NCBI RefSeq assembly: GCF_030347395.1 | Contig: NZ_CP128170.1 | Span: 1,116,001-1,180,000, forward strand | Direction: 5' to 3' | Length of the DNA: 64,000 nucleotides | Source of the DNA: Microbacterium sp. ET2 | GTDB lineage: Bacteria; Actinomycetota; Actinomycetes; Actinomycetales; Microbacteriaceae | Part shown: in pieces, positions 1-64,000 of the stretch | How positions within the stretch are numbered: the stretch's first letter is position 1 | How the letters are laid out: each line of letters starts with the position of its first letter | The notes under the pieces: model-generated | What the model was told of the DNA's origin: nothing | The model's database searches: none | What the model saw: the letters and a program-made list of their open reading frames with translations, nothing else | Position numbers and translations under genes: made by a program

Positions 1-1984
1 CGCTCCACGCGGCGAAGATGAGTCGGGCATTGGGCAGGGGTGGGGCGCCCGTCGCCTGGGTGATCGCATGCTCCTCGGCGAGCATCTCGGACGCACGCGC
101 GAGGTCGCCGGTGAGCACGAGCACCGAGGCCAACGCATTGAGCGCTGCGGGGAGGCGAGCCAGCGCGCCCTCTTCGCGAGCGAGCCGCACGTCGAGCGTG
201 GCGAGCTCATACACCGCTTCGTCGTCCCACAGCGTCGCCGCGATGTGGCAGGCCAGCCACAGCCGACCTCGGCTGCCCTCGTCGAGTTCCGAGTCGGTGG
301 AGCGCAACGCACCGAGTGACCGCTGCAGAGCGGGAACACTCGCCTCGTAGCCCCGGGTGAAGAGCGTGGTGAGACCCGCGAGCATCAGGTCCAGAGGCCT
401 CGGAGGCGACGGAGGCGGAGGCGCGGCCTCTGCCGCGCGAGCGGCGCGGACCAGCTCCTCGCCCCGTCCGAGCCGGCCGACATGAAATGACGCCTCGAGC
501 GCACGAAGGTAGCTGTCGCGCGCCAGATCGGCGTCTAGGGGCGCGAGCGCCTCTGCGGCATCGAGCAGCATCTGAGGTGCGGTGCTCCCGCGCGTGGTGT
601 AGAAGGTGATCTGGGCGCGGAGCAGTTCGAGGCGAGCTCGTTGCAGGTCATCGAGTCTGCCGTTCTCCGCAACGAGGATGAGTTCGACAGCCGCATCCGA
701 TGCGCCCGCCTCGTGCGTTGCATGGGCTGCAACGAGCGCCCTCCGCGACCGTCGCTTCGGATCAGGCGTCAGTTCCGCGGACCGCCGCAGGAAGGCGGCG
801 GCCGCTCCGGATCCGCCACGGCGACGAGCCCGCTCCGCCGAGCGCTCGAGTTCCGCGGCGACGCCTTCCTCCGTCCCGAGCGTCGCCTGCGCCCGATGCC
901 ACGCACGTCGGTCGGGGTCGGTTCGGGAGTCGGTGACGGCGGCGAGCGCGCCGTGAGCGCGGCGACGCTCGGACGGCGCCGCGGCCCGGTAGACAGCGGA
1001 ACGCACGAGTGGGTGACGGAATCGCACCCGCTCGTCGATCTCCACCAGGCCCGCGGCCTCTGCATCGATCGCCGCGTCACGGGCGATCTCCAGCTGAGCG
1101 ACGGCCTGCCACAGCAGCTCCGCATCTCCGGTCGACTCGGCCGCGGCAACCAGGAGGAACTGCTGCGCCTGCGCAGCCAGAGTGGCCGACCGCCGGCGGT
1201 ACGAGTTCTCGATGCGGTGCGGGACGTCCACGTCCAATCCGCCGACGTAGTCCGAGGGATGCATGCCGCGCGGCGTCTCCAGCAGAGCGAGGGGGTTTCC
1301 GTGCGTCTCCGCCAGGATCCGGTCCTTCACGCGCTCGTCCACCGGCCCCCGGAGCGCCGTGGTGAGCAGTGCCCGCGCATCCGCGTCGGCGAGTCCCGTC
1401 AGACGCAGCTCCGCCAACCCTGCGAACGCGGGATTCCCCTGTGTGGTGTCGCGCGTCCCGAAGATGAGCGCCAGGCGCTCCGCCGCGAGCCGACGTGCAA
1501 CGAAAGCAAGCACCTGCGCCGACACCTCGTCGAGCCACTGTCCGTCGTCGACGAGGCACAGGAGCGGGCGCACCTCTGCCGCCTCCGAGAGGAGATTCAG
1601 GGTGGCCAGCCCCACCAGGAAGCGGTCGGGTGGTCTGCCCAGGGCGAGGCCGAGCGCCACCTGGAGCGCGTTTCGCTGCGGCCCGGGGAGCGCGGCCGAG
1701 TGCGTGAGGAGAGGCGGCGACAGGAGATTCTGCAAGGCCGCGAAGGCGAACGGCATCTCCGCCTCCCTCCCGGCCGTCGACTGCACGTCGAATCCCGACT
1801 CGCGCGCTGCCTCGCCGGCATCCCGCAGCAGCGCGGTCTTGCCGATGCCCGCCTCACCACGGACGACGAGCGCGCCGCTCCTGCCGACGCGGGCGTCCGC
1901 GAGCAGCTTCCGAGTCGTTGCGCGCTCGGTGCGACGGCCGAGCAGTTCCGTCAGGATTCGCCTCCGTCCGTGTGGAACCGACAC
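1..1984 (-). CDS. LuxR-family ATPase transcriptional regulator, C-terminus cut off by the window edge
   Basis: About 661 codons are present, and the C-terminal part (where a LuxR helix-turn-helix would sit) lies beyond base 1. The reverse-strand frame is open from base 1 to a GTG at 1984, preceded by GGGAG nine bases upstream. The translation opens with a P-loop, GEAGIGKT, near residue 35, followed by a Walker B-like LLCLVDDGQWLD, then the long helical TPR-like region typical of large LuxR/MalT-like (LAL) regulators. It is clearly a paralogue of the gene at 2724-5480: both have LGRR near the start, the RSG(A/V)LVVRGEAGIGKTALL block, and RHPLVRSAVYRAA. Inferred role: ATP-dependent, ligand-sensing transcription activator with unknown inducer. 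The reading frames on the opposite strand are shadows of this gene. Confidence 0.85.
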   Translation of the reverse strand, partial: MSVPHGRRRILTELLGRRTERATTRKLLADARVGRSGALVVRGEAGIGKTALLRDAGEAARESGFDVQSTAGREAEMPFAFAALQNLLSPPLLTHSAALPGPQRNALQVALGLALGRPPDRFLVGLATLNLLSEAAEVRPLLCLVDDGQWLDEVSAQVLAFVARRLAAERLALIFGTRDTTQGNPAFAGLAELRLTGLADADARALLTTALRGPVDERVKDRILAETHGNPLALLETPRGMHPSDYVGGLDVDVPHRIENSYRRRSATLAAQAQQFLLVAAAESTGDAELLWQAVAQLEIARDAAIDAEAAGLVEIDERVRFRHPLVRSAVYRAAAPSERRRAHGALAAVTDSRTDPDRRAWHRAQATLGTEEGVAAELERSAERARRRGGSGAAAAFLRRSAELTPDPKRRSRRALVAAHATHEAGASDAAVELILVAENGRLDDLQRARLELLRAQITFYTTRGSTAPQMLLDAAEALAPLDADLARDSYLRALEASFHVGRLGRGEELVRAARAAEAAPPPPSPPRPLDLMLAGLTTLFTRGYEASVPALQRSLGALRSTDSELDEGSRGRLWLACHIAATLWDDEAVYELATLDVRLAREEGALARLPAALNALASVLVLTGDLARASEMLAEEHAITQATGAPPLPNARLIFAAWS

Positions 1985-2077
1985 TCACACAGGCTCCCGT
2001 CGATTCTCGCCGAGTGACGCAAGCCCCGCCAGAAGCGCGCTTGAGTATGTGGCCGGAACCGGGTGTTGGTTAGGGAC

Positions 2078-2629
2078 ATGTCGGACCGGGAGGCCTTCTT
2101 CGCTCTCGCCGGCATCGCCGCGACCATGCTTGGAACCTTCATCGTCGCAGCCGTGTTCTACATCGGCTCCGACGCCCACCGGCGTCTCGGCGCCGCGGAG
2201 GCCGCCGATGGATACTGGCGCTCCGGCATGCGGTGGATCTTCGCGGCGTACGCGATTCCGATGCTCGCGGGACTGGCGTTGGGCGCCCTTCCTCGAGTCT
2301 GGGCGGTCCTCATCTTCATCGGTCTGACCGCCGTCCTCGTGACGCTGACGTTCGACACCGGACGGCGCATCCTTCGTCGAGAGGGCGGACCGTCGTCATC
2401 GACGCTGAAACTGAACGAGTGGCTCACGACGATAATCGTGCTGATGTCGGCGATTCTTCCGTGGGTTCTCGGCGGCTGGATGCCGCAGCCGACGTCTTTC
2501 ATCCCCTCCCTCTTTCTGATCCTCGCCGCCGGTTTCACCAGTACCGCAGCGCTCCTCATGACGGAATTCGACGCGAGCCGAGGTGAAGTCGACCCCGGCG
2601 CGTCAGCGTCGCAAGACGACGAGATCTGA
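2078..2629 (+). CDS. Small integral membrane protein, function unknown
   Basis: 183 residues with about four hydrophobic segments: residues 4-27 (FFALAGIAATMLGTFIVAAV), 50-66, 70-88, and a pair near 110-160. It ends in an acidic, polar tail. A family was not recognised. The ATG at 2078 (MSDREAFF) is preferred over a GTG at 2063 because the hydrophobic segment follows directly; neither has a strong ribosome binding site. It lies between two divergent paralogous LuxR ATPase regulators, so it may be a target or signal partner of one of them, which is inference from position only. Confidence 0.6.
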   Translation: MSDREAFFALAGIAATMLGTFIVAAVFYIGSDAHRRLGAAEAADGYWRSGMRWIFAAYAIPMLAGLALGALPRVWAVLIFIGLTAVLVTLTFDTGRRILRREGGPSSSTLKLNEWLTTIIVLMSAILPWVLGGWMPQPTSFIPSLFLILAAGFTSTAALLMTEFDASRGEVDPGASASQDDEI

Positions 2630-2723
2630 GGGCGCGGGCACGCCCCGCGGTTCCCGCCTCGTCTAACCTTGTTCTTGGAACCATCCCCGACGGCGCCTCC
2701 GAACAGGGAGGGAGGCAGGACGA

Positions 2724-5480
2724 GTGGGTCTCCTGGGTCGGCGTGCTGAGCAGAATGTCGTCGACGATCTGATCACCCGGGCGCGAGCCGGTCGCAGCGG
2801 TGTCCTTGTGGTGCGCGGCGAGGCGGGGATCGGCAAGACCGCCCTGCTCGACCACGCCCGCGCCTTCGCTCTGACGTCGGCCTTCCGCGTAGAAGCCGCA
2901 ACGGGTGTCGAGTCGGAATCGCAGTTCGCCTTCGCCGGTCTGCATCAGCTGTGCGCTCCCCTGATCGACCGCATCCAGGCCCTTCCGGATCCGCAACGTT
3001 CGGCTCTCGGGGTCGCGTTCGGTCTGCGTCACGGCGCACCGCCGGATCGATTCCTGGTAGGCCTCGCGGTCTTGAGCCTGCTCGCCGATGCCGCAGAGGA
3101 GCAGCCATTGCTGTGCCTCATCGACGATGCGCAATGGCTGGACGAGGCATCGTCGCAGGTCATGGCTTTCGTCGCCCGGCGTCTTGCCGCCGAGCGGATC
3201 GCGCTTCTGTTCGCCCAGCGCGACCCCGTCGGCGGCGATGCCCAGAGCGACCCTGCCACGCTGGCGGGGCTGCCGGAACTCCATCTGGTGGGCATCGGCG
3301 AAGAGGACTCCCGGACCCTGCTCGCCTCTGCGCTGGGCGCGGCGCTGGACGAGCGAGTGCGCGAACGGATCATCGCGGAATCCCGCGGCAACCCGCTGGC
3401 CCTGCTCGAACTCCCGAGGAGCTCGAGGTCCGCGCAACTGGCCGGTGGATTCCAGGTGCCGGATCTGGCCGACGTGCCCCTGCGCGTCGAGAGGAGCTTC
3501 ACGCGCCGATCGTCCGACCTGCCCGCAGAGACGCAGCTGCTGCTTCTCTTGGCCGCGGCCGAGCCGACCGGCGATTCGAGTCTCGTGTGGCGGGCCGCGG
3601 AACGGCTCGAGCTCGCCGGGCACAGCCTCGGGCCGGCGGAGGAGGCCGGATTGCTCGACATCGACCAGCACGTCCGCTTCCGTCACCCGCTCGTGCGCTC
3701 GGCCGTCTACCGAGCCGCCACCGCGGCGGATCGGCGACGGGTGCACGCCGCACTGGCCGACGCCACCGATGCGGGCGTCGATCCCGATCGTCGCGCCTGG
3801 CACCGCGCCCACGCCGTCAAGGGCCCCGACGAGGGGGTCGCGGCGGAGCTGGAGCGATCGGCTGATCGAGCCCGCAGCCGGGGCGGACTGTCAGCCGCCG
3901 CGGCTTTCTTGGAGCAGGCTACGCGGTTGACTCCGGACGACGCCGACCGTGCACGAAGGGCGCTCGAAGCCGCACATGCCAAGCACGTCGCAGGCGCGTC
4001 GGCGGCGGCACTCGGCCTCCTCGACATCGCGGAGGCCGGGCGGTTGGACGATCTCGGCCGCGCGCGGCTCGAACTCCTGCGTGTGCGCATCGCATTTCAT
4101 CTGACCCGCGGCGACGACGTGCCCGAGATGGCGTTGGCCGCGGCACGCCGGCTCGCCCCGCTGAACGCTCGCATCTCTCGGGAAACCTATCTCGACGCCA
4201 TCGAGGCGGCGACGCTCATAGGCGGCCGGGATCACGCCCGCCGCCTTGCGACGGTCGCCGATTCCGCCCGTGCAGCTCCCCCACCTCCCGCGTCGCCTGA
4301 ACCGGCGGATCTGCTCCTCGACGGCCTGGTGGTGATGTTCACGCGAGGATATGAGGCGAGTGTCGCCGATCTGAGGGTCGCTCTCGAAGCGTTCTGCCAC
4401 GACCGGCCGCGCCCGGATCGTGCGGGTCGTGGCGGCAGCGACCGCTGGCTCTGGCTCGCCAGCCGCACCGCGGCCGCGCTCTTCGAAGACGACCTCATCC
4501 ATCTCCTCGATGAGCGCAACGTGCGCCTCGCACGAGAGGCGGGCGCCTTTGCCGCCCTCCCCGCGGCACTCGTCAGCCTCTCATCGACGCTGGTGCTCAC
4601 CGGCGAGTTCGCGCGTGCGACCGAGCTGGCCGCCGAAGCCGCGGCGATCACCGTGGCCACCGGTGCGGCGCCCCTGCGCTACGCCGAGTTGTTCCTCGCC
4701 GCGTGGCACGGCGACCAGGCGCGGGCGACAGAGCTCCACACCGCGATCACCGGCACTGGTCGGCGAAGCGTCGAAGTCGCGCTGGCCGACTACGCGCTCG
4801 CGGTGTTGAGCAACGGAATGGGCAACTATTCGGAGGCGAGCGAGGTCGCTGCACGCGCGTGCGAGTCGGATTCGCTGACGAGCGTCAGCCTGACCCTCCC
4901 CGAGCTCGTCGAAGCGGCGTCCCGCAACGGTGATACAGAGCAGGCCGCTGGCGCGATGGCAGCCCTCAGCGCACGAGCGCAGGGAAGCGGCACCGCTTGG
5001 GCGCTCGGGCTCGAAGCGCGGTCGCGAGCGCTTCTGACGACCGCAGATGCCGCCGATCGGCTCTACCGCGAGGCGATCGAGATGCTCAGCACCTGTCGCG
5101 TCGTGACCGACCTCGCGCGCGCTCACCTCGTCTACGGTGAGTGGCTTCGTCGCGAGGGTCACCGCCAAGACGCGCGCCGCGAACTCCGCGCCGCGCACGA
5201 CCTGTTCGTGAGCATCGGGGCTGTCGCTTTCGCGGGGCGCGCAGCCCGTGAACTACGCGCGACCGGAGAGCATCCGCGCAAGCGCAGCGCGGAACGGACA
5301 GACGCACTGACCGCGAGCGAGGTGCAGATCGCGCGCCTGGTCGCCACGGGGGCGACATCGCGCGAAGTGGCCGCGCAGCTCTTCTTGAGCTCACGAACGG
5401 TCGACGCCCATCTGCGCAACATCTTCCGAAAGCTCGGCATCACTTCGCGTCGACAGCTGAGGGAGATGACGCTTCCTTGA
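2724..5480 (+). CDS. LuxR-family (LAL-type) ATPase transcriptional regulator
   Basis: 918 residues, full length for large LuxR/MalT-like regulators. It starts at GTG 2724 behind GGAGG. An N-terminal AAA-type ATPase carries Walker A GEAGIGKT (residues about 34-41) and Walker B LLCLIDDAQWLD (about 130). A long alpha-helical TPR-like middle follows (residues about 350-830). The C-terminal LuxR helix-turn-helix begins with LTASEVQIARLVATG and continues with SREVAAQLFLSSRTVDAHL and IFRKLGI, at residues about 855-915. Family knowledge: such proteins bind ATP and a small inducer, multimerise and activate transcription. It is paralogous to the gene at 1-1984, in the opposite orientation. The next gene on the same strand is a flavodoxin-fold reductase 98 bases downstream, a possible target. 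Confidence 0.9.
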   Translation: MGLLGRRAEQNVVDDLITRARAGRSGVLVVRGEAGIGKTALLDHARAFALTSAFRVEAATGVESESQFAFAGLHQLCAPLIDRIQALPDPQRSALGVAFGLRHGAPPDRFLVGLAVLSLLADAAEEQPLLCLIDDAQWLDEASSQVMAFVARRLAAERIALLFAQRDPVGGDAQSDPATLAGLPELHLVGIGEEDSRTLLASALGAALDERVRERIIAESRGNPLALLELPRSSRSAQLAGGFQVPDLADVPLRVERSFTRRSSDLPAETQLLLLLAAAEPTGDSSLVWRAAERLELAGHSLGPAEEAGLLDIDQHVRFRHPLVRSAVYRAATAADRRRVHAALADATDAGVDPDRRAWHRAHAVKGPDEGVAAELERSADRARSRGGLSAAAAFLEQATRLTPDDADRARRALEAAHAKHVAGASAAALGLLDIAEAGRLDDLGRARLELLRVRIAFHLTRGDDVPEMALAAARRLAPLNARISRETYLDAIEAATLIGGRDHARRLATVADSARAAPPPPASPEPADLLLDGLVVMFTRGYEASVADLRVALEAFCHDRPRPDRAGRGGSDRWLWLASRTAAALFEDDLIHLLDERNVRLAREAGAFAALPAALVSLSSTLVLTGEFARATELAAEAAAITVATGAAPLRYAELFLAAWHGDQARATELHTAITGTGRRSVEVALADYALAVLSNGMGNYSEASEVAARACESDSLTSVSLTLPELVEAASRNGDTEQAAGAMAALSARAQGSGTAWALGLEARSRALLTTADAADRLYREAIEMLSTCRVVTDLARAHLVYGEWLRREGHRQDARRELRAAHDLFVSIGAVAFAGRAARELRATGEHPRKRSAERTDALTASEVQIARLVATGATSREVAAQLFLSSRTVDAHLRNIFRKLGITSRRQLREMTLP

Positions 5481-5578
5481 TCCGCATCCGGCAGGGGCCC
5501 GCACCTTGAGCCTGTTCCCTGCACAGGGTGTGCCATAGGGGCATCACCGCAGTCTCGGTGCGGAAGGGACGACATGAG

Positions 5579-6316
5579 ATGGTCACGACGAGCGGGGACG
5601 ACGGCTCGACACCGTTGCGATTCGAAGGGATCACGGCCCTCTTCATCAACGCGACACTGAAGCGCTCGCCCGAACCGAGCCACACCGACGGACTCGTCCG
5701 AATGAGTGCGCGAATCATGCGCGACCTCGGAGCGCGTGTCGAGGAGATCCGAGCGATCGATCATGACATCGCCACGGGGGTGTGGCCTGATATGACCGAG
5801 CACGGCTGCGATCGTGACGCGTGGCCGGACATCTATGAGAAGGTCCTCGCCGCCGACATCCTCGTCCTCGCCGGCCCGATCTGGCTCGGTGACAACAGCT
5901 CGGTGATGAAGCGGGTGATCGAGCGACTCTACTCGAGCTCTGCTCTGCTCAACTCCTCAGGGCAGTACGCCTACTACGGGCATGTCGGCGGCTGCCTCAT
6001 CACCGGAAACGAGGACGGCGTGAAGCATTGCGCGATGAATGTGCTCTACAGCATGCAACACCTCGGGTTCGCCATTCCGCCACAGGCCGATGCGGGTTGG
6101 ATCGGCGAGGCCGGGCCGGGACCCGGCTATCTCGACCCCGGCTCCGGCGGACCGGAGAACGACTTCACCAACCGCAACACCACCTTCATGACCTACAACC
6201 TGCTGCACCTCGCGGCCATGCTGAGATCCGCCGGGGGCTTTCCCGCGCTCGGAAACCGCCGGAGCGAGTGGGATGCGGGCTGCGCACCGCACCAGCCGAA
6301 CCCCGAGTACCGATGA
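5579..6316 (+). CDS. Flavodoxin-like fold NAD(P)H-dependent oxidoreductase
   Basis: 245 residues. The N-terminal strand ALFINATLKRSPEPSHT is the phosphate-binding loop expected for FMN in NAD(P)H:quinone/flavin reductase (WrbA/NQO-like) families. It is followed by DILVLAGPIWLGDNSSVMK, the second conserved flavodoxin segment (PxWxG-like), and by KRVIERLYSS. The C-terminal half is rich in Gly and Asn and has GGCLITGNEDGVKHC. The start ATG 5579 was chosen because GAAGGGA lies just upstream; a longer reading frame back to 5528 has no such signal. Substrate is unknown. It may be controlled by the upstream LuxR ATPase regulator on the same strand (inference). Confidence 0.8.
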   Translation: MVTTSGDDGSTPLRFEGITALFINATLKRSPEPSHTDGLVRMSARIMRDLGARVEEIRAIDHDIATGVWPDMTEHGCDRDAWPDIYEKVLAADILVLAGPIWLGDNSSVMKRVIERLYSSSALLNSSGQYAYYGHVGGCLITGNEDGVKHCAMNVLYSMQHLGFAIPPQADAGWIGEAGPGPGYLDPGSGGPENDFTNRNTTFMTYNLLHLAAMLRSAGGFPALGNRRSEWDAGCAPHQPNPEYR

Positions 6317-6413
6317 TCAGGGCAGCGGATCGCGCGGGGAAGGCGACCCCGTCGTCACGTGCGATCGTTCCTGGACTTGACCACGTGGCGACCACATGCT
6401 TTTGAGTGGCGGC

Positions 6414-7918
6414 ATGCCCACGGGGAATACGATAAAACGACGAGAGTCGACCCTCGACGGGCCGGCACTCGGACGCAGGCCGAAGACCATTCTCACCTTT
6501 GCGGCGCTGGCGGTTCTCGCCCTGGCCGTCACAGCGTGCACACCTTCCCCCTCCTACCGCAGGCCGAATGCGCGCGAATGGAGGTGCCGATGGACTATGC
6601 CTCCCCGGAGGGCGACACCGCATCGGTGGCCCTTGTGCGCATCCCGGCGCGAGGGGAGTCGCAGGGGCCGCTGCTGTTCAACCCCGGAGGGCCGGGAGGC
6701 GCCGGCCTCCTCGGCACGATGGCGGCCTACTTCGGTCTCTCGGAGAGCCCCATCACCGAGAGGTTCGACCTCGTCGGGTTCGATCCACGCGGTGTCGGCG
6801 CGACGCAGCCGGCCGTGGACTGCTGGGACCCCGAGACCGAGACCCTCGGCGATGAGGTCTTCGAGAGTCTGGGCACCATCGTCCCCCCTCTGACCGAAGA
6901 GGAGACCCGAGCGCTCGCCGACCGCTGCATCGACGGGTCCGGTGGCGCGCAAGCCCTCGAGAACGTCGGCACACGCACCACCGCTAATGACATGGATGTG
7001 CTGCGCGAGGTGCTCGGCGAGGAACAGATCGCCTTCCTCGGCCAGAGCTACGGCACCCGGCTGGGAACGATCTATGCAGAGCAATTCCCCGACCGAGTCC
7101 GCGCGATGGTGCTCGACGGCGCATTCGATCCGACCCTCAGCTACCAAGAACGCCTGCTGACGTCCTACCGCGACTTCCAGGCAGCGTTCGAGGCCATGGC
7201 GGCTTCCTGCACGATGCAGCCCGACTGCCCGCTCGGGTCCGATCCGGCGGGCACGACGGCGGCTTTCCAGGATCTTCTCCAGCCCCTCGCCGAGGAACCC
7301 ATCCCTGCGGGCGAGGCCGAGGTGGACTTCGCGCTCGCCTGGGGCGGCGTCGTCACCGGGCTGTACAGCCCAGCATCCTGGCCCACCGTCATCGACGGTC
7401 TTCGCGGCGTGCAGCGCGGTGACGGCACCCTCCTGCTGGAGCTCGCGACGGCTCTCGACGGCTCATCCCCCGACGGTGTCGGGTCGAATCAGTCGGAAGC
7501 GCTGATGGCGATCAACTGCGCGGACGAGCCCCGATTGACGTCGGACGAACTCGTGCAGCTCCGCGATGCCGCTTTCGAGGTGGCGCCCTTCGCAGACCCC
7601 GGAACGGACAGGGCGGAGGGCGCGCGGGATCACTGCGCCGACTTCCCGGGGGAAGGCGGAGAACTCGGCACACCGCACGGCGTGGACATCGAAGGTCTGG
7701 TCCCGACGGTCGTCGTGTCGATCACGGGGGATCCGACGACTCCGCACGCGAACGGCATCGCCCTCGCTGAAACGCTCGGCAGCACGCTCGTGACGGTCGA
7801 GGGTGAGGGGCACACGGTCGTGGCGCTGGGCACCAATCCATGCGTCGACGAGATCGCGTCGCGTTACCTCATCGAAGGGGTACTCCCCGAAGGCGACCCG
7901 ACCTGCCCCTCCTCCTGA
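6414..7918 (+). pseudogene. Secreted S33-family peptidase (tripeptidyl aminopeptidase-like lipoprotein), frame disrupted near the N-terminus
   Basis: The body (frame through 7918) is a clear alpha/beta hydrolase of the SlpD/TAP type. It has CARMEVPMDYASPEGD, the oxyanion segment LLFNPGGPGGAG, nucleophile elbow FLGQSYGTRLGT, and a C-terminal TAP-like domain with VVSITGDPTTPHANG and GEGHTVV. The secretion signal is in another frame: ATG 6414, KRR, a hydrophobic run and lipobox LAVTAC with Cys at 6537-6539. Only 26 bases separate that Cys codon from the conserved Glu-Cys of the body, much less than the usual linker of some 30-45 residues. A deletion of non-triplet length is therefore more likely than a simple sequencing slip. 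A product made from an internal start would lack export. Confidence 0.7.
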
Positions 7919-7939
7919 CAGCACGGCGCGACGGCGCGG

Positions 7940-7973
7940 ACGGTTCACCCGCGGCTCCTGCTGGGTGAACCGT
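7940..7973. terminator. Bidirectional hairpin terminator
   Basis: Perfect 11-base arms ACGGTTCACCC and GGGTGAACCGT enclose a 12-base loop. It lies between the convergent ends of the S33 peptidase gene and the alpha/beta hydrolase at 7994. No clear U-tract follows on either side, as is common in high-GC actinobacteria. Confidence 0.7.
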
Positions 7974-7993
7974 CCTCGCGGGCCGAGCTGTCG

Positions 7994-8830
7994 TCACTCC
8001 TGGATGAAGGCCAGGATGTCCGGATTGAGCACCTCTGCGTGGGTTGTCAGCATGCCGTGCGGCAGACCTTCATAGATCTTCAGCGTGGAGTTCCGAAGCA
8101 GCTCATGCTGTTTGACGGCGGCATCCTGGTAGGGCACAACCTGGTCGTCGTCACCCTGCAGCACGAGCACCGGCACCGAGATCGCTCGGAGGTCATCGGT
8201 CTGGTCGGTCTCGGAGAACGCTCTGATGCCTTCGTAGTGGGCGAGGGCGCCTCCCATCATCCCCTGCCGCCACCAGTTCTCCACGACAGGCTCTGAAAGC
8301 GTCGCACCCTCACGGTTGAATCCGTAGAACGGTCCCGCGGCGACCGCACGGAAGAACTCCGAGCGATTCGCGGCCAGCGCGCTGCGGAAGCCATCGAAGA
8401 CCTCGCGCGGAGTGCCTTCGGGGTTGGACTCGCTCTGGACCATGATCGGCGGAACGGCGGCGACCAGCACCGCTTTCGCCACCCGTCCCTGCGGCTCGCC
8501 GTGCCGGGCGACGTAGCGGGCGACCTGGCCGCCGCCGGTCGAGTGCCCGATGTGGACGGCGTTTCGCAGGTCGAGGTGCTCCGCCACGGCGGAGGCGTCG
8601 CTGGCGTAATGGTCCATGTCGTGACCGGTGCCGATCTGCGACGACCGGCCGTGCCCCCGTCGGTCGCTCGCGATGACCCGGTAGCCCTTGGCGAGGAAGT
8701 AGAGCATCTGGGCGTCCCAGTCGTCCGACGACAGCGGCCACCCGTGGTGGAACACGATGGGCTGAGCGCCGGGGTCGCCCCAGTCCTTGTAGTAGATCTC
8801 AGCGCCGTCGGCGGTGGTTACGTAGGGCAT
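7994..8830 (-). CDS. Alpha/beta hydrolase, non-haem chloroperoxidase-like
   Basis: 278 residues. It begins MPYVTTADGAEIYYKDWG, the usual opening of the bacterial non-haem haloperoxidase/esterase family. The ATG at 8830 has AAGGAGA eight bases upstream; the frame extends further upstream but without homologous sequence. Visible features are the oxyanion HG motif FHHGWPLSSDDWD, nucleophile Ser in GHSTGGGQVARY, the acid in LQGDDDQVVPY and the catalytic His in LPHGMLTTH. It is cofactor-free and cytoplasmic; the physiological substrate is probably an ester. It is downstream of and 14 bases from the hydrolase at 8845, so the two are probably co-transcribed. The protein at 55205-56041 belongs to the same subfamily. 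Confidence 0.87.
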   Translation of the reverse strand: MPYVTTADGAEIYYKDWGDPGAQPIVFHHGWPLSSDDWDAQMLYFLAKGYRVIASDRRGHGRSSQIGTGHDMDHYASDASAVAEHLDLRNAVHIGHSTGGGQVARYVARHGEPQGRVAKAVLVAAVPPIMVQSESNPEGTPREVFDGFRSALAANRSEFFRAVAAGPFYGFNREGATLSEPVVENWWRQGMMGGALAHYEGIRAFSETDQTDDLRAISVPVLVLQGDDDQVVPYQDAAVKQHELLRNSTLKIYEGLPHGMLTTHAEVLNPDILAFIQE

Positions 8831-8844
8831 ATCGGTTCTCCTTG

Positions 8845-9555
8845 TCAGTCCAACTCGGCGATCACATCTGTGATCGTTTTGACGACCTCGTCGGGGTGCG
8901 ATCGCATCACGAGGTGGGGGGCATCGATCTCGACGATGCCACGCAGCCCCGCGCGCTGGTACCCGAAACGTTCGACATCCGGATTGATGGTGTGGTCCGC
9001 GGAGGAGACGACGCCCCATGCCGGCTTCGTCTTCCAGGCCGCAACCGGCGCGGCTTCACTGAACGCCGACGCGGCCAGAGGCCGCTGAGACACGGCGAGC
9101 ACCTGGGCGTCGGCGGAATCGATGCCCGCTGCGAAGATGGCCGGGAATGCGTCGACCTCGACCGAGACGTCGGTGCCCGGCTCGGCTCCATCCATGGGGA
9201 ACGGTGTGTAGACAAGGTGCGCGGCGAGGTCGGAGTCAGGGAAGCCACCCTGCAGCTCACCGAGGCTCTCGCCTTCGTCGAGGGCGTACCCGGAGAGATA
9301 CACCAGGCCGACGACGTTCTCGGCCGCCCCGGCCACCGTGATCACAGCCCCGCCGTAAGAATGGCCGACGAGCAGGACCGGGCCGTCGATCTGCTCGACC
9401 ACCGAGCGGATGTAAGCCGAGTCGCCCAGCAGGCTGCGGTTGGGGACGGCGGGCACCCGGACGGTGAACCCCTGGTCGAGCAGGCGTTGCGTCACCGGCG
9501 CGAAACTGGCCGCGTCGGCGAACGCGCCGTGGACGAGGACGATGGTTGGTGGCAT
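8845..9555 (-). CDS. Alpha/beta hydrolase (EstC/salicylate-esterase-like)
   Basis: 236 residues. It opens directly with the oxyanion strand TIVLVHGAFADAASF. The nucleophile elbow is VGHSYGGAVIT, the acid is in SSADHTINPD and the His is in IDAPHLVMRSHP. The compact form without a prefix is that of the plant-hydroxynitrile-lyase/EstC-like esterases. It is the first gene of a two-gene unit with the hydrolase at 7994. The 120-base gap to the divergent XRE-NB-ARC regulator at 9676 would hold the promoters of both. The substrate cannot be told from the sequence. Confidence 0.85.
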   Translation of the reverse strand: MPPTIVLVHGAFADAASFAPVTQRLLDQGFTVRVPAVPNRSLLGDSAYIRSVVEQIDGPVLLVGHSYGGAVITVAGAAENVVGLVYLSGYALDEGESLGELQGGFPDSDLAAHLVYTPFPMDGAEPGTDVSVEVDAFPAIFAAGIDSADAQVLAVSQRPLAASAFSEAAPVAAWKTKPAWGVVSSADHTINPDVERFGYQRAGLRGIVEIDAPHLVMRSHPDEVVKTITDVIAELD

Positions 9556-9675
9556 GTCGATCTCCCTGTTTGCAGACGCGCTCTGCGTCCGTCACCTATT
9601 CGACTTCTCGGCGACCCCGCCGACCAGGAAGATGGGACGAAGAAGACCGGCAGAAGCTGCGACCGAGGTGTGCTC

Positions 9676-11898
9676 ATGAGTCACTCCACCGCGCTGAGTG
9701 CACTCCTGCGCCAGCACCGACTCGACCGTGACCTGACGATGGAGACACTGTCCGAGCGCTCCGGGATCAGCGATCGCGCCATCGGCGACATCGAACGAGG
9801 CGTCAGCACGACGCCGCAGCGCCACACGGTGGTGGCCCTCGCCGATGCACTGTCACTCGACGGTGAGGAGCGGAACGCGTTCTTCGCGGCGGCGCGGGAA
9901 CGGCGGCGGGCGTCGATCTCCGACGGAGACGAGGATGTCGCACGCCTCCGCCCCCACTGGATCGACGACTTCACCGGCCGGGAGACCGATGTCGCGCTCA
10001 TCGTGGAGATGCTCGGCACATCGGACGGGCCGCGGAGTGTGGCGTCACCCGTCATCGTCAGCGGTACGCCGGGTGTCGGGAAGACGTCAGTGGCGGTCGA
10101 AGCGCTGCGGCGAGCTCGCCCGGAGGGCTACCGGGAGCTTTTCCTCGATCTGCAGGGGGTGGGGGGACGGCCGCTGACGCCGTTGCAGGTGCTGCGCGGG
10201 CTTCTGCGCCAGCTCACGAACGGGAAGGACATGTCCCGTTCGTTCGCGGAGGCGGCGGAGGCGTGGGCGGATGCCACAGCCAGAACACCCGTCATGGCGA
10301 TTCTGGACGACGCGGCTCTCGAGTCGCAGGTACGCCCCGTGCTCGCCGCCGACAGCCGGTCACGGCTGATCGTCACCTCCCGTCGTACGCTGCCCGGCGT
10401 TGAGGGCGCGCAGCATGTCAGCCTTCCGCCCTTCACGCGCACGGACAGCCTGTCATTCCTCAGGACTGCTATCCCGGCGGCGCAACGCACCGACCGGAGC
10501 CTCGACGAACTCGCGGAGCTCTGCAGCGACCTGCCCCTCGCGCTTCGCGTGGCGGCAGGACGGATAAGCGCCCAGGCGACCCGCACCGCCGAGGACTTCG
10601 TCCGTCGGCTGAGAGCGGAGAACAAGCGCCTGGGTCTGCTCGTCGCCGGCGATCTCGCCGTAGAACGGGTCTTCGCGGCATCGTACGACGCGCTCCCCAC
10701 CCCCATCCGCTCGCTCTTCCAGGACCTCGCTCTGTTGACTGCATCGTCGACTTTCAGCGCCGACGCGGCCTCCGCGGTTCACGGCACGCAGGCCGATGTC
10801 ACCCAGGATCTCCTGGACGGGCTCGTGGATTTCGGCATGGTGGAGCCGCTGTACGGCGGCAGATACCGTCTGCACGAGCTCCTGCGGCTCTACGCGACGC
10901 AGCGGCTCGAAGCCGAGCATCCGACCGACGAGATCGACAGACGCACGACCCGTCTCAACGGCTGGATGATCGACACCGCCGCCCGTTACGGAAGCGCCTT
11001 CGCCCCGTCGGGGGAAGGCGGCGACCTCGAGGAGGCGAGGCGGTGGCTGACGACCGAGGTCGACTACTGGTGGGCCGGACTGCGGCGCACGGCTGCGGAC
11101 GGAGATCACGAACACGTGCGAGACGCCGCCGCAGACATTCGATGGTTCGGAGATCGCTGGCTCGAATGGGGACATTGGCACGAGTTCTTCACCGTGTTCG
11201 CCGAGTCGGCGGAGGCGCTCGGCGATGAGCGGACACAGGCCGACGCGCTCGGCGACGTCGCGTACATGCACCTCTTCGAGACGTTCGACTACCGGAGGGC
11301 GGAGATCGCCGCGCGACAGTCGCTCGACCGAGCCACCGCGATCGGTGATGAGGTGCTCCGGGGATGGGCGCTCACGCACCTCTCGGGGAGCGCGACCTTC
11401 GCCGGGAACCCCGCTCTCGGTGCAGACCACGCTCGGGAGGCCGTGGCGGCCTTCCAGGCGGCGGGCACGATGGAGGGCGAGCTGCAGGCCCGGCAAGCGC
11501 TCGCAGACGTGCTCCGCCATACGGATCCCGGCGAGTCTCTCGCGGAACTGGAGCACGTCCTCGCTCTCACGGCCTCGCCGACCACGCAGATCGACGAGTA
11601 CTACCGCGCCAGCACTCGCGACAGCGCGCTCTCGGGAGCGGCGCGGACACTCCTCGCGCTGGAGAGATACGACGACGTGCTCCGCGTGACGACCGAACTG
11701 GCCCAGGTGACGGGCGACGACTCCTTCCAGGCACGGGCGCTGAGGCACCGTGGCTTCGCCTTGATGGGCTTGGGACGGCTGGACGATGCCCGCGCCGACC
11801 TCACCCTCGCCCTCGCCCTGGCGGGAACGCATCGACCCGACGAGTGGGCGGTTGAGATCGAGGAGGCGCTGACGCAGATCGACCCATCTCAGGCATGA
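9676..11898 (+). CDS. XRE helix-turn-helix, NB-ARC ATPase and TPR regulator
   Basis: 740 residues. The start ATG 9676 has GAGGTG seven bases upstream, and a longer open frame upstream is only the shadow of the hydrolase gene. Residues 1-65 form a Cro/C1-type HTH ([20 protein letters not shown]). Next is an NB-ARC/STAND ATPase: Walker [17 protein letters not shown] near residue 135, Walker B-like [15 protein letters not shown] near 210, a GLPL-like [14 protein letters not shown] near 290. The rest is a helical TPR-like region with GDVAYMHL and similar repeats. STAND proteins of this plan act as signal-gated switches. Divergent position suggests control of the two hydrolases at 7994-9555. The 3-prime end overlaps the convergent gene at 11889 by 10 bases. 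Confidence 0.87.
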
Positions 11899-12638
11899 GA
11901 TCGCATGTTCCTCCGCATCGCGGGTCTTGATCCCGGTGAGACCGGCACCGGCCGAGGCGAGCCCTCGGCGACCGTGGCATCGATGAGCGCCTGCAGGTCC
12001 TCTCTCGGGAGGTCGGCGCCGAAGGTCGGATTGCCTGGCTGCAGAACGACGCCCGCGGCGAGGGGACCCGCGACGATCGGGTCGAAACCCAAAGCGTCGA
12101 CGAATGCGCTGACCTGCGCGAGGTCGTCGGGGTGGTCGCCGGCGATCGCGATGGCCTTGCGTCCGGGGACGCCGGGGGGTCGGGATTCCTCCTCGAGGTC
12201 GTGATAACCCATATGGTTCAGCGCCTTCACGACGTGCGAGCCGGCAAGGAAATCCTGGACCATCTCGCTCGTGGAGGTGCGCGGGTCGTTCAGGTCGTCC
12301 CGGATGCCGTCGGTCTCCCACCAGTAGTTCATGGCGTCGATGACGAGCGTGCCGTCGAGCTCTGCTGCGGGGAGGTGGCGGTACTTCCCGAGGGGCAGCG
12401 CGAGGACGGCGATGTCCGCCTCGCGCGCGGCATCCTCCGCCCGAACGGCGATCGCGCCCGGCGCCAGCACGTCGACAGTGAGAGCGATCCGCTCGGGTTC
12501 CCTGGAACCGGCGATGAGTACGCGGTACCCGGCGGCCAGCGCGAGGCGGGCGAGCACGGTGCCGACCTTCCCCGCCCCGAGGATTCCGACCGTCGTGCTG
12601 CGGCGCATCGTGTGATCCGTGTCACTACGCTCGTTCAT
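11889..12638 (-). CDS. NADP/F420-type oxidoreductase (NADPH-dependent F420 reductase family)
   Basis: 249 residues. It has a Rossmann start [17 protein letters not shown], then [19 protein letters not shown] and [13 protein letters not shown], matching the F420:NADPH reductase-like family that shares the YadP/ProC-type fold. The [14 protein letters not shown] segment resembles the F420-binding side of that family. The start overlaps the stop of the upstream LLM gene in ATGA (12635-12638), so it is translationally coupled. Context with two LLM-type flavin/F420 oxidoreductases suggests it supplies reduced cofactor, or acts on a related substrate. The C-terminus [12 protein letters not shown] is basic and overlaps the convergent regulator. 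Confidence 0.8.
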
Positions 12639-13720
12639 CGGCGGAAGGACGCCCCGGTCATGGCTGCGCGTGCGGGCGTCTCGGCGAGGATTTCGCGGAC
12701 CATCGGGATCACTTTCGTGCCGTACAGTTCGACAGCACGAAGACGGGCGCTCGCCGAAAGGGCACCGCCGGCTGTGTAGATGAGGTCGAATCGTCCGACA
12801 TCAAGGGTTCGAATGGCCGCCCCCATCTTGCGCGCTACTGTCTCCGGCGAACCGACATAGAGCGATCCGTGCGCGACATCGGCCTCGAAGTCCGACCGCT
12901 GCAGGGGCGGCCAGCCCCGCAGCGCTCCGATCCGATCGCGGATGATCTTGTAACCGGGGTAGAAGGTCTCCATTGCCTCCTCGTCAGTGTCAGCGATGAA
13001 TCCCGGCGAATGCATACCGACCGGGTAGGCGGTTGTGCCCAGTTGCTCCGTCGCGCGCCGGTACAGATCGACGTACGGCGCGAAGCGAGCGGGGGCGCCG
13101 CCGATGATGGCGAGCATGAGGCGGAATCCGTACTGAGCCGTGCGCAGCACCGACTGCGGAGTGCCGCCGACGCCGACCCACGTGCGCAACCGGCCGGAGT
13201 CGGTCTTGGGAAACACGTCTGCGCCGTGGAGTGCGGCGCGGGTCGTCCCCTCCCACGTGACCGGCTTCTCATCGAGCAGGGCATGGAACAGATCGATCTT
13301 CTCGTCGAAGAGCACCTCGTAGTCGGAGAGGTCATATCCGAAAAGGGGGAACGACTCGGTGAACGATCCGCGGCCGAGGATCACCTCCGCGCGCCCTCTG
13401 GAAAGAGCGTCGACGGTGGCGAAACGCTGGAACACCCGCACCGGGTCGTCGGAGGACAGCACGGTGACGCCGGAGCCGAGACGGATGCGCTCGGTCACCG
13501 TGGCGATCCCGGCGAGAACGGTTTCCGGAGAGGAGATCGCGAACTCCGGACGGTGGTGCTCTCCAATGGCGATCGCATCGATGCCGAGGTCGTCCGCGAG
13601 AACCGCCTCGGCAAGGGTGGCGCGGATCGCCTCGCCGTACGAGACGACGGCACCCCGATCGTCGCGCGGCAGGTCGCCGAACGTATCGACACCGAACTCC
13701 AACTCACTCACGTTGCTCAT
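12635..13720 (-). CDS. LLM-class flavin-dependent oxidoreductase
   Basis: 361 residues of the luciferase-like monooxygenase TIM barrel. Seen: [11 protein letters not shown] at the start, [62 protein letters not shown] and [15 protein letters not shown] near residue 195. This is the subgroup that opens with ELGV-TFGD. Cofactor is FMN or F420 (family knowledge; not distinguishable here). It is 21 bases downstream of a paralogue at 13742 and coupled to the reductase at 11889. AAGGAAGCG precedes the ATG. Confidence 0.87.
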
Positions 13721-13741
13721 GACCGCTTCCTTTCGTGGATC

Positions 13742-14860
13742 TCACGCATGGACGGCTCGACCGCCCTTGACGATCTCTGCCGGAGTGCGCCCTGTGAGGC
13801 GCCAATCACCGGGGTTCTCATGGAGAAGCTCCCGCACCCGAGGGACCACCCGTTCACCGAACAAGCGGATGCTGTGTGCGCGCGCCTCCCGCGGCAGATG
13901 CCGAACGTCGTACTTCAGGTCGAAGCGGGACAAATGGTTGGCGCGGACGATGCTCGCGATTTTCTGGGAGACCGTTTCCGGGGACCCGACGTAGAGCGCA
14001 CCGGTGCTGACCTCCGTCTCGTACCGCTCGGCCGTCGGAGGATAGAACCCGCGCTCTTCGTTGAGCGCGGCGACGACAGGCCGCCAGTACTTCCAGTACG
14101 TGTTCTTGGCTTCCTCGTCGCTGTCGGCGATGAAGCCGATGGAGTGCTGGCCGATCGGAAGCTCTTGCCGTTCAAATCGGGCGAGGGCCCTCAGGTACAA
14201 CTCGGCGTGGCCGGCGAAGCGTTCCGGGCGTCCGGCGATGACCGCCATCATCAAGGGCAACCCGTGCCGGGCCGCACGGACGACGGAATCGGGGCTTCCG
14301 CCGACGCCGATCCAGGTGGGGATCCCTCCCTCGGGCATCCGTGGGTGGAGGCGCACGTCATCGAGGGGGGGCCGGTACCGCCCCGACCATGTCACGCGAT
14401 CCTCACGCATCAGCCGCAGGAATAGGTCCAGCTTCTCTTCGAAGATCTGCTCGTACTCCTCGATGTCGTATCCGAACAGCGAGAAAGACTCGATAGCCGA
14501 AGCGCGCCCGAGAACCAGCTGTGTGCGCCCGCGTGACAGCCCATCAACGGTGGCGAACTGTTGGTACAGCCGCACCGGGTCCTGTGTCGACAAGACGGTG
14601 ACCGACGTGCCGAGCCGGACCGTCGACGTCGCCTGAGCGATGCCGGCCAGTATCACCGGAGTGGCCGAATCAACCATGCCCTCGCGGTAGTGCTCACCGA
14701 CGCTGAAGGAATCGAGCCCCACCGACTCCGCCAGTTGCGCCTCATCGACGAGCAGGAGCAGCGCTTCCTCATCCGACTGCGGGCGTCCCCCATCAGTGGC
14801 GACATCACCGAACGAGTTCACACCGAACTCGAGATCCCTGATCTGCGTTGCCGTGATCAC
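13742..14860 (-). CDS. LLM-class flavin-dependent oxidoreductase, first gene of the MarR-linked operon
   Basis: 372 residues from a GTG at 14860, which has GAGGAG seven bases upstream. An ATG at 14899 gives a longer reading but falls inside the presumed operator. The sequence parallels its neighbour: LEFGVNSFGDVATDG, VGEHYREGMVDSATPVILAG, VRLGTSVTVLSTQDPVRLYQ, LVLGRASAIESFSLFGYD, PTWIGVGGSPDSVVRAA. The two genes look like a tandem duplication that has diverged. The promoter region to the divergent MarR gene contains two GACATGTC palindromes, so MarR repression is likely. A role in detoxification or catabolism of an unidentified compound is inference. Confidence 0.87.
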   Translation of the reverse strand: MITATQIRDLEFGVNSFGDVATDGGRPQSDEEALLLLVDEAQLAESVGLDSFSVGEHYREGMVDSATPVILAGIAQATSTVRLGTSVTVLSTQDPVRLYQQFATVDGLSRGRTQLVLGRASAIESFSLFGYDIEEYEQIFEEKLDLFLRLMREDRVTWSGRYRPPLDDVRLHPRMPEGGIPTWIGVGGSPDSVVRAARHGLPLMMAVIAGRPERFAGHAELYLRALARFERQELPIGQHSIGFIADSDEEAKNTYWKYWRPVVAALNEERGFYPPTAERYETEVSTGALYVGSPETVSQKIASIVRANHLSRFDLKYDVRHLPREARAHSIRLFGERVVPRVRELLHENPGDWRLTGRTPAEIVKGGRAVHA

Positions 14861-14886
14861 CGCGCTTCTCCTCGCTCGTATGCGGA

Positions 14887-14924
14887 TTGACATGTCCATG
14901 CCTGAACATGGTGATTGACATGTC
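14887..14924. promoter_or_regulatory. Twin palindromic operator between MarR and the LLM operon
   Basis: TTGACATGTC occurs at 14887-14896 and again at 14915-14924. Each holds the perfect palindrome GACATGTC, with centres 28 bases apart. Between them CATG-CCTGAA-CATG (14897-14910) forms a further inverted repeat. The site lies in the 82 bases between the divergent LLM (GTG 14860) and MarR (ATG 14943) starts, as expected for a MarR autoregulatory operator. Confidence 0.7.
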
Positions 14925-14942
14925 TATTCCCGTGGAGGAGAA

Positions 14943-15428
14943 ATGATGGCCGAAAGCCACAGGAAGGTGCCCACGCACGAGCAGCTGCGGATCTGGCGGG
15001 AGTACATCGAAACCTCCGAAGCGATCCGCACGCGTCTCGGGAGTCGCATGCAATCCGAGTCGTCGCTGTCGGCGGGCGACTACAGAGTGCTGCTCGCCCT
15101 GAGCGAGGCGCCGCAGCACACTTTGCGTTCCTCGGAGCTGGCGGCGATCCTGGGGTGGGAACGAAGTCGTCTCTCCCACCATCTGGGCCGGATGGAGAAG
15201 CGCAACCTCATCCGTCGGACCCCCTGCGCGGATGACGTGCACGGCGTGGACGTGACCGCGACGGAGCACGGCCGGGAAAGGTTCCGCAGCGGGTCCGTTC
15301 CGCATCTGCGTGCCGTGCGCGAGATCTTCGCCGACGCGCTCTCCCCCGAGCAGTTCGCCCATCTCGACGAAATCACAGCGTCGCTGCGCCGGCACCTCGG
15401 CCTCGACAACACGACCACGGCGGAGTGA
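14943..15428 (+). CDS. MarR-family transcriptional regulator
   Basis: 161 residues. GTGGAGGAG lies just upstream of a double ATG (14943 and 14946). Winged helix-turn-helix is visible at SAGDYRVLLALSEAP (residues about 40), LRSSELAAILGWERSRLSHH (recognition helix about residues 60-80) and the wing LIRRTPCADDVHGVDVTATEHG. The C-terminal helix, rich in Leu, would dimerise. Upstream palindromes and divergent arrangement indicate that it controls itself and the LLM/reductase operon at 11889-14860. The ligand is unknown. Confidence 0.88.
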   Translation: MMAESHRKVPTHEQLRIWREYIETSEAIRTRLGSRMQSESSLSAGDYRVLLALSEAPQHTLRSSELAAILGWERSRLSHHLGRMEKRNLIRRTPCADDVHGVDVTATEHGRERFRSGSVPHLRAVREIFADALSPEQFAHLDEITASLRRHLGLDNTTTAE

Positions 15429-15460
15429 CGCGGCCACCCGCGTCATCCCACTGCGGCGAC

Positions 15461-15486
15461 GCCCCGTGTGGACGGGACGACGGGGC
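15461..15486. terminator. Possible hairpin terminator between convergent genes
   Basis: Seven-base arms GCCCCGT and ACGGGGC enclose a 12-base loop. It lies between the ends of the MarR gene (15428) and the RidA-family gene (15497). The stem is short and there is no U-tract. Confidence 0.4.
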
Positions 15487-15496
15487 CTGATTCATC

Positions 15497-15934
15497 TCAC
15501 CCGGCATCGTCGCGGATCAAGGCAGTGACACGTATCTCCACGCGCATCCCGGGGAGCCCGAATGCCGCCACACCCGTCTGCGTCCAGATCGGAAAACGAT
15601 CACCCATGCGGTCGCGAAACTGCTGCACCATCAGCCGGTTGTCCTCTTCGCCGATGACATCGCCGTCCGGGAGATGGTAAGAGTTCACATGGACCACATC
15701 GCGCCAGCTCGCGCCAGCAGCCGCAAGCGTGCGCTCGACGTTGTCGAACGCACGGATGATCTCGTCCTCGAGCGTGCCGACAAGCGTCAGATCGTCGCCC
15801 CACCCTCCCTGACCTGAGGTCTCGACGCGTTGCCCGATCCTCAAGGCCTGCGAATAGTGCAGACCTTTTCTCAGCGTGTCACCATATCCCGGAGTCGCGA
15901 AGAACCGCGGACTTTCCTCACTCGCGTCAACCAT
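15497..15934 (-). CDS. RidA/YjgF-family protein
   Basis: 145 residues, close to the family's usual 125-150. Seen: ETSGQGGWGDD, IIRAFDNVERTLAAAGASWRDVVHVNSYHLP and the C-terminal MRVEIRVTALIRDD, whose Arg corresponds to the conserved carboxylate-binding Arg of RidA enamine/imine deaminases. The GVAAFGLPGMRVEI block replaces the more common VAALP-GA-VEIE. It may hydrolyse reactive imines, or act in a specific catabolic route as many RidA subgroups do. AAGGAG stands eight bases before the ATG. It is a stand-alone gene; bases 15935-16117 upstream show no further gene. Confidence 0.85.
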   Translation of the reverse strand: MVDASEESPRFFATPGYGDTLRKGLHYSQALRIGQRVETSGQGGWGDDLTLVGTLEDEIIRAFDNVERTLAAAGASWRDVVHVNSYHLPDGDVIGEEDNRLMVQQFRDRMGDRFPIWTQTGVAAFGLPGMRVEIRVTALIRDDAG

Positions 15935-16117
15935 GAAGGCTGCTCCTTCCTCACATTCGACGCCACCCGTCGCTTCGGTCCCCGGCGCTCACGGTGCGAC
16001 GTGCTCCCAGGAAATGCCGTGTGGTTGGCACAGGGTCAAGGAGATGGTTCGCGATCGAAGGCGTCGTCGTGCGGCGAGCGGAGCGCGGTGGTGACGTGAA
16101 CACCGGAGTTCAGCCGC

Positions 16118-16345
16118 TCACGCGCAGACGCGGACGCTTCGCCCCTCGAATGTCACGACATCGCCGAGCTGCAATTGCCGCCCCCGTCGGCGTTCCACCT
16201 CGTCGTTGACCGTCACGAAGCCGTCGATGATCGCTTCTTTGACGTCGCCGCCGGAGTCGAGGACGCCGGCGAACTTCAGGAACTGCCCGAGGCGGATGCC
16301 CTCGCCGCCGATCGAGACATCGGTGATCGGGGTCGCATCCGGCAT
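16118..16345 (-). CDS. S4-domain RNA-binding protein (YbcJ/YaaA-like)
   Basis: 75 residues, the size of stand-alone S4 proteins. Seen: IRLGQFLKFAGVLDSGGDVKEAI followed by GFVTVNDEVERRRGRQLQLGDVV, the complete S4 fold with the G-x-V-x-V-N signature. Such proteins bind structured RNA, probably ribosomal or tRNA. The ATG at 16345 is preceded by TAGCAT and exactly six bases, fitting a leaderless start; no Shine-Dalgarno sequence is present. Confidence 0.87.
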   Translation of the reverse strand: MPDATPITDVSIGGEGIRLGQFLKFAGVLDSGGDVKEAIIDGFVTVNDEVERRRGRQLQLGDVVTFEGRSVRVCA

Positions 16346-16389
16346 CTTCGAATGCTAACCCGCCGGCGGGCCCACTTCACGGCCGCGCC

Positions 16390-17772
16390 TCACGCCTTCG
16401 CGAGCCCGTAGATCGGGCTCTTCGCCTGCTCCGCCTCGTGGTCGGGTCCGAGCGGGATGCCGGTGCGGTCGCGCAGCACGAGCGTCGCCGCGAGGCCGAG
16501 CACCGTCATCCCCGCGAGGTAGAGGGCGACCGACCAGGTCGAACCGGTGGCCTGCACGAGCGCCGTCGCGATCGTCGGAGCGAAAGCGCCGCCGAGGATG
16601 GCCCCGATCGCGTACGAGATCGACACTCCGGAGAACCGGATGGAGGCCGGGAACAGCTCGGCGTAGTACGCAGCCTGCTGGCCGTAGGTGAAGCCCAGGC
16701 CGATGGCGAGGATCGCCAATCCCGTGAAGAGGAGACCGATGTCACCGGTGTTCACGAGGGGGAACAGGGTGAGTACGCCCACCAACTGCAGCAGCCAGCC
16801 GCCGATGTAGGTGGTGCGACGACCGATCTTGTCGCTGAGCCACCCGGCGACCCACGTGGAGGCCAGCCAGAACACCGCCGAGCCGGTGACGGCGAGGAGC
16901 ACGCTGCTGCGCTCGAGCGCGAGCGGGCCCTCGGGGTTGGTGGCGTAGTTCTGGATGTAGCCGCCGGTGGTCATGTAGCCGACGGCGTTGTTGCCGGCGA
17001 AGACGAGGGCGGCGATGAACACCAGCAGAGCGTGCTTGCGGAACAGCTGCGCGATGGGGGTGCGGGTTCGTTCCTTGCGCTCGGCGAGCTCGACGAAGAC
17101 CGGGCTCTCCTCGACGCGACGACGGATGTAGTACCCGACGAGGATCAGCACGATCGAGAAGAGGAACGGCACGCGCCAGCCCCACTCGAGGAAAGCGTCG
17201 CCGGGGGCGAGCACCGACATCAGCGCCATCATCCCCGACGCGAGCAGCAGGCCGATGGGCACGCCGATCTGGGGCGATGCGCCGAAGAGTCCGCGCTTGC
17301 GCTTCGGCGCGTGCTCGACGGCCATCAGCACGGCGCCGCCCCACTCGCCACCGGCCGAGATGCCCTGCAGGATGCGCAGGACGATGAGCAGGATGGGCGC
17401 GGCGACACCGATGGCCGCGTATGTGGGCAGGAGCCCGACGAGGGTCGTTGCAACCCCCATGAGAACCAGGGTGATCACCAGCACGATCCGGCGGCCGTAC
17501 TTGTCGCCGAAGTGACCGGCGAGGAAGGCTCCGAGGGGCCGGAAGAGGAAGCTGATGCCGACCGTGAGGAACGACAGGATGATGCCCATCGTCTCGCCGA
17601 GGGGCGCGAAGAAGAGCTGGGCGAAGACCAGCCCCGCCGCCTGGGCGTAGATGAAGAAGTCGTACCACTCGACCGTGGTTCCCACGACGGTCGCGAACAC
17701 GACACGGCGGCGATCTTTCGGTGTACTGATGGTGCCGGTGGGCGTGAACCCCTGTTGCGATGTCTCGCTCAT
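16390..17772 (-). CDS. MFS transporter, metabolite:H+ symporter (MHS) type
   Basis: 460 residues with twelve predicted membrane segments. The family motifs VVFATVVGTTVEWYDFFIYA at the start and GHFGDKYGRRIVL (loop 2-3, MFS motif) are visible, plus RILQGISAGGEWGGAVLM and the second-half copy GWLSDKIGRRTTY. The MHS family moves carboxylates and aromatic acids with protons. ATG 17772 has GAGGAG upstream; the frame beyond it is spurious. It is divergent from the homoprotocatechuate cluster, sharing a promoter region with a GntR-like site, so uptake of 4-hydroxyphenylacetate, homoprotocatechuate or a related acid is likely (inference). Confidence 0.87.
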   Translation of the reverse strand: MSETSQQGFTPTGTISTPKDRRRVVFATVVGTTVEWYDFFIYAQAAGLVFAQLFFAPLGETMGIILSFLTVGISFLFRPLGAFLAGHFGDKYGRRIVLVITLVLMGVATTLVGLLPTYAAIGVAAPILLIVLRILQGISAGGEWGGAVLMAVEHAPKRKRGLFGASPQIGVPIGLLLASGMMALMSVLAPGDAFLEWGWRVPFLFSIVLILVGYYIRRRVEESPVFVELAERKERTRTPIAQLFRKHALLVFIAALVFAGNNAVGYMTTGGYIQNYATNPEGPLALERSSVLLAVTGSAVFWLASTWVAGWLSDKIGRRTTYIGGWLLQLVGVLTLFPLVNTGDIGLLFTGLAILAIGLGFTYGQQAAYYAELFPASIRFSGVSISYAIGAILGGAFAPTIATALVQATGSTWSVALYLAGMTVLGLAATLVLRDRTGIPLGPDHEAEQAKSPIYGLAKA

Positions 17773-17842
17773 CTTCAATGACTCCTCGTGACGACGTTGT
17801 CTCCGGCGGTGCACGATGCCATCGCTTGCCGGGGCGGTGTCG

Positions 17843-17854
17843 ATAATATACGAT
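17843..17854. promoter_or_regulatory. Putative GntR operator, left copy
   Basis: ATAATATACGAT lies in an AT-rich patch in the 118 bases between the divergent MFS (17772) and FAH-RraA (17891) starts. Its reverse complement resembles the site at 24393-24404; the two agree at 10 of 12 positions. The cluster's own GntR/FCD regulator at 19372 is the natural candidate to bind both. Confidence 0.6.
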
Positions 17855-17890
17855 TTGGAATATGCCGCAAGTGCGGAGGCAAGGGAGCTC

Positions 17891-19390
17891 ATGACTGAAC
17901 ACACCGCTGTGACGGATGCCGCTGATCGGCGGTTCACCGCGCTCCCCCAGCGCCCGGGGAAGATCGTGGCGATTCACCTCAGCTACGCCTCGCGTGCCGA
18001 CCAGCGCGGACGCCGTCCCGCCGCGCCGTCGTACTTCTTCAAGCCGTCGAGCTCCGTCGCCGCCTCCGGCGACACCGTCGAGCGCCCGGTCGGCACCGAA
18101 CTGCTCGCTTTCGAGGGCGAAGTCGCGCTCATCATCGGCACCGATGCCCGCCGCCTCGGCGTCGACGAGGCGTGGTCGCACGTCGGCTGGGTCACCGCGT
18201 CCAACGACTTCGGCCTCTACGACCTGCGCGCGAACGACAAGGGGTCCAACGTCCGCTCCAAGGGCCGCGACGGATACACACCGCTCGGCCCCCGACTCAT
18301 CGATGCGCGGGCGGTCGACCCCGGCGGCCTGCGCGTCCGCGCATGGGTGAACGGCGAGCTCGCTCAGGATGACACCACGGACGGGATGATCTTCCCCTTC
18401 ACCCAGCTCATCGCCGACCTGTCGCAGCACATGACCCTCGAGCGCGGCGACGTCATCCTCACCGGCACGCCGGCGGGGTCGTCGGTGGTCGTTCCCGGCG
18501 ACGTCGTCGAGGTCGAGGTGGATGCCCCTCACGCGCCCGGCGCGCCCTCGTCAGGCCGGCTGCGGTCGACGGTCGTGCAGGGCGAGGAGCCGTTCGCCGC
18601 GACCGTCGGCTCCCTTCCCGCCGTCGACGACCTGCAGCGCGCCGAAGCGTGGGGCTCGCGCGAGGCGGCAGGGCTTCCCACCGACTCTGCTCCGAAGCTC
18701 GCGCCCGATCTTCGCGACAAGCTCGAGCGCGCACCGGTCGCGGGTCTCTCGCAGCAACTGCGCAAGCGCGGCCTGAACAACGTCACGATCGACGGCGTCC
18801 GGCCGCTGCATCCCGCGAAGAAGCTCATCGGCCTCGCCCGCACCCTACGCTTCGTGCCGAACCGGGAAGACCTCTTCACAAGCCACGGCGGCGGCTACAA
18901 CGCGCAGAAGCGCGCGTTCGACGCGGTCGGTGACGGCGAAGTGCTGGTCATCGAAGCGCGAGGCGAGGCCGGGTCGGGCACGCTCGGCGACATCTTGGCA
19001 ATCAGGGCGCACGCGCGCGGCGCGGCCGGAATCGTCACCGACGGCGGCGTCCGGGATGTCGACGCCGTGGCGGCGGTCGGCATCCCCGTCTACACCGCGG
19101 GCCCACACCCCGCGGTGCTCGGCCGACGACACGTGCCGTGGGACGCCGACCTCACGATCGCGTGCGGCGGAACCACCGTCCAGCCCGGCGACATCGTCGT
19201 CGGCGACGCGGACGGTGTCATCGTGATCCCTCCTGCCCTCGTCGAGGAGGTCGTCGACGCGGCACTGGAGCAGGAGATCGAAGACGGCTGGATCGCCGAG
19301 CAAGTCACCCAGGGGCATCCGGTCGACGGACTCTTCCCCCTCGCCGGCAAGTGGAAGGAACGGTACCGGGCATGGCGAGCGGAGAAGTGA
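17891..19390 (+). CDS. Fused FAH-family hydrolase/isomerase and RraA-like aldolase/decarboxylase
   Basis: 499 residues in two domains. Residues about 23-235 are a fumarylacetoacetate-hydrolase (HpaG-like) domain with metal ligands FEGEVAL (Glu75, Glu77) and ASNDFGLYDL (Asp106), and TGTPAGSSVVVPGD. After a linker, residues about 280-465 are RraA-like (HMG/CHA aldolase superfamily), with the active-site block IVTDGGVRD (Arg388, Asp389) and a late GDADGVIVIP. In E. coli, HpaG is a tandem of two FAH domains that decarboxylates and then isomerises the ring-cleavage product. Here one FAH copy is replaced by RraA, a superfamily that contains oxaloacetate decarboxylases. A split of decarboxylase and isomerase roles between domains is inference. 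ATG 17891 has AAGGGAG close upstream. Confidence 0.85.
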   Translation: MTEHTAVTDAADRRFTALPQRPGKIVAIHLSYASRADQRGRRPAAPSYFFKPSSSVAASGDTVERPVGTELLAFEGEVALIIGTDARRLGVDEAWSHVGWVTASNDFGLYDLRANDKGSNVRSKGRDGYTPLGPRLIDARAVDPGGLRVRAWVNGELAQDDTTDGMIFPFTQLIADLSQHMTLERGDVILTGTPAGSSVVVPGDVVEVEVDAPHAPGAPSSGRLRSTVVQGEEPFAATVGSLPAVDDLQRAEAWGSREAAGLPTDSAPKLAPDLRDKLERAPVAGLSQQLRKRGLNNVTIDGVRPLHPAKKLIGLARTLRFVPNREDLFTSHGGGYNAQKRAFDAVGDGEVLVIEARGEAGSGTLGDILAIRAHARGAAGIVTDGGVRDVDAVAAVGIPVYTAGPHPAVLGRRHVPWDADLTIACGGTTVQPGDIVVGDADGVIVIPPALVEEVVDAALEQEIEDGWIAEQVTQGHPVDGLFPLAGKWKERYRAWRAEK

Positions 19391-20073
19391 CCGCGCAGGC
19401 GGCGAGCCTGAGCAAATCGCAGCGCGCTTATCACTGGGTGAAGGAGCGCATCGCCTCGCAGGAGTTCACCCCCGGTTATCGGCTGGTGCTCGGTACCATC
19501 GCCGCCGAGCTCGATATGAGCGTCGTCCCCGTCCGCGAGGCGATCCGCCAGCTCGAAGCCGAAGGCCTCGTGACCTTCGAGCGCAACGTCGGCGCCCGGG
19601 TCTCGATGGTCGACGACACGCAGTACCGCTTCAGCATGCAGGCCCTGTCGATCCTCGAGGGCACCGCGACGGCGTTGGCCGCTCGCCGGCTGACCGTGGA
19701 CGACATCCGTCATGCCCGCGGTGTCAATGAGCGGATGATCGAATCGCTCGCGGACTTCGACCCCCGCTCCTTCACCCGGCTGAACCAGGAGTTCCACGCC
19801 ACGCTCTACGGCAAGTGCGCGAACCCCCGGATGCTCGAGCTCGTCGAGTCGGAGTGGGCCCGTCTCGGGCACCTGCGCGACTCGACCTTCAGCTTCGTCC
19901 CGGGGCGCGCGCAGGAGTCGGTGCAGGAGCACGAGAACATCCTTCGCCTCATCGAGGCCGGCGCGCCGCTCGGCGAGATCGAGAAGGCCGCACGGCGCCA
20001 CCGCTCGGCCACCCTCGACGCCTACATGATCCACGAACACCCCGACGAGACCCTCGGCCTGCCGGCCTTCTGA
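19372..20073 (+). CDS. GntR-family (FCD domain) transcriptional regulator
   Basis: 233 residues. N-terminal winged HTH: RAYHWVKERIASQEFTPGYRL, then ELDMSVVPVREAIRQLEAEGLV, the GntR signature. The C-terminal FCD domain has FTRLNQEFHATLYGKCANPRML (metal/ligand-binding segment with conserved His) and ENILRLIEAG. It overlaps the FAH-RraA gene by 19 bases, so it is co-transcribed with the catabolic genes. Likely autoregulator of the cluster, acting at sites 17843 and 24393. A GTG at 19387 is an alternative start. Confidence 0.87.
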   Translation: MASGEVTAQAASLSKSQRAYHWVKERIASQEFTPGYRLVLGTIAAELDMSVVPVREAIRQLEAEGLVTFERNVGARVSMVDDTQYRFSMQALSILEGTATALAARRLTVDDIRHARGVNERMIESLADFDPRSFTRLNQEFHATLYGKCANPRMLELVESEWARLGHLRDSTFSFVPGRAQESVQEHENILRLIEAGAPLGEIEKAARRHRSATLDAYMIHEHPDETLGLPAF

Positions 20074-20091
20074 CCCTCGCGAAGGAGCACC

Positions 20092-21612
20092 ATGACAGAC
20101 ACCGCCGCGCGCACCACCGAGCGCCATGTGCCCGCTGACCTCCCCGATCACATCCAGCACTACATCGGCGGCGAATTCGTCGACTCCGTCGACGGCGCGA
20201 CCTTCGACGTCCTCGACCCGGTCTCGAACGAGACCTACCTGACCGCGGCGGCAGGGAAGAAGGCCGACATCGATCGCGCCGTCGCCGCGGCGCGCGTCGC
20301 GTTCACCGAGGGGCCGTGGCCGAGGATGCTGCCGCGGGAGCGTTCGCGGATCCTCCACCGCATCGCCGACATCGTCGAGTCGCGCGACGCCCGCCTCGCC
20401 GAGCTCGAATCCTTCGATTCGGGCCTGCCGATCACGCAGGCTCTCGGTCAGGCTCGCCGGGCTGCGGAGAACTTTCGCTTCTTCGCCGACCTGATCGTCG
20501 CGCAAGCCGATGACACGTACAAGGTGCCGGGGCGCCAGATCAACTACGTCAACCGCAAGCCCATCGGCGTCGCTGGCCTGATCACGCCCTGGAACACGCC
20601 GTTCATGCTCGAGTCATGGAAGCTGGGACCTGCCCTCGCGACCGGCAATACCGTTGTGCTCAAGCCCGCCGAGTTCACGCCGCTCTCGGCGTCGCTGTGG
20701 GCGGGCATCTTCAAGGAGGCGGGGCTGCCGACCGGGGTGTTCAACCTGGTCAACGGTCTCGGCGAGGAGGCCGGAGACGCACTGGTGAAGCACCCCGACG
20801 TGCCGCTCATCTCGTTCACCGGAGAGAGCCGCACGGGCCAGATCATCTTCGGCAACGCCGCCCCCTACCTCAAGGGTCTCTCGATGGAACTCGGCGGCAA
20901 GTCGCCGGCTGTCATCTTCGCCGATGCCGACCTCGACGCGGCCATCGATGCGACGATCTTCGGAGTGTTCTCGCTCAACGGCGAGCGCTGCACGGCGGGA
21001 AGCCGGATCCTCGTTCAGCGCGAGGTGTACGACGAGTTCGTCGAGCGCTACGCCGCACAGGCGAAGCGGGTGCGCGTCGGCTATCCGCACAATCCCGCCA
21101 CCGAGGTCGCCGCGCTTGTGCACCCCGAGCACTTCGAGAAGGTGATGAGCTACGTCGAGATCGGCAAGTCCGAGGGGCGCCTGGTCGCCGGCGGTGGCCG
21201 CCCCGAGGGGTTCGAGACCGGCAATTTCGTCGAGCCGACCGTGTTCGCCGACGTCGCGCCGGACGCGCGGATCTTCCAAGAGGAGATCTTCGGCCCGGTC
21301 GTCGCCATCACTCCGTTCGACACCGACGAAGAGGCGCTCGAGCTCGCCAACAGCGTGAAGTACGGACTGGCGGCCTACATCTGGACGAACGACCTGAAGC
21401 GCGCCCACAACTTCTCGCAGGCGGTCGAGGCGGGCATGGTGTGGCTGAACTCCAACAACGTCCGCGACCTCCGCACCCCCTTCGGCGGCGTGAAGGCCTC
21501 CGGCCTCGGCCACGAGGGCGGCTACCGGTCGATCGACTTCTACACCGATCAGCAGGCCGTGCACATCACGCTCGGCGCCGTCCACAACCCCACCTTCGGC
21601 AAGGGAGACTGA
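20092..21612 (+). CDS. hpaE: Aldehyde dehydrogenase, probably 5-carboxymethyl-2-hydroxymuconate-semialdehyde dehydrogenase
   Basis: 506 residues, usual for NAD(P)-dependent ALDH. Cofactor segment GVAGLITPWNTPFMLESWK, VLKPAEFTP, general base Glu266 in SMELGGKSP and nucleophile Cys300 in GERCTAGSR are all present; EEIFGPV follows. It closely resembles HpaE, and sits directly before the ring-cleavage dioxygenase HpaD. Expected reaction: oxidation of the 2,3-cleavage product of homoprotocatechuate to 5-carboxymethyl-2-hydroxymuconate. GAAGGAG precedes the ATG. One base separates it from hpaD. Confidence 0.88.
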   Translation: MTDTAARTTERHVPADLPDHIQHYIGGEFVDSVDGATFDVLDPVSNETYLTAAAGKKADIDRAVAAARVAFTEGPWPRMLPRERSRILHRIADIVESRDARLAELESFDSGLPITQALGQARRAAENFRFFADLIVAQADDTYKVPGRQINYVNRKPIGVAGLITPWNTPFMLESWKLGPALATGNTVVLKPAEFTPLSASLWAGIFKEAGLPTGVFNLVNGLGEEAGDALVKHPDVPLISFTGESRTGQIIFGNAAPYLKGLSMELGGKSPAVIFADADLDAAIDATIFGVFSLNGERCTAGSRILVQREVYDEFVERYAAQAKRVRVGYPHNPATEVAALVHPEHFEKVMSYVEIGKSEGRLVAGGGRPEGFETGNFVEPTVFADVAPDARIFQEEIFGPVVAITPFDTDEEALELANSVKYGLAAYIWTNDLKRAHNFSQAVEAGMVWLNSNNVRDLRTPFGGVKASGLGHEGGYRSIDFYTDQQAVHITLGAVHNPTFGKGD

Positions 21613-21613
21613 G

Positions 21614-22759
21614 ATGAGTCACCGCGACACCATGACCCTCACCTCCTCCGGCTTCTGGGTGAGCCAGGAGGCGCCGATTCAGTCGGCGAACCCGATCCCC
21701 ACCCCGACGTCGCCGGCGCCCGACATCCTGCGATGTGCGTACATGGAGCTCGTCGTCACCGACCTCGCCGCCTCGAGGGTGTTCTATGTCGACGTGCTCG
21801 GTCTGCACGTGACGGAGGAGGATGACACCGCGATCTACCTCCGCTCGACCGAGGAGTTCATCCATCACAACCTCGTCCTCCGCCAGGGCCCGATCGCGGC
21901 CGTCGCCGCGTTCTCGTACCGCGTGCGCTCGGCCGAAGACCTCGACAAAGCGGTGGCGTTCTATACCGAGCTCGGATGCGAGGTGCGGCGTGAGCCGAAC
22001 GGGTTCACCAAGGGCATCGGAGACTCGGTACGGGTGATCGATCCGCTCGGCTTCCCCTACGAGTTCTTCTTCGCCACCGAGCACGTCGAGCGCCTGTCGT
22101 GGCGGTACGACCTGTACACCCCGGGCGAGCTCGTGCGTCTGGACCACTTCAACCAGGTCACCCCCGACGTGCCCCGGGCGGTGAACTTCATGCAGTCCCT
22201 CGGGTTCCGCGTCACCGAAGACATCCAGGACGAGGAGGGCACGGTCTACGCCGCCTGGATGCGGCGGAAACCCACCGTGCACGACACCGCGATGACGGGC
22301 GGCGACGGCCCGCGAATGCACCATGTCTGCTTCGCGACGCACGAGAAGCACAACATCCTCGCCATCTGCGACAAGCTCGGTGCGCTCCGTCGCTCCGACG
22401 CGATCGAGCGAGGACCCGGTCGTCACGGCGTCTCGAACGCCTTCTACCTGTACCTGCGCGACCCCGACGGGCACCGCGTCGAGGTCTACACGCAGGACTA
22501 CTACACGGGCGACCCCGATAACCCGGTGGTCACCTGGGATGTGCACGACAACCAGCGTCGCGATTGGTGGGGCAACCCCGTCGTCCCTTCCTGGTACACC
22601 GAGGCCTCACTCGTCCTCGACCTCGACGGTAACCCGCAGCCCGTCGTCGCCCGCACCGATTCCTCGGAGATGGCGGTGACGATCGGTGCCGACGGATTCT
22701 CGTACACCCGCGCGCCGGAGCAGAACGACGGCGAGTTCAAGCTCGGCAATCAGCTCTGA
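21614..22759 (+). CDS. hpaD: 3,4-dihydroxyphenylacetate (homoprotocatechuate) 2,3-dioxygenase
   Basis: 381 residues, a two-module vicinal-oxygen-chelate extradiol dioxygenase like the actinobacterial HPCD and MndD enzymes (about 365 residues). N-terminal module: RCAYMELVVTDLAASRVFYVD. Catalytic C-terminal module: VRLDHFNQVTPDVPR with His178, PRMHHVCFATHEKHN with the second His, and GHRVEVYTQDYYTGDPDN with Glu290. These form the 2-His-1-carboxylate site for Fe(II) or Mn(II). The segment SNAFYLYLRDPDGHR matches the substrate pocket of this family. It cleaves the aromatic ring next to the hydroxyls. Central gene of the cluster and the best functional marker in it. Confidence 0.92.
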   Translation: MSHRDTMTLTSSGFWVSQEAPIQSANPIPTPTSPAPDILRCAYMELVVTDLAASRVFYVDVLGLHVTEEDDTAIYLRSTEEFIHHNLVLRQGPIAAVAAFSYRVRSAEDLDKAVAFYTELGCEVRREPNGFTKGIGDSVRVIDPLGFPYEFFFATEHVERLSWRYDLYTPGELVRLDHFNQVTPDVPRAVNFMQSLGFRVTEDIQDEEGTVYAAWMRRKPTVHDTAMTGGDGPRMHHVCFATHEKHNILAICDKLGALRRSDAIERGPGRHGVSNAFYLYLRDPDGHRVEVYTQDYYTGDPDNPVVTWDVHDNQRRDWWGNPVVPSWYTEASLVLDLDGNPQPVVARTDSSEMAVTIGADGFSYTRAPEQNDGEFKLGNQL

Positions 22760-22777
22760 CGACGAGGAGGACACCGG

Positions 22778-23563
22778 ATGCTGCCTGCTGACACGATCGC
22801 GGAGATCGCCGAAGAGCTCGCCGAGGCCGATCGCACCAACGGTGTGATCCCCCGGATCACCGCCCGCTACCCCGATGCCACGGTCGAGGACTCGTACGCG
22901 ATCCAGGGAGTGTGGCGAGACCGCAACATCGCCGCGGGGCGTCGCCTCGTAGGCCGGAAAATCGGCCTGACCTCCAAGGCGATGCAGGAGGCGACCGGCA
23001 TCACCGAGCCGGATTACGGAGTGATGTTCGACGACACCGTCTACCGCTCCGGCGACGAGATCGACGCCTCCCGCTACTCCAACGTGCGCATCGAAGTCGA
23101 GCTCGCCTTCGTGCTGGGCCGACCGCTGGAAGGCCCGGACTGCACCCTGGAGGACGCCCTCGCCGCGATCGACTACGCCGTCCCCGCCCTCGAGGTGCTC
23201 AATTCGCACATCGCGCTGGAGGGCCGGACGATCGTCGACACCATCTCCGACAACGCCGCCTACGGAGCCATGGTGCTCGGCGAGGTGCACAAACGGCCCG
23301 ATGAGATCGACCTGCGCTGGGTGCCCGGGGTGCTCTCGCGAAACGGCGAGATCGTCGAGACCGGCGTCGCCGCCGGCGTGCTCGGTCATCCCGCCACCGG
23401 CGTCGCGTGGCTGGCGAACAAGTTCCACCAGCACGGCGCTCGCCTCGAAGCGGGAGAGATCATCCTCGCCGGGTCGTTCACCCGCCCGATGTGGGTGGCC
23501 GCCGGCGACGAGGTGCTGTGCGACTACGGACCGATGGGACAGATCACATGCCGCTTCGTCTGA
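22778..23563 (+). CDS. hpaH: 2-oxohept-3-ene-1,7-dioate hydratase
   Basis: 261 residues, as usual for HpaH/MhpD hydratases. It has GRRLVGRKIGLTSKAMQEATG, the metal-binding RIEVELAFVLGRPL, PALEVLNSH and GPMGQITCRF at the C-terminus. It adds water to the dienoate formed after decarboxylation and isomerisation. ACGAGGAGG lies upstream of ATG 22778. It overlaps hpaI by 16 bases. Confidence 0.92.
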   Translation: MLPADTIAEIAEELAEADRTNGVIPRITARYPDATVEDSYAIQGVWRDRNIAAGRRLVGRKIGLTSKAMQEATGITEPDYGVMFDDTVYRSGDEIDASRYSNVRIEVELAFVLGRPLEGPDCTLEDALAAIDYAVPALEVLNSHIALEGRTIVDTISDNAAYGAMVLGEVHKRPDEIDLRWVPGVLSRNGEIVETGVAAGVLGHPATGVAWLANKFHQHGARLEAGEIILAGSFTRPMWVAAGDEVLCDYGPMGQITCRFV

Positions 23564-24354
23564 GCCAGACCTTCCGCGCCGCCCTCTCCGCCTCCGACAG
23601 ACCGCTCGCGGGCATCTGGGTGTGCTCCGGCTCGCCGCTCGTGGCCGAGATCTGCGCGGGCTCGGGGCTCGACTGGACGCTCATCGACATGGAGCACGCG
23701 CCCAACGGACTGGAATCGGTGCTCGCTCAGCTGCAGGCCGTGGCGGCATACCCCATCACCCCGGTCGTGCGGGTGCCGAGCAACGACCCGGTCGTCATCA
23801 AGCAGGTGCTCGACCTCGGCGCGCAGAACCTCCTCGTCCCGATGGTGTCGTCGAAGGCGGATGCGGAGGCCGCCGTGTCGGCGGTGCGCTATCCCCCTCG
23901 CGGGCAACGCGGCGTCGGGTCGGCCCTGGGCCGCTCGGCCCGATGGAACCGCGTCGACGGGTACCTCGCCGACGCGGATCAGCACGTCTCGCTGTTCGTC
24001 CAGATCGAGACGGCGGCGGGAGTGGACGCGGCAGCGGAGATCGCCTGCGTCGACGGCGTCGACGGCGTCTTCGTCGGACCGAGCGACCTCGCCGCCTCCC
24101 TCGGTTTGCTCGGGCAGCAGACGCATCCCGATGTGATCGCCGCCGTGCACCGCACGTTCGAGGCGGTGCGAGCGGCGGGCAAGCCGGTCGGCGTGAATGC
24201 GTTCGACCCCGAGGCGGCGCAGTCCTACCTCGACGCCGGGGCGAGCTTCCTCCTCGTCGCCGCGGACGTGTCGATCCTGGCGCGCAGCTCTGAGGCACTC
24301 GCCGCGCGATGGTCGCCCGCCGTGACTGCGGAGACGGAGCGCGCGAGCTACTGA
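23548..24354 (+). CDS. hpaI: 4-hydroxy-2-oxoheptane-1,7-dioate aldolase
   Basis: 268 residues of the HpcH/HpaI class II aldolase family. Seen: LAGIWVCSGSPLVAEICAGSGLDW, TLIDMEHAPNG (conserved Asp, Glu, His), PVVRVPSND, FVQIETAAGVDAAAEIA (metal ligand Glu) and GVFVGPSDLAASLG. It splits the hydrated C7 diacid to pyruvate and succinic semialdehyde. Start ATG 23548 is inside the end of hpaH, indicating coupled translation. A longer open frame upstream is spurious. Confidence 0.92.
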   Translation: MPLRLSQTFRAALSASDRPLAGIWVCSGSPLVAEICAGSGLDWTLIDMEHAPNGLESVLAQLQAVAAYPITPVVRVPSNDPVVIKQVLDLGAQNLLVPMVSSKADAEAAVSAVRYPPRGQRGVGSALGRSARWNRVDGYLADADQHVSLFVQIETAAGVDAAAEIACVDGVDGVFVGPSDLAASLGLLGQQTHPDVIAAVHRTFEAVRAAGKPVGVNAFDPEAAQSYLDAGASFLLVAADVSILARSSEALAARWSPAVTAETERASY

Positions 24355-24392
24355 GGTCTGTCGATGCGGTGCGCCTGGTCGGCGGCATCCAG

Positions 24393-24404
24393 GTCGTATA
24401 TGAT
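24393..24404. promoter_or_regulatory. Putative GntR operator, right copy
   Basis: GTCGTATATGAT lies in the 185-base gap between hpaI and the ThDP enzyme gene (24540). Read on the other strand it is ATCATATACGAC, 10 of 12 identical to the left copy at 17843. The presence of the site gives the ThDP gene its own promoter under the same regulator. The remaining part of the gap shows no gene. Confidence 0.6.
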
Positions 24405-24539
24405 TTCACCGTCCGACCCGGACGACCCGGTCGGTGCTCGAAAAAGGGGCACGCAGCCGTGCACAGCACGCGTGAGACACATACGGTTCCCGCATCCGTA
24501 CGTCGTCCTCACCTCCCGTGAGGGCCGAAAGGCTCCGCC

Positions 24540-26219
24540 ATGCCCACCGTCTCCGCGCACGTCGCCCACACCCTCGCCCGCCACATCGAGCACGTGTTCG
24601 GCGTGATGGGCAACGGCAACGCCTACGTCCTCGACGCACTCGAGCGCGAGACGGAGGCGACCTTCACCGCGGTGCGGCACGAAGCGGGGGCTGTGGTCGC
24701 CGCGGACGCCTACCACCGCGCATCCGGCCGCTTGGCAGCCGCCACCGCCACCTACGGTGCCGGATTCACCAACACCCTCACTCCCCTGGCCGAGGCAGCC
24801 CAGGGGCGCGTGCCGCTCGTGCTCGTCGTGGGCGATGCCCCGACGTCGGGGCCCCGCGCGTGGGACGTCGACCAGATCGCGCTGGCGGCGGCCGTGGGCG
24901 TCCGCACCTACACGGTCGGCCGCGCCGATGCCGCGGCAACCACCGTCATCGCCATCGAGCACGCCCTGACGTACCGGGTCCCCGTCGTGCTCGCGATTCC
25001 CTACGACGTCGTCACCACCGAGGCGGGGCCCGTGCCCGACGCACCCGCACCGCGCCTTCCCGGGCCGCAGGCCCCCGCGACCGCCTTCGCCCGCGCTGCC
25101 GTGCGCGAGATCGCGGCAGCTCTCCGCGAGGCGAGACGCCCCTTCCTGCTCGCCGGTCGCGGGGCGTGGATCTCCGGCGCAGGCGGCGCGCTCGGGGCCC
25201 TCGCCGACGCGACCGGCGCGATCACCGCGAGCTCAGCGCTGGCCCGCGGCATCTTCCCCCGCGGCGCGTACGACCTCGGCGTGACCGGGGGCTTCGGCGC
25301 CGAAGGGGCGATGGATCTCGTGCGCGAGGCAGACGTGGCGGTGGTCTTCGGCGCCTCCCTCAACCAGTTCACGATGAGATTCGGCGAGCTGTTCGCTCCG
25401 ACCACGCGGGTATTCCAGGTCGACCTCGCACCGACCGCCACCCACCCGCACGTCGGCGGATACGTCCGCGCGGACGCAGCGCTCGTGGCGCAGGAAATAG
25501 TTGCAGAACTCGCCCGCCTCGGGGCCTCTCCGAGCGGATGGCGGGAGTCGGTCGATCTCGCCCCGCTCCGCCGCTACGACGAGGGAGACGGGGTCGCCCC
25601 CGACGGCCGCCTCGACCCGCGTTCCGTCGCCGCACGCATCGGACGGCTCCTCCCGGAGGACCGGGTCGTCGTCTCCGACGGCGGTCACTTCATCGGGTGG
25701 GCCAACATGTACTGGCCGGTCGCCTCCCCCGACCGGATGATGATGGTCGGCACGGCGTACCAGTCGATCGGTCTCGGGTGGCCGTCGGTGCCGGGCGCCG
25801 CACTCGCGCACCTGGACGCGACCGTCGTCCTCACCACGGGCGATGGGGGCGGGCTGATGGCCCTCGCCGATCTCGAGTCGGCGGTGCGCGTCGCCGGCGG
25901 GCGGGGGCTTGCGGTCGTCTGGAACGACGCCGCCTACGGGGCGGAGATCAACCTGTACGGACTGAAGGGTCTCGCCCGCGGGCCGATGCTGATCCCCCAG
26001 GTCGATTTCGCCGCGCTTGCCTCCGGAGTGGGGGCGGAAGGTGTCGTCGTCGAGCGGATGGACGACCTCGGCCGCATCGCCTCATGGGCCGCGACGCCCG
26101 CGGAGGACCGTCGGTTCCTCGTTCTGGACTGCCGGATCTCGGGCAATGTCATCGCGCCCTATCAGGAGGAGATTCTGCGGGTGAACGGCGTGACCGTGCC
26201 GGCGACAGCACGGGCCTGA
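24540..26219 (+). CDS. ThDP-dependent enzyme of the acetolactate synthase/benzoylformate decarboxylase superfamily
   Basis: 559 residues in the usual three domains. The catalytic Glu48 is in AVRHEAGAVV. ThDP motif starts at GDG (434-436) in TTGDGGGLMALADLES, and ends in VVWNDAAYGAEINLYG. The central domain holds FLLAGRGAWISGAGG. The sequence does not fix the reaction; a 2-oxo acid decarboxylase or carboligase acting on an aryl pyruvate or aryl glyoxylate is plausible beside an aryl-acetate pathway. It shares a GntR-like operator with the hpa genes. RBS GAGGG lies before ATG 24540. The stop abuts, without overlap, the stop of the convergent membrane gene at 26220. Confidence 0.85.
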   Translation: MPTVSAHVAHTLARHIEHVFGVMGNGNAYVLDALERETEATFTAVRHEAGAVVAADAYHRASGRLAAATATYGAGFTNTLTPLAEAAQGRVPLVLVVGDAPTSGPRAWDVDQIALAAAVGVRTYTVGRADAAATTVIAIEHALTYRVPVVLAIPYDVVTTEAGPVPDAPAPRLPGPQAPATAFARAAVREIAAALREARRPFLLAGRGAWISGAGGALGALADATGAITASSALARGIFPRGAYDLGVTGGFGAEGAMDLVREADVAVVFGASLNQFTMRFGELFAPTTRVFQVDLAPTATHPHVGGYVRADAALVAQEIVAELARLGASPSGWRESVDLAPLRRYDEGDGVAPDGRLDPRSVAARIGRLLPEDRVVVSDGGHFIGWANMYWPVASPDRMMMVGTAYQSIGLGWPSVPGAALAHLDATVVLTTGDGGGLMALADLESAVRVAGGRGLAVVWNDAAYGAEINLYGLKGLARGPMLIPQVDFAALASGVGAEGVVVERMDDLGRIASWAATPAEDRRFLVLDCRISGNVIAPYQEEILRVNGVTVPATARA

Positions 26220-27620
26220 TCAGCGGGACGACGAGGCACCGGGCGCATCGGCGGCGCCTCCGAGCGCGGCCTCCGGTGGTGCGCCGGCGGTCTGCGGCTC
26301 CTCCTCCGGCCGGCGCTGAAGGAGCTCGAGGATCCACGCGACGACGACCGCGGTCGCCACGACGAGGAAGACATCGCTGAATCCGATCGGCCGGAGCAGG
26401 AACAGCCACACGACGGCGGCGACGGCGACGAAGCCCCGGACGAGTCTTCTCCGCTCGGCGAGCCACGACCCGAAGCGCCCGGTGTCGAGTCCTCGTTCCT
26501 GAAGGCCGCGTCTCGCGGCGGAATCGAGGCTGTGGATGCTGCCCCGCACCCGGGCCGCAGAGGTCGAGCGTCCGGCGAGCCAGCCCGCGACGATGAGGAG
26601 CACACCGATCAGAGTGAAGACGACCGCGGTCTCGCGCATCGCGTCGACGAAGCGGCCGTATATCACCTCCAGTGCCGACGGGGAGAGGTCGAGGCGTGCG
26701 GCGACGATTCCGACGGCTGCTCCTCCGACGAGGAACGACACTGCCAGGCTCCCGGCTCCGAGCGCGAAGCCGATCCCGACGCCGATGACCGCTCTGCTGC
26801 GCCGCCGGGCGAGCAGGATGCCGCCCGCCGCCAGGGTGAGGGTCACGATCGGCAGCCACGTCCCCAGCGTCACAGCCAGGGCGTAGCCGAACCGAACGGC
26901 TTCCAGCCCCTGCCCCTCGCCGACGATGATCACCCGGTCGACCTCGGGGATCAACTGAGCGATCGCGACATCCCGGTCGAGGAGCACCTGCTGCACGCGC
27001 TCGACGACCGCTCCGAGCTGGATTCCCACGCCGTCGTCGGTGCGGACGACCAAGCCCCCGCCGTCGGAGGTGGCCGAGACCGTCAGCGCCCGGTGTGCGG
27101 CCCGCGTCGCGGTCGCCCACACGTCCGAGAAGGCATCAGACTCGACGACCGTTGTCACCGCTCCCGCGACCAGACTCTCCAGCCCGTTCGCCGCCGGAGC
27201 CTGGAGCAGCCCGAGCGCCACCTCGGCCCGCGGCGGCAGGCCGAGGTCTGCGATGCCGTCGAAGACGTCCGCGGTCAACTCCTCGAAGTCGACCTGCTCG
27301 CCGATGGCGTCGAGCGTCTCATCGATGATGAGCTGCTGGACCGCGGGGTCGTCGACCAGCGGCGCGAGGGTCTGCACAAAAGCATCCTCGTCCACCAGCT
27401 GGATCCGGGCCCACGCCGCGACGATCGTCACCGGGAGGAGGAGAGAGGCGACAACGATCAGGAACGCGGACGCGACGGCCCGCCACCGCGACCCCTCGAC
27501 TGCGCGGACCGGCTTCGCCGCGGCGGCGAGTGCGGAGTTGTCGTTCTCCAGCGCGCGCACGCGTTCTCTGAGCGCCGCCAGTTCGGAGGAGTCGGCGGGG
27601 TCTGTCATACGGCTCATCAT
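26220..27620 (-). CDS. Multi-pass membrane protein, function unknown
   Basis: 466 residues (start could be ATG 27608, MTDPADSS). An N-terminal heptad-like segment LAALRERVRALENDNSALAA suggests a short coiled coil, then a membrane helix AFLIVVASLLLPVTIVAAW, a large probably extracytoplasmic domain (residues 75-240), and further helices near 245-265, 275-305, 325-350, 400-415 and 420-440. The tail is Pro/Glu/Ala rich. This architecture is common among uncharacterised actinobacterial envelope proteins. No catalytic motif was noticed. Confidence 0.75.
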   Translation of the reverse strand: MMSRMTDPADSSELAALRERVRALENDNSALAAAAKPVRAVEGSRWRAVASAFLIVVASLLLPVTIVAAWARIQLVDEDAFVQTLAPLVDDPAVQQLIIDETLDAIGEQVDFEELTADVFDGIADLGLPPRAEVALGLLQAPAANGLESLVAGAVTTVVESDAFSDVWATATRAAHRALTVSATSDGGGLVVRTDDGVGIQLGAVVERVQQVLLDRDVAIAQLIPEVDRVIIVGEGQGLEAVRFGYALAVTLGTWLPIVTLTLAAGGILLARRRSRAVIGVGIGFALGAGSLAVSFLVGGAAVGIVAARLDLSPSALEVIYGRFVDAMRETAVVFTLIGVLLIVAGWLAGRSTSAARVRGSIHSLDSAARRGLQERGLDTGRFGSWLAERRRLVRGFVAVAAVVWLFLLRPIGFSDVFLVVATAVVVAWILELLQRRPEEEPQTAGAPPEAALGGAADAPGASSSR

Positions 27621-27762
27621 GGCGGTTGAGACCCCGCGCGTGGGTCACGGACTGATCACGCCGCGCGGATCGCGGGTCCGGCAGCGTGAGGTGGCCGTAG
27701 GGGAACGGCATCCTGCGAGTGCGACCCTGCCGGGGCGGGGGAAGTCCGCAATACTCTGAAGG

Positions 27763-29511
27763 GTGACCACACCCGACGCCCCGATCGAGGAAGCGGCTCC
27801 TAAGGAGTCCGCCACGATGACCTTCGCCGACCTCGGGTTGGGTGACTCCATGCTCGCGGCGCTGCGCGATGTCGGCTACGAGACGCCGTCGGCGATCCAG
27901 GCGGCGACGATCCCCACCCTTCTGGCCGGCCGCGACGTCGTCGGCCTCGCGCAGACCGGTACAGGCAAGACAGCGGCATTCGCGCTGCCGATCCTCGACC
28001 GGCTCGACCTCTCGCAGAAGACACCACAGGCGCTGGTGCTGGCCCCGACACGCGAGCTGGCGCTCCAGGTGTGCGAGGCGTTCGAGAAGTACGCCTCCCA
28101 CCGGCGCGGCCTGCACGTGCTGCCCGTCTACGGCGGCCAAGGCTACGGCGTCCAGCTCTCAGCCCTCCGCCGGGGAGTGCACGTCATCGTCGGAACCCCC
28201 GGGCGCATCATGGACCACCTCGACAAGGGGACGCTCGACCTCACCGAGCTGAAGTACTTGGTGCTCGACGAGGCCGACGAGATGCTGAAGATGGGCTTCG
28301 CCGAGGATGTCGAGACGATCCTCGCCGATACGCCCGCCACCAAGCAGGTCGCACTCTTCTCGGCGACGATGCCCGCGGCCATCCGACGCATCTCGCAGCA
28401 GTACCTGCACGACCCCCAAGAGATCACGATCAAGACCAAGACGACGACCTCGTCGACGATCACCCAGCGCTACCTCATCGTGTCGTTCTCTCAGAAGATG
28501 GATGCGCTCACCCGCATCCTCGAGACGGAGAACTTCGACGGCATGATCGTCTTCGGTCGCACCAAGAGTGTGACGGAGGAGATCGCCGAAAAGCTGCGCG
28601 CACGCGGCTACTCGGCCGCCGCGATCAACGGCGACGTCGCCCAGCCCGTACGCGAGAAGACCATCAACCAACTCAAGGCGGGCAAGCTCGACATCCTCGT
28701 CGCGACAGACGTCGCCGCCCGCGGTCTCGACGTCGAGCGCATCTCGCACGTGGTGAACTTCGACATCCCTACCGACACCGAGTCGTACGTGCACCGCATC
28801 GGCCGCACCGGGCGGGCCGGACGGTCGGGCGACGCCATCAGCTTCGTCACCCCGCGCGAGCGCGGGCTCGTACGCGCGATCGAGCGCGCCACGCGTCAAT
28901 CGCTGACGGAGATCCCGCTGCCGAGCGTCGACGAGGTCAACGTCACGCGCCTCGCGCGCTTCGACGACAGCATCACCGCAGCCCTCGCCGAGACGGAGCG
29001 GATCGACCGCTTCCGCGACATCGTCGCCCACTACGTCCGTCATCACGACGTTCCCGAAGTCGATGTCGCGGCCGCCCTCGCCGTGGTCGCTCAGGGCGAA
29101 TCGCCGCTCCTGCTCGAGCCCGATCCTGAGCCGCAGCGCCGCGAGCGCGCTGAACGGCCGGGGCGCGCGGACCGCGAGCGCGACGGCGCAGAACGGCAGC
29201 CACGCACTCCTCGGAGTGGGATGGCGACCTATCGCATCGCCGTCGGCAAACGCCACCGTGTGGAGCCCCGTCAGATCGTCGGGGCGCTCGCCAACGAGGG
29301 CGGTCTCAAACGTGACGATTTCGGGGCGATTCAGATCCGGCCGGACTTCTCCCTCGTCGAACTCCCCGCCGATCTCTCGCGCGACACCATGAGCCGCCTC
29401 GAAAGCACCCGCATCTCAGGCAGGCTCATCGAGCTTCGGCTCGACACCGGGGGCCCGGGACGCCGCACACGCCGCGACGAGGACAGGCCGCCTCGCCGGC
29501 ACCGCGCCTGA
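27763..29511 (+). CDS. deaD: DEAD-box RNA helicase (DeaD/CsdA type)
   Basis: 582 residues. All motifs are visible: Q-motif YETPSAIQAATIP, motif I AQTGTGKTAAFALP, PTRELALQV, motif II DEADEMLKMGF, motif III SATMP, then RGLDVERISHVVNFD and motif VI HRIGRTGRAGRSG. Beyond the helicase core a charged Arg/Glu-rich linker (about 450-480) leads to a C-terminal DbpA-like RNA-binding domain (YRIAVGKRHRVEPRQIVGALANEGGL). Family role: ribosome assembly and RNA turnover, often cold induced. GTG 27763 follows ATACTC closely, suggesting a leaderless start; ATG 27817 with AAGGAG upstream is an alternative. Confidence 0.92.
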   Translation: MTTPDAPIEEAAPKESATMTFADLGLGDSMLAALRDVGYETPSAIQAATIPTLLAGRDVVGLAQTGTGKTAAFALPILDRLDLSQKTPQALVLAPTRELALQVCEAFEKYASHRRGLHVLPVYGGQGYGVQLSALRRGVHVIVGTPGRIMDHLDKGTLDLTELKYLVLDEADEMLKMGFAEDVETILADTPATKQVALFSATMPAAIRRISQQYLHDPQEITIKTKTTTSSTITQRYLIVSFSQKMDALTRILETENFDGMIVFGRTKSVTEEIAEKLRARGYSAAAINGDVAQPVREKTINQLKAGKLDILVATDVAARGLDVERISHVVNFDIPTDTESYVHRIGRTGRAGRSGDAISFVTPRERGLVRAIERATRQSLTEIPLPSVDEVNVTRLARFDDSITAALAETERIDRFRDIVAHYVRHHDVPEVDVAAALAVVAQGESPLLLEPDPEPQRRERAERPGRADRERDGAERQPRTPRSGMATYRIAVGKRHRVEPRQIVGALANEGGLKRDDFGAIQIRPDFSLVELPADLSRDTMSRLESTRISGRLIELRLDTGGPGRRTRRDEDRPPRRHRA

Positions 29512-29554
29512 GGGCATCGACGGCGGAGAGGACGTTGAGAATCCAGGGCCGGCT

Positions 29555-29570
29555 TAGGGGGAATCCCCTA
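29555..29570. promoter_or_regulatory. Palindromic site upstream of the surface-protein gene
   Basis: TAGGGG-GAAT-CCCCTA, six-base perfect arms, stands about 140 bases before ATG 29711 in the 199-base gap after the helicase gene. Such G4/C4 palindromes are used by NarL/LuxR-type response regulators; which protein binds here is not known. Confidence 0.45.
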
Positions 29571-29710
29571 TACCGATCACTGTCCCTCGGGCACACTGAG
29601 CTCGGTTCACTTGCCGCGGGATTCGCGTAGAACCGCCCGCGAGATGCGTACCTCATCGACGACCTTGCGGCACAACGCCCTCTCTGATCGATCGATGACC
29701 TGGAGCATCC

Positions 29711-31006
29711 ATGATGAAGAAGTCACTGTTGTCCCTTCTCCTAGGCGGCGCCCTGGCGCTGTCGACAGCCGCGTCGGCCGCGGCTGTCACCGACCCGGGG
29801 CAGCCGGGGCTGAACGCTGACCCGACGACCATCACGACCCAGGGGTACTCGACCATCACCGCGAGCAATCTCGAGGACGGCACTGTCGCCTACTTCTCCA
29901 CCGATGAGGGCGGACAGGTGACGGATGACTCGGTGATAGTGGAGAACGGAGTCGCGCAGACGACGTTCTTCGCCCGCAGTGCAGGGACGTACACGGTCTA
30001 TCTCGGCGACGGTGAGACGAACTTCCTCGATGTCGGGATCACGGTGACGGGGATCACTGATCCAGGTGGAGCCGAATTGTCCGCAGATCCGACCGTCATC
30101 ACCGTCGGCGGCTCGTCTCGCCTGACAGCGAGCAACCTCGTCGCTGGTTCGACCGCCTTCTTCTCAACGAGTGAGGGCGGCTCGGTGCCGGCATCGCAGG
30201 TGGTCGCAGCCGACGGCAGCGCGCAGACGACCTTCACGGCAACGGCCCCAGGCATCTACACTGTTTACCTCGGTGACGGTGAAACCACGATCGCCGAGGT
30301 CGACATCACCGTGAACGGCCTCACCGATCCGGGTCCGCCCCTCCTGGCCGCCGACCCCTCGGCGATCACGACGGGTGCCTCGTCCACCGTCACCGCGAGC
30401 AACCTCGAAGACGGCTCCACCGCCTACTTCTCCGTCAGTGCAGGCGGCTCGCTGACAGCGACCCAGGTGACGGCGACCGGGGGCACAGCACAGACCACAT
30501 TCACCGCTACTGCCGCAGGCTCCTATACCGTCTCTCTCGGCGACGGTGAAATCACGATCGCCGAGGTGCAGATCTCCGTCACCGACCTCACGGCCCCCAC
30601 CGACGTCGTCGACCCCGGCGGTGCGCAATTGACGGCCCATCCTCTGTCGATCCGAGCAGGGGCCTCATCCACCGTCACCGCAAGCAACCTCGAAGACGGC
30701 TCCACCGCCTACTTCTCCGTCAGCGAAGGCGGTTCGCTGTCGGCATCCGAAGTGACGGCGTCGAACGGCACTGCGCAGACCGCCTTCAGCGCCGCCAGGG
30801 CGGGAACCTACACGGTGTACCTCGGTGACGGCGAGACCACGATCGCCGAAGTGAGGATCACGGTCACCGCTGCGCCCATCGTCCCTGTGCTTCCCGCTAC
30901 CGGTGGTGACAGCTCTCCGGTGGTGGTGTGGTTCGGCGTCATTGCCCTGACCGGTGGCGCGGCTGCGGTCATGTTCGCAGCGACGAGACGCACCCGGCGC
31001 ATCTGA
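29711..31006 (+). CDS. Cell-wall-anchored surface protein with four Ig-like repeats and LPATG sorting signal
   Basis: 431 residues. A signal peptide (MMKKSLLSLLLGGALALST, cleavage after SAAA) leads into four tandem repeats of about 92-97 residues. Each contains a TITASNLEDGTVAYFSTDEGG-like start and ends in YTVYLGDGET. The C-terminus is a complete sortase signal: LPATG (394-398), a hydrophobic helix and a positively charged RRTRRI tail. It is exported and covalently attached to peptidoglycan. Ligand unknown. GGAG lies five bases upstream of the double ATG. Two repeats are nearly identical at DNA level (see repeat feature), indicating recent duplication or gene conversion. Confidence 0.87.
   Translation: MMKKSLLSLLLGGALALSTAASAAAVTDPGQPGLNADPTTITTQGYSTITASNLEDGTVAYFSTDEGGQVTDDSVIVENGVAQTTFFARSAGTYTVYLGDGETNFLDVGITVTGITDPGGAELSADPTVITVGGSSRLTASNLVAGSTAFFSTSEGGSVPASQVVAADGSAQTTFTATAPGIYTVYLGDGETTIAEVDITVNGLTDPGPPLLAADPSAITTGASSTVTASNLEDGSTAYFSVSAGGSLTATQVTATGGTAQTTFTATAAGSYTVSLGDGEITIAEVQISVTDLTAPTDVVDPGGAQLTAHPLSIRAGASSTVTASNLEDGSTAYFSVSEGGSLSASEVTASNGTAQTAFSAARAGTYTVYLGDGETTIAEVRITVTAAPIVPVLPATGGDSSPVVVWFGVIALTGGAAAVMFAATRRTRRI
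30383..30723 (+). repeat. Near-identical 56-base DNA repeats inside the surface-protein gene
   Basis: Bases 30383-30438 and 30668-30723 differ by one base out of 56. They code for the start of Ig-like repeats 3 and 4 and lie 285 bases (95 codons) apart. This is far closer than the protein-level similarity to repeats 1 and 2. Confidence 0.85.
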
Positions 31007-31036
31007 TCGACGGGGTGGTCTGATCGACGGGGTGGT
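31003..31036 (+). repeat. Tandem 17-base duplication at the stop codon
   Basis: The unit CTGATCGACGGGGTGGT occurs twice without gap, at 31003-31019 and 31020-31036. The first copy contains the TGA of the surface-protein gene, and the second forms the left arm of the following hairpin. Confidence 0.85.
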
Positions 31037-31067
31037 GCGGCATCGACCAGAGCCGCACCACCCCGTC
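31026..31067. terminator. Strong hairpin terminator
   Basis: A perfect 15-base stem (GACGGGGTGGTGCGG with CCGCACCACCCCGTC) closes a 12-base loop 20 bases after the surface-protein stop. TTC follows; no long U-tract. Bases 31068-31276 up to the next promoter show no convincing gene. Confidence 0.8.
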
Positions 31068-31288
31068 TTCGCGCCAAGGCTCCGAGCCGCCCGAAACCCC
31101 GACCGCAGACCGTGTCTTCTGCGCCGCCTCCGGGCGCCCGGACAGCCAGCCGATGGGCACGAAAGGCGGGCCGATGACGGTGAAGACAACGGCACCCCGC
31201 CTTGCACACCCCGCTTCGATCCGAGCGAGCGAAGGCGGCGTCGCAGCCGGCCCGAGTGGATGTCGGAGGCGGGGCGTAGCGTGCGGCA

Positions 31289-31606
31289 ATGACGATCAAT
31301 GAAGTCCTCGTAGAAGACGAATCCGCCGTATTGATCCTTGAAGCGCTGCTTGGATTGCAGGTGAAAGACGAAGGCGACGGGATGTCGAGTCTTTCGGGGA
31401 AGATCGGAGGCGACAGCGGCGCCGCACTTCTCCACGCACTCGGACGCATCACGGCCAAGTTGCGCGCCGACGACATGCGGAGCTTTCTCCCCGGGGCAAC
31501 ACCGAACCGACGAACGGAAGAACAGCGGGAAGCGGATGCGTTCTTCATCCTCGCGGAGCGAGTGGACGAGGCGCTGAGCGAATGGCGTGCGCGCAACCGG
31601 AGTTGA
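31289..31606 (+). CDS. Small hypothetical protein
   Basis: 105 residues, acidic and helical, with LILEALLGLQVKDEGDG and EADAFFILAERVDEALSEWRARN. No family was recognised. Support for a real gene: TAGCGT followed by six bases and the ATG, the same leaderless pattern as at other genes here, and codon use like neighbours. It ends nine bases before the tRNA-Ser on the other strand. Confidence 0.55.
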   Translation: MTINEVLVEDESAVLILEALLGLQVKDEGDGMSSLSGKIGGDSGAALLHALGRITAKLRADDMRSFLPGATPNRRTEEQREADAFFILAERVDEALSEWRARNRS

Positions 31607-31615
31607 GAGAAGGTT

Positions 31616-31707
31616 TGGCGGAGACGGAGGGATTTGAACCCTCGGTCCCCGTGAGGGGACTCCACCTTAGCAGGGTGGTGCACTAGGCCTGACTATGCGA
31701 CGTCTCC
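31616..31707 (-). tRNA. tRNA-Ser(GCT)
   Basis: The reverse strand folds as a type II tRNA. Acceptor stem GGAGACG pairs with CGTCTCC, discriminator G and an encoded CCA (31616-31618). The anticodon loop CTGCTAA gives GCT, reading AGC/AGU. A long variable arm (GGAGTCCCCTCACGGGGACC) and T-arm GGGTTCAAATC follow. Confidence 0.95.
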
Positions 31708-31778
31708 AGGCATCCGAGCAGAACCCGGACGCGCTCAGCCATCATAACGGGTGCTGCGGGCGACACCGAAACCGAGAC

Positions 31779-33083
31779 TCAGCCCGACAGATTCCCGGCC
31801 GAGCAGGTCTCCTGCGCGGCCGTCTGCCCCTGGATCGAGTCCGGCAGCACAGCCGCGGTCTCAGTCGGCGCAGGCTCGACGGGCGCGGCGCCCTCAGTGG
31901 GCTCCACGGGTTCGGTCGGCTCGGTGGGCTCGCCCTCCACAGGCGCATCGGTCGGAGCGGGGTCGGCCGTGATGACACCACCGCTGAGGTTCGGGTCGCT
32001 TGTCAGCTGCAGCGGCTGGTTGGCCTCGAGGGCCGCCCACAGCTGCTCCGCGGCCGCCTCATCCGGCACGACGCGGTTCGCGTTGGAGGGGTCGTCGAAG
32101 ACGGGATAGCGAACGAACACCATCTCCTCGAACGGCACCCCCTGCACGGCGCGCGCGATCTGCACCAGCGTCACCGGGTTTGTGAGGCTCTGCGAGGGCG
32201 TGACGTTGTCCACGACGGTGGTCGCCAGTCGCAGCAGAGTGGAGGGGTTCGTCAGCACCTCATCGCTGACGAGCTTTCGCGCGAGCGACGACATGTACTG
32301 CTGCTGGTTGCTGATGCGCGCGAGGTCGCTGCCGTTCTCGAGCCCGTAGCGTGTGCGCAGGAACTGGAGTGCCTCGACGCCCTGCACGTTCCGAGGTCCT
32401 GCGGCCCAGTCGATGCCGGTGTAACGGTCGCGCATGCCACCGTTGCCGATGCAAACATCCACGCCGCCGATCGCGTCGGTGATGCTGATGACGTTTCCGA
32501 AGCTGACCTTGGCCGCGAAGGGGATGTTCATGCCGCTGAGCTGCGAGACGGTCTTCACCACGCAGTTGAGGCTGCCGTAGTTCCATGCGGAGTTGATCTG
32601 CTCGTAGCTCGAGCCGCCCGTTTCACTGCCGTCCTCGCGCGTGCACGAGGGGATCGGCACCATGAGGTCTCGCGGGAACGAGATGACCGTCACCCGACGC
32701 GGGTTGTCGGAGATGTGCAGCAGCATGTTGACGTCGTTGAGCTGGCCTTCGGCGTCCGGTCCGGTGCAGCGGTCACCGAAGAGGTAGGCGTACTCCGGCT
32801 CGCACTCGTCGGTGCCCACGAGCAGCAGGTTGACCCCGCCCTCGATCGCCCCGATATCGGGCGGAACCGACCCCTGACCTTCGAGCTCCACAGCCTCGGA
32901 GGCGAAGCTCGTGGTCAGGTCGTAGTAGGCGTACGCGCTGACTCCCAGCCCCGAGACCAGGACGACGGCCGCGACGATGCCGAGCATCTTCATCAGCGAC
33001 GCGAACGGATGCGGGGACCGCAACCGGCCGTGCCGGGCGACCGTCTTGCGCCCACGCGCGCCGGTTCTGCTCGTCTGACTCAC
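31779..33083 (-). CDS. LytR-CpsA-Psr (LCP) family cell-wall glycopolymer ligase
   Basis: 434 residues from GTG 33083 (GAGGA six bases upstream; a GTG at 33095 is possible). N-terminal basic segment, one membrane helix (MLGIVAAVVLVSGLGVSAYAYY), then the extracellular LCP domain: NLLLVGTDE, DVNMLLHISDNPRRVTVISFPRDLMV, INSAWNYG, ITDAIGGVDVCIG, ALQFLRTRY. These Arg/Asp residues bind the lipid pyrophosphate. LCP enzymes transfer glycopolymers to peptidoglycan. The C-terminus is a Pro/Thr/Glu-rich wall-spanning tail (about residues 365-425). It lies between two serine tRNA genes. Confidence 0.9.
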   Translation of the reverse strand: MSQTSRTGARGRKTVARHGRLRSPHPFASLMKMLGIVAAVVLVSGLGVSAYAYYDLTTSFASEAVELEGQGSVPPDIGAIEGGVNLLLVGTDECEPEYAYLFGDRCTGPDAEGQLNDVNMLLHISDNPRRVTVISFPRDLMVPIPSCTREDGSETGGSSYEQINSAWNYGSLNCVVKTVSQLSGMNIPFAAKVSFGNVISITDAIGGVDVCIGNGGMRDRYTGIDWAAGPRNVQGVEALQFLRTRYGLENGSDLARISNQQQYMSSLARKLVSDEVLTNPSTLLRLATTVVDNVTPSQSLTNPVTLVQIARAVQGVPFEEMVFVRYPVFDDPSNANRVVPDEAAAEQLWAALEANQPLQLTSDPNLSGGVITADPAPTDAPVEGEPTEPTEPVEPTEGAAPVEPAPTETAAVLPDSIQGQTAAQETCSAGNLSG

Positions 33084-33105
33084 TCGGGTCCTCACGGTTA
33101 GGAAG

Positions 33106-33190
33106 CGGAGGGTGTGGGATTCGAACCCACGGGACATCTCTGCCCACTGGTTTTCAAGACCAGCTCCATCGGCCGCTCGGACAACCCTCC
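33106..33190 (-). tRNA. tRNA-Ser(TGA)
   Basis: Reverse-strand type II tRNA with acceptor GGAGGGT pairing ACCCTCC and discriminator G. The anticodon loop CTTGAAA gives TGA, reading UCN codons (mainly UCA). It has a long variable arm and T-arm GGGTTCGAATCC. CCA is not encoded. It is 23 bases upstream of the LCP start on the same strand. Confidence 0.95.
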
Positions 33191-33328
33191 CGAAACGCAT
33201 GCCCTGCGGCATCCGCTCGAATCGGCGTCGAGTCTAGTCGACAGCGCCAACCCCTCATTTTTCCCATAGCGCCTGGCAGAGCCCTGGGAGGCGCGCCTGT
33301 CTGAGACATCGCGGGAAAAGGGGCCCGG

Positions 33329-34249
33329 CTACAGCGCCCGGAGGATGGCAGCCACGCCGCCGGCCTGCACGGTGCTCGTGACCTCGCCGGCTGCGGCGCG
33401 CACCTCGTCGGGCCCCTGCTCCATCGCCACGGCGCGGCCGCCGTGCCGGAGCGCCCACTCGAACATGCCGACGTCGTTGCGCCCGTCTCCCATGACGAGC
33501 ACGCGCGACGGGTCGATGCCGAGCTCTTTGCGCACGAGCTCGAGCGCGGTGCCCTTGTCGACACCCTGGGGGGCGACATCCAGCCATGCGGTCCAGCCGA
33601 CCGCGTACGAGACCTCGTTCAGCCCGACGCGTTCGACGAGCTCGATGAAGTCGGACTCACTGTCGCCGGGCGAGACCACGACGACGCGGCAGACCGGCTG
33701 TGCGACGAGCTCGTCGAACGACACGCGGCGGGCGCCCGCGAGGTTCCAGTCCTCGAGGTACTCGGTGTAGAGACGGCTGCCGTCGGGCAGCTCGACCATG
33801 TACCGCGCGTCGGGCAGGTGCTCGCGCAGCAGGCGCAGCACCTCGGTGGCGTCGAAGGTCTCGGTGTGCCACCGCTCGTAGCGCACCTCGTCGGCCTCGA
33901 CCCGCTTCATCACCATCGCGCCGTTGGAGCAGACCACGTATTCGGGGGCGATGTCGAGGACACGGAGGATGCCGCGGGTGGACTCCCAGCTGCGTCCGGT
34001 GGCGAGCATCACCTCGTGGCCGGCGGAGCCGGCGTGCGCGACGGCGTCGACGACGCCGGGGCTGAGCGTCTCGTCCTCGAGCAGGACGGTGCCGTCGATG
34101 TCGAGCACGATGAGAAGACGTTCGCCCGCGGCATCCGGTCGCTCGGATCCCGTCGCGAGGTCTTCGATGAGCTCGGCGGCGTCCTCCTGCTCGGTCCGCT
34201 CGATCTCGCCTGTGTCAGGCAGGCCGGTCTCCGCAGAATCTTCCGTCAT
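33329..34249 (-). CDS. HAD-superfamily hydrolase, Cof subfamily
   Basis: 306 residues. After a 40-residue acidic, probably flexible start comes motif [17 protein letters not shown], motif [16 protein letters not shown], a large cap domain (type C2), and motif [21 protein letters not shown] and [17 protein letters not shown]. Cof-type HADs dephosphorylate sugar phosphates and cofactors; the substrate is not evident. Its start overlaps the end of serS in ATGA, so it is in the serS operon. The region 33191-33328 holds no gene. Confidence 0.88.
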
Positions 34250-35520
34250 GACACCGGCTCGATGACCTCGAGGCCGCCGAGGTACGGGCGGAGCACCTCG
34301 GGCACGACCACCGAGCCGTCGGCACGCTGGTGGGTCTCGAGCATCGCCACGATCCACCGGGTGGTCGCGAGCGTGCCGTTGAGCGTCGCGACGAACTGCG
34401 TCTTGCCGCCCTCGTCGGCCGAGAGGCGGTGCCGGATGTTCAGGCGCCGCGCCTGATAGGTCGTGCAGTTGGAGGTCGACGTCAGCTCGCGGTAGGCGTT
34501 CTGGGTGGGCACCCACGCTTCGATGTCGTACTTGCGGGCCGCGCTCGAGCCGAGGTCGCCCGCGGCGACGTCGATCACGCGGTACGACAGACCGAGGTCC
34601 TGGAGCATCCCCTCCTGCATGTCGGCGAGGCGCTGGTGCTCGGCCTCGGCCTCGTCGACGGTGGTGTAGACGAACATCTCCAGCTTGTTGAACTGGTGGA
34701 CGCGGATGATGCCCCGGGTGTCCTTGCCGTACGACCCCGCCTCACGGCGGTAGCAGGTCGACCAGCCGGCGTACCGCTTGGCGCCGCGGGAGAGGTCGAG
34801 GATCTCGTCCATGTGATACCCGGCGAGGGGGACCTCGCTGGTGCCGACGAGATAGAGGTCGTCCTCTTCGAGGTGGTACACCTCGTCGGCGTGCTGACCG
34901 AGGAAGCCGGTGCCGCGCATCACCTCGGGCCGCACCAGGGTCGGCGGCACGAGGGGCGTGAACCCGGCCTGCAGCGCGCGGTCGAGCGCGAGGGTCATGA
35001 GCGCGAGCTCCAGACGCGCGCCGATGCCGGTGAGGAAGTAGAACCGGCTCCCCGAGACCTTCGTGCCGCGCTCCATGTCGATCGCGCCGAGGAGTTCGCC
35101 GAGCTCGAGGTGGTCGCGCGGTTCGAAGTCGAACGTCGGGGTCTCGCCGTGGGTGCGGAGGGTCACGAAGTCGTCCTCGCCACCGGCGGGCACCCCGTCG
35201 ATGACGATGTTCTCGATGCGCGCGAAGGCAGCGTCGGCGGCCTCCTCGGCGGCGGTCACGGCGTGCTGGGCCGCTTTGACCCGCTCACTGAGCTCCTTCG
35301 CCTCGGCCACGAGTGCGGCCTTCTCCTCCTTCGGAGCCTGCGCCACCCGCTTGCCGTGCGCGTTCTGCGCCGCACGCAGTTCCTCGAAGGCGGTGATGGC
35401 CGCTCGGCGGGCGCGGTCGGCGTCGAGGGCGGCATCGACGGTGTCCGCCGACTCCCCCCGTGCCTCCTGCGAGCGCTTGACCAGCTCGGGATTGTCACGG
35501 AGAAGCACGGGATCGATCAC
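34246..35520 (-). CDS. serS: Seryl-tRNA synthetase
   Basis: 424 residues, the usual length. The N-terminal two-helix arm that grips the long variable arm of tRNA-Ser is visible (residues about 30-105, Ala/Glu/Lys rich). Class II motifs: [18 protein letters not shown], motif 2 [27 protein letters not shown], and motif 3 near [15 protein letters not shown]. It starts at GTG 35520 with TAGACT six bases upstream, a probable leaderless transcript. It is close to two tRNA-Ser genes. Confidence 0.96.
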
Positions 35521-35526
35521 GGGACG

Positions 35527-35558
35527 AGTCTAATCACCGGCCCTCCGGGTCCTAGTCT
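35527..35558. promoter_or_regulatory. Divergent leaderless promoters of serS and the lipid kinase
   Basis: On the minus strand TAGACT (35532-35527) is six bases from GTG 35520. On the plus strand TAGTCT (35553-35558) is six bases from ATG 35565. Both fit TANNNT minus-ten boxes with transcription beginning at the start codon; there is no room for a ribosome binding site. Confidence 0.65.
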
Positions 35559-35564
35559 GAGTGC

Positions 35565-36953
35565 ATGCCAGGGGGACAGAACGACAACGACGAGGCGCCC
35601 GACCGCGCCGATCCGCCGCATCCGTCCGATGCGGTGTACTCCGACGGACCCGACGAGCCTGAACTCGAGGCCGCCGACGAGGAGCTCGGCGAGCAGGCCG
35701 AGGAGATCGCTGATGGCGACCTCTCGCCCGGCGACGTCCTGCAGGGCGACCTCCTGGACGACGAGGTGATGGACAGCGGCGAGTCGGCCGACGCCCCCGA
35801 CGCGACCGGCGCCGCCGAGGACGCCCCCGACCCGGCCGAGGCCGCAGCGCCAGACGACGTCATCCGCGAGCCCGACGACGTCGAGCCCGACACCACCGAC
35901 GGCGAGGAGGGTGAGGCCCGCCGCGTGTCGGCTGAGGGTGAACCCGAGCCGATGGCCGACACCGAGGGACGCCCGAGCCCGAAGGCGGCCCTCGTCTACA
36001 ACCCGACCAAGGTCGATGCCGACGACCTGCGTGCGCGCGTCGAGCGCGCCGCGAAGGACGCCGGCTGGTCGGAGCCGCTGTTCTACGAGACCACGGTCGA
36101 CGACCTCGGCGACGACGTCACCCGCCAGGCTCTGAAGGAGGGGGTCAACGCGGTGCTCGTCGCTGGCGGCGACGGCACGGTCCGCGCCGTGGCCGAGGCG
36201 ATGACCGGCACCGGGGTTCCTCTGACGATCGTTCCGAGCGGCACCGGCAACCTCCTCGCCCGCAACCTGCTCCTCCCCCTCGACGACCCCGACGCGATGA
36301 TCCGAGCGACTTTCGACGGTGATTCGCTGGCGATGGATGTCGGCTTCGCCAGCCTCCGACGCCAGGACGGCACGGTCGACGAGCACGCGTTCGTCGTCAT
36401 GGGCGGCATGGGCCTCGACGCGGCGATGATCGCCAACACCAACCCGAAGCTGAAGAAGCAGGTCGGCTGGGTGGCCTACGTCGACGGCGTGGCACGGTCG
36501 CTTCCCGCCGCGAAGCCCTTCCGCCTGATGTATCAGCTGCCGCAGCGCCGCATCCATGCGGCACGGGTGCAGAGCGTGCTGTTCGCCAACTGCGGGTCGC
36601 TTCCGGCGGGACTGGAGCTGATCCCCGAGGCGTCGGTCGCCGACGGCAACCTCGATATCGTCTTCCTCCAGCCCAAGGGCCTTCTCGGCTGGATCTTCGT
36701 CTGGCGCCGGGTGGCGTGGGACAACAGCTTCCTCCGCCGCTTCCGGAGCGGCCGTCGCGTGATGGCGCTGCGGACGAAGGACAACGCGGTGCGCTACTCG
36801 CGCGGCCTCGGCGTGGACCTCGCGACCTCCGAGCCCCACCCCGTCCAGCTCGACGGCGACGAATTCGGTGAGGCCGCCCAGGTGCGGGTGCGGCTGGAGC
36901 CCGCCTCGCTCCTGCTCGCCCTCCCCCGCGGGCACGAGGTCGAGGGGCTCTGA
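35565..36953 (+). CDS. Diacylglycerol-kinase-type lipid kinase with long acidic N-terminus
   Basis: 462 residues. Residues 1-135 are extremely acidic (Asp/Glu/Ala/Pro), probably disordered. Then the DAGK catalytic domain: KAALVYNPTKVDADDLR, AVLVAGGDGTVRAVAEAM with GGDGT at 201-205, and VPSGTGNLLARNL, all nucleotide-binding. C-terminal domain: FANCGSLPAGLELIPEASVADGNLDIVFL. It phosphorylates a lipid such as diacylglycerol, or a related substrate as in YegS/DgkB. The acidic tail is not a normal part of the family. TAGTCT plus six bases precedes the ATG. Confidence 0.88.
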   Translation: MPGGQNDNDEAPDRADPPHPSDAVYSDGPDEPELEAADEELGEQAEEIADGDLSPGDVLQGDLLDDEVMDSGESADAPDATGAAEDAPDPAEAAAPDDVIREPDDVEPDTTDGEEGEARRVSAEGEPEPMADTEGRPSPKAALVYNPTKVDADDLRARVERAAKDAGWSEPLFYETTVDDLGDDVTRQALKEGVNAVLVAGGDGTVRAVAEAMTGTGVPLTIVPSGTGNLLARNLLLPLDDPDAMIRATFDGDSLAMDVGFASLRRQDGTVDEHAFVVMGGMGLDAAMIANTNPKLKKQVGWVAYVDGVARSLPAAKPFRLMYQLPQRRIHAARVQSVLFANCGSLPAGLELIPEASVADGNLDIVFLQPKGLLGWIFVWRRVAWDNSFLRRFRSGRRVMALRTKDNAVRYSRGLGVDLATSEPHPVQLDGDEFGEAAQVRVRLEPASLLLALPRGHEVEGL

Positions 36954-36989
36954 CGGCCCGGGGCGCCGGGCGAACGCCAGGATGGGTGC

Positions 36990-38343
36990 ATGGCTGCGCC
37001 CTCGATCGTCTGGTTCCGCGACGACCTCCGCCTCGCCGACAATCCCGCGCTGCGCGCGGCGCTCGACCGCGACGCGCCGGTCATCGGGCTGTTCGTCCTC
37101 GACGAGGACTCCCCCGGTATGCGCCCGCTCGGCGGGGCGGCGAAGTGGTGGCTCCACCACTCCCTGCGCTCCCTCGGCGAAGACCTCGCCGCCAAGGGGG
37201 CGAGTCTGGTGCTGCGGCGGGGCGCGGCATCCGATGTCCTTCCGGCTCTCGTCGCCGACACCGGTGCCGGCGCGGTGTTCTGGAACCGGCGCTACAGCCT
37301 GCCCGAACGCGACATCGACGCCGACCTGAAAGCGAACCTGCGTGTAGACGGTGTGACGGTGCAGTCGTTCGCCGCCTCGCTGCTGTTCGAGCCGTGGACG
37401 GTGAAGACGGGCGGCGGCACGCCGTTCTCGGTCTACAGCCCGTTCTGGCGGGCCTGTCTGTCGCTCCCTGCGCCGCGGGCACCGCTTCCCGAACCGCGCG
37501 AGGTGCCGGGTTTCTCGGGGCAGGTCGACTCCGACGATCTCGACGCCTGGGGGCTGCTTCCCACCGATCCCGACTGGGCGGGCGGGCTGCGCGAGCGATG
37601 GACACCGGGTGAGGCGGCGGCGAAGCGTCGACTGAAAGAGTTCATCGCGGGCGACCTCGGGGGTTACGACCGCAGCCGCGACGAGCCGGCGTCGGGATCG
37701 ACGTCGATGCTGTCGCCGCGCCTGCGCTGGGGCGAGCTGAGTCCGTACCAGATTTGGGACGCCGCGGTCGATGAGGGGAACCCCCGCCGGTTCCTCTCCG
37801 AGCTCGGGTGGCGCGAATTCGCCTGGCACACCCTCTTCCACCACCCGGACCTCGCGACGGTGAACCTCCGTCGCGAATTCGACGCCTTCCCCTGGCCACG
37901 GCTTAAGCCATCGCACCTGCGGGCTTGGCAGAAGGGTGAGACCGGGGTCGCGCTCGTCGACGCCGGCATGAAGGAGCCTGTGGGTCTCGGGCTGGATGCA
38001 CAACCGGGTGCGGATGGTGACGGCGTCTTTCCTCATCAAGAACCTCCTCATCGACTGGCGACGGGGCGAGGAGTGGTTCTGGGACTGCCTGGTCGACGCC
38101 GATGCCGCCAACAACCCGTTCAGCTGGCAGTGGGTCGCTGGGTCGGGCGCTGACGCCGCACCGTACTTCCGGGTGTTCAACCCCGAGCTGCAGGCTGAGA
38201 AGTTCGACCCGAAGCGGGCGTACATCCGCGAGTGGGCACCCGAGCACGTCTCGGGCGACGCCCCCGCGCCGATCGTCGACCTCAAGGAGTCGCGCAAGGC
38301 GGCGCTCGAGGCCTACGAGGCGGTCAAGCGCGCGCCGCGCTGA
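36990..38343 (+). pseudogene. phr: Deoxyribodipyrimidine photolyase, interrupted by a one-base frameshift
   Basis: The first frame (36990 onward) codes for a photolyase: IVWFRDDLRLADNPAL, FVLDEDS, a QTGG-less antenna domain, SPRLRWGELSPYQIWDA and FLSELGWREFAWHTLFHH. At ...DAGMKE the frame then goes wrong. The plus-one frame continues exactly: LWVSGWMHNRVRMVTASFLI, then NLLIDWRRGEEWFW, ANNPFSWQWVAGSGADAAPY and FNPELQAEKFDP, ending at 38343. The expected GAG-CTG-TGG reads GAGCCTGTGG, an extra C at 37977/37978. Restoring it gives about 450 residues, normal size, with all FAD-binding residues. Uncorrected, translation runs out at 38153 without the FAD site. CAGGAT and six bases precede ATG. Confidence 0.88.
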
Positions 38344-38351
38344 CCGGGCGT

Positions 38352-38437
38352 GTCCCGAACTCCTGCAAAATCGGTCGAAGCGATGATGATCCGGGCGGCG
38401 ATCGCGCGTTCGGTCCCGATGTGCAGGAGTTCGGGAC
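38352..38437. repeat. Long interrupted palindrome
   Basis: GTCCCGAACTCCTGCA (38352-38367) returns as a perfect 16-base inverted copy at 38422-38437. The 54-base interior has further partial pairing (ATCGG near the left, CCGAT near the right). It lies in the 142 bases between the photolyase and the reductase at 38486. It could be a terminator or a member of a dispersed palindromic family. Confidence 0.7.
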
Positions 38438-38485
38438 GATCGAGCGGCGGGAATGCCCGCACCGGCGTCTCGGTTGCCCCCACAC

Positions 38486-39127
38486 ATGACCACCATCGGA
38501 ATCATCGGCGCCGGACACATCGGCAGCCAGCTCGCACGCGCCTTCACCGGAGTCGGCTATGACGTCGTCATCGCCAATTCCCGCGGACCCGAGACCCTGA
38601 CCGATCTCGTCGACGAGGTGGGTCCGAAGCTCCGCGCCGCCACCGCGCAGGAAGCCGCCGAGGCCGCCGACATCGCCGTCGTGACGGTGCCGCTCAAGGC
38701 GATCGGCGAGATCCCCGTCGAACCCCTCGCCGGCAAGATCGTGCTCGACACGAACAACTACTACTTCGAGCGCGACGGCCACATCGAGTCGCTCGACCGC
38801 GGCGAGACCACGACCTCGCAGCTGCTCCAGGACCACCTCCCGACCTCGAAGGTCGTCAAGGCGTTCAACAACATCCTCTCCGCGCAGATCACCACCGACG
38901 GCTCGCCCGCGGGTACGCCGAACCGGCGGGCACTCGGCACCGCCAGCGACTTCCCCGACGCCATCCAGACGATCACGCACCTGTACGACGAGCTCGGCTT
39001 CGACACCGTCAGCGCCGGGCCGCTCAGCGAGTCGTGGCGTCTGGAGCGCGACCGTCCCGGTTACGGGCAGCGTCAGACCGCTGATGAGATGCGCGAGAAC
39101 CTCGCCCGCGCGAACCGTCTTCCCTGA
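38486..39127 (+). CDS. NADP/F420-type reductase (NAD(P)-binding, F420 reductase-like)
   Basis: 213 residues. Rossmann start TTIGIIGAGHIGSQLARAF, IANSRGPETL, IAVVTVPLKAIGEIPVEPL, then VLDTNNYYFERDG and SKVVKAFNNILSAQI. This is the F420:NADPH oxidoreductase-like/YrpG family. It is a distant relative of the protein at 11889. It is 17 bases upstream of an LLM oxidoreductase, repeating the reductase-LLM pairing of the 12-15 kb region. No good Shine-Dalgarno sequence was found before ATG 38486. Confidence 0.85.
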   Translation: MTTIGIIGAGHIGSQLARAFTGVGYDVVIANSRGPETLTDLVDEVGPKLRAATAQEAAEAADIAVVTVPLKAIGEIPVEPLAGKIVLDTNNYYFERDGHIESLDRGETTTSQLLQDHLPTSKVVKAFNNILSAQITTDGSPAGTPNRRALGTASDFPDAIQTITHLYDELGFDTVSAGPLSESWRLERDRPGYGQRQTADEMRENLARANRLP

Positions 39128-39144
39128 ACGGAGCACCCTTCGGT

Positions 39145-40236
39145 ATGAGCATCACCCTGTCGGTCCTCGACCTTGTGCCGGTGCGCGCCGGACAGACCAG
39201 CGCCGAGGCGGTCGCGGCATCCCTCGCCCTCGTCGAGACCGCCGAACGGCTCGGCTACGAGCGGTACTGGTTCGCCGAGCACCACAACATGCCCGCCGTC
39301 GCCTCGACCACACCCCCGGTGCTGATCGCGGCGGCCTCGGCGCGCACCTCCCGGATCCGGGTCGGCTCGGGCGGGGTGATGCTCCCCAACCACTCGCCGC
39401 TCGTCGTCGCCGAGCAGTTCGCCGCGCTCGAGGCGATCGCCCCAGGCCGGATCGATCTGGGGATCGGGCGGGCGCCCGGCAGCGATCCGGTCATCACCCA
39501 GTTGCTGCGGATGTCGGGGACCACCAGCGATGTCGAGCGCTTCCCCGACCACATCGGCGACATCCTCGCGCTCACCTCGCCCGACGGCGCGGCGATCCGC
39601 CTGACCTCGGGCACCACGTACGAGGTGCGCGCAACCCCTGCGGCGCAGAATGCGCCCGAGGTGTGGCTGCTCGGTTCGAGCGACTACTCGGCCCAGCTGG
39701 CCGCCTCGCTGGGTCTTCCCTACGTCTTCGCGAACCACTTCTCCGGCGCGGGCCTCGACCGGGCGCTGCAGCTGTACCGCGACCAGTACCGGCCGTCCGA
39801 GGCGCACCCTCGGCCGCGCACCTTCGTCACCGCGAACATCGTCGCTGCCCCGACTGCCGAGGAGGCGGAGGCGAGAGCCCTGCCGCAGCTGCGGATGATG
39901 GTGCGCCTGCGAACCAACCAGCCTCTCACCCCGCTCGAGACCGTCGAAGACGCGCAGAGCGCGGCGCCGCTCGCCCCCATGGCCGATGAGATCATGGCCG
40001 CCGCGCGCGCGACCTGGTTCGTGGGCACCGGCGACGACGTGGCCGCGGGCCTCATCGACCTCGCCGCGCGCGCGGGGGTCGACGAGGTGATGGTGTCACC
40101 GATCGCGGGTGCGTTCGCTTCGGAGCAGACGGATGCCGCGGCGGGACGCACCCAGTCGCTCGCCCTCCTCGCCGAGGCGATGGCCGCTCGCGGCGGCGAG
40201 GTGTCGGCGGAAGCTCACCCCGCGCTCGCGGGCTGA
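39145..40236 (+). CDS. LLM-class flavin-dependent oxidoreductase (LuxAB-like, short form)
   Basis: 363 residues, a full TIM barrel of the one-subunit luciferase-like family. Seen: ITLSVLDLVPVRAGQTSAEA, RYWFAEHHNMPAVASTTP, GSGGVMLPNHSPLVVAEQF, RIDLGIGRAPGSDP and VWLLGSSDYSAQLAA. It resembles the YvbT/MsnO8 group rather than the ELGV-TFGD group at 12635-14860. Co-directional with and 17 bases downstream of the reductase at 38486, which may supply reduced cofactor. Confidence 0.88.
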   Translation: MSITLSVLDLVPVRAGQTSAEAVAASLALVETAERLGYERYWFAEHHNMPAVASTTPPVLIAAASARTSRIRVGSGGVMLPNHSPLVVAEQFAALEAIAPGRIDLGIGRAPGSDPVITQLLRMSGTTSDVERFPDHIGDILALTSPDGAAIRLTSGTTYEVRATPAAQNAPEVWLLGSSDYSAQLAASLGLPYVFANHFSGAGLDRALQLYRDQYRPSEAHPRPRTFVTANIVAAPTAEEAEARALPQLRMMVRLRTNQPLTPLETVEDAQSAAPLAPMADEIMAAARATWFVGTGDDVAAGLIDLAARAGVDEVMVSPIAGAFASEQTDAAAGRTQSLALLAEAMAARGGEVSAEAHPALAG

Positions 40237-40255
40237 GCGCAGCCACGTCGCGCAC

Positions 40256-40330
40256 GCAATCTCGGAGATCGGCGCAACCTCGGCCCATCCGGGGGATGTG
40301 GGCCGGGGCTGCGCGGATCTCCGAGGTTGC
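40256..40330. repeat. 75-base imperfect hairpin between convergent genes
   Basis: GCAATCTCGGAGATC at 40256 pairs with GATCTCCGAGGTTGC ending at 40330 (one mismatch). Directly inside, GCGCAACCTCGGCCCA pairs with TGGGCCGGGGCTGCGC (two mismatches). The whole element could form a stem of over 30 pairs. It separates the ends of the LLM gene (40236) and the MMPL gene (40353), so it may act as a bidirectional terminator. Confidence 0.75.
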
Positions 40331-40352
40331 GCGGAGCCAGAGGCGTCCGCCG

Positions 40353-42542
40353 TCAGCGCCCCACCACGGCAGGAGCCTCCTTCGACGGGCCGCCCGCCTC
40401 AGCGTCGCCCGCCTCCACAGCGGCCGCCGCGCGCCGGCGCTCGACCTCCAGCGGGTCGGCGAACGCGTCCGCGCCCTGCGCGGACGCGTCGGCATCGCTG
40501 AGCTTCGGGCGACGCGGCCACCACACCCGATCGCGCAGCAGGAAGGTCAGCGCCGGCACGATGACCGTCCGCACGAGCAGGGTGTCGATGAGCACGCCGA
40601 TGCAGACGATGATGCCGATCTGCGTGAGGGTGATGAGCGGCAGCACCCCGAGGACGGCGAAGACGGCGGCCAGCAGGATGCCGGCGCTGGTGATGACGGC
40701 GCCGGTGGCGGCGAGCGCCCGGATCATCCCCTGGGTGATGCCGAGCCGGTCGGCCTCCTCCTTCGCCCGGGTGATGAGGAAGATGCTGTAGTCCACGCCG
40801 AGGGCGACGAGGAACAGGAAGCTGAACAGCAGCACGTTGTTGTCGATCGCCGGGAAGCCGAACAGCGGCGTCTGGAACAGCCACCAGCTCGCCCCGACCG
40901 CCGAGAAGAAGCTCACAACCACCGCCACCAGCAGCAGCAGCGGAGCGACGAGAGCCCGCAGCAGCACGACCAGCACGATGAAGACGAGCACCAGGATGAG
41001 CGGGATCACGAGCGCCTGATCGCGGGCCTGCGCGTCGGCGACGTCGAGCGAGCGCGCGTCGAGTCCGCCTACCAGGCCGTCTCCGGCGCCGACGTCGTCC
41101 AGCGCGGCCCGCATCGCGGTGACGGCCGCATACGCCTCCGGCGTCTCGGCGCCGGCGTCGAGCGTGACATCGATGCGCGCGAGGTCGTCGGTCTCCTCGG
41201 CGATCACTGCGGCGTCGACCCCGTCGAGGGTCTCGAGCTCTGCGACGGCCGCCTCGGCGTCATCCCGACCCACGACGACCGTGGCGGGCGAGGTGGCTCC
41301 CGCCGAGAACGCGTCGGCGATGATCTCCTGACCGACCACCGCCTCGGGCTTGTCGAGGAACCGGTCGTTCTGCGACAGACCGGTCTGCACGAAGAACACG
41401 CCCGAGGCGAGCGCGCCCAGCACGACGAATCCGCTGATCGCCACGATCGCGGGCCGGCGCGAGACGGCGCGCCCGAGCTTGCCCCAGGGGCTCCGCGAGA
41501 TGGCGTCGCGCGAACCGAACCGCGGGACATAAGGCCAGAACAGTCCTCGCCCGAACAGCACGAGGGCTGCCGGAAGCACGGCGAGCGCGAAGATCATCGC
41601 GACGACGATCCCCACGGCGCACGCGAGCCCGAGGGCGCGGTTGCCCGCGAGCTCGGCGAAGAGGAGCGTCGCAAGGGCCAGCGCGACGGTCGACCCGCTC
41701 GCGATGATCGCGGGGCGCGCTCCTCGCACCGCCCGTCTCATCGCCTCACGGCGATCTTCGTGAAGCCGCAGCTCGTCGCGGTAGCGGGCGATGAGAAGGA
41801 GGGCGTAGTTCGTGCCGGCACCGAAGACGAGCACCGAAAGGATGCCGGTGATCGACGGGTCGAGTTCGACGCCGACTGCGGCCGCGACGTTGCGTGCCAC
41901 GATGCCCGCCAGCGCGTCGGCGACACCGATCACCGTCAGCGGCACCAGCCACAGCCAGGGGCTGCGGTAGGTGATGAGGAGGAGGATCGCGACGACGATC
42001 ACAGTCGTCAGAAGCAGCGTGATGTCGGCCCCGGCGAACACCGCCGCGAGGTCGACCTCGAAGCCCTCGGGCCCGGTGAAGTACACGCGCACGTCGTCGC
42101 CGAGGTCGGCGGAGGCGACATCCCGGATCTCCTGCGCACGCTCTGACTGCGCCTCGATGCCGGTCTCGGGATCAAGCGGCACGATGACCAGTGCGACGCG
42201 TCCGTCATCCGACACCTGCGCCGGCGGCACGAACCCGTCAGGGGTGAAATCGACGAGGTCGCCGAACACATTGCCGGTGATGGTCTCCAGCTCCTCGGCG
42301 GTGAGCTCATCGCCCTCGGCCTCGAACACGAGGAACGCCGAGGTGGTGTCGGCGCTCGGGAACTCGTCGAGCAGCTCATCGACCTGCACCGACTCCGCGG
42401 AGTCGGGAAGCCCCACGGCGGGAGCGTTGTCGGACTCGCCGCCGCTTCCCCATGCGAAGAGCGCCGCCGCCGCAGCGGCAGCCAGGACAAGCACGATCCA
42501 TGAGGTCTTGGCTGCGGTGATGAAGCGCACGTACCCGGTCAT
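40353..42542 (-). CDS. MMPL-family RND transporter
   Basis: 729 residues, twelve membrane helices in two halves. The first helix (TSWIVLVLAAAAAAALFAW) is followed by a large external loop, then a five-helix block with GAGTNYALLLIARYRDELR, the conserved Asp/Tyr proton-path motif. The second half repeats this with VALGVDYSIFLITRAKEEADR. MMPL proteins export lipids, drugs or siderophores. AGGAG is eight bases before ATG 42542. It is divergent from a MarR gene with a palindrome between the two; the C-terminal tail is Ala/Asp rich. Confidence 0.9.
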   Translation of the reverse strand: MTGYVRFITAAKTSWIVLVLAAAAAAALFAWGSGGESDNAPAVGLPDSAESVQVDELLDEFPSADTTSAFLVFEAEGDELTAEELETITGNVFGDLVDFTPDGFVPPAQVSDDGRVALVIVPLDPETGIEAQSERAQEIRDVASADLGDDVRVYFTGPEGFEVDLAAVFAGADITLLLTTVIVVAILLLITYRSPWLWLVPLTVIGVADALAGIVARNVAAAVGVELDPSITGILSVLVFGAGTNYALLLIARYRDELRLHEDRREAMRRAVRGARPAIIASGSTVALALATLLFAELAGNRALGLACAVGIVVAMIFALAVLPAALVLFGRGLFWPYVPRFGSRDAISRSPWGKLGRAVSRRPAIVAISGFVVLGALASGVFFVQTGLSQNDRFLDKPEAVVGQEIIADAFSAGATSPATVVVGRDDAEAAVAELETLDGVDAAVIAEETDDLARIDVTLDAGAETPEAYAAVTAMRAALDDVGAGDGLVGGLDARSLDVADAQARDQALVIPLILVLVFIVLVVLLRALVAPLLLLVAVVVSFFSAVGASWWLFQTPLFGFPAIDNNVLLFSFLFLVALGVDYSIFLITRAKEEADRLGITQGMIRALAATGAVITSAGILLAAVFAVLGVLPLITLTQIGIIVCIGVLIDTLLVRTVIVPALTFLLRDRVWWPRRPKLSDADASAQGADAFADPLEVERRRAAAAVEAGDAEAGGPSKEAPAVVGR

Positions 42543-42576
42543 CCGTCGTCTCCTGTGTCGATCAAAGAGATGTAAT

Positions 42577-42587
42577 TAGACAGTCTA
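42577..42587. promoter_or_regulatory. Palindromic operator between MMPL and MarR genes
   Basis: TAGACAGTCTA is a perfect palindrome around a central A. A half-site-like AGACTAG follows at 42598-42604. The region is AT-rich and lies between the divergent starts (42542 and 42623). It is the likely MarR binding site. Confidence 0.65.
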
Positions 42588-42610
42588 GATATGAGGAAGA
42601 CTAGCGCAGT

Positions 42611-42623
42611 TATACTGACATGG
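42611..42623 (+). promoter_or_regulatory. Leaderless promoter of the MarR gene
   Basis: TATACT at 42611-42616 is a near-consensus minus-ten box. The GTG at 42623 begins seven bases after its last T, where transcription should start. An ATG at 42620 would lie before the expected transcription start. Confidence 0.6.
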
Positions 42624-43192
42624 TGCACGCAGCGGATGGCTCGTCAGCGCCGGCCCCCGCCGGCCCGCCTGTGTTCCGCGCACCCACGACGCTGCTGCGG
42701 GAAGTGCTCGATGTCAGCGAACTCTTCGAAGAGCGGATGCGTCGAGAGCTCACGGTCAATCCGACCGACCTCGAGGCGATGGTCCATCTGCTGACAGCCG
42801 GCCCCCTGACCCCGAGCGAGCTGGCGAAACGGCTCGGCATCTCGACGGCGTCCACGACCACCGCCGTCGACCGGCTCGTCGCCCTCGGTCACGTCACGCG
42901 CGAACCGCACCCCACCGATCGCCGCGGGGTGATGGTCGTTCCCACCGCGGGTTCCCGCACCCGCGCGCTGGGCATGCTGATGCCGATGATCCAGGACGTC
43001 GACCGCGAACTCGACGACTTCACGGCCGAGGAGCAGGAGGTCATCGCCCGCTATCTGTCACGGGTGATCGCGACCTATCGGGCTCACGCCGCCATCCCAG
43101 ACGGAGAGGACGCTGCAGATCAGGTCTCGGGCTCGCCGCTGAGGAGTCCTCGCAGCCAGTCCCGCGCCTCGACGAAGACGTCGTCGGAGTAG
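42623..43192 (+). CDS. MarR-family transcriptional regulator of the MMPL exporter
   Basis: 189 residues from GTG 42623 (ATG 42620 is in frame). Winged HTH: LEAMVHLLTAGPLTPSELAKRLGISTASTTTAVDRL and the wing VTREPHPTDRRGVMVVPTAG. The C-terminal 25 residues are Ser/Arg rich (GSPLRSPRSQSRASTKTSSE) and are translated from DNA that is antisense to the end of pheA; the overlap is 73 bases. That tail is probably not conserved. Divergent from the MMPL gene, so probably its repressor and its own. Confidence 0.87.
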   Translation: MHAADGSSAPAPAGPPVFRAPTTLLREVLDVSELFEERMRRELTVNPTDLEAMVHLLTAGPLTPSELAKRLGISTASTTTAVDRLVALGHVTREPHPTDRRGVMVVPTAGSRTRALGMLMPMIQDVDRELDDFTAEEQEVIARYLSRVIATYRAHAAIPDGEDAADQVSGSPLRSPRSQSRASTKTSSE

Positions 43193-44094
43193 CGATCGGG
43201 GTAGCGCACCACCGCTCGGTCGGCCCGCGGGTAGGAGCCGAGGAAGATCACCTTCGGGCTGAAGCGGCGAAGGCCCAGCAGTGCATCGGCCATGCGCTCG
43301 TCGTGCACGTGCCCGTCGGCGTCGATGACGAAGCGGTAGCGGCCGAGCTCGTCGCCGATGGGACGTGAGGCGAGAAGCGAGAGATTGATCCCGCGGGTGG
43401 CGAACTGCTCGAGCATCTCCAGCAGGGCTCCTGGATGGTCATCGGGCAGTTCGACGATGAGCGACGTCTTGTCGGCGCCCGTCGGCTCGGCCGGCGCGAC
43501 GGTCTTGCCGACGAGGACGAAGCGGGTGACCGCGTTGAGGTTGTCGCCGATCTTCTCCGCGAGCAGCTCGAGGTCGTGGTGCTCGAGGATCCCCGGCGGC
43601 GCGATCGCGGCATCCGCATCGCTGGTGCCGTCCAAGAGGCCGAGGGCGCTGGCGACGTTGCTGGATGCCGGGATGTGCGCGTGGGCGGGAAGGGTTCGCG
43701 TGAGCCACTGCAGGCACTGGGCGTACGCCACCGGGTGCGCCGCCACAAGAGAGACGTCGTCGAGCCGCACTCCTCGACGCCCGACGAGCACGAAGTCGAC
43801 CGGCACCAGGTACTCGCCGATGATGCGCAGGCCTGGAACAGTGGCGAGTGCGTCCTGCGCGGTCGACACGCCCCCGTCGACGGAGTTCTCGATCGCGATC
43901 ATCGCCGCGTGCGCGCGTCCTTCGATGACATCGGAGAGCGCCTCGCCGACGTTGTGCACGGGCCGCCAGATCTGTCCGCGCGCCTCGGGGACCTGGGCGA
44001 GCGCCGCCTCGGTGAAGGTGCCGGCGGGGCCGAGAAAACTGTAGGTCCGGCGGGTGGGAACGGATGCCTCGGGCCCGGCGGCGTCGGAAGTCAC
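43120..44094 (-). CDS. pheA: Prephenate dehydratase with ACT domain
   Basis: 324 residues. The catalytic domain has YSFLGPAGTFTEAAL, IAIENSVDGGVSTAQDAL, ASNVASALGLLDG and the active-site TRF in NAVTRFVLVG. The ACT domain follows with KTSLIVELPDDHPGALLEML and INLSLLASRPIGDELGRYRFVID. It converts prephenate to phenylpyruvate in phenylalanine synthesis. In most members the phenylalanine-binding motif reads ESRP; here it is ASRP, so feedback control may be altered. GTG 44094 has TAGGCT seven bases upstream (leaderless type). ATG 44112 is an alternative. Confidence 0.93.
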   Translation of the reverse strand: MTSDAAGPEASVPTRRTYSFLGPAGTFTEAALAQVPEARGQIWRPVHNVGEALSDVIEGRAHAAMIAIENSVDGGVSTAQDALATVPGLRIIGEYLVPVDFVLVGRRGVRLDDVSLVAAHPVAYAQCLQWLTRTLPAHAHIPASSNVASALGLLDGTSDADAAIAPPGILEHHDLELLAEKIGDNLNAVTRFVLVGKTVAPAEPTGADKTSLIVELPDDHPGALLEMLEQFATRGINLSLLASRPIGDELGRYRFVIDADGHVHDERMADALLGLRRFSPKVIFLGSYPRADRAVVRYPDRYSDDVFVEARDWLRGLLSGEPET

Positions 44095-44150
44095 GGCGTT
44101 CAGCCTAGCCATCCGGCAGGTCAACCGTGCGGCGGGTGGCCCGCTCGGGG

Positions 44151-44456
44151 TTACTCCCTGACGTAGAAGTCAACGGCGAGCCGAGTGCGGTACAGTGCCG
44201 CGATACTGGGCGACACCGCGAGATGCGACGGATGGTGACGGTACACCGCGAAAGCGTCGGCGTCGTCGAATTCCAGAGTGAGCACGAGATCGGCATTCTC
44301 GTCTGGGAGAAGGTCATTGAGATCAAGACGCATACTGCGAATTTCGGGAATCTGACCCGGAAGCGGCGACATCGCTTCTACGATTCGCGCGCAGATCCTG
44401 GCCCGTTCGCGGGTGTCGTCGGCATTGACGCGCCACATCACGACATGTCGGAACAT
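44151..44456 (-). CDS. Stress-responsive Dabb-domain protein
   Basis: 101 residues, a complete dimeric alpha/beta-barrel domain: MFRHVVMWRVNADDT at the start and DLVLTLEFDDADAFAVYRHHPSHLAV with the characteristic Tyr-x-x-His-Pro-x-His. Family members are small dimers of mostly unknown function, some acting in polyketide cyclisation or hydrolase accessory roles. Codon use here is AT-richer than in neighbours. It is divergent from the PaiB-like gene at 44576. Confidence 0.83.
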   Translation of the reverse strand: MFRHVVMWRVNADDTRERARICARIVEAMSPLPGQIPEIRSMRLDLNDLLPDENADLVLTLEFDDADAFAVYRHHPSHLAVSPSIAALYRTRLAVDFYVRE

Positions 44457-44504
44457 CTGCTCACTCTCCCGAAATCGCGCCTATCGGACGATCCACCTCA
44501 AATC

Positions 44505-44543
44505 ATAGCGCAATTGTCAGAATATTGCGCAGATTTGCGCTAT
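44505..44543. promoter_or_regulatory. Cluster of TTGCGC sites, probable operator
   Basis: ATAGCGCAA (44505-44513) and TTGCGCTAT (44535-44543) are perfect inverted copies. A third TTGCGC at 44525-44530 is ten bases (one helical turn) from the last. GCGCAAT and ATTGCGC also form a tighter pair. The region lies between the divergent Dabb and PaiB-like genes. Confidence 0.6.
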
Positions 44544-44575
44544 TGTTGCGTGAGCTAGTCGGGATAGGAGGAGCC

Positions 44576-45214
44576 GTGAAGCGAACACCGGCGTTCATGC
44601 TGGAGGAGGCTGCGGAAGTCAAGCGTGTGATCCGTGAAAATCCGTGGGTCACGATCGCCTCGCCCGTCGAAGGATCCGTCGTGGCCTCTCACTACCCGGC
44701 GCTTCTGGAGGAGACTGGCGACGAGTCCATCTCCCTAATCACGCATGTAGGAAGGCCCGACGAAGAGCTACATCGGCTGGGAAGTCGTGAAGTACTCGTA
44801 ATTGTTCAAGGCCCGCACGGCTACGTCTCGCCGAGCTGGTACCCCTCGGGTTCCTTCATCCCTACGTGGAACCACGTGACGGCGCATCTTTATGGCACGC
44901 CTGTCGTGCTGTCAGCTGAGGAAAACCTCCGCGCCCTCGGTGACCTCGTTGACCACTTCGAGAGCCGAGTGGATGCACCCCGTAGTCTTTCGATCGACAT
45001 CGAATTTGCCGCGCGGATGGCCCGCGGGACCGCCGGCTTTCGCATTCCCATCGATCGAGTCGATGCTCGGCTCAAACTGAGCCAGAACAAATCGACTGCG
45101 GACATTCGGGGGGTAATTGCTGGTCTCGAAAGTGACGGCGCATACTCGAATGCTCGGTTAGCCAGCGAGATGCGCCGTATTGAGGCGACACGCGCGGGTG
45201 AGCAGGCTGACTGA
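44576..45214 (+). CDS. PaiB-like FMN-binding protein
   Basis: 212 residues. FMN-binding split-barrel fold of the PaiB family: [59 protein letters not shown], and [13 protein letters not shown]; the C-terminal [23 protein letters not shown] is the PaiB signature. In Bacillus, PaiB is a negative regulator of sporulation and protease genes; the true activity is unclear. GTG 44576 has GGAGGA upstream. Codon use is visibly AT-richer than in surrounding genes, with ATA/TTA-type codons and AAT/TCT use, suggesting transfer. Confidence 0.85.
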
Positions 45215-45260
45215 AAGGACCGCACGTGCTTCGAAAGAACGCGTCGGGCAGACTGGGGGC

Positions 45261-46901
45261 ATGACGCGCGCAGGACAGCCCGCCGAGGCCTCCGACCTCA
45301 TCGACATCGACGCCCTCATCTCCGCCTACTACGACCGCACACCCGATGCCTCGGTCGCCGCGCAGCGCGTGGCGTTCGGAACGAGCGGCCACCGCGGATC
45401 GTCGCTGAACACCAGCTTCAACGAGGACCACATCCTCGCCACCACTCAGGCGATCGTCGACTACCGGCGGATGGCGGGCATCGAGGGCCCGCTGTTCCTC
45501 GGACGCGACACCCACGGCCTCTCCCTCCCCGCTGAGCGGAGCGCGATCGAGGTGCTGGTCGCCTCAGGGATCGACGTCCGCGTCGACTCCCGCGACTCCT
45601 GGGTCCCGACGCCGGCACTCAGTCACGCGATCCTCACCTACAACCGCGGAAAGGGCGCGGATGACCCGGGCCGGGCCGACGGCATCGTGGTGACCCCGAG
45701 CCACAACCCTCCCGCCGACGGCGGGTTCAAATACAACCCGCCGCACGGCGGGCCTGCCGACACCGATGCGACCGGCTGGATCGCGAACCGCGCGAACGAG
45801 CTCATCGCCGCCGGCCTCGAGGGCGTCGCCCGCACGAAGTACAGCGACATCGACGCCGACACCCTCGGGAGCTACGACTTCCGCGAGGCGTACGTGCGAG
45901 ACCTCGCCACCATCATCGACGTCGACGTCATCCGCTCTGCCGGTGTGCGCATCGGCGCCGACCCTCTCGGCGGCGCCTCGGTGGAGTACTGGGCGCGCAT
46001 CGCCGAGATGTACGAGCTCGACCTGACGGTCGTGAACCCCGATGTGGATCCGACGTGGCGCTTCATGACGCTGGACTGGGACGAGAAGATCCGCATGGAT
46101 CCCTCGTCGCCATCGGCGATGGCCTCGCTCGTGGCCAAGCGGCACGACTACGACATCCTCACCGGAAACGACGCCGATGCCGACCGGCACGGCATCGTCA
46201 CCCCCGACGCGGGGCTGATGAACCCGAACCACTACCTCGCCGTCGCGATCGACTACCTCTTCTCGCACCGCGAGAACTGGCCCGCCGGAGCGGCGGTCGG
46301 AAAGACCCTGGTGTCGTCGATGATCATCGACAAGGTCGTCGCCGGGCTCGGCCGGACCCTCTACGAGGTGCCGGTGGGATTCAAGTGGTTCGTCCCGGGC
46401 CTCCTCGACGGCTCCGTCGCGTTCGGTGGGGAGGAGTCGGCGGGCGCGTCGTTCCTCCGGAAGGACGGCACGGTGTGGACGACCGACAAGGACGGCATCC
46501 TGCTGTGCCTGCTCGCCGCCGAGATCCTCGCGGTCACGGGGAAGACCCCGTCGGAGCGCTACGCGGAGCTGGAGGCCGAGTTCGGGTCATCCGCCTACCA
46601 GCGCGTCGATGCTCCGGCGACCCCCGAGCAGAAGGCGAAGCTGTCGAAGCTGTCGCCCGATGCGGTTGCGGCGACCGAACTCGCCGGCGACCCGATCACC
46701 GCGAAGCTCTCGCACGCCCCGGGGAACGACGCGGCCATCGGCGGGCTGAAGGTGCAGACGGCGGATGCGTGGTTCGCCGCCCGCCCCTCGGGCACCGAGG
46801 ACGTCTACAAGCTGTACGCCGAGTCGCTGCGCGGCGAAGAGCACCTGCGACAGGTGCAGGAAGAGGCTCGGGCGGTCGTCTCGGCGGCTCTCGAAGGCTG
46901 A
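45261..46901 (+). CDS. pgm: Phosphoglucomutase (alpha-D-glucose phosphate specific)
   Basis: 546 residues, typical of the long bacterial Pgm. Seen: [19 protein letters not shown], the phosphoserine loop [13 protein letters not shown] (Ser147), metal loop [12 protein letters not shown] and sugar-binding loop [12 protein letters not shown]; phosphate-binding loop [13 protein letters not shown] near the end. It interconverts glucose 1-phosphate and glucose 6-phosphate, linking the galactose pathway (galE, galT, galK at 50.6-55.1 kb) with glycolysis. ATG 45261 follows CAGACT and six bases; a longer frame upstream overlaps the PaiB-like gene and is spurious. Confidence 0.95.
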
Positions 46902-46995
46902 GCCGACCCGTTCACTCACCGGCCTGTCATCGACCGGGGCGGAGCGTACCGAATTCATCCGCCCACGTCGACCCCGTGGGGCATACACTGAGCCT

Positions 46996-47550
46996 GTGAC
47001 CGAGAGCGTCGCACTTACCCGAGGTGCACCCACTCTCCACGATGTCGCCCGCGAAGCGGGGGTGTCGTTGGCGACTGCATCGCGCGTTCTGAACGGGTCG
47101 AGCCGCAAGGTCGCCGACAGCTACCGAGTCCGCGTGGAGGCAGCAGCGACGAAGCTGGGGTACACCGCCAACGTCGCCGCGCAGGCTATCGCGCGCGGCG
47201 CCTCGGCGATCACCGCCTTCGTGGTGAGAGATATGACCGATGCCTCATTCGGTCCGCTCACCCGGGCGCTGTCGCACGAGACCGAGGCGGCGGGACTGAT
47301 CCTCACCGTGGCCGAGACCGGCGGCGACCCCGAGCGGGAGCGCAAGATCCTTCAGACGCTCCGCGGCCAGCGCCCGCAGGGGCTGATCCTCGGAGCCGGG
47401 CTTTCGGAAGACCGCGACCCGGCTGCCGATGAGATCGCCGCACTCCAGGGCATGGGGACACGCGTGGTTCGGATCGGCGATGACGGCGACGCATCCGCGG
47501 CCGACATCGCAACGCGAGCCGTGAGCACTGTTCTGAATCGGACCGCCTAG
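46996..47550 (+). CDS. LacI-family regulator, C-terminal half missing
   Basis: 184 residues against about 340 for the family. The HTH is intact (TLHDVAREAGVSLATASRVLNGSS, with hinge helix and KLGYTANVAAQAIARG). The first sugar-binding subdomain begins (ITAFVVRDMTDASFGPLTRALS) but ends after GMGTRVVRIGDDGD, and the second half of the periplasmic-binding fold is absent. A strong hairpin follows five bases after the stop. It may be a remnant or a constitutive DNA binder. GTG 46996 with TACACT six bases upstream indicates a leaderless transcript. Confidence 0.75.
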   Translation: MTESVALTRGAPTLHDVAREAGVSLATASRVLNGSSRKVADSYRVRVEAAATKLGYTANVAAQAIARGASAITAFVVRDMTDASFGPLTRALSHETEAAGLILTVAETGGDPERERKILQTLRGQRPQGLILGAGLSEDRDPAADEIAALQGMGTRVVRIGDDGDASAADIATRAVSTVLNRTA

Positions 47551-47554
47551 ACGA

Positions 47555-47592
47555 CGACTGCGGCCTCCCGTGGGGGCGGGAGGCCGCAGTCG
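47555..47592. terminator. Bidirectional hairpin terminator
   Basis: A perfect 16-base stem, CGACTGCGGCCTCCCG with CGGGAGGCCGCAGTCG, closes a six-base loop TGGGGG. It stands exactly between the ends of the short LacI gene and the esterase gene. Confidence 0.88.
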
Positions 47593-47599
47593 CATCCGA

Positions 47600-50347
47600 T
47601 CAGTTGAGGACGAAGGTGTACGTCGTGCTGTTGCCCAGCACGTCGTAGACGACCATCGTGTTCTCACCCTGCACGGCCCCGAACACGCCGGGAGCGAGTC
47701 CGTTGACGTCCGACCACGGGTTGTTCGTCAGATCCTTGACGACCCCGTTGATCTCGACCCGGTCGATGCCCACGGCGTCGTACAGCTTGTAGCTGACGGT
47801 GTCGTAGGTGTCACCGGTCGCGACCGACTCGGGCTTGACCGTCGCCTCGGGAGCGGTGACATCGACCGAGAAGGCGAACGAACCGGTCTGCGAGGTGTTC
47901 CCCGCGAGATCCTGAGCGTTGTACTTCACGGTGTAGTCGCCCGAGGGCAATTGGAGTGTCGCCTCGTGCGTGCCGCTCTCGGCGCCGTCCAGCGCCGACT
48001 GCGTGCTCTGCACGAGGGTGTTCCCCTGGTAGATGTTTGAGACGATCCGCTGCAGACCGCCCACGTCCGTGGCGTCGACGCGGAGCGCGACGTCGCGGAA
48101 CGGGCCAGCCGAGTCCGGCGTCACGAGGGAGGCCTCGGGACGCGTGGTGTCGGCGGGGAGGGACTGGAACAGGCGCGGCGCGAAGTCGATCAGGTTCTTC
48201 TGCCACACGTCCCAACCGTGCGGGCCGACCGTGACGCCGTCGAACTCGTACTCGATCCCGAGCTCGTCCAGGACGGGCAGAGAGTTGATCACCGAGCCGT
48301 AGGTGAAGTCGGTGATGTCTCCGGTGTAGAGGCGGTAGAGCTCGGTGCCCGCGTTGATCGCCTCGGCATCGACGCCGTTCGCGCTGCCGAACCCGGCGGC
48401 GAACGTGCCGATCCAGGCGAACTCGCCGGGATAGCCCTTCAGCACCGACACGGTTCGCGCACCACCGGCGGACAGGCCCGCCAGCGCCCGCTTCGCAGGA
48501 TCGGAGCTGATGTTGTACCGCTCCTCCGCTGCCGGGACGACGTTCTCGCGCAGCTCTGCCGGATAGTTGGAGACGTTGCCGTTGGGCATCACCACCACCA
48601 TGTCCTTCAGCGCACCGTCGCGCGAGAGGTTGTCGAGGATCTGACGGGCACGTCCGACCTCGACCCAGTCCGTCCAGCTCTGTCCGCCGCCGTGGTTCAG
48701 CACGAACAGCGGATACGGGGCGGCGCGCTCGGCGTCATAGCCCGGAGGCGTCCAGACGTAGGCGCTTCGTTCCTGACCCGCCACGGCGCTCTGATAGGTC
48801 ATGACCTCCAGGTTGCCGCCCTCGCCCTCCGGCACGTCGGAGAGAAGACGCGAGCCCTCACCCTCGACGAGGAAGGTGCTCCAGGCCGGCTCCGACGCGA
48901 CGCTGGTGGGGTTCGAGGCGTCCTTCACCGACTGACGATCGACGATGAGCCGGTAGTGGTAGAACTTCTCCTCCAGCGGCCCGACGGTGGCGCGCCACCG
49001 GTCGCCGACCTTCTGCATCTCCACGCGCAGCCAGCTGCCGCCGGGTGCCCAGTTCGCCCACACCGACACGTACTCGGCATCGGCGAACTCGGTCGTGGTC
49101 TCGAAGGTGACGAAGCCCTCGTCGTCGATGAACGGGGTCGGCGTGGTTCCCGGTGCGGGCGGCTCGAAACGCTCCGTCAGCGCGGTGTGTCCCTCACTCA
49201 TCCCCGGATCGGAGGCCTCGCCCGTGAAAAGCCGCGGCGCGAAGTCGATCAGGTTTTCCTGCCAGGCGTTCCAGTTGTGACCGGCGTCGGGATTGACACC
49301 GTCGAACTGGTACTCCAGTCCCGCTGCATCGAACGCCTGGAGCGAGTCGTAGACGTCGTTGTAGGCGATGTCGGTCTTGTTTCCGACGTACACCCGGAAC
49401 AGATCGGTGCGGTTGTTCATCTGACGAACCGGGATGTCGCTGAGATCGCCGAATCGTCCGGCACCGAATGTCGCGATGCTCGCGAACTGGCCCGGGTGAT
49501 CACGGAAGACCTCGAACGCCTGTCCGCCACCCATCGAGAGCCCCGCCAGAGCGCGGTTCTTCCTGTTGGGCGAGACGTTGTACGCGTCCTCGACGGCGGG
49601 AACGATGTTCTCCAGCAGCTCCGCGGGGAAGTCGGGCACGTTGCCGTTGCCCATCACGACGAGCATGTCGGCGAGTTCGCCACGCAGCCACAGGTTGTCG
49701 AGGATCTGCTCGGCTCGACCGACCTCGACCTAGTCGCCGAAGGTCTGGCCTCCGCCGTGCTGCAGGTAGAGGACGGGGAACTTCTTGCCCGTCGCCTTGT
49801 AGGTCGGCGGCACCCAGACGCGCGCCTCGCGCTCTTCGCCGGCGACCGAGGAGTCGTACGTCAGCGTCTCGATCGTTCCGGCCGGCTCCGGTGCGTCCGC
49901 GAGCAGCGCCGCCGATTCACCGGGGATGAAGAAGGTGCTCCACTCCGGCTCAGAGCCGACGCTTGTGGGGTTGGTGGGGTCCTTGAAGACTTTGCTGTCG
50001 TCGCCGGTGATCTGGTAGTAGTACAGCCCGGGGTCGAACGGCCCGTAGGTCGCCGTCCAGTTCGCGCCGCTTCGTGTGAGCCCGATCTGCGCCCAGTTGT
50101 GCGACGGGCCGAAGTTGCCTTCGACAACCACCTGCGACACGGGGCCGATCGCCTCTTCCACGGCTGCGTTGGGAACTGAGATGCGCAGGTAGCCGTCATC
50201 CTGCGACACCACCCACTCGCTGGCGGCTGTGGCCGGTTGTGCCACACCGATCCCTGCAACGGCGACGGCTGTCGCCACCGCCAGGGTGAGAACCCGCCTC
50301 ACCCAGGAAGAGCGGCGTCCCTGCCGCTCTCGCATTGTCGTCTTCAT
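47600..50347 (-). pseudogene. Secreted tandem esterase (two Fes/EsteraseD-like modules) interrupted by an in-frame amber codon
   Basis: The frame from ATG 50347 to 47600 is continuous (916 codons) except for TAG at 49732-49730, codon 206. Layout: signal peptide (RRVLTLAVATAVAVAGIGVA), an E-set/CBM48-like domain, an esterase module with ALAGLSMGGGQAF, a second E-set domain, a second esterase with ALAGLSAGGARTV, and a C-terminal Ig-like domain. In the second module the same site reads GGGQSWTDWVEVGRA; in the first it reads GGGQTFGD-stop-VEVGRA. A TGG to TAG change is thus the simplest cause. Without readthrough, a truncated 205-residue secreted product is made. Family members hydrolyse esters on plant polysaccharides, mycolates or siderophores; which one is not known here. 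Confidence 0.85.
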
Positions 50348-50469
50348 CGATCTCTCTCTCATTCGGTGAGTCCGACCACCCTGTCCACGGCCTGCAGTGC
50401 CCACATTCAGCCGTGTCGAGGGGACGGAGGGAGTGGCGGAAGTCACGCCGATGAGACGCCGAAGCTCCA

Positions 50470-50549
50470 TTTACAACGTCGTAAATCCCGTCCGCGCCCC
50501 ATGCTCGTCGGGTCGCCGGACGATGTCAAGGAATTTGTGCAACGTTGTA
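50470..50549. promoter_or_regulatory. Two LacI-type operators between esterase and galE
   Basis: TTTACAACGTCGTAAA (50470-50485) and TGCAACGTTGTA (50538-50549) are near-perfect palindromes with a central CG, the hallmark of LacI-family sites. They lie in the 270-base gap between the divergent esterase (50347) and galE (50618). The rest of the gap shows no gene. Confidence 0.7.
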
Positions 50550-50617
50550 AGGATCGACGTGGAATCGACGCGGCCGCGCAGCCCGAGCTGCGTGCGCCGG
50601 TGCGGCAGGATGGAGCC

Positions 50618-51598
<981 letters not shown>

Positions 51599-51603
51599 CC
51601 AAG

Positions 51604-52611
51604 TCAGCGCCGGGCAGCGGTGCTGTCTCGGACGATGAGCGTCGGAGTGAGCGTCTCGACGACCGGCGCAGTGACGGCCGTGGATTCCACATCGTCGATG
51701 AGGACGGCGACGGCACGCGCGCCGAGGGCATCGAAGTCCTGCCGAACGGTCGTCAGCGGAGGACGGTACTGCGCAGCATCGGCGATGTCGTCGAAGCCGA
51801 CCACGCTGACATCACGCGGCACCTCCCGGCCGGCCTCGGCCAGCGCCCGCAGGGCGCCGAGCGCCATCTGGTCGTTCGCGACGAACACGGCGGTGGCATC
51901 CCCCAGGCTCCGGGCGGCGGCATGACCGGATGCCGCGCTCCAGTCGCCGCGCACCGGGGCGGGTGCCTCGAGCGCGGCCTCGGCGAGCGCTGTCCGCCAT
52001 CCCCGCTCCCGCTCTCGTGCGGCGAACGAGTCGGACGGACCGGCGATGTGCGCGATGCGGCGATGACCCAGGGTCAGCAGGTGAGCGGTGGCCGCGGCGG
52101 CCCCCGCCGCATGGTCGGTTTGGACGACATGCACTCCCGAGGACTCTCCCGCGCGTGACCGGGGAACGGCGGGCGCGTCGACGAGCACCAGGCGGAAGCC
52201 CGCCGCCGCAGGAACGGCCGCCGCGAACGGCGTCGCCTCGTTCAGCACGACGGCGCCGTCTACTCCCTGGTCGGCGAGCCGCGCGAAGGCGTCATCGGCA
52301 GACTCCGGGCCGGCCACCGTCGCGACGGCGAGACCGTAACCACGCCCGGCGGCGGCTGCCGCCACGGCCTGGAGCATGCGGGAGTTCCCTACGGTGGCGA
52401 GGGTGGCTACGACCAGGCCGATCGTGTGGGTGCGACCGGTGCGCAGCGCACGCGCGGCGCGGTGCGGGCGATAGCCGAGCCGGGCCATGGCCTCCTCGAC
52501 CCGTGAGCGCGTCGCCGGATCCACCCGCGGGCTGGCATTGACCACCCGCGAGACGGTCTGGCCCGACACCCCGGCCGCCGCGGCGACATCGGCCATCGAC
52601 ACTCGACGCAT
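51604..52611 (-). CDS. LacI-family transcriptional regulator of the gal cluster
   Basis: 335 residues, full length. HTH MADVAAAAGVSGQTVSRVVN (residues 6-25), hinge YRPHRAARALRTGRTHTIGLV, periplasmic-binding fold with GVDGAVVLNEATP, LLTLGHRRIAHIAGPSDSF, VFVANDQMALGALRAL and SVVGFDDIADAAQYRPPLTTV. ATG 52611 has GGGAG. It lies between galE and the divergent galT, whose promoter carries a matching operator, so it is likely the galactose regulator, and autoregulated. Confidence 0.9.
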   Translation of the reverse strand: MRRVSMADVAAAAGVSGQTVSRVVNASPRVDPATRSRVEEAMARLGYRPHRAARALRTGRTHTIGLVVATLATVGNSRMLQAVAAAAAGRGYGLAVATVAGPESADDAFARLADQGVDGAVVLNEATPFAAAVPAAAGFRLVLVDAPAVPRSRAGESSGVHVVQTDHAAGAAAATAHLLTLGHRRIAHIAGPSDSFAARERERGWRTALAEAALEAPAPVRGDWSAASGHAAARSLGDATAVFVANDQMALGALRALAEAGREVPRDVSVVGFDDIADAAQYRPPLTTVRQDFDALGARAVAVLIDDVESTAVTAPVVETLTPTLIVRDSTAARR

Positions 52612-52648
52612 GCCTCACTCCCCCGACGCAACTCCGGCATCCCGTACA

Positions 52649-52693
52649 TGTTGACGTTACCACGGGGGCTCCGGTACCGTGTTGACGTGAACA
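52649..52693. promoter_or_regulatory. LacI-type operators and leaderless promoter of galT
   Basis: TGTTGACGTTACCA at 52649-52662 and TGTTGACGTGAACA at 52680-52693 share TGTTGACGT. The second is a near-palindrome and covers the galT start codon. The minus-ten TACCGT (52675-52680) is six bases from GTG 52687. Bound repressor would block both galT and its divergent lacI. Confidence 0.7.
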
Positions 52694-53888
52694 TGCAGGA
52701 GTTCGGCGCCCCCGATGTCGCGTCGACGACCCCCGACGCCGAAATCCTGACCGGCGGCGTCACCAAGCGATCGACCCGCCTCGCCGACGGTCGGGAGCTG
52801 ATCTACTTCGACGATCCCGATACGACGCTCGGGCCCGACCGCTCGATCGACGCCCGCACGCTGGATCCGCGGCCCGAGACCGCCACGATGCGCCTGGACG
52901 TTCTGACCGGCGACTGGATCTCGGTCGCCGCAGCACGCCAGAACCGCGCCTTCCTCCCGCCGGCCGAGCTCGACCCCCTCGCGCCGCAGACGCCCGCAAA
53001 CCCGTCGGAGATCCCCTCGCGGTACGACGTCGCGGTCTTCGAGAACCGGTCGCCCTCGTTCGGTCCGGCCCTGCGCACCGCGCACGGCGACGCTCCCGCC
53101 GCCGTCGACCCGCCACGCGACCTGGAGGATCTGGCCGAGCTCTCGCTCGGCCGCACCCGCAGCTCCGTCGGCCGCTGCGAAGTGGTGTGCTTCAGCCCCG
53201 CCCACGAGGGTTCGTTCGGCACGCAGACACCGACCCGCGCCCGCACAGTCATCGAGGCCTGGGCCGACCGCACCGCCGCCCTGTCGGCCCTTCCCGGGAT
53301 CGAGCAGGTCTTCCCCTTCGAGAACCGCGGCGAGGCCATCGGCGTCACCCTCGCCCACCCGCACGGGCAGATCTACGCCTACCCCTACGTCACCCCGCGC
53401 ACCCAGCAGCTCCTCCGCTCGCTGGAATCGGCCGGCCCCGACCTGTTCTCACGCATCCTCGACAGCGAGCGGGAATCGGACCGCGTGATCCTCAGCGGTG
53501 AGCACTGGACGGCCTTCGTGCCCTTCGCCGCGCGCTGGCCGATCGAGGTGCACCTGCTGCCCCATCGCCACGTGGCCGACTTCGCCGAGACCAGCTCCGA
53601 CGAGCGCGATGAGCTCGCGCCGCTGTATCTGCGGCTGCTCCGCGGCATCGACGCCCTCTACGACTCCCCCACTCCCTACATCGCCGCCTGGCACCAGGCG
53701 CCCGTCCACATCGCCCGCGACAGCGCGCGCCTGCACCTGCAGCTGACCTCGCCTCGCCGCGCGGCCGACAAGCTGAAGTTCCTCGCCGGATCCGAGGCGG
53801 CGATGGGCGCCTGGATCGGGGACATCCCCCCCGAGTCCGCCGCCGCGCGCCTGCGCGACGCCGTCGCGTCCGTCCCCGAGGAAGAGCT

Positions 53889-53892
<4 letters not shown>
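52687..53892 (+). CDS. galT: Galactose-1-phosphate uridylyltransferase
   Basis: 401 residues (ATG 52693 is an alternative). Seen: TLDPRPETATMRLDVLTGDWISVAAAR, then VFENRSPSF, VVCFSPAHEGSF, FPFENRGEAIGVTLAHPHGQIYAYPY with the HPH active-site pair, and a C-terminal EVHLLPHRHVADFAE. It transfers UMP from UDP-glucose to galactose 1-phosphate. Its stop overlaps the GTG of galK by four bases. Confidence 0.93.
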
Positions 53893-56041
<2,149 letters not shown>

Positions 56042-56059
56042 CCGCTCGGCGTCGGCCGA

Positions 56060-56653
56060 TCACGGCGCCAGAAGGCGGTCGAGGAGCGTCAGCACCCGCG
56101 CGTGATCGAGACCGGGCTCGAGAAGCCACTGGGATTGCAACCCGTCGGAGGCTGCGATGACGAGAGCGGCGACCTCCCTCGGATCGACATCCTCTCGGAG
56201 CCTGCCGGCCGCTTGATCCCGCGAGACCTGTGCAGCGAGCGCCTCCCGCAACCCTTCGAAGCGTGAGGCCACGAAGTCTCGGGCGACGGGCCGGTCGTCT
56301 TCCATCGCGGCTGCCACGAGGGTCGAGTACAGCTGAACCAGACCCGGAATCTCACGGTTGCGTTCGGCGGAGACCCGCATGAGCTCGGTCGGCGTCATGT
56401 CCTTTGACATCGGCACGCCGTGCTCCCGCTGCGACGCGCGGTAGACCTCGACGAGCAGCTCCTCGAGAGACCCGAAGTAGTGGCGGAGGGCGGCGTGGGT
56501 CACTCCCACTTCGCTCGCGATCGCGCGGAGGCTCGTTCGGTCCGACCCTCGGCGCGCGAAGACCTCGATCGCGCGATCGAGGATCTCCCGCCGCCGCGCG
56601 ATGCCCTTCGGGGAGGCGCCCCGGCTCCCCGGCGCCGCCGGCTCCGCGGTCAT
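56060..56653 (-). CDS. TetR-family transcriptional regulator
   Basis: 197 residues. HTH: ILDRAIEVFARRGSDRTSLRAIASEVGVTHAALRHYFGS, a textbook TetR N-terminus, then a helical ligand domain with the TetR_C6-like VAALVIAASDGLQSQWLLEP. It is the last gene of a three-gene unit with the dehydrogenase (56658) and isomerase (57782), four bases from the former. The palindrome at 58694 is its probable binding site. Confidence 0.9.
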   Translation of the reverse strand: MTAEPAAPGSRGASPKGIARRREILDRAIEVFARRGSDRTSLRAIASEVGVTHAALRHYFGSLEELLVEVYRASQREHGVPMSKDMTPTELMRVSAERNREIPGLVQLYSTLVAAAMEDDRPVARDFVASRFEGLREALAAQVSRDQAAGRLREDVDPREVAALVIAASDGLQSQWLLEPGLDHARVLTLLDRLLAP

Positions 56654-56657
56654 CCGC

Positions 56658-57785
56658 TCAGAGGGTCCGGGCGAAGGGGTCGAAGTCCGCGGCGAGGGCG
56701 GGAACCGGGTCGACGGTGCTCGCCACGCCGACCGACGCACCCGTCTGGATCGACTGCTCCGCCGACAGCATGACGTCGAGCACGTGCAGCGCCAGGTCGC
56801 CGCTCGCGACGTGGGGACGGGCGTCGGCGATCGCGCGCACCATGTCGAGAAGCCCGAGGCCGCGCCCGACCACGACACCCTCCTGCGCGATGTCGATCCA
56901 CTCCTGCTCGACGCTCATGCCGTCGCGGAGGACCCCCAGCGGCTTCACGTACGCGATCCGCCCCGCGAACTGGTTGGGGTCCGGCAGCACGATCGACCCC
57001 TCGGTGCCGTGCACTTCGAACACCCCGGCGCGCTCGAGCGCCGAGTCGAAGCTCAGCAGGCTCTGCGCCTGTCCGCCGCCCTCGAAGGCGGTGACCACCT
57101 GCACGGTCGTCGGCACCTCCACCGGGAACGTGGCACCCGCGTTCGGTCCGGTGTGGATGACGCGCTCGTCGCGCGCCTTCCGGCCGACAGCCGACACCCG
57201 GTCGACGGGCCCGAAGAGGCTGACGAGCCCGGTGAAGTAGTACGGGCCCATGTCGAGGAGCGGCCCGGCGCCCGTGGCGAAGAGGAACTGCGGTGCGGGA
57301 TGCCAGAGGTCGGGCCCCTGGGTCTGGAACACCGTCTGCGCGAAGAGCGGCTCGCCGATCACGCCGGCGGCGATCGCGCGCTTGGCCGTCTGGAAACCGG
57401 GGCCGAGGACGGTGTCGGGAGCGGAACCGACCCGGAGTCCCGCCGCCGCCGCGGCGGCGAGGAGCTCGGCGGCACCGTCGCGATCGAGACCGATCGGCTT
57501 CTCGGTCCACACGTGCTTGCCGGCCGCGACCGCGCGCATCGACACCTCGATATGCGCGGCGGGGATCGTGAGGTTCACGACGACCTGCACGTCGGGGTCT
57601 GCCAGCACATCGTCGACGCTCCCCGCGCGGGGGACGCCGTGCTTCTGGGCCTGGGCCGCGGCGCGATCGGTGAGGAGATCGCCGACGATGACGACGTCCA
57701 CATCGGGGAAGGACTGCAGGTTCTCGAGGTAGGTGTCGCTGATGACTCCTGCGCCGATGACGCCGACTCCGACCGCGCCGCTCAT
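56658..57785 (-). CDS. Gfo/Idh/MocA-family oxidoreductase
   Basis: 375 residues. N-terminal NAD(P)-binding GVGVIGAGVISDTYLENLQ, VVVNLTIPAAHIEVSMRAVAAGKHVWTEKPIG (the EKP motif with the catalytic Lys), then the C-terminal alpha/beta domain with GPLLDMGPYYFTGLVSLFG. Likely an NAD-dependent sugar or inositol-type dehydrogenase. The start overlaps the isomerase stop in ATGA; these two often work in sugar-acid or oxidised-sugar catabolism. Substrate is unknown. Confidence 0.9.
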   Translation of the reverse strand: MSGAVGVGVIGAGVISDTYLENLQSFPDVDVVIVGDLLTDRAAAQAQKHGVPRAGSVDDVLADPDVQVVVNLTIPAAHIEVSMRAVAAGKHVWTEKPIGLDRDGAAELLAAAAAAGLRVGSAPDTVLGPGFQTAKRAIAAGVIGEPLFAQTVFQTQGPDLWHPAPQFLFATGAGPLLDMGPYYFTGLVSLFGPVDRVSAVGRKARDERVIHTGPNAGATFPVEVPTTVQVVTAFEGGGQAQSLLSFDSALERAGVFEVHGTEGSIVLPDPNQFAGRIAYVKPLGVLRDGMSVEQEWIDIAQEGVVVGRGLGLLDMVRAIADARPHVASGDLALHVLDVMLSAEQSIQTGASVGVASTVDPVPALAADFDPFARTL

Positions 57786-58633
57786 CGGACGAACCCCCCG
57801 TCGCGGAGGAAGGCGAGGCTCGCGGCGATGTCATCGAAGACGTCGCCCGGTGGGTTGTCGTACTCGACGACGGCGAAGCGGATCGCGCCCTCGCCGGCGC
57901 GAAGGGCCGCGGCCAGGGGCACCTCACCGGTGCCGGCGTGGCGCTGCTCGAGAGCGCCCGACCCGAAGGCGGGAGCGTCGGGGGCGAAGGGATTGGATGC
58001 CGGAACGGGGCCGTCCTTCACGTGCACGGCCTGCAGCCGCTCACCCAGGCGCGACACGAGGGCGGGGACGTCCTGCCCGCCCGCAGCCGCCCAGTACAGG
58101 TCGAGTTCGAGGGCGACGCGTGAATCGGTGAGCGAGATGAAGCGCTCGTAGGCGGTCACGCCGTCGAAGCTCGCGACGAACTCCTGCGAGTGGTTGTGAT
58201 ACCCCACGGTCAGCCCGAAGGTCGCGGCGAGATCGGCGGCACGATTCAGGCGCTCCGCGAGCTCTGCCACCGAGTCCTCGGTCAGCCAGCGCTCCACCGG
58301 CACGAACGGGTCGAAGACGGTCTGCAGCCCGACGCGCGCGGCGGCCTCGAGCACGATCTCCGGAGCGGGCGTCGGGATGGCGCCGTCCGGCGTCCACAGC
58401 TGGTCGCTGAGAAGCGGCGCATGCCCGGTGGGCGCGTCGAGCCCGCTGGTGTCGAGCGCCCCGCGGATCTCGTCGGGTCGATCGACGAACGCGAAGGCCT
58501 CGACGTGGCGGAGACCGATCTCTGCGAGGCGATCGAGCGACCGGCGGGGATCGGCGGTGAACTGCTCGGCCAGGGTGTACAGCTGGACCGAAGCTTCGGG
58601 CAGGGCTTCGGGAAGGGCTTCCGGATGCGCCAT
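57782..58633 (-). CDS. Sugar phosphate isomerase/epimerase (xylose-isomerase-like TIM barrel)
   Basis: 283 residues. ATG 58633 (MAHPEALPEALPEAS) has AGAGAGG six bases upstream. Seen: LYTLAEQFTADPRRSLDRLAEIGLRHVEAF, FGLTVGYHNHSQEFV (metal-ligand His), RVALELDLYWAAAGGQD (Glu/Asp ligand), QAVHVKDGPV and FAVVEYDN with the last Glu. These are the AP-endonuclease-2/IolE-like metal site. First gene of the operon with the dehydrogenase and TetR. Probable 3-keto-sugar or hexulose epimerase (inference). Confidence 0.88.
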   Translation of the reverse strand: MAHPEALPEALPEASVQLYTLAEQFTADPRRSLDRLAEIGLRHVEAFAFVDRPDEIRGALDTSGLDAPTGHAPLLSDQLWTPDGAIPTPAPEIVLEAAARVGLQTVFDPFVPVERWLTEDSVAELAERLNRAADLAATFGLTVGYHNHSQEFVASFDGVTAYERFISLTDSRVALELDLYWAAAGGQDVPALVSRLGERLQAVHVKDGPVPASNPFAPDAPAFGSGALEQRHAGTGEVPLAAALRAGEGAIRFAVVEYDNPPGDVFDDIAASLAFLRDGGFVR

Positions 58634-58693
58634 CGCGACCTCTCTTCTCACGTCGATCTGTCGATCGATCGGGACGACGGAGCGAGGTTAGCA

Positions 58694-58717
58694 GAAAACC
58701 TCCATGTGGAGGTTTTC
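58694..58717. promoter_or_regulatory. Perfect palindromic operator, probable TetR site
   Basis: Eleven-base arms GAAAACCTCCA and TGGAGGTTTTC flank a central TG: a 24-base palindrome without mismatch. It lies in the gap between the divergent isomerase operon (58633) and carboxylesterase (58759). Size and symmetry suit a TetR dimer pair, and a TetR gene ends the operon. Confidence 0.8.
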
Positions 58718-58758
58718 CGGTCCGTAACCAGGAGGACGGACACCGTACGATGACCAGC

Positions 58759-60240
58759 GTGAGCGATGTGGTCATCTCCCTCTCCTGCGGCGCGGTCCGG
58801 GGCCTGTGGCGGGGAGAGCCGGGCGACCCCGGAGCATCCGCCGCTTTCCTCGGCATCCCGTTCGCCGAACCGCCGGTCGGAGAGAGGCGCTTCGCCGCCC
58901 CTTCCCCTGTCCCACCCTGGGACGGTGTGCGCGACGCCACGGAGTACGGCGCGACAGCGCAGCGCGGAGACACCGGGATCACCCTCATCCCCGAGCCCTC
59001 GGTCGAGGGCGAATCGACCCTCAACGTCAACGTCTTCACACCGCGCCCCGGCGACACCGACGCCGCACTCCCGGTGCTCGTCTACATCCATGGCGGCGGC
59101 TTCACATCGGGGTCGCCGGCAAGTCCCTGGTACGACGGACGCGCATTCAACCGCGACGGAGTCGTCACCGTCTCGCTCTCCTACCGCCTCGGCTTCGACG
59201 GGTTCGGCGAGATACCGGGCGCGCCGAGCAACCGCGGGGTCCGCGACTGGCTCGCGGCATTGGAGTGGGTGCAGCACCACATCCGCGACTTCGGCGGGGA
59301 TCCGTCCCGCGTGACCATCGCGGGGCAGTCAGCCGGCGGCGGGGCGGTGCTGACCCTCCTCGGCATGCCGGCCGCCCAGCACCTCTTCCACGCCGCGTGG
59401 GCGCTCTCACCCGCTCTCGGCGACATCCCGGCGCCGCTCGCCCGCGAGCGCTCGGAGCGCCTCGCTGATCTGGCAGGCGTCCCCGGCACCCTCGAGGGGT
59501 TCCGCTCCGTCCCCGAGGAGCGGCTGCTGGCGCTGCAACAGGATGCCGCGAAGGTGGCGTCGAAAGATCCGCTGGCGCCGCTGACCGGCATCCTCCGCGA
59601 CGGTCTGCCCTGGGGGCCCGTCGTCGACGGCGACCTCCTCCCGCGTCCGACCATGGAGTCGCTTCGCGCCGGGGTGGGGGCCGAGAAGGCGCTCGTCGTC
59701 GGGGCCACCGACGACGAGTTCACGATGATGACCGACGCGCTCCGGGTGCCGCTGCGGGTGGTTCCCCCGGCGCTGCTGCTGCGACGGATCGGCGTCGATC
59801 GCGGTGTCGTCGGACCCTACCTCGCCGCGAACGGGCCGCAACGCCGCAAAGGCGGCGCGGCCGTGATCGGACGCTTCATCAGCGACAGCATCTTCCGCTC
59901 GACCGTGGTGCGCGCCGCCGACGCGCGCGGTGCGGCCGACACCTGGGTGTACGCCTTCTCATGGCCGTCCCCGACGCGCCGGTGGTCGCTGCACTGCCTC
60001 GACGTGCCGTTCTGGTTCGACTGTCTCGACCTCGACGGCGTGGTCGCGATCGCGGGCGACAGCCCGCCCCGCTCGCTCGCCGATGCGGTGCACGGGTCGG
60101 CGGTGGCGCTCGTCCGCGATCGCGACCCGGGGTGGCCGACGTGGGCGAGTGCGCCGGGCACGGCGCGCGTCTTCGGCGGCCCGTCCTCCGCGCCTGACGT
60201 GGTGCGGGACGCCTTCGCAAGCGTCGCCGCGCTGGTCTGA
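58759..60240 (+). CDS. Type-B carboxylesterase/lipase
   Basis: 493 residues. Family motifs: GIPFAEPPVGERRF, PVLVYIHGGGFTSGSP (oxyanion hole), nucleophile elbow VTIAGQSAGGGAVLTLL and acid region GATDDEFTMM. GTG 58759 lies seven bases after TACGAT, favouring a leaderless start; ATG 58750, overlapping that box, is the alternative. It probably belongs to the TetR regulon with the divergent sugar genes, for example removing acyl groups from a substrate. Confidence 0.9.
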   Translation: MSDVVISLSCGAVRGLWRGEPGDPGASAAFLGIPFAEPPVGERRFAAPSPVPPWDGVRDATEYGATAQRGDTGITLIPEPSVEGESTLNVNVFTPRPGDTDAALPVLVYIHGGGFTSGSPASPWYDGRAFNRDGVVTVSLSYRLGFDGFGEIPGAPSNRGVRDWLAALEWVQHHIRDFGGDPSRVTIAGQSAGGGAVLTLLGMPAAQHLFHAAWALSPALGDIPAPLARERSERLADLAGVPGTLEGFRSVPEERLLALQQDAAKVASKDPLAPLTGILRDGLPWGPVVDGDLLPRPTMESLRAGVGAEKALVVGATDDEFTMMTDALRVPLRVVPPALLLRRIGVDRGVVGPYLAANGPQRRKGGAAVIGRFISDSIFRSTVVRAADARGAADTWVYAFSWPSPTRRWSLHCLDVPFWFDCLDLDGVVAIAGDSPPRSLADAVHGSAVALVRDRDPGWPTWASAPGTARVFGGPSSAPDVVRDAFASVAALV

Positions 60241-60247
60241 CGCTCCC

Positions 60248-60281
60248 TCACGCGGCGATCCGCCTTCACGCGGCGATCCGC
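60248..60281 (+). repeat. Short tandem repeat
   Basis: TCACGCGGCGATCCGC occurs at 60248-60263 and 60266-60281, an 18-base period, in the 89 bases between the carboxylesterase stop and the convergent LLM gene. GGATCCGC variants continue to 60300. Confidence 0.6.
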
Positions 60282-60329
60282 GCTCCGTCAGATCCGCGGA
60301 ATGGTCGAAAGCCGCCGAATGGCGAGGCG

Positions 60330-61316
60330 TCAGCGCAGCGCGGGGATGACCTGACGCTCGAACTCGCTCACGCCCGAGCGGTCGTACGCGTGCTCGGGGA
60401 AGTAATGGATGGCATATCCGAGGCCCCGGTCGCGAAGCGCGGCGAGGCGCTCGGCGACCTGTTCGGGGGTGCCCACGAGTCCGCGGTCGGAGTGGTATTC
60501 GGCCATGAAGGCCGCCGTCCGGTCGCCGAGGTACGGGGCGACGCGCTGCTCGATGCGGTCCAGACGCGCCGCGACATCCTTCTCGTTCTCGCCGATGACG
60601 GTGTTGAAGTTCGCCGACCGCACGATCTCCGCCTGGTCGCGACCGAGGTCGTCGGCGTGTGCCCGCAGGATCTCGTCCTTGCGGGTGAACTCCTCCGGAT
60701 CACTCGACCAGTTCGTGTACTGCGCATACTTGGCCGCGATCTTGAGCGTCACCTTCTCGCCGCCGCCGGCGATCCACAGGGGAATCCCGCCCTCCTGCAG
60801 GGGCAGCGGGCGCACGAGTGCGCCGTCGACGTCGTAGTGGCGGCCGTGGAGCGTGGCGGTCCCGGTCGTCCAGGCCTGGCGCATGATCTCCACGCCCTCC
60901 TCGAGCATGCCGAGCCGATCGCCGATCTTCGGGAAGCCGTAGCCGTAGGCCCGCCACTCGTGCTCGTACCACCCGCCGCCGATCCCCATCTCGGTGCGGC
61001 CGCCCGAGACGATGTCGACGGTGGCGGCGACCTTGGCGAGGTACGCGGGGTTGCGGTAGCCCATGCACGTGCACATCTGGCCGAGGCGGATGCGGTCGGT
61101 GACCGCGGCGAACGAGGCCATCAGCGTCCACGCCTCGTGCGTCGCCTCTTCGCTCGGCACGGGCACGGTGTGGAAGTGGTCGTAGACCCACAGCGATTCC
61201 CACGGACCGCGGTCGGCGTGCTGCGCGAGCTCGCGCATCACCCGCCACTGGTCGGCGGGATCGATGTCGACGAGGTCGTGGCGCCAGCCCTGGGGGATGA
61301 AGAGTCCGTATCGCAC
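60330..61316 (-). CDS. LLM-class F420-dependent oxidoreductase
   Basis: 328 residues. Start GTG 61316 (RYGLFIPQGWRHDL) has TAGGCT seven bases upstream, a leaderless pattern. Seen: SLWVYDHFHTVP, RIRLGQMCTCMGYRNPAYLAK, RTEMGIGGGWYEHEWRAYGYGFP and PLWIAGGGEKVTLKIAAKYA. The sequence is that of the F420-dependent TIGR03560-like subgroup common in actinobacteria. Substrate unknown. It lies 11 bases beyond the end of the DNA methyltransferase, so it may belong to the same strand unit but has its own promoter. Confidence 0.88.
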   Translation of the reverse strand: MRYGLFIPQGWRHDLVDIDPADQWRVMRELAQHADRGPWESLWVYDHFHTVPVPSEEATHEAWTLMASFAAVTDRIRLGQMCTCMGYRNPAYLAKVAATVDIVSGGRTEMGIGGGWYEHEWRAYGYGFPKIGDRLGMLEEGVEIMRQAWTTGTATLHGRHYDVDGALVRPLPLQEGGIPLWIAGGGEKVTLKIAAKYAQYTNWSSDPEEFTRKDEILRAHADDLGRDQAEIVRSANFNTVIGENEKDVAARLDRIEQRVAPYLGDRTAAFMAEYHSDRGLVGTPEQVAERLAALRDRGLGYAIHYFPEHAYDRSGVSEFERQVIPALR

Positions 61317-61326
61317 GGGCCTCAGC

Positions 61327-62328
61327 CTACGGGAGCGGCTCCAGTGCGGCATCCGACCGGGTGTCGTGACCGAGAGGAGCGGATGCCGCGAGCTCCGCGT
61401 CGGGGATGCGGCGACGGATCACCTCGATCGCGGTGGGGTTGTCGTCGACGAGCACCGCATCGCGTCCGAGGGATGCCGCGACCGCACCGGTCGTGCCGCT
61501 CCCGGCGAAGAAGTCGAGCACCCGATCGCCCGGCCGGCTCGAGGCCTGCACGATGCGGCGGAGGATCCCCTCGGGCTTCTGCGTCGGGTAGCCCGTCTTC
61601 TCCCGGCCGGTCGTGGGGACGATGGTGTGCCACCAGACATCCGTGGGGAGCTTGCCGCGCGCGGCCTTCTCGGGGGTGACGAGGCCGGGTGCCATGTACG
61701 GCTCACGGTCGACGCCGTCGGAGTCGAACCAGTAGCGATCGGGGTCCTTGACGTAGACGAGGATCGTGTCGTGCTTGGTGGGCCACCGGCGCCGCGTCTT
61801 CGCACCGTAGTCGTAGGCCCAGACGAGCTCGTTGAGGAAGTTCTCGCGGCCGAACAGGGCATCCATCAGCACCTTGGCGTAGTGCGCCTCGCGGAAGTCC
61901 AGGTGCAGGTACAGCGTGCCGTCGGGCGCGAGGAGGCGCCAGGCCTCCTCCAGCCGCGGTTCGAGGAACCCCCAGTAGTCGTCGAACCGGTCGTCGTAGG
62001 TGCGGAGGTCGCCGCGCAGCCGCTCATACTCGCGCCCGTGGAACCCCCGCCGCACGGCCCCGGCCCCGCCTCCCCCGCGAGAGTTGATCTGCGCGCCGAG
62101 AGCACGGGGCGACCCCGCATCCTCGGCACCCGGTTGCACTCTCGCCGGCAGGGTCGTGGCGCGGGCGCGCTCGACGCTGCGCTCGCGCATCCGTCCGGTG
62201 TTGAACGGCGGGTCGAGGTAGATGAGCGTGAAAGACCCGTCGGCGAAGGTGCGGGTCACCTCGAGGTTGTCACCGTGGTGGACGGTGACCGAGCCCCGCG
62301 GCGCTGCGGGCGGAGACGCGCTCGTCAC
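61327..62328 (-). CDS. DNA methyltransferase (N4/N6-amino type), no cognate nuclease nearby
   Basis: 333 residues. Catalytic motif IV IYLDPPFNTG (Asp39-Pro-Pro-Phe) comes before AdoMet motif I LDFFAGSGTTGAVA near residue 280, the beta-class order. Also YPTQKPEGILRRIV. Residues about 46-97 are a low-complexity Arg/Gly/Ala insertion just after motif IV, unusual for the family. No restriction endonuclease or specificity subunit lies nearby, so it is an orphan. Its start overlaps the lipoate ligase stop by four bases. Role: genomic adenine or cytosine modification (family). Confidence 0.85.
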   Translation of the reverse strand: MTSASPPAAPRGSVTVHHGDNLEVTRTFADGSFTLIYLDPPFNTGRMRERSVERARATTLPARVQPGAEDAGSPRALGAQINSRGGGGAGAVRRGFHGREYERLRGDLRTYDDRFDDYWGFLEPRLEEAWRLLAPDGTLYLHLDFREAHYAKVLMDALFGRENFLNELVWAYDYGAKTRRRWPTKHDTILVYVKDPDRYWFDSDGVDREPYMAPGLVTPEKAARGKLPTDVWWHTIVPTTGREKTGYPTQKPEGILRRIVQASSRPGDRVLDFFAGSGTTGAVAASLGRDAVLVDDNPTAIEVIRRRIPDAELAASAPLGHDTRSDAALEPLP

Positions 62329-63374
62329 GGCACGCGGTGCAGCCAGGCCGAGGTGGCGAACTTGGCGTCGACGAGCGCCTGAGCTGCGGCGTACTCCTCG
62401 TCGGTGACCGAGCCCGGCTCCGCGCCGTAGAGCGTCGAGAAGGTCTCGATGAAGCGCTCGATGATCGCCTCGCGCGGCAGGCCCGTCTGCCGCCGCAGCG
62501 GATCGACCCGCTTGGCGGCTGACGCCGTGCCCTTGTCGCTGAGCTTCTCACGGCCGATGCGGAGCACCTCGGTCATGACCTGGCCGTCCATGTCGTAGCT
62601 GAGGGTGGCGTGGTGGAGCACCCCGCCGTTGGCGAGCCGCTTCTGAGCGGCACCGCCGATCTTGCCCTCCGGGGAGGCGATGTCGTTCAGCGGCTGGTAG
62701 ACCGCCTCGACCCCCAGCGACCGCAGCGCCTGCAGCACCCAGTCGTCGAGGAAGGCGTAGGAGTCGGCGAAGGTCATCCCCGCCACGAGGGATGCCGGCA
62801 CGTACAGGGAGTACGTGACGATCGAGTTCGCACCCATGAGCATCGCTCCGCCGCCCGAGATGCGTCGCACCACGTCGTACCCGTGACGGTTCGCGCCCTC
62901 GGGGTCGACCTCGTTGCGATAGGACTGGAACGAGCCGATGACCACGGCCGATTCGTTCCACTCCCACAGTCGCAGGGTCGGGCGGCGCAGACCGGCGCCG
63001 ACGCGCTCGGTGAGGACCTCGTCGAGCGCCAGATTCATGCGGGGCGAGACCGGTGCGTCGTGGATGACCTCCCAGTCGAAGTCGCGCCATCCGGGTGCGG
63101 TCACGAGGGCGCGGCGCACGGCGGTGCCGACCGCCTCGGGCGTGAAGCCCAGCAGCTGCGCCCCGTCGGGGAGCGCCGAGCGCACCGCAGCGGCGATCCC
63201 CGCGACATCCGTCTCCACCGCAAGCCCGGTCACGGCGGCGTCGATGAGGGGCAGCGCGTCGTCGGGCTCGAGGAAGAAGTCGCCCGCGAGGCGGAAGTCG
63301 GAGATGCGGCCGCCCTGCACCTCGAGGTCGACGACCACCAGTTTTCCACCGGGGACCTTGTACTCGCCGTGCAT
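62325..63374 (-). CDS. lplA: Lipoate-protein ligase A with N-terminal accessory domain
   Basis: 349 residues. Residues 1-90 resemble the small accessory domain of LplA (EYKVPGGKLVVVDLEVQGGRI, PDDALPLIDAAVTG); the catalytic domain follows: SPRMNLALDEVLTERV, RRISGGGAMLMGANSIVTYSL (lipoate loop), and NDIASPEGKIGGAAQKRL with the catalytic Lys. In E. coli LplA the accessory domain is at the C-terminus, so the order is reversed. It attaches lipoate to dehydrogenase E2 subunits. ATG 63374 has TAGGCT exactly six bases upstream. Confidence 0.88.
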   Translation of the reverse strand: MHGEYKVPGGKLVVVDLEVQGGRISDFRLAGDFFLEPDDALPLIDAAVTGLAVETDVAGIAAAVRSALPDGAQLLGFTPEAVGTAVRRALVTAPGWRDFDWEVIHDAPVSPRMNLALDEVLTERVGAGLRRPTLRLWEWNESAVVIGSFQSYRNEVDPEGANRHGYDVVRRISGGGAMLMGANSIVTYSLYVPASLVAGMTFADSYAFLDDWVLQALRSLGVEAVYQPLNDIASPEGKIGGAAQKRLANGGVLHHATLSYDMDGQVMTEVLRIGREKLSDKGTASAAKRVDPLRRQTGLPREAIIERFIETFSTLYGAEPGSVTDEEYAAAQALVDAKFATSAWLHRVP

Positions 63375-63643
63375 GGCCTCAGCCTAGCCGCGGGCCCACG
63401 GGCGGGGCGTGGCGCGGCGCGGCGTGGGACGCGTGTTCAGCTCCGCCGGTCCACGGCCTGCTACGGTTGATCCGCGGCAGTTCCTTGCCGCTGCGTCGTC
63501 GTCACGCTCCCGCCTCTTGCGAGGCCACCGGCTGGTTCCCCGATCCGCCACACGACGAACGGCGAACCGATGCGCGATCCCGCGCCGTCGCCTCCCTCTG
63601 CTCTTCGCTCGCTCCGCAGCGCCGAGCCTCATCGAAAGCATCC
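63375..63643 (+). other. Intergenic region and long leader of the DEAD-box gene
   Basis: 269 bases without a gene. TACGGT near 63462 is a possible minus-ten, giving a leader of about 175 bases. The hairpin GCGGCA-GTTCCT-TGCCGC is at 63474-63491. No riboswitch family was recognised; cold-responsive helicase genes often have structured leaders, so RNA control is possible (inference). Confidence 0.4.
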
Positions 63644-64000
63644 ATGTCTTCTTTCACCTCTCTCGGCGTGCCCGAGAACCTCGCTGCCGTCCTCCTCGCG
63701 GACGGCAAGACCGAGCCGTTCGCGATCCAGCGCGACACGCTCCCCGACTCCCTCGGCGGCCGTGACGTGCTCGGCCGTGGCCGCACCGGCAGCGGCAAGA
63801 CCATCGCCTTCGCGCTGCCCCTCGTCGCCCGTCTCGCCGGCGGCCGCCGCGAGCCGCGCCGACCGCGCGGCCTGGTGCTAGCCCCGACCCGTGAACTCGC
63901 GACCCAGATCGCCGCGACGATCGCCCCGCTCGCCGCCGCGGCGAACCTCACCGTCACCACGGTCTTCGGCGGCGTGAGCCAGAAGCCGCAGGAGCAGGCG
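63644..64000 (+). CDS. DEAD-box RNA helicase, 3-prime end beyond the window
   Basis: 119 codons are visible from ATG 63644. Q-motif PFAIQRDTLPDSL, motif I GRTGSGKTIAFALPLVARL and motif Ia PRGLVLAPTRELATQI are present, then TTVFGGVSQKPQEQ. The core motifs II-VI lie off the edge. It differs from the helicase at 27763 (motif I AQTGTGKT) and is more like the RhlE/short actinobacterial group. No strong Shine-Dalgarno sequence was seen; see the leader feature. Confidence 0.9.
   Translation, partial: MSSFTSLGVPENLAAVLLADGKTEPFAIQRDTLPDSLGGRDVLGRGRTGSGKTIAFALPLVARLAGGRREPRRPRGLVLAPTRELATQIAATIAPLAAAANLTVTTVFGGVSQKPQEQA

Follow-up and report, generated by a model that had tools for sequence, protein, structure and literature searches.

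A conserved fusion of FAH and RraA-like domains as a candidate HpaG counterpart in actinomycetes

Homoprotocatechuate is a tyrosine-derived ring compound that is broken down by a bacterial route. Here we describe a protein that joins a fumarylacetoacetate hydrolase (FAH) domain to an RraA-like domain within this route; the fusion is real, conserved and widespread, and its genomic context gives good support for its being the actinomycete protein that fills the role of HpaG, although its second domain is not that of HpaG. The best overall explanation, to which we give a probability of roughly 0.55 from sequence comparisons, is that it is the actinomycete counterpart of HpaG, composed of an FAH decarboxylase and an RraA isomerase. 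That the whole protein would perform the HpaG steps is very probable; it would convert the tri-acid released by HpaE (CHM, whose keto tautomer is COHED/OPET) to OHED, on which the next enzyme acts.

The fusion gene and its operon

The window analysed here is a stretch of 64,000 nucleotides from Microbacterium sp. ET2. The fusion, a 499-residue protein recognised by Pfam, NCBIfam and alignment, is encoded on the forward strand at 17891..19390 by an uninterrupted frame that runs from an ATG at 17891-17893 to a stop codon at 19388-19390; reading the sequence directly, we found a ribosome-binding site, AAGGGAG, on the same strand at 17881..17887, 3 bases upstream of the ATG. Residues 24-229 form the FAH domain (17960..18577, forward strand; Pfam FAA_hydrolase, 3.9e-49) and residues 285-445 a domain of the RraA/class II pyruvate aldolase type (18743..19225, forward strand; Pfam RraA-like, 7.7e-34). 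We aligned 104 fusions, that of the window and those of 103 further loci. The metal triad of the FAH half, Glu75, Glu77 and Asp106, was kept in all 104, and Lys124 is also present; in the RraA half Asp367-X20-Arg388-Asp389 was equally invariant. We take Asp-X20-Arg-Asp to be the named motif of the RraA/class II pyruvate aldolase fold. Since these residues are conserved in 104 of 104 sequences and both domains lie in one open frame at 103 of 103 loci, the fusion is neither a chance product nor a sequencing artefact. The preliminary description of this DNA, which had reported a single protein of two domains with their active-site residues kept, is thus borne out by Pfam, NCBIfam and the alignment. 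Also invariant in the RraA half are Arg320, Arg325, Lys340, His406, Arg412 and His414, which could hold the extra carboxylates of a substrate. The His-Glu dyad of the FAH family is changed: its His is replaced by Arg35 in all 104 sequences, and its Glu, at position 38, persists in 14 and gives way to Gln in the other 90. A metal site that lacks the dyad would fit decarboxylation or tautomerisation rather than hydrolysis.

The architecture is already catalogued. NCBIfam NF009399/PRK12764, identical to the fusion in architecture, matches it over nearly its full length (residues 10-497; 829.8 bits, cut-off 444) and bears the name 'fumarylacetoacetate hydrolase family protein', which gives no reaction; several family members carry the JGI names OPET decarboxylase/HHDD isomerase. 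Residues 269-498 belong to the RraA-like subfamily PRK08245 (233.1 bits, cut-off 208). The protein scores below the cut-offs both of the RNase E regulator RraA (TIGR01935, 55.7 vs 123.8; PRK09372, 55.4 vs 136) and of the LigK/PcmE aldolase (TIGR02798, 77.3 bits vs 304.5). The HpaG models are likewise not reached (TIGR02303 for HpaG-C, 149 vs 276.4; TIGR02305 for HpaG-N, 98.6 vs 228.65). Like HpaG/HpcE, an FAH-FAH protein in E. coli that is split elsewhere into HpaG1 and HpaG2, the fusion consists of two joined modules. Both are encoded by the first gene of an hpa meta operon, contain an FAH domain with a metal triad and hold the same position in the pathway. In contrast to HpaG, whose other module is a metal-less FAH domain, the fusion has no second FAH domain, this place being taken by an RraA fold. 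The order of the modules differs as well, metal-binding FAH then RraA in the fusion but isomerase then decarboxylase in HpaG, and the dyad His present in HpaG-C is absent from the FAH half of the fusion.

The operon reads fusion, GntR, HpaE, HpaD, HpaH, HpaI and ThDP enzyme, all on the forward strand, with a divergent MFS symporter. To describe its neighbours we used tblastn at 1e-10 on the best 80 of 329 confirmed relatives from a scan of GTDB species contigs, a set that leans to close kin, mostly Microbacterium, because only these best 80 were retained; the FAH and RraA halves were found in all 80. A GntR/FCD regulator (19372..20073; homologues in 78 of the 80) overlaps the stop codon of the fusion. 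It is followed by the CHMS dehydrogenase HpaE (20092..21612; TIGR02299, 648.5 bits, above the cut-off of 638.35; 79 loci, paralogues possibly included) and the homoprotocatechuate 2,3-dioxygenase HpaD (21614..22759; TIGR02295, 430.8 bits, above the cut-off of 321.4; 77 loci), the residues 25-380 of which have homoprotocatechuate 2,3-dioxygenases as their top PDB matches (3.4e-190). Next come an HpaH-like hydratase (22778..23563; TIGR02312, 330.8 bits, under the cut-off of 351.5; 74 loci) and an HpaI-like aldolase of 268 residues, its start inferred (23548..24354; TIGR02311, 307.3 bits with a longer frame, under the cut-off of 368.8; 73 loci). The hpa neighbourhood that had been proposed is therefore confirmed, with HpaE and HpaD above their cut-offs and HpaH and HpaI below theirs. 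The ThDP-dependent enzyme at 24540..26219, with homologues in 43 loci, reached the cut-off of none of the 25 NCBIfam models listed and is possibly a decarboxylase that feeds the pathway. On the reverse strand lies an MFS metabolite/H+ symporter, its start also inferred (16390..17772; 69 loci, again possibly with paralogues). A RidA gene at 15497-15934 was considered as a member of the module and rejected, since none of the 80 loci has a homologue of it at 1e-10.

Distribution, absence of HpaF and two pathway endings

In a sample of the order, 48 of 198 genomes contained the fusion above its cut-off and 51 contained HpaD, at 52 places. All but one of the 48 fusions lay 1.6-3.4 kb from HpaD, and the 48th (G281) was near a contig edge. 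Seen from HpaD, 47 of the 52 places had the fusion, four had a solo RraA gene and one, the second HpaD of G117, had neither. The fusion is the usual counterpart of HpaG in the sampled order. It was also found above the cut-off in 24 of 345 genomes of the class and in 13 of 246 genomes of one genus, probably Streptomyces. FAH-only matches of 205-237 bits were considered as possible split halves; six stretches with such matches (L094-L099) had an ALDH somewhere in each and no RraA match at 1e-6. Arthrobacter Rue61a is reported to grow on homoprotocatechuate and 4-hydroxyphenylacetate, and a meta pathway has been proposed for it (PMC3534580).

For a wider tabulation we joined the best 80 of 329 GTDB relatives to 6 of 20 and 17 of 20 further stretches, the remainder being without the fusion. 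Among these 103 loci HpaE was found in 98 and HpaD in 97. By thresholds of our own, 75 had both HpaH and HpaI without a DapA-like gene, 20 (L100, L104, L107 and L117-L133) had a DapA-family gene but lacked HpaH as well as HpaI, and none had both sets; the other eight were incomplete, seven lying on short contigs or near contig ends and one (L070) having an HpaH match under the length threshold. In the 20 DapA-type loci, HpaH and HpaI were absent at the laxer 1e-6 also. As to whether the fusion always sits beside hpaD, hpaE, hpaH and hpaI, this holds in the main for HpaE and HpaD and less regularly for HpaH and HpaI, which a DapA-family gene replaces in 20 of 103 loci. As to unrelated contexts, we found one clear exception, the Streptomyces locus L078, where the fusion adjoins genes of another module and is without HpaE and HpaD; a further locus, L117, had no HpaD within the 19 kb read.

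The absence of HpaH beside the DapA-family gene suggests that this protein is a single hydratase-aldolase that would form the ending of the homoprotocatechuate pathway. A DapA-type HpaI is already a known idea, since TIGR02313 ('HpaI-NOT-DapA', 2,4-dihydroxyhept-2-ene-1,7-dioate aldolase) exists and gave 350 and 352 bits, below its cut-off of 396.7, with the two DapA-like proteins that were tested. The DapA-type fusions are also partly distinct in sequence: Glu38 in the FAH half and Met336 in the RraA half are confined to the same 14 sequences out of 104, each from a DapA-type locus (14 of the 20), a pairing that probably reflects shared descent. Because the fusion is kept under either ending, OHED or its dienol is supported as its product.

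Seven of the 20 DapA-type loci, all from one genus, probably Streptomyces, have an HpaB-like monooxygenase nearby; the one tested gave 606.9 bits with TIGR02309, above the cut-off of 480.2. A flavin monooxygenase of the phenol-hydroxylase type was observed in the neighbourhood of 59 of the 80 fusion loci (for example L020:6533-8428). One annotated representative combines PF01494 and PF07976 and matches PRK08294 with 965 bits; the enzyme may make homoprotocatechuate where HpaB is absent. Protocatechuate and 3-hydroxybenzoate, substrates that a gene of this type suggests, were not adopted, since the dioxygenases that HpaD matches are characterised ones acting on homoprotocatechuate and since the HpaB-like gene adjoins the fusion in seven loci. 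The genome of the window has, in addition, a separate cluster (L007, 2139787-2143242) that resembles a meta pathway of the protocatechuate/gallate type. By eye, we take its genes to be an extradiol dioxygenase, a PrpF/GalD-like tautomerase, an LmbE-like GalB, a LigK-like RraA aldolase and a LigM/DesA-like demethylase.

In E. coli BL21(DE3) the gene order is hpaG, E, D, F, H, I; by comparison, the fusion occupies the hpaG slot and D is followed by H without an hpaF in between. Using PF02962, we found no match to HpaF in the genome of the window or in any of 27 fusion-bearing genomes, and the same model had matches in eight genomes among 396 from the phylum; the eight belong to a single genus, with seven above the cut-off and the best at 43.6 bits. 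HpaF is short and divergent and the search used PF02962, so that the absence of HpaF from fusion genomes is likely rather than proved. Two excerpts bear on this. The tri-acid is reported to isomerise also without an enzyme (PMC12718150), and Corynebacterium aurimucosum is described as having a cluster hpaGLEDHI, the gene order of the window, with hpaF elsewhere in the genome (PMC2830990), which weakens the case for a general loss of HpaF. Taken with HpaE in 98 and HpaD in 97 of the 103 loci, the lack of HpaF matches in 27 genomes supports the earlier proposal that the stretch of the pathway from HpaE to HpaH is managed in another way here.

Roles of the two halves

Aligned with E. coli HpaG, the FAH half of the fusion has the triad of HpaG-C, which HpaG-N has lost. 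According to portions of a 2025 paper on Acinetobacter that completes the assignment of the homoprotocatechuate pathway enzymes, decarboxylation is ascribed to the C half of HpaG and isomerisation to its N half, the assignments in E. coli HpaG resting on structure alone, and two FAH proteins perform best together (PMC12718150). We therefore find no support for the first proposal as it was worded, in which decarboxylation may have passed to the RraA half, as the triad of the decarboxylase type lies in the FAH half; this makes isomerisation the likelier task of the RraA half. We consider it somewhat probable that the FAH half decarboxylates, and would give about even odds to isomerisation by the RraA half. 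In such a scheme Glu75, Glu77 and Asp106 of the FAH half would coordinate a divalent metal to which the tri-acid binds through its 2-oxo-carboxylate end, the enol would be ketonised and the C5 carboxylate would leave as CO2; as the hydrolytic His is gone, no activation of water would be expected. In FAHD1 the His-Glu dyad holds a water, and ketonisation of the enol has been attributed, as a proposal, to a network of Lys and Asp (PMC8398924); FAH-domain enzymes are described as ketonising enols too (PMC8398924, PMC10825186). The RraA half, with its class II pyruvate-aldolase fold, would hold a metal-bound 2-oxo acid enolate through Asp367, Arg388 and Asp389 and protonate the dienolate HHDD to the 2-oxo-3-enoate OHED.

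Among the closest known proteins is the HMG/CHA aldolase (LigK/GalC, RraA superfamily), which shares the Asp-X20-Arg-Asp motif. Arg388 of the fusion aligns with its Arg123, although the invariant His406...Gly411-Arg412...His414...Pro416 stretch has no match in the aligned segment of this aldolase (3noj). The genome of the window also has a LigK-like gene, so named by eye, separate from the fusion. Exchange of Arg123 for Lys is reported to lower kcat 181-fold, and the aldolase exchanges the methyl protons of pyruvate, which amounts to protonation of an enolate (PMC5065237). The same source counts oxaloacetate decarboxylases among RraA-fold enzymes, so decarboxylation by the RraA half would be equally natural chemistry.

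The tasks may accordingly be distributed the other way round, a reading that we regard as rather unlikely: the RraA half would handle OPET like a vinylogous oxaloacetate and decarboxylate it, with the FAH half serving as a tautomerase/isomerase that covers HpaF and the HpaG isomerase. The HMG/CHA aldolase itself decarboxylates oxaloacetate, as reported in PMC5065237, and FAH-domain proteins are characterised in PMC10825186 as fast enol-keto tautomerases and slow decarboxylases. Moreover, the FAH half, like HpaG-N, is without His at the dyad position, and the 27 fusion genomes gave no match to HpaF (PF02962). Against this, HpaG-N is the assigned isomerase and is without the metal triad, whereas the FAH half has it and scores higher with HpaG-C (149 bits) than with HpaG-N (98.6).

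Solo RraA genes and the meaning of the fusion

The four HpaD places with solo RraA belong to four genomes of one genus. Their RraA proteins are 63-72% identical to the RraA half, and 24-106 bases separate the matched stretches of RraA and of the HpaD-type gene. HpaI stands beside RraA in all four and HpaH in three; this FAH half and a close HpaE are absent, the best HpaE-like match being 44% identical, with none at 1e-90 in G283. Solo RraA also occurs with GntR, HpaH and HpaI in G287 and G1016 and with HpaH, HpaI, GntR and a 40% ALDH in G987; in G1072 a more distant RraA (50%) is found with GntR and RidA and without HpaH. RraA therefore accompanies the hydratase or the aldolase even where this FAH half is missing, which fits a job directly before the hydratase, to the extent that the substrate of the accompanying genes allows.

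These genes form a second module. In the four genomes and in G287 and G1016 it comprises a flavin monooxygenase, DUF4440, an FAH protein with an intact dyad, RidA, an amidohydrolase and DUF3500, some annotated per genome and the remainder recognised by homology; in one genome tested there is also an SSADH-like dehydrogenase, under its cut-off. The distance between RraA and this other FAH gene is about 15-23 kb in the four genomes; in G287 it is 5 kb. Given the presence of such a gene, RraA may share its pathway with a second enzyme of this kind. RraA, HpaH and HpaI with further genes of the module were observed in L088-L092, L101, L108-L112, L114 and L078, some of which add an HpaD at 38-40% and an ABC transporter of the sugar type. 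L078 has the fused form with HpaH and HpaI; nearby are HpaB- and HpaC-like genes, FAH and a RidA that shares 69% identity with its namesake in the second module, the remaining members being recognised by eye only. The RidA of the window (15497-15934) has only short weak matches to that of the module. Solo RraA was considered as the ancestor; a quick tree placed the fused forms deepest and solo RraA nested inside, but with its outgroup on very long branches (length 10) and with metagenome pieces for many of the solo rows, the direction is unsure.

An improbable third reading leaves the HpaG steps to the FAH half and gives the RraA half an accessory part as oxaloacetate decarboxylase or pyruvate aldolase, or one in allostery or oligomerisation. 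In its favour, the solved structure nearest to the RraA half, that of the stand-alone Streptomyces coelicolor RraAS2 (5x15; top PDB sequence match, 133.9 bits), is titled an RNase ES inhibitor family member. An AF2 model of the fusion matched 5x15 with a TM-score of 0.91 by target length; the model is mediocre (pLDDT 72.5, pTM 0.46) and served for fold matching only, and for this reason no active-site geometry is claimed. To our knowledge, many RraA-family proteins are without a known substrate, which is a further point for an accessory role. Against it, all 104 sequences share Asp367, Arg388, Asp389, His406, Arg412 and His414, RraA persists beside HpaH and/or HpaI where this FAH half is absent, and HpaG needs two activities whereas the FAH half is a single domain.

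In the open-access literature we found no paper that unites homoprotocatechuate, fumarylacetoacetate hydrolase and RraA, none on an RraA/fumarylacetoacetate hydrolase decarboxylase fusion, no text on this RraA half and no paper on dihydrodipicolinate synthase with homoprotocatechuate in Streptomyces. We tentatively suggest, at less than even odds, that the RraA half represents a new function of its fold, a meta-cleavage dienol isomerase (or vinylogous decarboxylase) fused to a dyad-less FAH decarboxylase, and that in DapA-type clusters one hydratase-aldolase takes OHED and replaces HpaH and HpaI. If true, such clusters would convert the ring-cleavage product to pyruvate and succinate semialdehyde with three proteins. 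As a natural swap of one half of HpaG for an unrelated fold, the fusion would show which chemistry is separable, and it would avoid the confusion of two similar FAH domains when the halves are dissected. The finding would correct database names that cite the FAH half only, and would give a reaction to proteins now named regulators of RNase E.
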